A stretch of DNA of 7,683 nucleotides from Candidatus Hydrogenedentota bacterium (GTDB lineage: Bacteria > Hydrogenedentota > Hydrogenedentia > Hydrogenedentales > JAGMZX01): NCBI GenBank assembly GCA_029556545.1, contig JAKQEQ010000095.1, positions 1-7,683 on the forward strand. Reading direction: 5' to 3'. The translations under genes were made by a program, and so were the position numbers. A model generated the notes under the pieces. That model was not told where the DNA came from. It did no database searches and saw only the letters and a list, made by a program, of their open reading frames with translations. Of this stretch, positions 1 to 7,683 are shown one piece after another. Each line of letters starts with the position of its first letter. Position 1 is the first letter of the stretch.

Positions 1-884
1 GTTGTGCGGTAGAAGTAATCGAGGAGCTGCTTCTGTTCGGCGGTGAGCTGGTAGCGCGTCGAGTAGAGGGTCGGCGTCGCGGTGAAGCGGCGGCGGATTT
101 TCTCGAGGCCGGAATCGGGGCGGGAACGGAGCGCGCCGTCCTGCACGGTTTCGGAAAAGCCGTCGGGCATGGGGAACTCGGGGAGGGCCTGGTAGCTCGT
201 GACGCGGCGGTAGCGCGCGGCGACTTCCTCGGCGGTCAGGGCGATGCGGTAGAGACGCACCTCGTCGACGTGCCCGTTGAAAAGATTGGTAGTGGTTGAA
301 TACCCCCCCAGGACCAAACTAGCGGACGGGGCATCAAACACGTTCGCGAGGAATCCTGATTTTGTTAACGCTCCGTTTGTATAAACGGCATACTGTCTCG
401 TTGATCTCGTAACAACGATCGCGTATTGTGACATCGATTCCGACAGGACGAATGCTCCAGCCAAAACCTCTGACGCGCCAGCACGAGAAAAAATAATCGA
501 GTGGGCTGCCGATCCACTATTCGATTGCGAGTAAAAACCGTTGTCGTTATACCCAGCCCCGACTTTGAAAACCGTGTCAACGCCTGAAAGCGCAGAGTGT
601 TTTGCCCAAAAAACAAGCGAGATGGCATCGGACGGCATAGCGTGGCTTGCCGTCGCATAATCATTCACACCGTCAAACGACAGCCCTTTCCCCGACACCC
701 CATCGACCGGCGTCGCACCGACTATCGTGCCGTGGTTGCCGTTGCCGGAATCGTCGCGGAGGACGGCGCCGTCGAGCGCGGTGCGGTTCATCGACCACCA
801 CCCGACAAGCCCATTCTCCCGTATCGGCGCGCCGGAGACGAGCACCTCCGCAAGCACGCTCGGCCAATTCAGGGTTGTCGCCAT
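1..884 (-). CDS. LamG-domain tail tip / minor tail protein (partial, C-terminus off window)
   Basis: An open frame of 294 codons begins at ATG 884-882 and reaches the window edge with no stop. A Shine-Dalgarno AAGGA lies 6 nt before the start, and the tape measure stop is 1 bp upstream. Residues about 25-226 look like a LamG/concanavalin A-like (Laminin_G_3) jelly roll: GLVGWWSMN at 26-34, DDSGNGNHGTIVGA at 44-57, LSFDGVNDYA at 68-77, and the typical closing strand FNGHVDEVRLYRIALTAEEV at 202-221. From about residue 236 the text (PMPDGFSE, LRSRPDSGLEKIRRRFTATP, LTAEQKQLLDYFYRT) resembles the start of phage minor tail proteins of the lambda gpM type, which sit at the distal tail next to the tape measure. 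I infer a tail tip subunit carrying a carbohydrate- or surface-binding domain. The function of LamG here is inference; the domain match is by eye. Codons in the middle of the gene are AT-rich, unlike both flanks. Confidence 0.85.
   Translation of the reverse strand, partial: MATTLNWPSVLAEVLVSGAPIRENGLVGWWSMNRTALDGAVLRDDSGNGNHGTIVGATPVDGVSGKGLSFDGVNDYATASHAMPSDAISLVFWAKHSALSGVDTVFKVGAGYNDNGFYSQSNSGSAAHSIIFSRAGASEVLAGAFVLSESMSQYAIVVTRSTRQYAVYTNGALTKSGFLANVFDAPSASLVLGGYSTTTNLFNGHVDEVRLYRIALTAEEVAARYRRVTSYQALPEFPMPDGFSETVQDGALRSRPDSGLEKIRRRFTATPTLYSTRYQLTAEQKQLLDYFYRT
270..662 (-). other. AT-rich island inside the LamG-coding region (candidate exchanged domain)
   Basis: Hand counting of 301-660 gives about 51% G+C, against roughly 68-72% in sampled 60-base lines at 121-180 and 1141-1200. 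Within this stretch codons end in A or T unusually often (TTT, ATT, GTT, TCA, ACA, AGA), whereas the codons for residues 1-70 and from about 205 onward are GC-ending. The reading frame stays intact across both edges. The patch corresponds to about residues 75-205, the core of the LamG fold. The edges given are approximate. This is a compositional observation; acquisition by recombination is the inference. Confidence 0.7.
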
Positions 885-885
885 G

Positions 886-2904
886 TTACGTCCTTGCCCC
901 GACGGGCCGCACGCCGCCGCGCGCGAGGAGTCCGTCGAGCTTCCCGCGCCTTACCATGTCGCCGACGACCGCTTCGACCGCGACGACGATCTGCCGTTCA
1001 CCGTTCGGGCCTGTCGTTTCCGTTGCCGTCGCTTCGGTGTTCGGCGCGTTGTTGTTCACGACCACGGAGACGTTGGCGCCGCCCTCGCTCCGCACGCCGA
1101 GCCGGCCAGAGGAATCGCGGGCGAGTGGCATGATCGCCTCCGGCCCGGCTTCCGCGAACACGCCCCCGCGGGCGAACGCGAAGAACTGCGGCTTGTCGTA
1201 GACCTTATTCGCGTACTGGTGGAGGCTCGGCGACGAGTAGACGTTCCCGTCCGCATTCGCCTCGATCGAACCTTCCGCTATACCCGACCCGAGGGCCACG
1301 AGGCCGGACGCTCCGATGAGCGCGAGGCCCGGGACTACCTGCCCTACGGAAATCGCTGTGAGGCCGGCGTTGAGGAGCATCATCGGGAGTTTGTCCAAGA
1401 GTTCGCGCCCCAGTTCCGCGAGACTCATAGCCATCGCTTCGCCCGCGTTCGCGCCGGAGGCCAACGCCTCGCCGAGCGACTTGAACGAGTCGACAAACGC
1501 CTGCTTGCCGAATTCGCCGAGGGCGTCAGAGACGAGCGCGAGGCTCGCCGCAAGGCGTTCGGAAGCATAGGCCGCGCTCTCGATACCGTCGGCGATCGAC
1601 GCGTTGTCCGTGCCGAGGCCGCCTTGGTAGGTCGTGGTCGGGCCGGTGCCGCCCTGGGTGGAGAATCCGCCCATCTTGGCTACGCCGAGCGGCCCGGAGC
1701 CCTGCGTGCCCCCGAAGATGATGTCGCTCGCGGTCGGCGCGCCGCCCCCGGTGCCAGTCCCGCCCCCGGTGCTCCCCAACGGCGGCGGTGGCAGCGCCCC
1801 CGCGGGGGTTGGCTTAGCCTCCCCGGACCGATACTGCGCTGCCTGCTGGATCTGGAGAATTACCAGCTTGCGGTTGGCCTCCGCAAGACGCGCCTCGATC
1901 TCAAGCATGCCCGAATTCAGGTACGGGAGCACGCGAGCGTCGGCGGTCATGGCCTGTTCCCGGAGCTTCCCAAGCTCGGCTTCGAGACGGGCTCGATCAG
2001 CGGTTACTCGGGCGATGGCGGATGCGACGTCGCCCCCGCCACCCAACGCATCCTGAACGTTCCGCCGAGCCGCGGCCTCGTCCATATTCGCGTTGAACAC
2101 GTCGAGCATGCGATTGACGAGCGGGAGGAAATGCTCGCCGAGTTCGGCAAGCGCCCCTTTGAAATTGTCCATCGCCGTCGACCACTTGCCGGAGGTCGTT
2201 TCGGCGGTCTTGTCCATCATCCCGTAGAACCGCCCGCCTTCCTCCGTCGCGGCCTTGAACGCTTCGGTCACCTCGTCGGCCGAGACGCCGCCCTGTTCCA
2301 TGCGCTTCTTGAGGTCGGCCATGCTTTCGCCGGTCTTTTCGGAGATCGTGAGGAGCGGGTTGAACCCGGCGTTGATGAGCTGGAGGAGGTCCTGCCCCAT
2401 GAGGCGCCCGGTAGACTGGATCTGTCCGAACGCCCGCGCGAGGGAGGAGAGAGCGGCGTCGTCGCCCATCGACACGTCGCCGAGCATGGCGAGCGTCGGC
2501 ATGATGCGCTCGGCCTCGATGCCGTACTGCGCGAGCATTCGCGCCGCGGACTCAAGGCCTTCGAACGAGAGCGGCGTCTCCGCGGCGTAGGTGCGGATCG
2601 CCTCGAACATCTTCTCGCCCTTGGCCATGTCGCCCAAGAGCACGCCCCAGGAAATCTTCGCCTTCTCGAACCCGGCCGCGAGGACGATCGATTCCTTCCC
2701 GAGGTCGATGATCGCGCGGGCGGTCGCCTGGGTCGCGCGGACGGCGATGTCGGCGATCGTCGTGAAGCCCGCGATGCGCTTGGCCACGTCGGTGAACCCG
2801 GCGTCGGCGCCGCGCGCGGCGGCGGCCAGGCCGTTGAGGTCTCCGGTCGCCTTCGGGGCTCCGTCGACGCGCGCGCTCATGACGAGCGACGTAATTTCAG
2901 GCAT
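886..2904 (-). CDS. Tail tape measure protein
   Basis: This 672-residue protein sets tail length and is threaded inside the tail tube; at infection tape measures are ejected with the DNA. Residues 1-25 (MPEITSLVMSARVDG) match the usual opening of tape measures. Residues about 80-260 carry the conserved N-terminal tape measure domain: PLSFEGLESAARMLAQYGIE at 111-130, SLARAFGQIQSTGRLMGQDL at 153-172 and LINAGFNPLL at 176-185. Residues 300-358 are helical and likely coiled coil. Residues about 365-430 are a Gly/Pro/Thr-rich linker. Residues 505-545 are hydrophobic. The C-terminus has the hallmark GGVFAEAGPEAIMPLARD at 580-597. I chose ATG 2904 because AAGGAG sits 7 nt upstream; ATG 2880 lacks a Shine-Dalgarno, although it forms an ATGA overlap with the chaperone stop. 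From 2904 the gene overlaps the chaperone frame by 28 bp. The stop is TAA at 888-886. The protein is shorter than lambda gpH (853 residues), suggesting a shorter tail. Confidence 0.95.
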   Translation of the reverse strand: MPEITSLVMSARVDGAPKATGDLNGLAAAARGADAGFTDVAKRIAGFTTIADIAVRATQATARAIIDLGKESIVLAAGFEKAKISWGVLLGDMAKGEKMFEAIRTYAAETPLSFEGLESAARMLAQYGIEAERIMPTLAMLGDVSMGDDAALSSLARAFGQIQSTGRLMGQDLLQLINAGFNPLLTISEKTGESMADLKKRMEQGGVSADEVTEAFKAATEEGGRFYGMMDKTAETTSGKWSTAMDNFKGALAELGEHFLPLVNRMLDVFNANMDEAAARRNVQDALGGGGDVASAIARVTADRARLEAELGKLREQAMTADARVLPYLNSGMLEIEARLAEANRKLVILQIQQAAQYRSGEAKPTPAGALPPPPLGSTGGGTGTGGGAPTASDIIFGGTQGSGPLGVAKMGGFSTQGGTGPTTTYQGGLGTDNASIADGIESAAYASERLAASLALVSDALGEFGKQAFVDSFKSLGEALASGANAGEAMAMSLAELGRELLDKLPMMLLNAGLTAISVGQVVPGLALIGASGLVALGSGIAEGSIEANADGNVYSSPSLHQYANKVYDKPQFFAFARGGVFAEAGPEAIMPLARDSSGRLGVRSEGGANVSVVVNNNAPNTEATATETTGPNGERQIVVAVEAVVGDMVRRGKLDGLLARGGVRPVGART

Positions 2905-3637
2905 CCCCTCGCTCCTTCGCTGCCCCCCGCACGGAAGGCCGCGTCCATCGCCATGATCGCCTCGACCTCGAACGCGTCGAGTGCGACCGCCGTCACCGCC
3001 TGCCAGTCGGCAAGATCGCGCCACGTGAGGCGGACCCCGCCGAACCCCTCGCTACCGCCCTGCCGGATTTCCAGCCAGAGCGACCACAGGTACTCGAAGC
3101 CTTCGGGCGGCTTCACCGCGTCCAGCCTTTCGTCCCGCCCGAATCCGTGCCGTTCCTCCAGCTCGAGGATCTGGCGGTTCGTCCCGCCCTCGGGATGATC
3201 GGGATCGGCTGCGGCCTGAAGCCAGGCCGCGAGCCGCGCCGCCTCCGTCAGGCCGCGGAGGCGTTCCCAAAAAAATTGGCGCGGTTGAAAATGAAGCCGG
3301 CCGCGCGGTCCGCGAGTTCCGGGTACGCGAGATAGAGCTCTTTCGCCTTCGCCTGGCTGAACGGGAATTCCTTCCCGTTCTCCATGAGGCCGCGCCAGCC
3401 CTTCGTGCAGCGGGCGAGGAGTTCGGCCGACTGTTCGCGCACCTCTTCCGGCGAGAGCGCTCGCCCGAGGGCCTTGTTGCGCGCGTCCTGTTCGGCGCGC
3501 GCGGCCTTGTAGACGCCGGAGTCCATGCCGAAGAGCACGAGCGCAGCGCCCGTGTCGGCCTTCGTCACGGGGTCGAGGAGGACGAGCTCGACGCCCGCCT
3601 CGGCCCGCTTCACGCTGTCGAATCGTCCGATTTCCAT
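2877..3637 (-). CDS. Tail assembly chaperone, long -1 frameshift product (GT-type fusion)
   Basis: After codon 123 of the short chaperone a -1 slip at T_TTT_TTT would re-read base 3269 and continue for 130 codons without a stop (WERLRGLTEAARLAAWLQAA...) to TGA at 2879-2877, giving about 253 residues. I checked the extension base by base from 3269 through 3171 and read the rest from the sequence. It has no convincing start of its own: a GTG at 3116 lacks a Shine-Dalgarno. The extension is coding-like, with EGFEYLWSLWLEIRQG and LTWRDLADWQAVTAVALDAF segments resembling the T part of phage chaperones. In lambda, the rare GT fusion recruits tube subunits through T while G coats the tape measure. 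The place between tail tube and tape measure genes is the standard one. The frame arrangement is directly visible; the frameshifting itself is inferred. Confidence 0.88.
3240..3275 (-). promoter_or_regulatory. Programmed -1 ribosomal frameshift signal (T_TTT_TTT plus stem-loop)
   Basis: Read on the minus strand, seven T at 3275-3269 form the heptamer T_TTT_TTT in the correct register (AAT TTT TTT, Asn121-Phe122-Phe123). It is followed by a 5-nt spacer GGGAA (3268-3264) and a perfect 8-bp stem, CGCCTCCG (3263-3256) with CGGAGGCG (3247-3240), enclosing the 8-nt loop CGGCCTGA (3255-3248). The zero-frame stop TGA falls inside that loop. Heptamer, short spacer and stable stem are the three classic parts of a -1 signal. 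No clear upstream stimulatory Shine-Dalgarno was seen. Transcriptional slippage on the T7 run is an alternative route to the same product. Confidence 0.88.
3248..3637 (-). CDS. Tail assembly chaperone, short product (G-type)
   Basis: A 129-residue protein starts at ATG 3637, preceded by a GGGGAGAGGG purine run acting as Shine-Dalgarno, 11 bp after the tail tube stop. The stop TGA is at 3250-3248. The N-terminus (MEIGRFDSVKRAEAGVELVL, then LLDPVTKADTGAALVLFGMD) is the small beta-rich domain typical of phage tail assembly chaperones, followed by a helical part (LSPEEVREQSAELLARCTKG at 61-80). Such proteins are made in excess, bind the tape measure during tail assembly and are absent from the finished virion. 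Only the last six residues (GNASAA) lie after the slippery codons, as in lambda G versus GT. An upstream in-frame extension stays open to 5410, but it overlaps the tube gene in another frame and is not used. Confidence 0.9.
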   Translation of the reverse strand: MEIGRFDSVKRAEAGVELVLLDPVTKADTGAALVLFGMDSGVYKAARAEQDARNKALGRALSPEEVREQSAELLARCTKGWRGLMENGKEFPFSQAKAKELYLAYPELADRAAGFIFNRANFFGNASAA

Positions 3638-3648
3638 GCCCTCTCCCC

Positions 3649-4827
3649 TTACGCCAGCTTGTTCCATTTCCAGTTCACGAGGCCCGTGGTCGTGTCGTAC
3701 TCGACCTGGAACGGGATGCGGAGCGTGATCGCCTCCTCCGCTTCCTGGTCCTGCGGTACGTCGATGAATATCCGCGGGATGTCGACCGCGTAGCCCGTGG
3801 CGCCGTCGGGGTCCATGAGCACGAGGCCGAGCGAGACGCGGGTCTCCGCGAGGGCCTTCGTCCAGAGCGCGGTGTCGACGAGGTGCGCGCTCATTTCGCC
3901 CGAGAGGTTCGACTGCCCGACCGCGATGCGGTACGGGTCCGCGCGGAACACGGAATCGACCGGCCGCGCGCCGTTCACGAGGTTGAGCGACAGGGCGGAA
4001 ACGATCGCCGTCGGCACGCCGTCCATCCGGAGTACCGCGAGCGCGTCGTTCGCGCCGATCGGCTTCGTGGTCGTGGGTCCCGAGTACCCGGCCGCGAATG
4101 CACCGGCCTGCGGGCCGTTCATGCTCTTGCACACGAAGTCGAACTGACCCGTGACGAGCTGGTCCGGGGCGAACGCGAGCGACAGCCGGTCGGCCACGCC
4201 GCCCAGGAACTGCCGGTACGCCGGAACGTCGAGGTTGCCCTTCTCGAAGGCGATGCTCTTTTCGGTCGTGCCGGACACGAGAGTGGCCATCTTCGTCACG
4301 CTGATTCCGGTCTGCGACGTGCACGCGGCCAGGGTCGATGCGCCTGCCACGTCCTTCGCTTCGCCGAGCGTGATGAGATTCGCCGTCGCGACCGTGACCT
4401 TGAAGAACCCGTTGTTCGCGACGTAGCCGCCAGTGAACCCGGCGACCTTGATCCAGTCGCCCGCGACGAGGCCCGCACCGATGCCCGTGGCGGCCATGGT
4501 GTTCGTCGCGCCCGCGACGACGGTCGTCGAGAGCCCGGTGACGGGCGTCCCGGCCGCGGCCCACGCGCTCCGGCAGACGGACTCGAGGAAGTCGTCCTGG
4601 CTGCCGTAGGACAGCTCGAACGGGAGGCCGAACGTCGGGCGTTTCAAGCCCCCGCGGCCCGAGGCGACGCCGCGGTCGCTCCGCCACTCTCCGGAGCGGA
4701 GCGTCGAACGCGCGAGCGCGCCGGCCGCGGATCCCCGGACCCTGTCTTTCGTGTAGGTCGTCCCGGAGGGCGTACCCCACGCCGACTCCTTGACGTGCGC
4801 TATCTGAATTCTCGCGCCTTCGGCCAT
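3649..4827 (-). CDS. Major tail tube protein
   Basis: A 392-residue protein expected to polymerise as stacked rings that form the tail tube. The N-terminus (IQIAHVKESAWGTP at 7-20), SGEWRSDRGVASGRG at 45-59 and LPFELSYGSQDDFLESV at 68-84 match by eye the conserved start of phage tail tube proteins of the Phage_TTP type. Residues about 95-165 look like a beta-rich insertion (AGDWIKVAGFTGGYVANNGF). The C-terminal part (PRIFIDVPQDQEAEEAITLR, then IPFQVEYDTTTGL) returns to the tube-fold pattern. It is larger than lambda gpV (246 residues), mainly because of inserted beta domains. A GGGGAGG Shine-Dalgarno lies 9 nt before ATG 4827, in a 15-bp gap after the tail terminator gene. The stop is TAA. 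Its position before the chaperone pair supports the call. Confidence 0.9.
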   Translation of the reverse strand: MAEGARIQIAHVKESAWGTPSGTTYTKDRVRGSAAGALARSTLRSGEWRSDRGVASGRGGLKRPTFGLPFELSYGSQDDFLESVCRSAWAAAGTPVTGLSTTVVAGATNTMAATGIGAGLVAGDWIKVAGFTGGYVANNGFFKVTVATANLITLGEAKDVAGASTLAACTSQTGISVTKMATLVSGTTEKSIAFEKGNLDVPAYRQFLGGVADRLSLAFAPDQLVTGQFDFVCKSMNGPQAGAFAAGYSGPTTTKPIGANDALAVLRMDGVPTAIVSALSLNLVNGARPVDSVFRADPYRIAVGQSNLSGEMSAHLVDTALWTKALAETRVSLGLVLMDPDGATGYAVDIPRIFIDVPQDQEAEEAITLRIPFQVEYDTTTGLVNWKWNKLA

Positions 4828-4842
4828 GTTGATAGCCCTCCC

Positions 4843-5274
4843 CTAATTTGCGACGTCGGCCCGCCATTCGATCACGACGGGAACCTGGAACCACGCGGGA
4901 TCCGCCTGCGGCAGCCCCCGCTCGATGTGGGCGCTCACGATGTGGACCGTGACGCCCGAGTACGTGAGGACCGTCCCGCGCTTGAAGCACGCGGCGATCC
5001 GTTCGGCCTCCGCCGTGGCGGCTCCGTCGCCGCCCCCGGGTGGGTCGTAGACGTTGACGTGGAACACGCCGACGTGTCGGTTCGCGGCATCGGACGAGAG
5101 CGCAACGGACGACGGCTTGCCCGTCATGACGTGCGCGTCGTACCACCGTGTCCCGGGCGTCGGTGTAAACGCCCGATTTTCCCATGCGACGGACGTAGAT
5201 GCGACGGCAGCGCCGGGCGATACGGCGAGCAGGTAGGCCCGGAGGGCGGCGGCAACTTCGGTGGTTCCGCTCAT
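4843..5274 (-). CDS. Tail terminator-like protein (DUF4128 type)
   Basis: A 143-residue protein starting at ATG 5274, with AGGAGG 7 nt upstream and a 4-bp ATGA overlap with the preceding gp10-like stop. The segment WENRAFTPTPGTRWYDAHVM (31-50), then VGVFHVNVYDPPGGG (68-82), AEAERIAACFKRG (88-100) and a closing beta pair with VPVVIEWRA (131-139) follow the plan of DUF4128 phage proteins, which occupy the place of the tail terminator (lambda gpU analogue). These form the ring that ends tail growth and docks the tail to the head. Family assignment is by recalled pattern, the role by gene order. The open frame continues upstream to 5646, but that extension overlaps the gp10-like gene and is rejected. 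Confidence 0.82.
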   Translation of the reverse strand: MSGTTEVAAALRAYLLAVSPGAAVASTSVAWENRAFTPTPGTRWYDAHVMTGKPSSVALSSDAANRHVGVFHVNVYDPPGGGDGAATAEAERIAACFKRGTVLTYSGVTVHIVSAHIERGLPQADPAWFQVPVVIEWRADVAN

Positions 5275-5675
5275 TCCCGGGCCTCCTCGATGGCGACGCC
5301 GCCGAATTCGGCGACGGTGATGGCGACCATGCCGGCGGGTGCCTGCTTCGAATACCCATGCTCGAGGCGCTCGATGTACGGCAGGTTGTTCGTGAGCAGG
5401 ATCGAGGCACCGGTTGTGGCCTTCCACGCTTGCCCGACGGTGATCGCTCTCGCGATCGGGGCTCCCCCGGTTTTCGCGTTGTGACGCGTCCCCAGCTCTC
5501 CGATCGCCGGCGCGCCGACGGTCGTCTGCCAGTTCCCGCGAGCCCGTCCCGTATCGACCGGCGTCCGGAGAATTACCCGCCTGAACATCTCGAGCGCGAT
5601 CTTCCGCGACACGATGTCGATGCGGTCGAGCGATTTCCCGCACCACTTGGACACGTCGAGCGCGAAGCTACCCAC
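5271..5675 (-). CDS. HK97 gp10-like neck / tail completion protein
   Basis: A 134-residue protein with the strong family motif RTPVDTGRARGNWQ at 37-50 and a second family signature around NNLPYIERLEHG (96-107) leading into QAPAGMV. HK97 gp10-like proteins act at the head-tail interface or in tail completion. The start is GTG at 5675, giving MGSFALDVSKW, which agrees with the usual N-terminus of relatives. It overlaps the upstream connector gene by 8 bp and has no visible Shine-Dalgarno, so translation is probably coupled to that gene. The stop TGA shares bases with the next ATG. Confidence 0.9.
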   Translation of the reverse strand: MGSFALDVSKWCGKSLDRIDIVSRKIALEMFRRVILRTPVDTGRARGNWQTTVGAPAIGELGTRHNAKTGGAPIARAITVGQAWKATTGASILLTNNLPYIERLEHGYSKQAPAGMVAITVAEFGGVAIEEARE

Positions 5676-6039
5676 GGCACTGCACCGTGTAGTTCAGGGC
5701 GATGTCCCCCGGCTGCTCCGGGAGGACCGCGACGATGGCGAACTCGACGCCGCCGATGACGAGCTTGTGCGCGCTCGACGGCGCTACGAGCTCGACGCCC
5801 GAATCCGTGATGGCCGCGACGATGAACCGCCGGTCCTTCGCCTGGATGAGCGTCCCGTCGATCTCGCTCTGTTCGTACCGCTGTTCGACGACGTGCACCG
5901 CGTAGTCGGTCGGCGCCCCGGGCGTGAGCGTGCCCGTCACGGGGTCGTGCGCGCCGGCCCCCGGAACGCGCAGCGTTGCGGCCTTCCCCATGTCGCGGAT
6001 GAGCCGGGTGGACGACGAGCGGAGCGCGGCGTAGTTCAT
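5668..6039 (-). CDS. Head-tail connector (head closure/stopper-type) protein
   Basis: A 123-residue protein from ATG 6039, 2 bp after the previous stop, with GAGGGGG 5 nt upstream of the start. It opens MNYAALRSSSTRLIRDMGKA and contains DPVTGTLTPG (32-41), EQSEIDGTLIQAKDRRFIVA (56-75), a central beta region and VEFAIVAVLPEQPGDIALNY (98-117). This pattern (short N-terminal helix, then a small beta barrel, with a 'DGTLIQAKDRR' segment) is common in phage proteins placed between the adaptor and gp10-like genes, where the head-closure protein is found. I recognise the family by pattern and order but do not have a firm name for it. The longer frame, open to 6444, is only a shadow of the preceding gene. 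Confidence 0.8.
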   Translation of the reverse strand: MNYAALRSSSTRLIRDMGKAATLRVPGAGAHDPVTGTLTPGAPTDYAVHVVEQRYEQSEIDGTLIQAKDRRFIVAAITDSGVELVAPSSAHKLVIGGVEFAIVAVLPEQPGDIALNYTVQCRG

Positions 6040-6041
6040 CC

Positions 6042-6545
6042 CTACCCCCTCGTGATGCGGAGCATGCCGCCGCCCCGGACGATCCGCGCGAGCGCCTGCG
6101 CGATGGTGCGGTGGACCGTGACGACGGCCGCGCCGGAGGCGTATTCGACTTCGATCGAGCCGACCTTCTCGCGCTTCACGGCGCCGCCGCGCGCGAGCGA
6201 GGACGAGAGCGCACCGGCTTCGCCGAGCTCGACGAGCGCGGCCTCGCACGTGGCGTTCTTGATCGCCGCCGGTACGAGCGCGAGCGGCCAGCCGTCGGAA
6301 TCCCAGGCGTCCGAGCGCGGCCAGTCGAGGGCCTGGTCGGCGGTGAGCCTCGCCCCCGGCCAGCGCGAGCCATAGAGCCCGTCGAGCGCGGCGGACGCGC
6401 GGACGAGCGCGGCTTCCTTCGCCGCGGCGGCGGCTGCCGCCCACGCGGACGAACCGCGCGCCAGGTGATAGGCGTCGCAGTCGGCCACGGAGACGTAGCT
6501 CTGCGCGGTCGCGAGCCCGGTCCCGTCCTCGACGATGATGGCCAT
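6042..6545 (-). CDS. 'DnaT-like' head completion / adaptor protein
   Basis: A 167-residue protein whose sequence (MAIIVEDGTGLATAQSYVSV, DAYHLARGSSAW at 24-35, AALDGLYGSRWPG at 52-64, QALDWPRSDAWDSDGWPLAL at 71-90, GGAVKREKVGSIEVEYA at 120-136) closely follows the phage family commonly annotated as putative DnaT-like ssDNA-binding protein. The helical layout and the position directly after head genes and before the closure protein argue for the connector that extends the portal (head completion protein), not replication. The start ATG 6545 has AGGAGG 9 nt upstream and follows the previous stop by 13 bp. The stop is TAG at 6044-6042. An Ala-rich run at 36-42 sits in a helix. Confidence 0.88.
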   Translation of the reverse strand: MAIIVEDGTGLATAQSYVSVADCDAYHLARGSSAWAAAAAAAKEAALVRASAALDGLYGSRWPGARLTADQALDWPRSDAWDSDGWPLALVPAAIKNATCEAALVELGEAGALSSSLARGGAVKREKVGSIEVEYASGAAVVTVHRTIAQALARIVRGGGMLRITRG

Positions 6546-6558
6546 GCCCTACCCCCTC

Positions 6559-6786
6559 CTACCGCTCGTCCTCGGGCAGGAGGGCGAGCATGTCGTCCTT
6601 CGAAGCGCCGCGCGGGATGGCGACGCCCAGCTCCGCGAGCCGGGCCTTGAGCTTGACGACGGTCCACTCGGCGGCCGCGGGCTCTTCGGCGAAGAGCTCG
6701 TGGCGCTTCGGGTCGAAGTCCGCCTTGTTGATCGTGGCGAACCCCGTGCGGCCGTTGTCCTTGACGATGCGGACGGTCTCGATCAT
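6559..6786 (-). CDS. Small protein with SAP/HeH-like C-terminal helix-extended-helix
   Basis: A 75-residue acidic-basic protein starting at ATG 6786, 2 bp after the upstream stop. There is no good Shine-Dalgarno, so it is probably translationally coupled. The first 30 residues (MIETVRIVKDNGRTGFATIN) look like a small beta unit. A short acidic linker (EEPAAAE) leads to WTVVKLKARLAELGVAIPRG and SKDDMLALL at 62-70, which fits the helix-extended-helix pattern of SAP, HeH/LEM and Rho N-terminal-like segments found in small phage proteins near capsid genes. Its role is unknown; nucleic-acid or protein binding is possible. Domain assignment is by eye. Confidence 0.75.
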   Translation of the reverse strand: MIETVRIVKDNGRTGFATINKADFDPKRHELFAEEPAAAEWTVVKLKARLAELGVAIPRGASKDDMLALLPEDER

Positions 6787-6788
6787 GG

Positions 6789-7217
6789 CTAGACCCGGAT
6801 GCCGATGAAGGTCACGGTGCCGCGGTCGGCGGCGTTGGCCGCGTCGACCTTGACGGCGTCGCCGGCGGCGAGCGTGAGGCGGGCCGCGTTGGCGACGACG
6901 GCCCCCGCGGACATGTGGGTCACGGCGCCGTCGGCCGCGCAGGCGATGGCGGTGCACATGGCGTCCGAGCCCTTCTGCGGCGTGATCGCGCCGCCGCCGA
7001 CGGTAGCCTTCGCCCAGACGATGATGTCGACGATGCGCATGGCGAACGGCGCGACGAAGGCGGTCGGGGCGTCGGTGGCGTCCGCGGTGATGTCGTAGGA
7101 GATGATCACGGGCGCGTAGTCCTGCGTCTCCTTGAGCGAGGACCCGAGCTGCGCGGCCTGCGCGTCCGGGTTCATGACGTCGATCTTCTTGGCCTGGTTC
7201 TCGGTCAGTCTCGACAT
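6789..7217 (-). CDS. Uncharacterised head-region protein, candidate capsid decoration protein
   Basis: A 142-residue protein with an excellent Shine-Dalgarno (AAGGAGC, about 6 nt before ATG 7217) and stop TAG at 6791-6789. After a polar N-terminal tail (MSRLTENQAKKIDVMNPDAQ) the rest is predicted from its pattern to be beta-rich: SYDITADATDAPTAFVAPFA, MRIVDIIVWAKATVG, then short alternating strands ending in RGTVTFIGIRV. No catalytic motif, signal peptide or membrane segment is visible. Two cysteines lie close together (AMCTAIACAA). I do not recognise a named family. Its place right after the coat gene, its size and its beta content are those of head decoration or fiber proteins, but this is inference. 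Confidence 0.8.
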   Translation of the reverse strand: MSRLTENQAKKIDVMNPDAQAAQLGSSLKETQDYAPVIISYDITADATDAPTAFVAPFAMRIVDIIVWAKATVGGGAITPQKGSDAMCTAIACAADGAVTHMSAGAVVANAARLTLAAGDAVKVDAANAADRGTVTFIGIRV

Positions 7218-7235
7218 GGTGTTGCTCCTTCAGGT

Positions 7236-7261
7236 GGAGGGGCCGGCCTCCCGGCCCCTCC
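7236..7261 (-). terminator. Perfect 11-bp GC hairpin after the coat gene (attenuator or terminator-like)
   Basis: The arms GGAGGGGCCGG and CCGGCCCCTCC are exact complements at 7236-7246 and 7251-7261, separated by 4 nt. The hairpin starts 8 bp after the coat stop codon and ends 5 bp before the Shine-Dalgarno of the next gene, inside the only sizeable gap (7218-7269). No T run follows in the direction of transcription, so it is not a canonical Rho-independent terminator. It could partly attenuate read-through or protect the coat mRNA 3' end. Confidence 0.5.
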
Positions 7262-7269
7262 GGTCACGG

Positions 7270-7683
7270 TCAGCCGAGGAGGATGGCCGCGAATTCGGGC
7301 TTCGAGAGGACGCAGCCCCAGGCGAGGCAGACCTCGTACTTGACCTGGTGGTACTGCTTGTAGACCCGGACCTCGAACGAGAGACCGGTGAGCGGGTCGG
7401 TCAGCATGTACGCGTCGTCGGCGCCGTCGCCGCCCTCGGGCATCGCGGGCGCTCGGGTGACGAGGTGGATGGCATCGCGGTGGAAGGCCATATTCGCGCG
7501 GTAGTTGTCGCCGATCGTGCCCTCGACCGTGTTGGCCAGGGTCGCGAGGAGGCCGGGCTTCGCGATTACAAGGTCTTCCTCCGCGAGGGTCGCGAACGGG
7601 CTCTGGACAAGGTATTTGTTCGTGTCGCCTGCGAAGGTAATAACGTCACCAGCTTTAATCGAGCCGTTGTCGCCGCCGTCCAC
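7270..7683 (-). CDS. Major coat protein, P22 gp5-like (C-terminal part only)
   Basis: The frame is open from the window edge (7683) to TGA at 7272-7270, giving about 138 codons; the true start lies outside. The visible sequence has the features of the P22 coat family C-terminus: IKAGDVITFAGD (9-20, a beta turn region), LATLANTVEGTIGD, then the conserved stretch RANMAFHRDAIHLVTRAPAM (62-81) and LSFEVRVYKQYHQVKYEVCL (101-120), ending AWGCVLSKPEFAAILLG. The block 'N-AFHRDAI-LVTR' followed by 'G-S--V--QY' is typical of that family, which builds icosahedral shells with an HK97 fold plus an inserted domain. The window-edge GTG is an internal valine, not a start. It is probably the most highly expressed gene of the module. 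Confidence 0.87.
   Translation of the reverse strand: MDGGDNGSIKAGDVITFAGDTNKYLVQSPFATLAEEDLVIAKPGLLATLANTVEGTIGDNYRANMAFHRDAIHLVTRAPAMPEGGDGADDAYMLTDPLTGLSFEVRVYKQYHQVKYEVCLAWGCVLSKPEFAAILLG

Follow-up and report, generated by a model that had tools for sequence, protein, structure and literature searches.

The question raised by this locus is how two overlapping frames in a phage tail gene module are expressed, and in particular whether ribosomes pass from the first into the second by a programmed shift. The whole stretch of DNA analysed, referred to here as the window (7,683 nucleotides), had been given a preliminary description in which a compact -1 frameshift cassette on the minus strand held the zero-frame stop codon inside the loop of its stimulatory hairpin. 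Our analysis argues that the locus very probably represents a programmed -1 ribosomal frameshift yielding the tail assembly chaperones G and GT. The basis for this reading is the sequence anatomy, the gene order, a conserved frame relation, the slip site, the stop position and the hairpin, and it was decided mainly by comparison; the hairpin alone is only modestly unusual.

Gene neighbourhood and the two frames

The contig is a siphophage-type head-to-tail module lying entirely on the minus strand, in which the end of a major head protein gene is followed by genes for the adaptor, head closure, Neck1, terminator and tube proteins, and then by G, T and the tape measure gene. The G-like short chaperone (3248..3637; 129 amino acids, ATG at 3637) matches phrog_313, tail assembly chaperone, with an E-value of 1.3e-14. 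The T-like extension in the -1 frame (2877..3269) is the 130-codon open frame previously described, running from WERLRG to a stop at 2879-2877, and matches PF23812 Phage_TAC_18 (E 1.7e-12) well over the curated cut-off of that family; the predicted GT fusion is 253 amino acids long. Directly upstream of G is the tail tube gene (3649..4827; PF18906 Phage_tube_2, E 9.7e-29; phrog_290) and directly downstream of T is the tape measure gene (886..2904; phrog_9959, E 5.6e-48; TMP_3, E 3e-23), the ATG of which, at 2904, is overlapped by the end of the T frame. The place between tail tube and tape measure is the classical one for G/GT. This neighbourhood, the family matches of G and T, and the frame relation and slip site of the relatives together support the G/GT frameshift that had been suggested.

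One alternative is that T is translated independently from an internal start. The first in-frame start codon of T is a GTG at 3116, 153 nt beyond the slip site, which would yield a 79-residue protein. However, initiation there would remove the conserved RLRxLTEA start of T, and the first in-frame start of T differs in place among relatives and never precedes the conserved part. We consider independent translation extremely improbable; the downstream segment has no in-frame start codon up to that GTG. For annotation, it is relevant that the related phage records examined either give T as a separate hypothetical protein or omit it.

We note that a 142-residue protein without a PHROGs match is encoded between the major head protein and adaptor genes (6789-7217, minus strand); judged by its position it is perhaps a head decoration protein. 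The window contig carries phage genes only; it may be part of a prophage, or else come from a phage that was binned together with the host. When relatives of the locus were sought in 68 genomes of the host order and phylum, only the window itself was found, and the phage is therefore not common to those host relatives. Scans with G alone, with a tape-measure segment and with a Salmonella phage chaperone found no relatives.

Anatomy of the cassette

Read directly, the minus strand runs CGC GCC AAT TTT TTT GGG AAC GCC TCC GCG GCC TGA CGG AGG CGG. The slippery heptamer T_TTT_TTT (3269..3275), which would allow a tandem tRNA-Phe slip in the -1 direction, is in register for such a slip and ends the upstream chaperone frame but for the 21 nt that reach to the end of the stop codon. 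It is followed by a 5-nt spacer, GGGAA (3264..3268), and by stem 1, in which folding and stem analyses pair the 5' arm CGCCTCCG (3256..3263) with the 3' arm CGGAGGCG (3240..3247; folding and inverted repeats) at 8 of 8 positions. The 8-nt hairpin loop CGGCCTGA (3248..3255) contains the zero-frame stop TGA at 3250-3248. For the heptamer in register, the spacer, the perfect 8-bp stem and the TGA in the loop, the preliminary description was exact to the base. A second strong hairpin, detected by folding and as inverted repeats I5 and I8, lies at 3206..3236. Neither strand of the 7,683 bp has another T7, and 0.12 would be expected in the window. Hairpin 1 taken alone is modestly unusual in this GC-rich window (p about 0.03 by dinucleotide shuffling), and under a synonymous-codon null the synonymous choices in its 3' arm in the window are unremarkable given the encoded amino acids (p 0.28).

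We infer from these features that slipping occurs, that the hairpin stimulates it and that the proteins act as a G/GT pair. Most ribosomes would read ...RANFF and then GNASAA before terminating at the UGA, and their product would be the 129-residue G. In some, two tRNA-Phe on U_UUU_UUU would both re-pair one base back; these ribosomes would go on to make ...RANFF-WERLRG... and hence the 253-residue GT. Lying 5 nt downstream, the GC-rich hairpin most likely halts the ribosome for a time while the heptamer fills the P and A sites, which would make slipping more frequent. On the lambda model, the tape measure would be bound by the G part and the tail-tube subunit by the T part.

Conservation in near relatives

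The near clade comprises six distinct relatives (L019, L023, L024/L025, L026, L045/L046 and L056), which are 50-57% identical in T where this was measured. All six have T_TTT_TTN at the same place and a stop at exactly +21, be it TGA, TAG or TAA, inside a hairpin that starts 3-6 nt past the heptamer, and the stop-in-loop layout noted for the window is also conserved in this clade. L019, a Spirochaetaceae metagenome contig that is 54% identical in T, has T_TTT_TTA, a differing 5-nt spacer, an identical 8-bp stem and a differing 8-nt loop that also holds TGA. The viral contigs L023, L024/L025, L026 and L045/L046 have T_TTT_TTC, T_TTT_TTA or T_TTT_TTG and a 6- to 9-bp stem in the same place, with the stops TAG, TAA, TGA and TAA respectively. 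A pattern search constrained only by the codons for RAN, by T6 and by five bases within the 5' arm returned 15 stretches, every one a G/T locus of the same kind with its stop at +21; the search added the near member L056 and, as far members, the L047 group and L053.

In the near clade the U6 hexamer, the stop position and the hairpin are conserved and the seventh base is free, being T, A, C or G. With respect to the co-variation of T7, spacer and stem that was to be checked in homologues, the hexamer, the place of the spacer (constant among relatives, with variable sequence) and the hairpin are kept, but the seventh T is not, and covariation in stem 1 taken alone was not significant in a shuffle control on seven sequences. 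Stem 1 has one double compensatory change, C-G to G-C, in L023. The synonymous-codon null gave no support for selection on the stem in the near clade. Part of the conservation of the stem may reflect protein sequence, because one arm is coded in two frames. We note that CGCGCCAA (3276-3283, minus strand), just before the heptamer, is identical in the window, L019, L024, L026, L045 and L020, a Pseudomonas juntendi plasmid prophage, and that this identity exceeds what the RAN residues require; building it into the pattern search brought further members to light.

Another explanation for the fusion of the frames is transcriptional slippage, in which a U added at the T7 run of some mRNAs would let ribosomes read straight into T. 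The run is present and one added U would fuse both frames; however, in near relatives the T6 is succeeded by A, C or G, and the A3T3 or A3T4 of others is not long enough to allow slippage. In many bacteria, A/T runs are seen to be selected against from a length of about nine (PMC1088944), and a run of about nine or more, long enough for transcriptional slippage, was found neither here, with seven Ts, nor in the near relatives, with six. The downstream hairpin and the register are in keeping with ribosomal slipping, and we regard transcriptional slippage as very unlikely.

The loop of hairpin 1 may also take part in a pseudoknot. In one register, loop 1 can pair with downstream columns 53-58 at 6 of 6 positions in L019 and L024, at 5 of 6 in L023 and L026, and at 3 of 6 in L045 and L056, with two double changes among the relatives. 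This register was the best of 112 on six sequences; with L056 added, the joint permutation p was 0.08. The data are only suggestive of a loop-downstream pseudoknot in some relatives. In the window, TCAGGCCG (3219-3212), the 3' part of the second hairpin, complements loop 1 at 8 of 8 positions in a register unlike that of the relatives. That strand is also part of the much stronger second hairpin (3206-3236), and a pseudoknot competing with that hairpin is possible in the window.

Distant relatives and exceptions

If the preliminary description was right, the frame relation should persist in relatives, and it does: more than 12 distinct loci keep it and have their slip site at this RANF(F/L) motif too. 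Far relatives keep the -1 relation at this motif with T_TTT_TTC, T_TTT_TTG, A_AAT_TTT or A_AAT_TTC. This bears on the explanation that a sequencing error or the decay of a gene produced the split. Sequencing often errs in homopolymers, and the contig is a small piece of a draft assembly; however, the same relation recurs in these loci from independent sources and with differing seventh bases, which leaves that explanation with an almost negligible probability.

The hairpin is less widely distributed. Phages of Salmonella, Klebsiella, Pseudomonas, Acinetobacter, Vibrio and Stenotrophomonas have T_TTT_TTC with stops 6-105 nt away and are mostly without a comparable hairpin, and since in several members of the family a good hairpin is lacking and the stop lies 51-105 nt off, the hairpin is not a feature of all. 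The loops of L047 and L053 are 17 and 18 nt long and the 3' arm is shifted relative to the stop, lying in other codons, yet it still complements the 5' arm; in L033 and L034 a stem of unrelated sequence again encloses the stop. These four loci hold the stop in the loop of stems that differ in sequence or loop length. Hairpin shuffling p-values across these relatives ranged from 0.002 to 0.09, and the synonymous-codon null supports selection on a stem in L033 and L034 (p 0.05 and 0.01). Selection on a stem is supported because of these nulls and because stem placement differs in L047 and L053. The slip site is thus kept family-wide, whereas the hairpin with the stop in its loop marks only part of the family.

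The exceptions to the -1 relation or to the standard site fall into two groups: L002 and L003 use another frame, and L034-L042 have a non-standard site. L002 and L003 are IMG/VR contigs (3881-4303) with a homologous chaperone in which T is in the +1 (or -2) frame, at GAG TTT TTT CGC TGA; they are identical over the 1 kb compared and count as one observation. Their UUU_CGC is similar to UUU_CGU, where influenza PA-X has its +1 site (PMC3498833). If the shift is indeed +1, the direction of frameshifting would have changed within one chaperone family. The related contigs L034-L042 keep the -1 relation, but their site, just ahead of the G stop, is C_AAT_TTT_A and departs from the X_XXY_YYZ pattern; there a single tRNA in the P site may slip, on T_TTT. 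The site is followed by a 9-bp stem whose 15-nt loop holds the TGA. We also note that L013 (PP511318.1, Dulem virus 31) is labelled Microviridae, yet is 35.8 kb long with tail sheath, tube and tape measure genes; its taxonomy line looks wrong.

Comparison with known systems

The slip site of lambda is G_GGA_AAG. The present locus resembles lambda in its place in the tail operon, the -1 direction, the short and extended products and the order before the tape measure, and differs in having T_TTT_TTT and proteins matching phrog_313 and PF23812. The lambda gpG/gpGT pair and the conserved tail-assembly-chaperone frameshift of tailed phages have been reviewed (PMC5009743). T-run slip sites are known from P2 E/E+E' (T6G), from Smp131 orf27/27.1 (T7G) and from related prophages (T7C), the latter two with the all-T heptamer itself (PMC3931495); these are P2-like myophages, however, and the text of that paper makes no mention of a stop lying in a hairpin loop. 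The claim that an all-T heptamer is a neat variant is tempered: it is the sole T7 of the window and in register, but its seventh base is not conserved and the T7G of Smp131 is a precedent. In the siphophage SPP1, a putative -1 shift at UUUUUUC has been published for the tail chaperone gp17.5/gp17.5* (PMC6316719); there the seventh base is C, and the passages concerned describe no stimulator.

Outside phages, the SARS-CoV-2 ORF1a/1b shift has its zero-frame stop five codons past the slip site, and stop distance affects frameshifting (PMC8168617). As in the present locus, the zero-frame stop belongs to the stimulatory structure; the differences are a eukaryotic ribosome, a U_UUA_AAC heptamer and a pseudoknot, with the stop in stem 1 and not in a hairpin loop. 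No single part of the cassette is unprecedented, since U6/U7 tail-chaperone sites have been published and a stop inside a stimulator is known in coronaviruses. The kind is already known; this locus adds a member to it, one whose compact layout is clade-wide.

The stop codon in the loop

Ribosomes in the zero frame would melt the stem and terminate seven codons past the slip site. The 21 nt involved are shorter than a ribosome footprint, so a following ribosome could not occupy the heptamer while the first one terminates. It is no more than possible that the stop in the loop sets the G:GT ratio. The SARS-CoV-2 stop lies within stem 1; frameshifting drops when this stop is displaced or deleted, and part of the loss is regained under weaker initiation (PMC8168617). 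Given this precedent, the earlier suggestion that a link between termination and unwinding could tune G:GT is, by analogy, reasonable. A more specific proposal, which we regard as rather doubtful, is that with the stop held in the loop (or in a re-pairing pseudoknot) termination would clear the hairpin, which would refold before the next ribosome arrives, and G:GT would become insensitive to loading.

Geometry is a sufficient rival explanation for the layout. If the dual-coded overlap is kept short, the stop comes to lie about 20 nt beyond the slip site, and a stimulatory hairpin, which has to start 5-8 nt beyond that site, then encloses it; we lean slightly towards the stop in the loop being such a by-product, with no regulatory role, which is compatible with the frameshift itself. 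Stop distances in annotated tail-chaperone frameshifts average 26 nt (PMC10885494), far relatives with stops at 6 to 105 nt presumably work as well, and the stop will often fall within any hairpin that begins 5 nt past the slip site. The geometric explanation sits less easily with a stop at exactly +21 in the near clade and in the divergent L047, L053 and L043, despite changing stop identity, and with the loss of frameshifting when the stop is moved away in SARS-CoV-2 (PMC8168617).

Our literature search found no paper in which a phage frameshift hairpin carries the stop in its loop, although such papers may exist; a direct test of stop-placement tuning was found only in a coronavirus. If refolding after termination does buffer the G:GT ratio, the locus would be a bacterial counterpart of the coronavirus proposal. 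The cassette of about 36 bases is compact, self-contained and evolutionarily conserved, and as each of its elements (stop position, stem, heptamer) can be changed without the others, it would be well suited to asking in bacteria whether stop placement tunes frameshifting.
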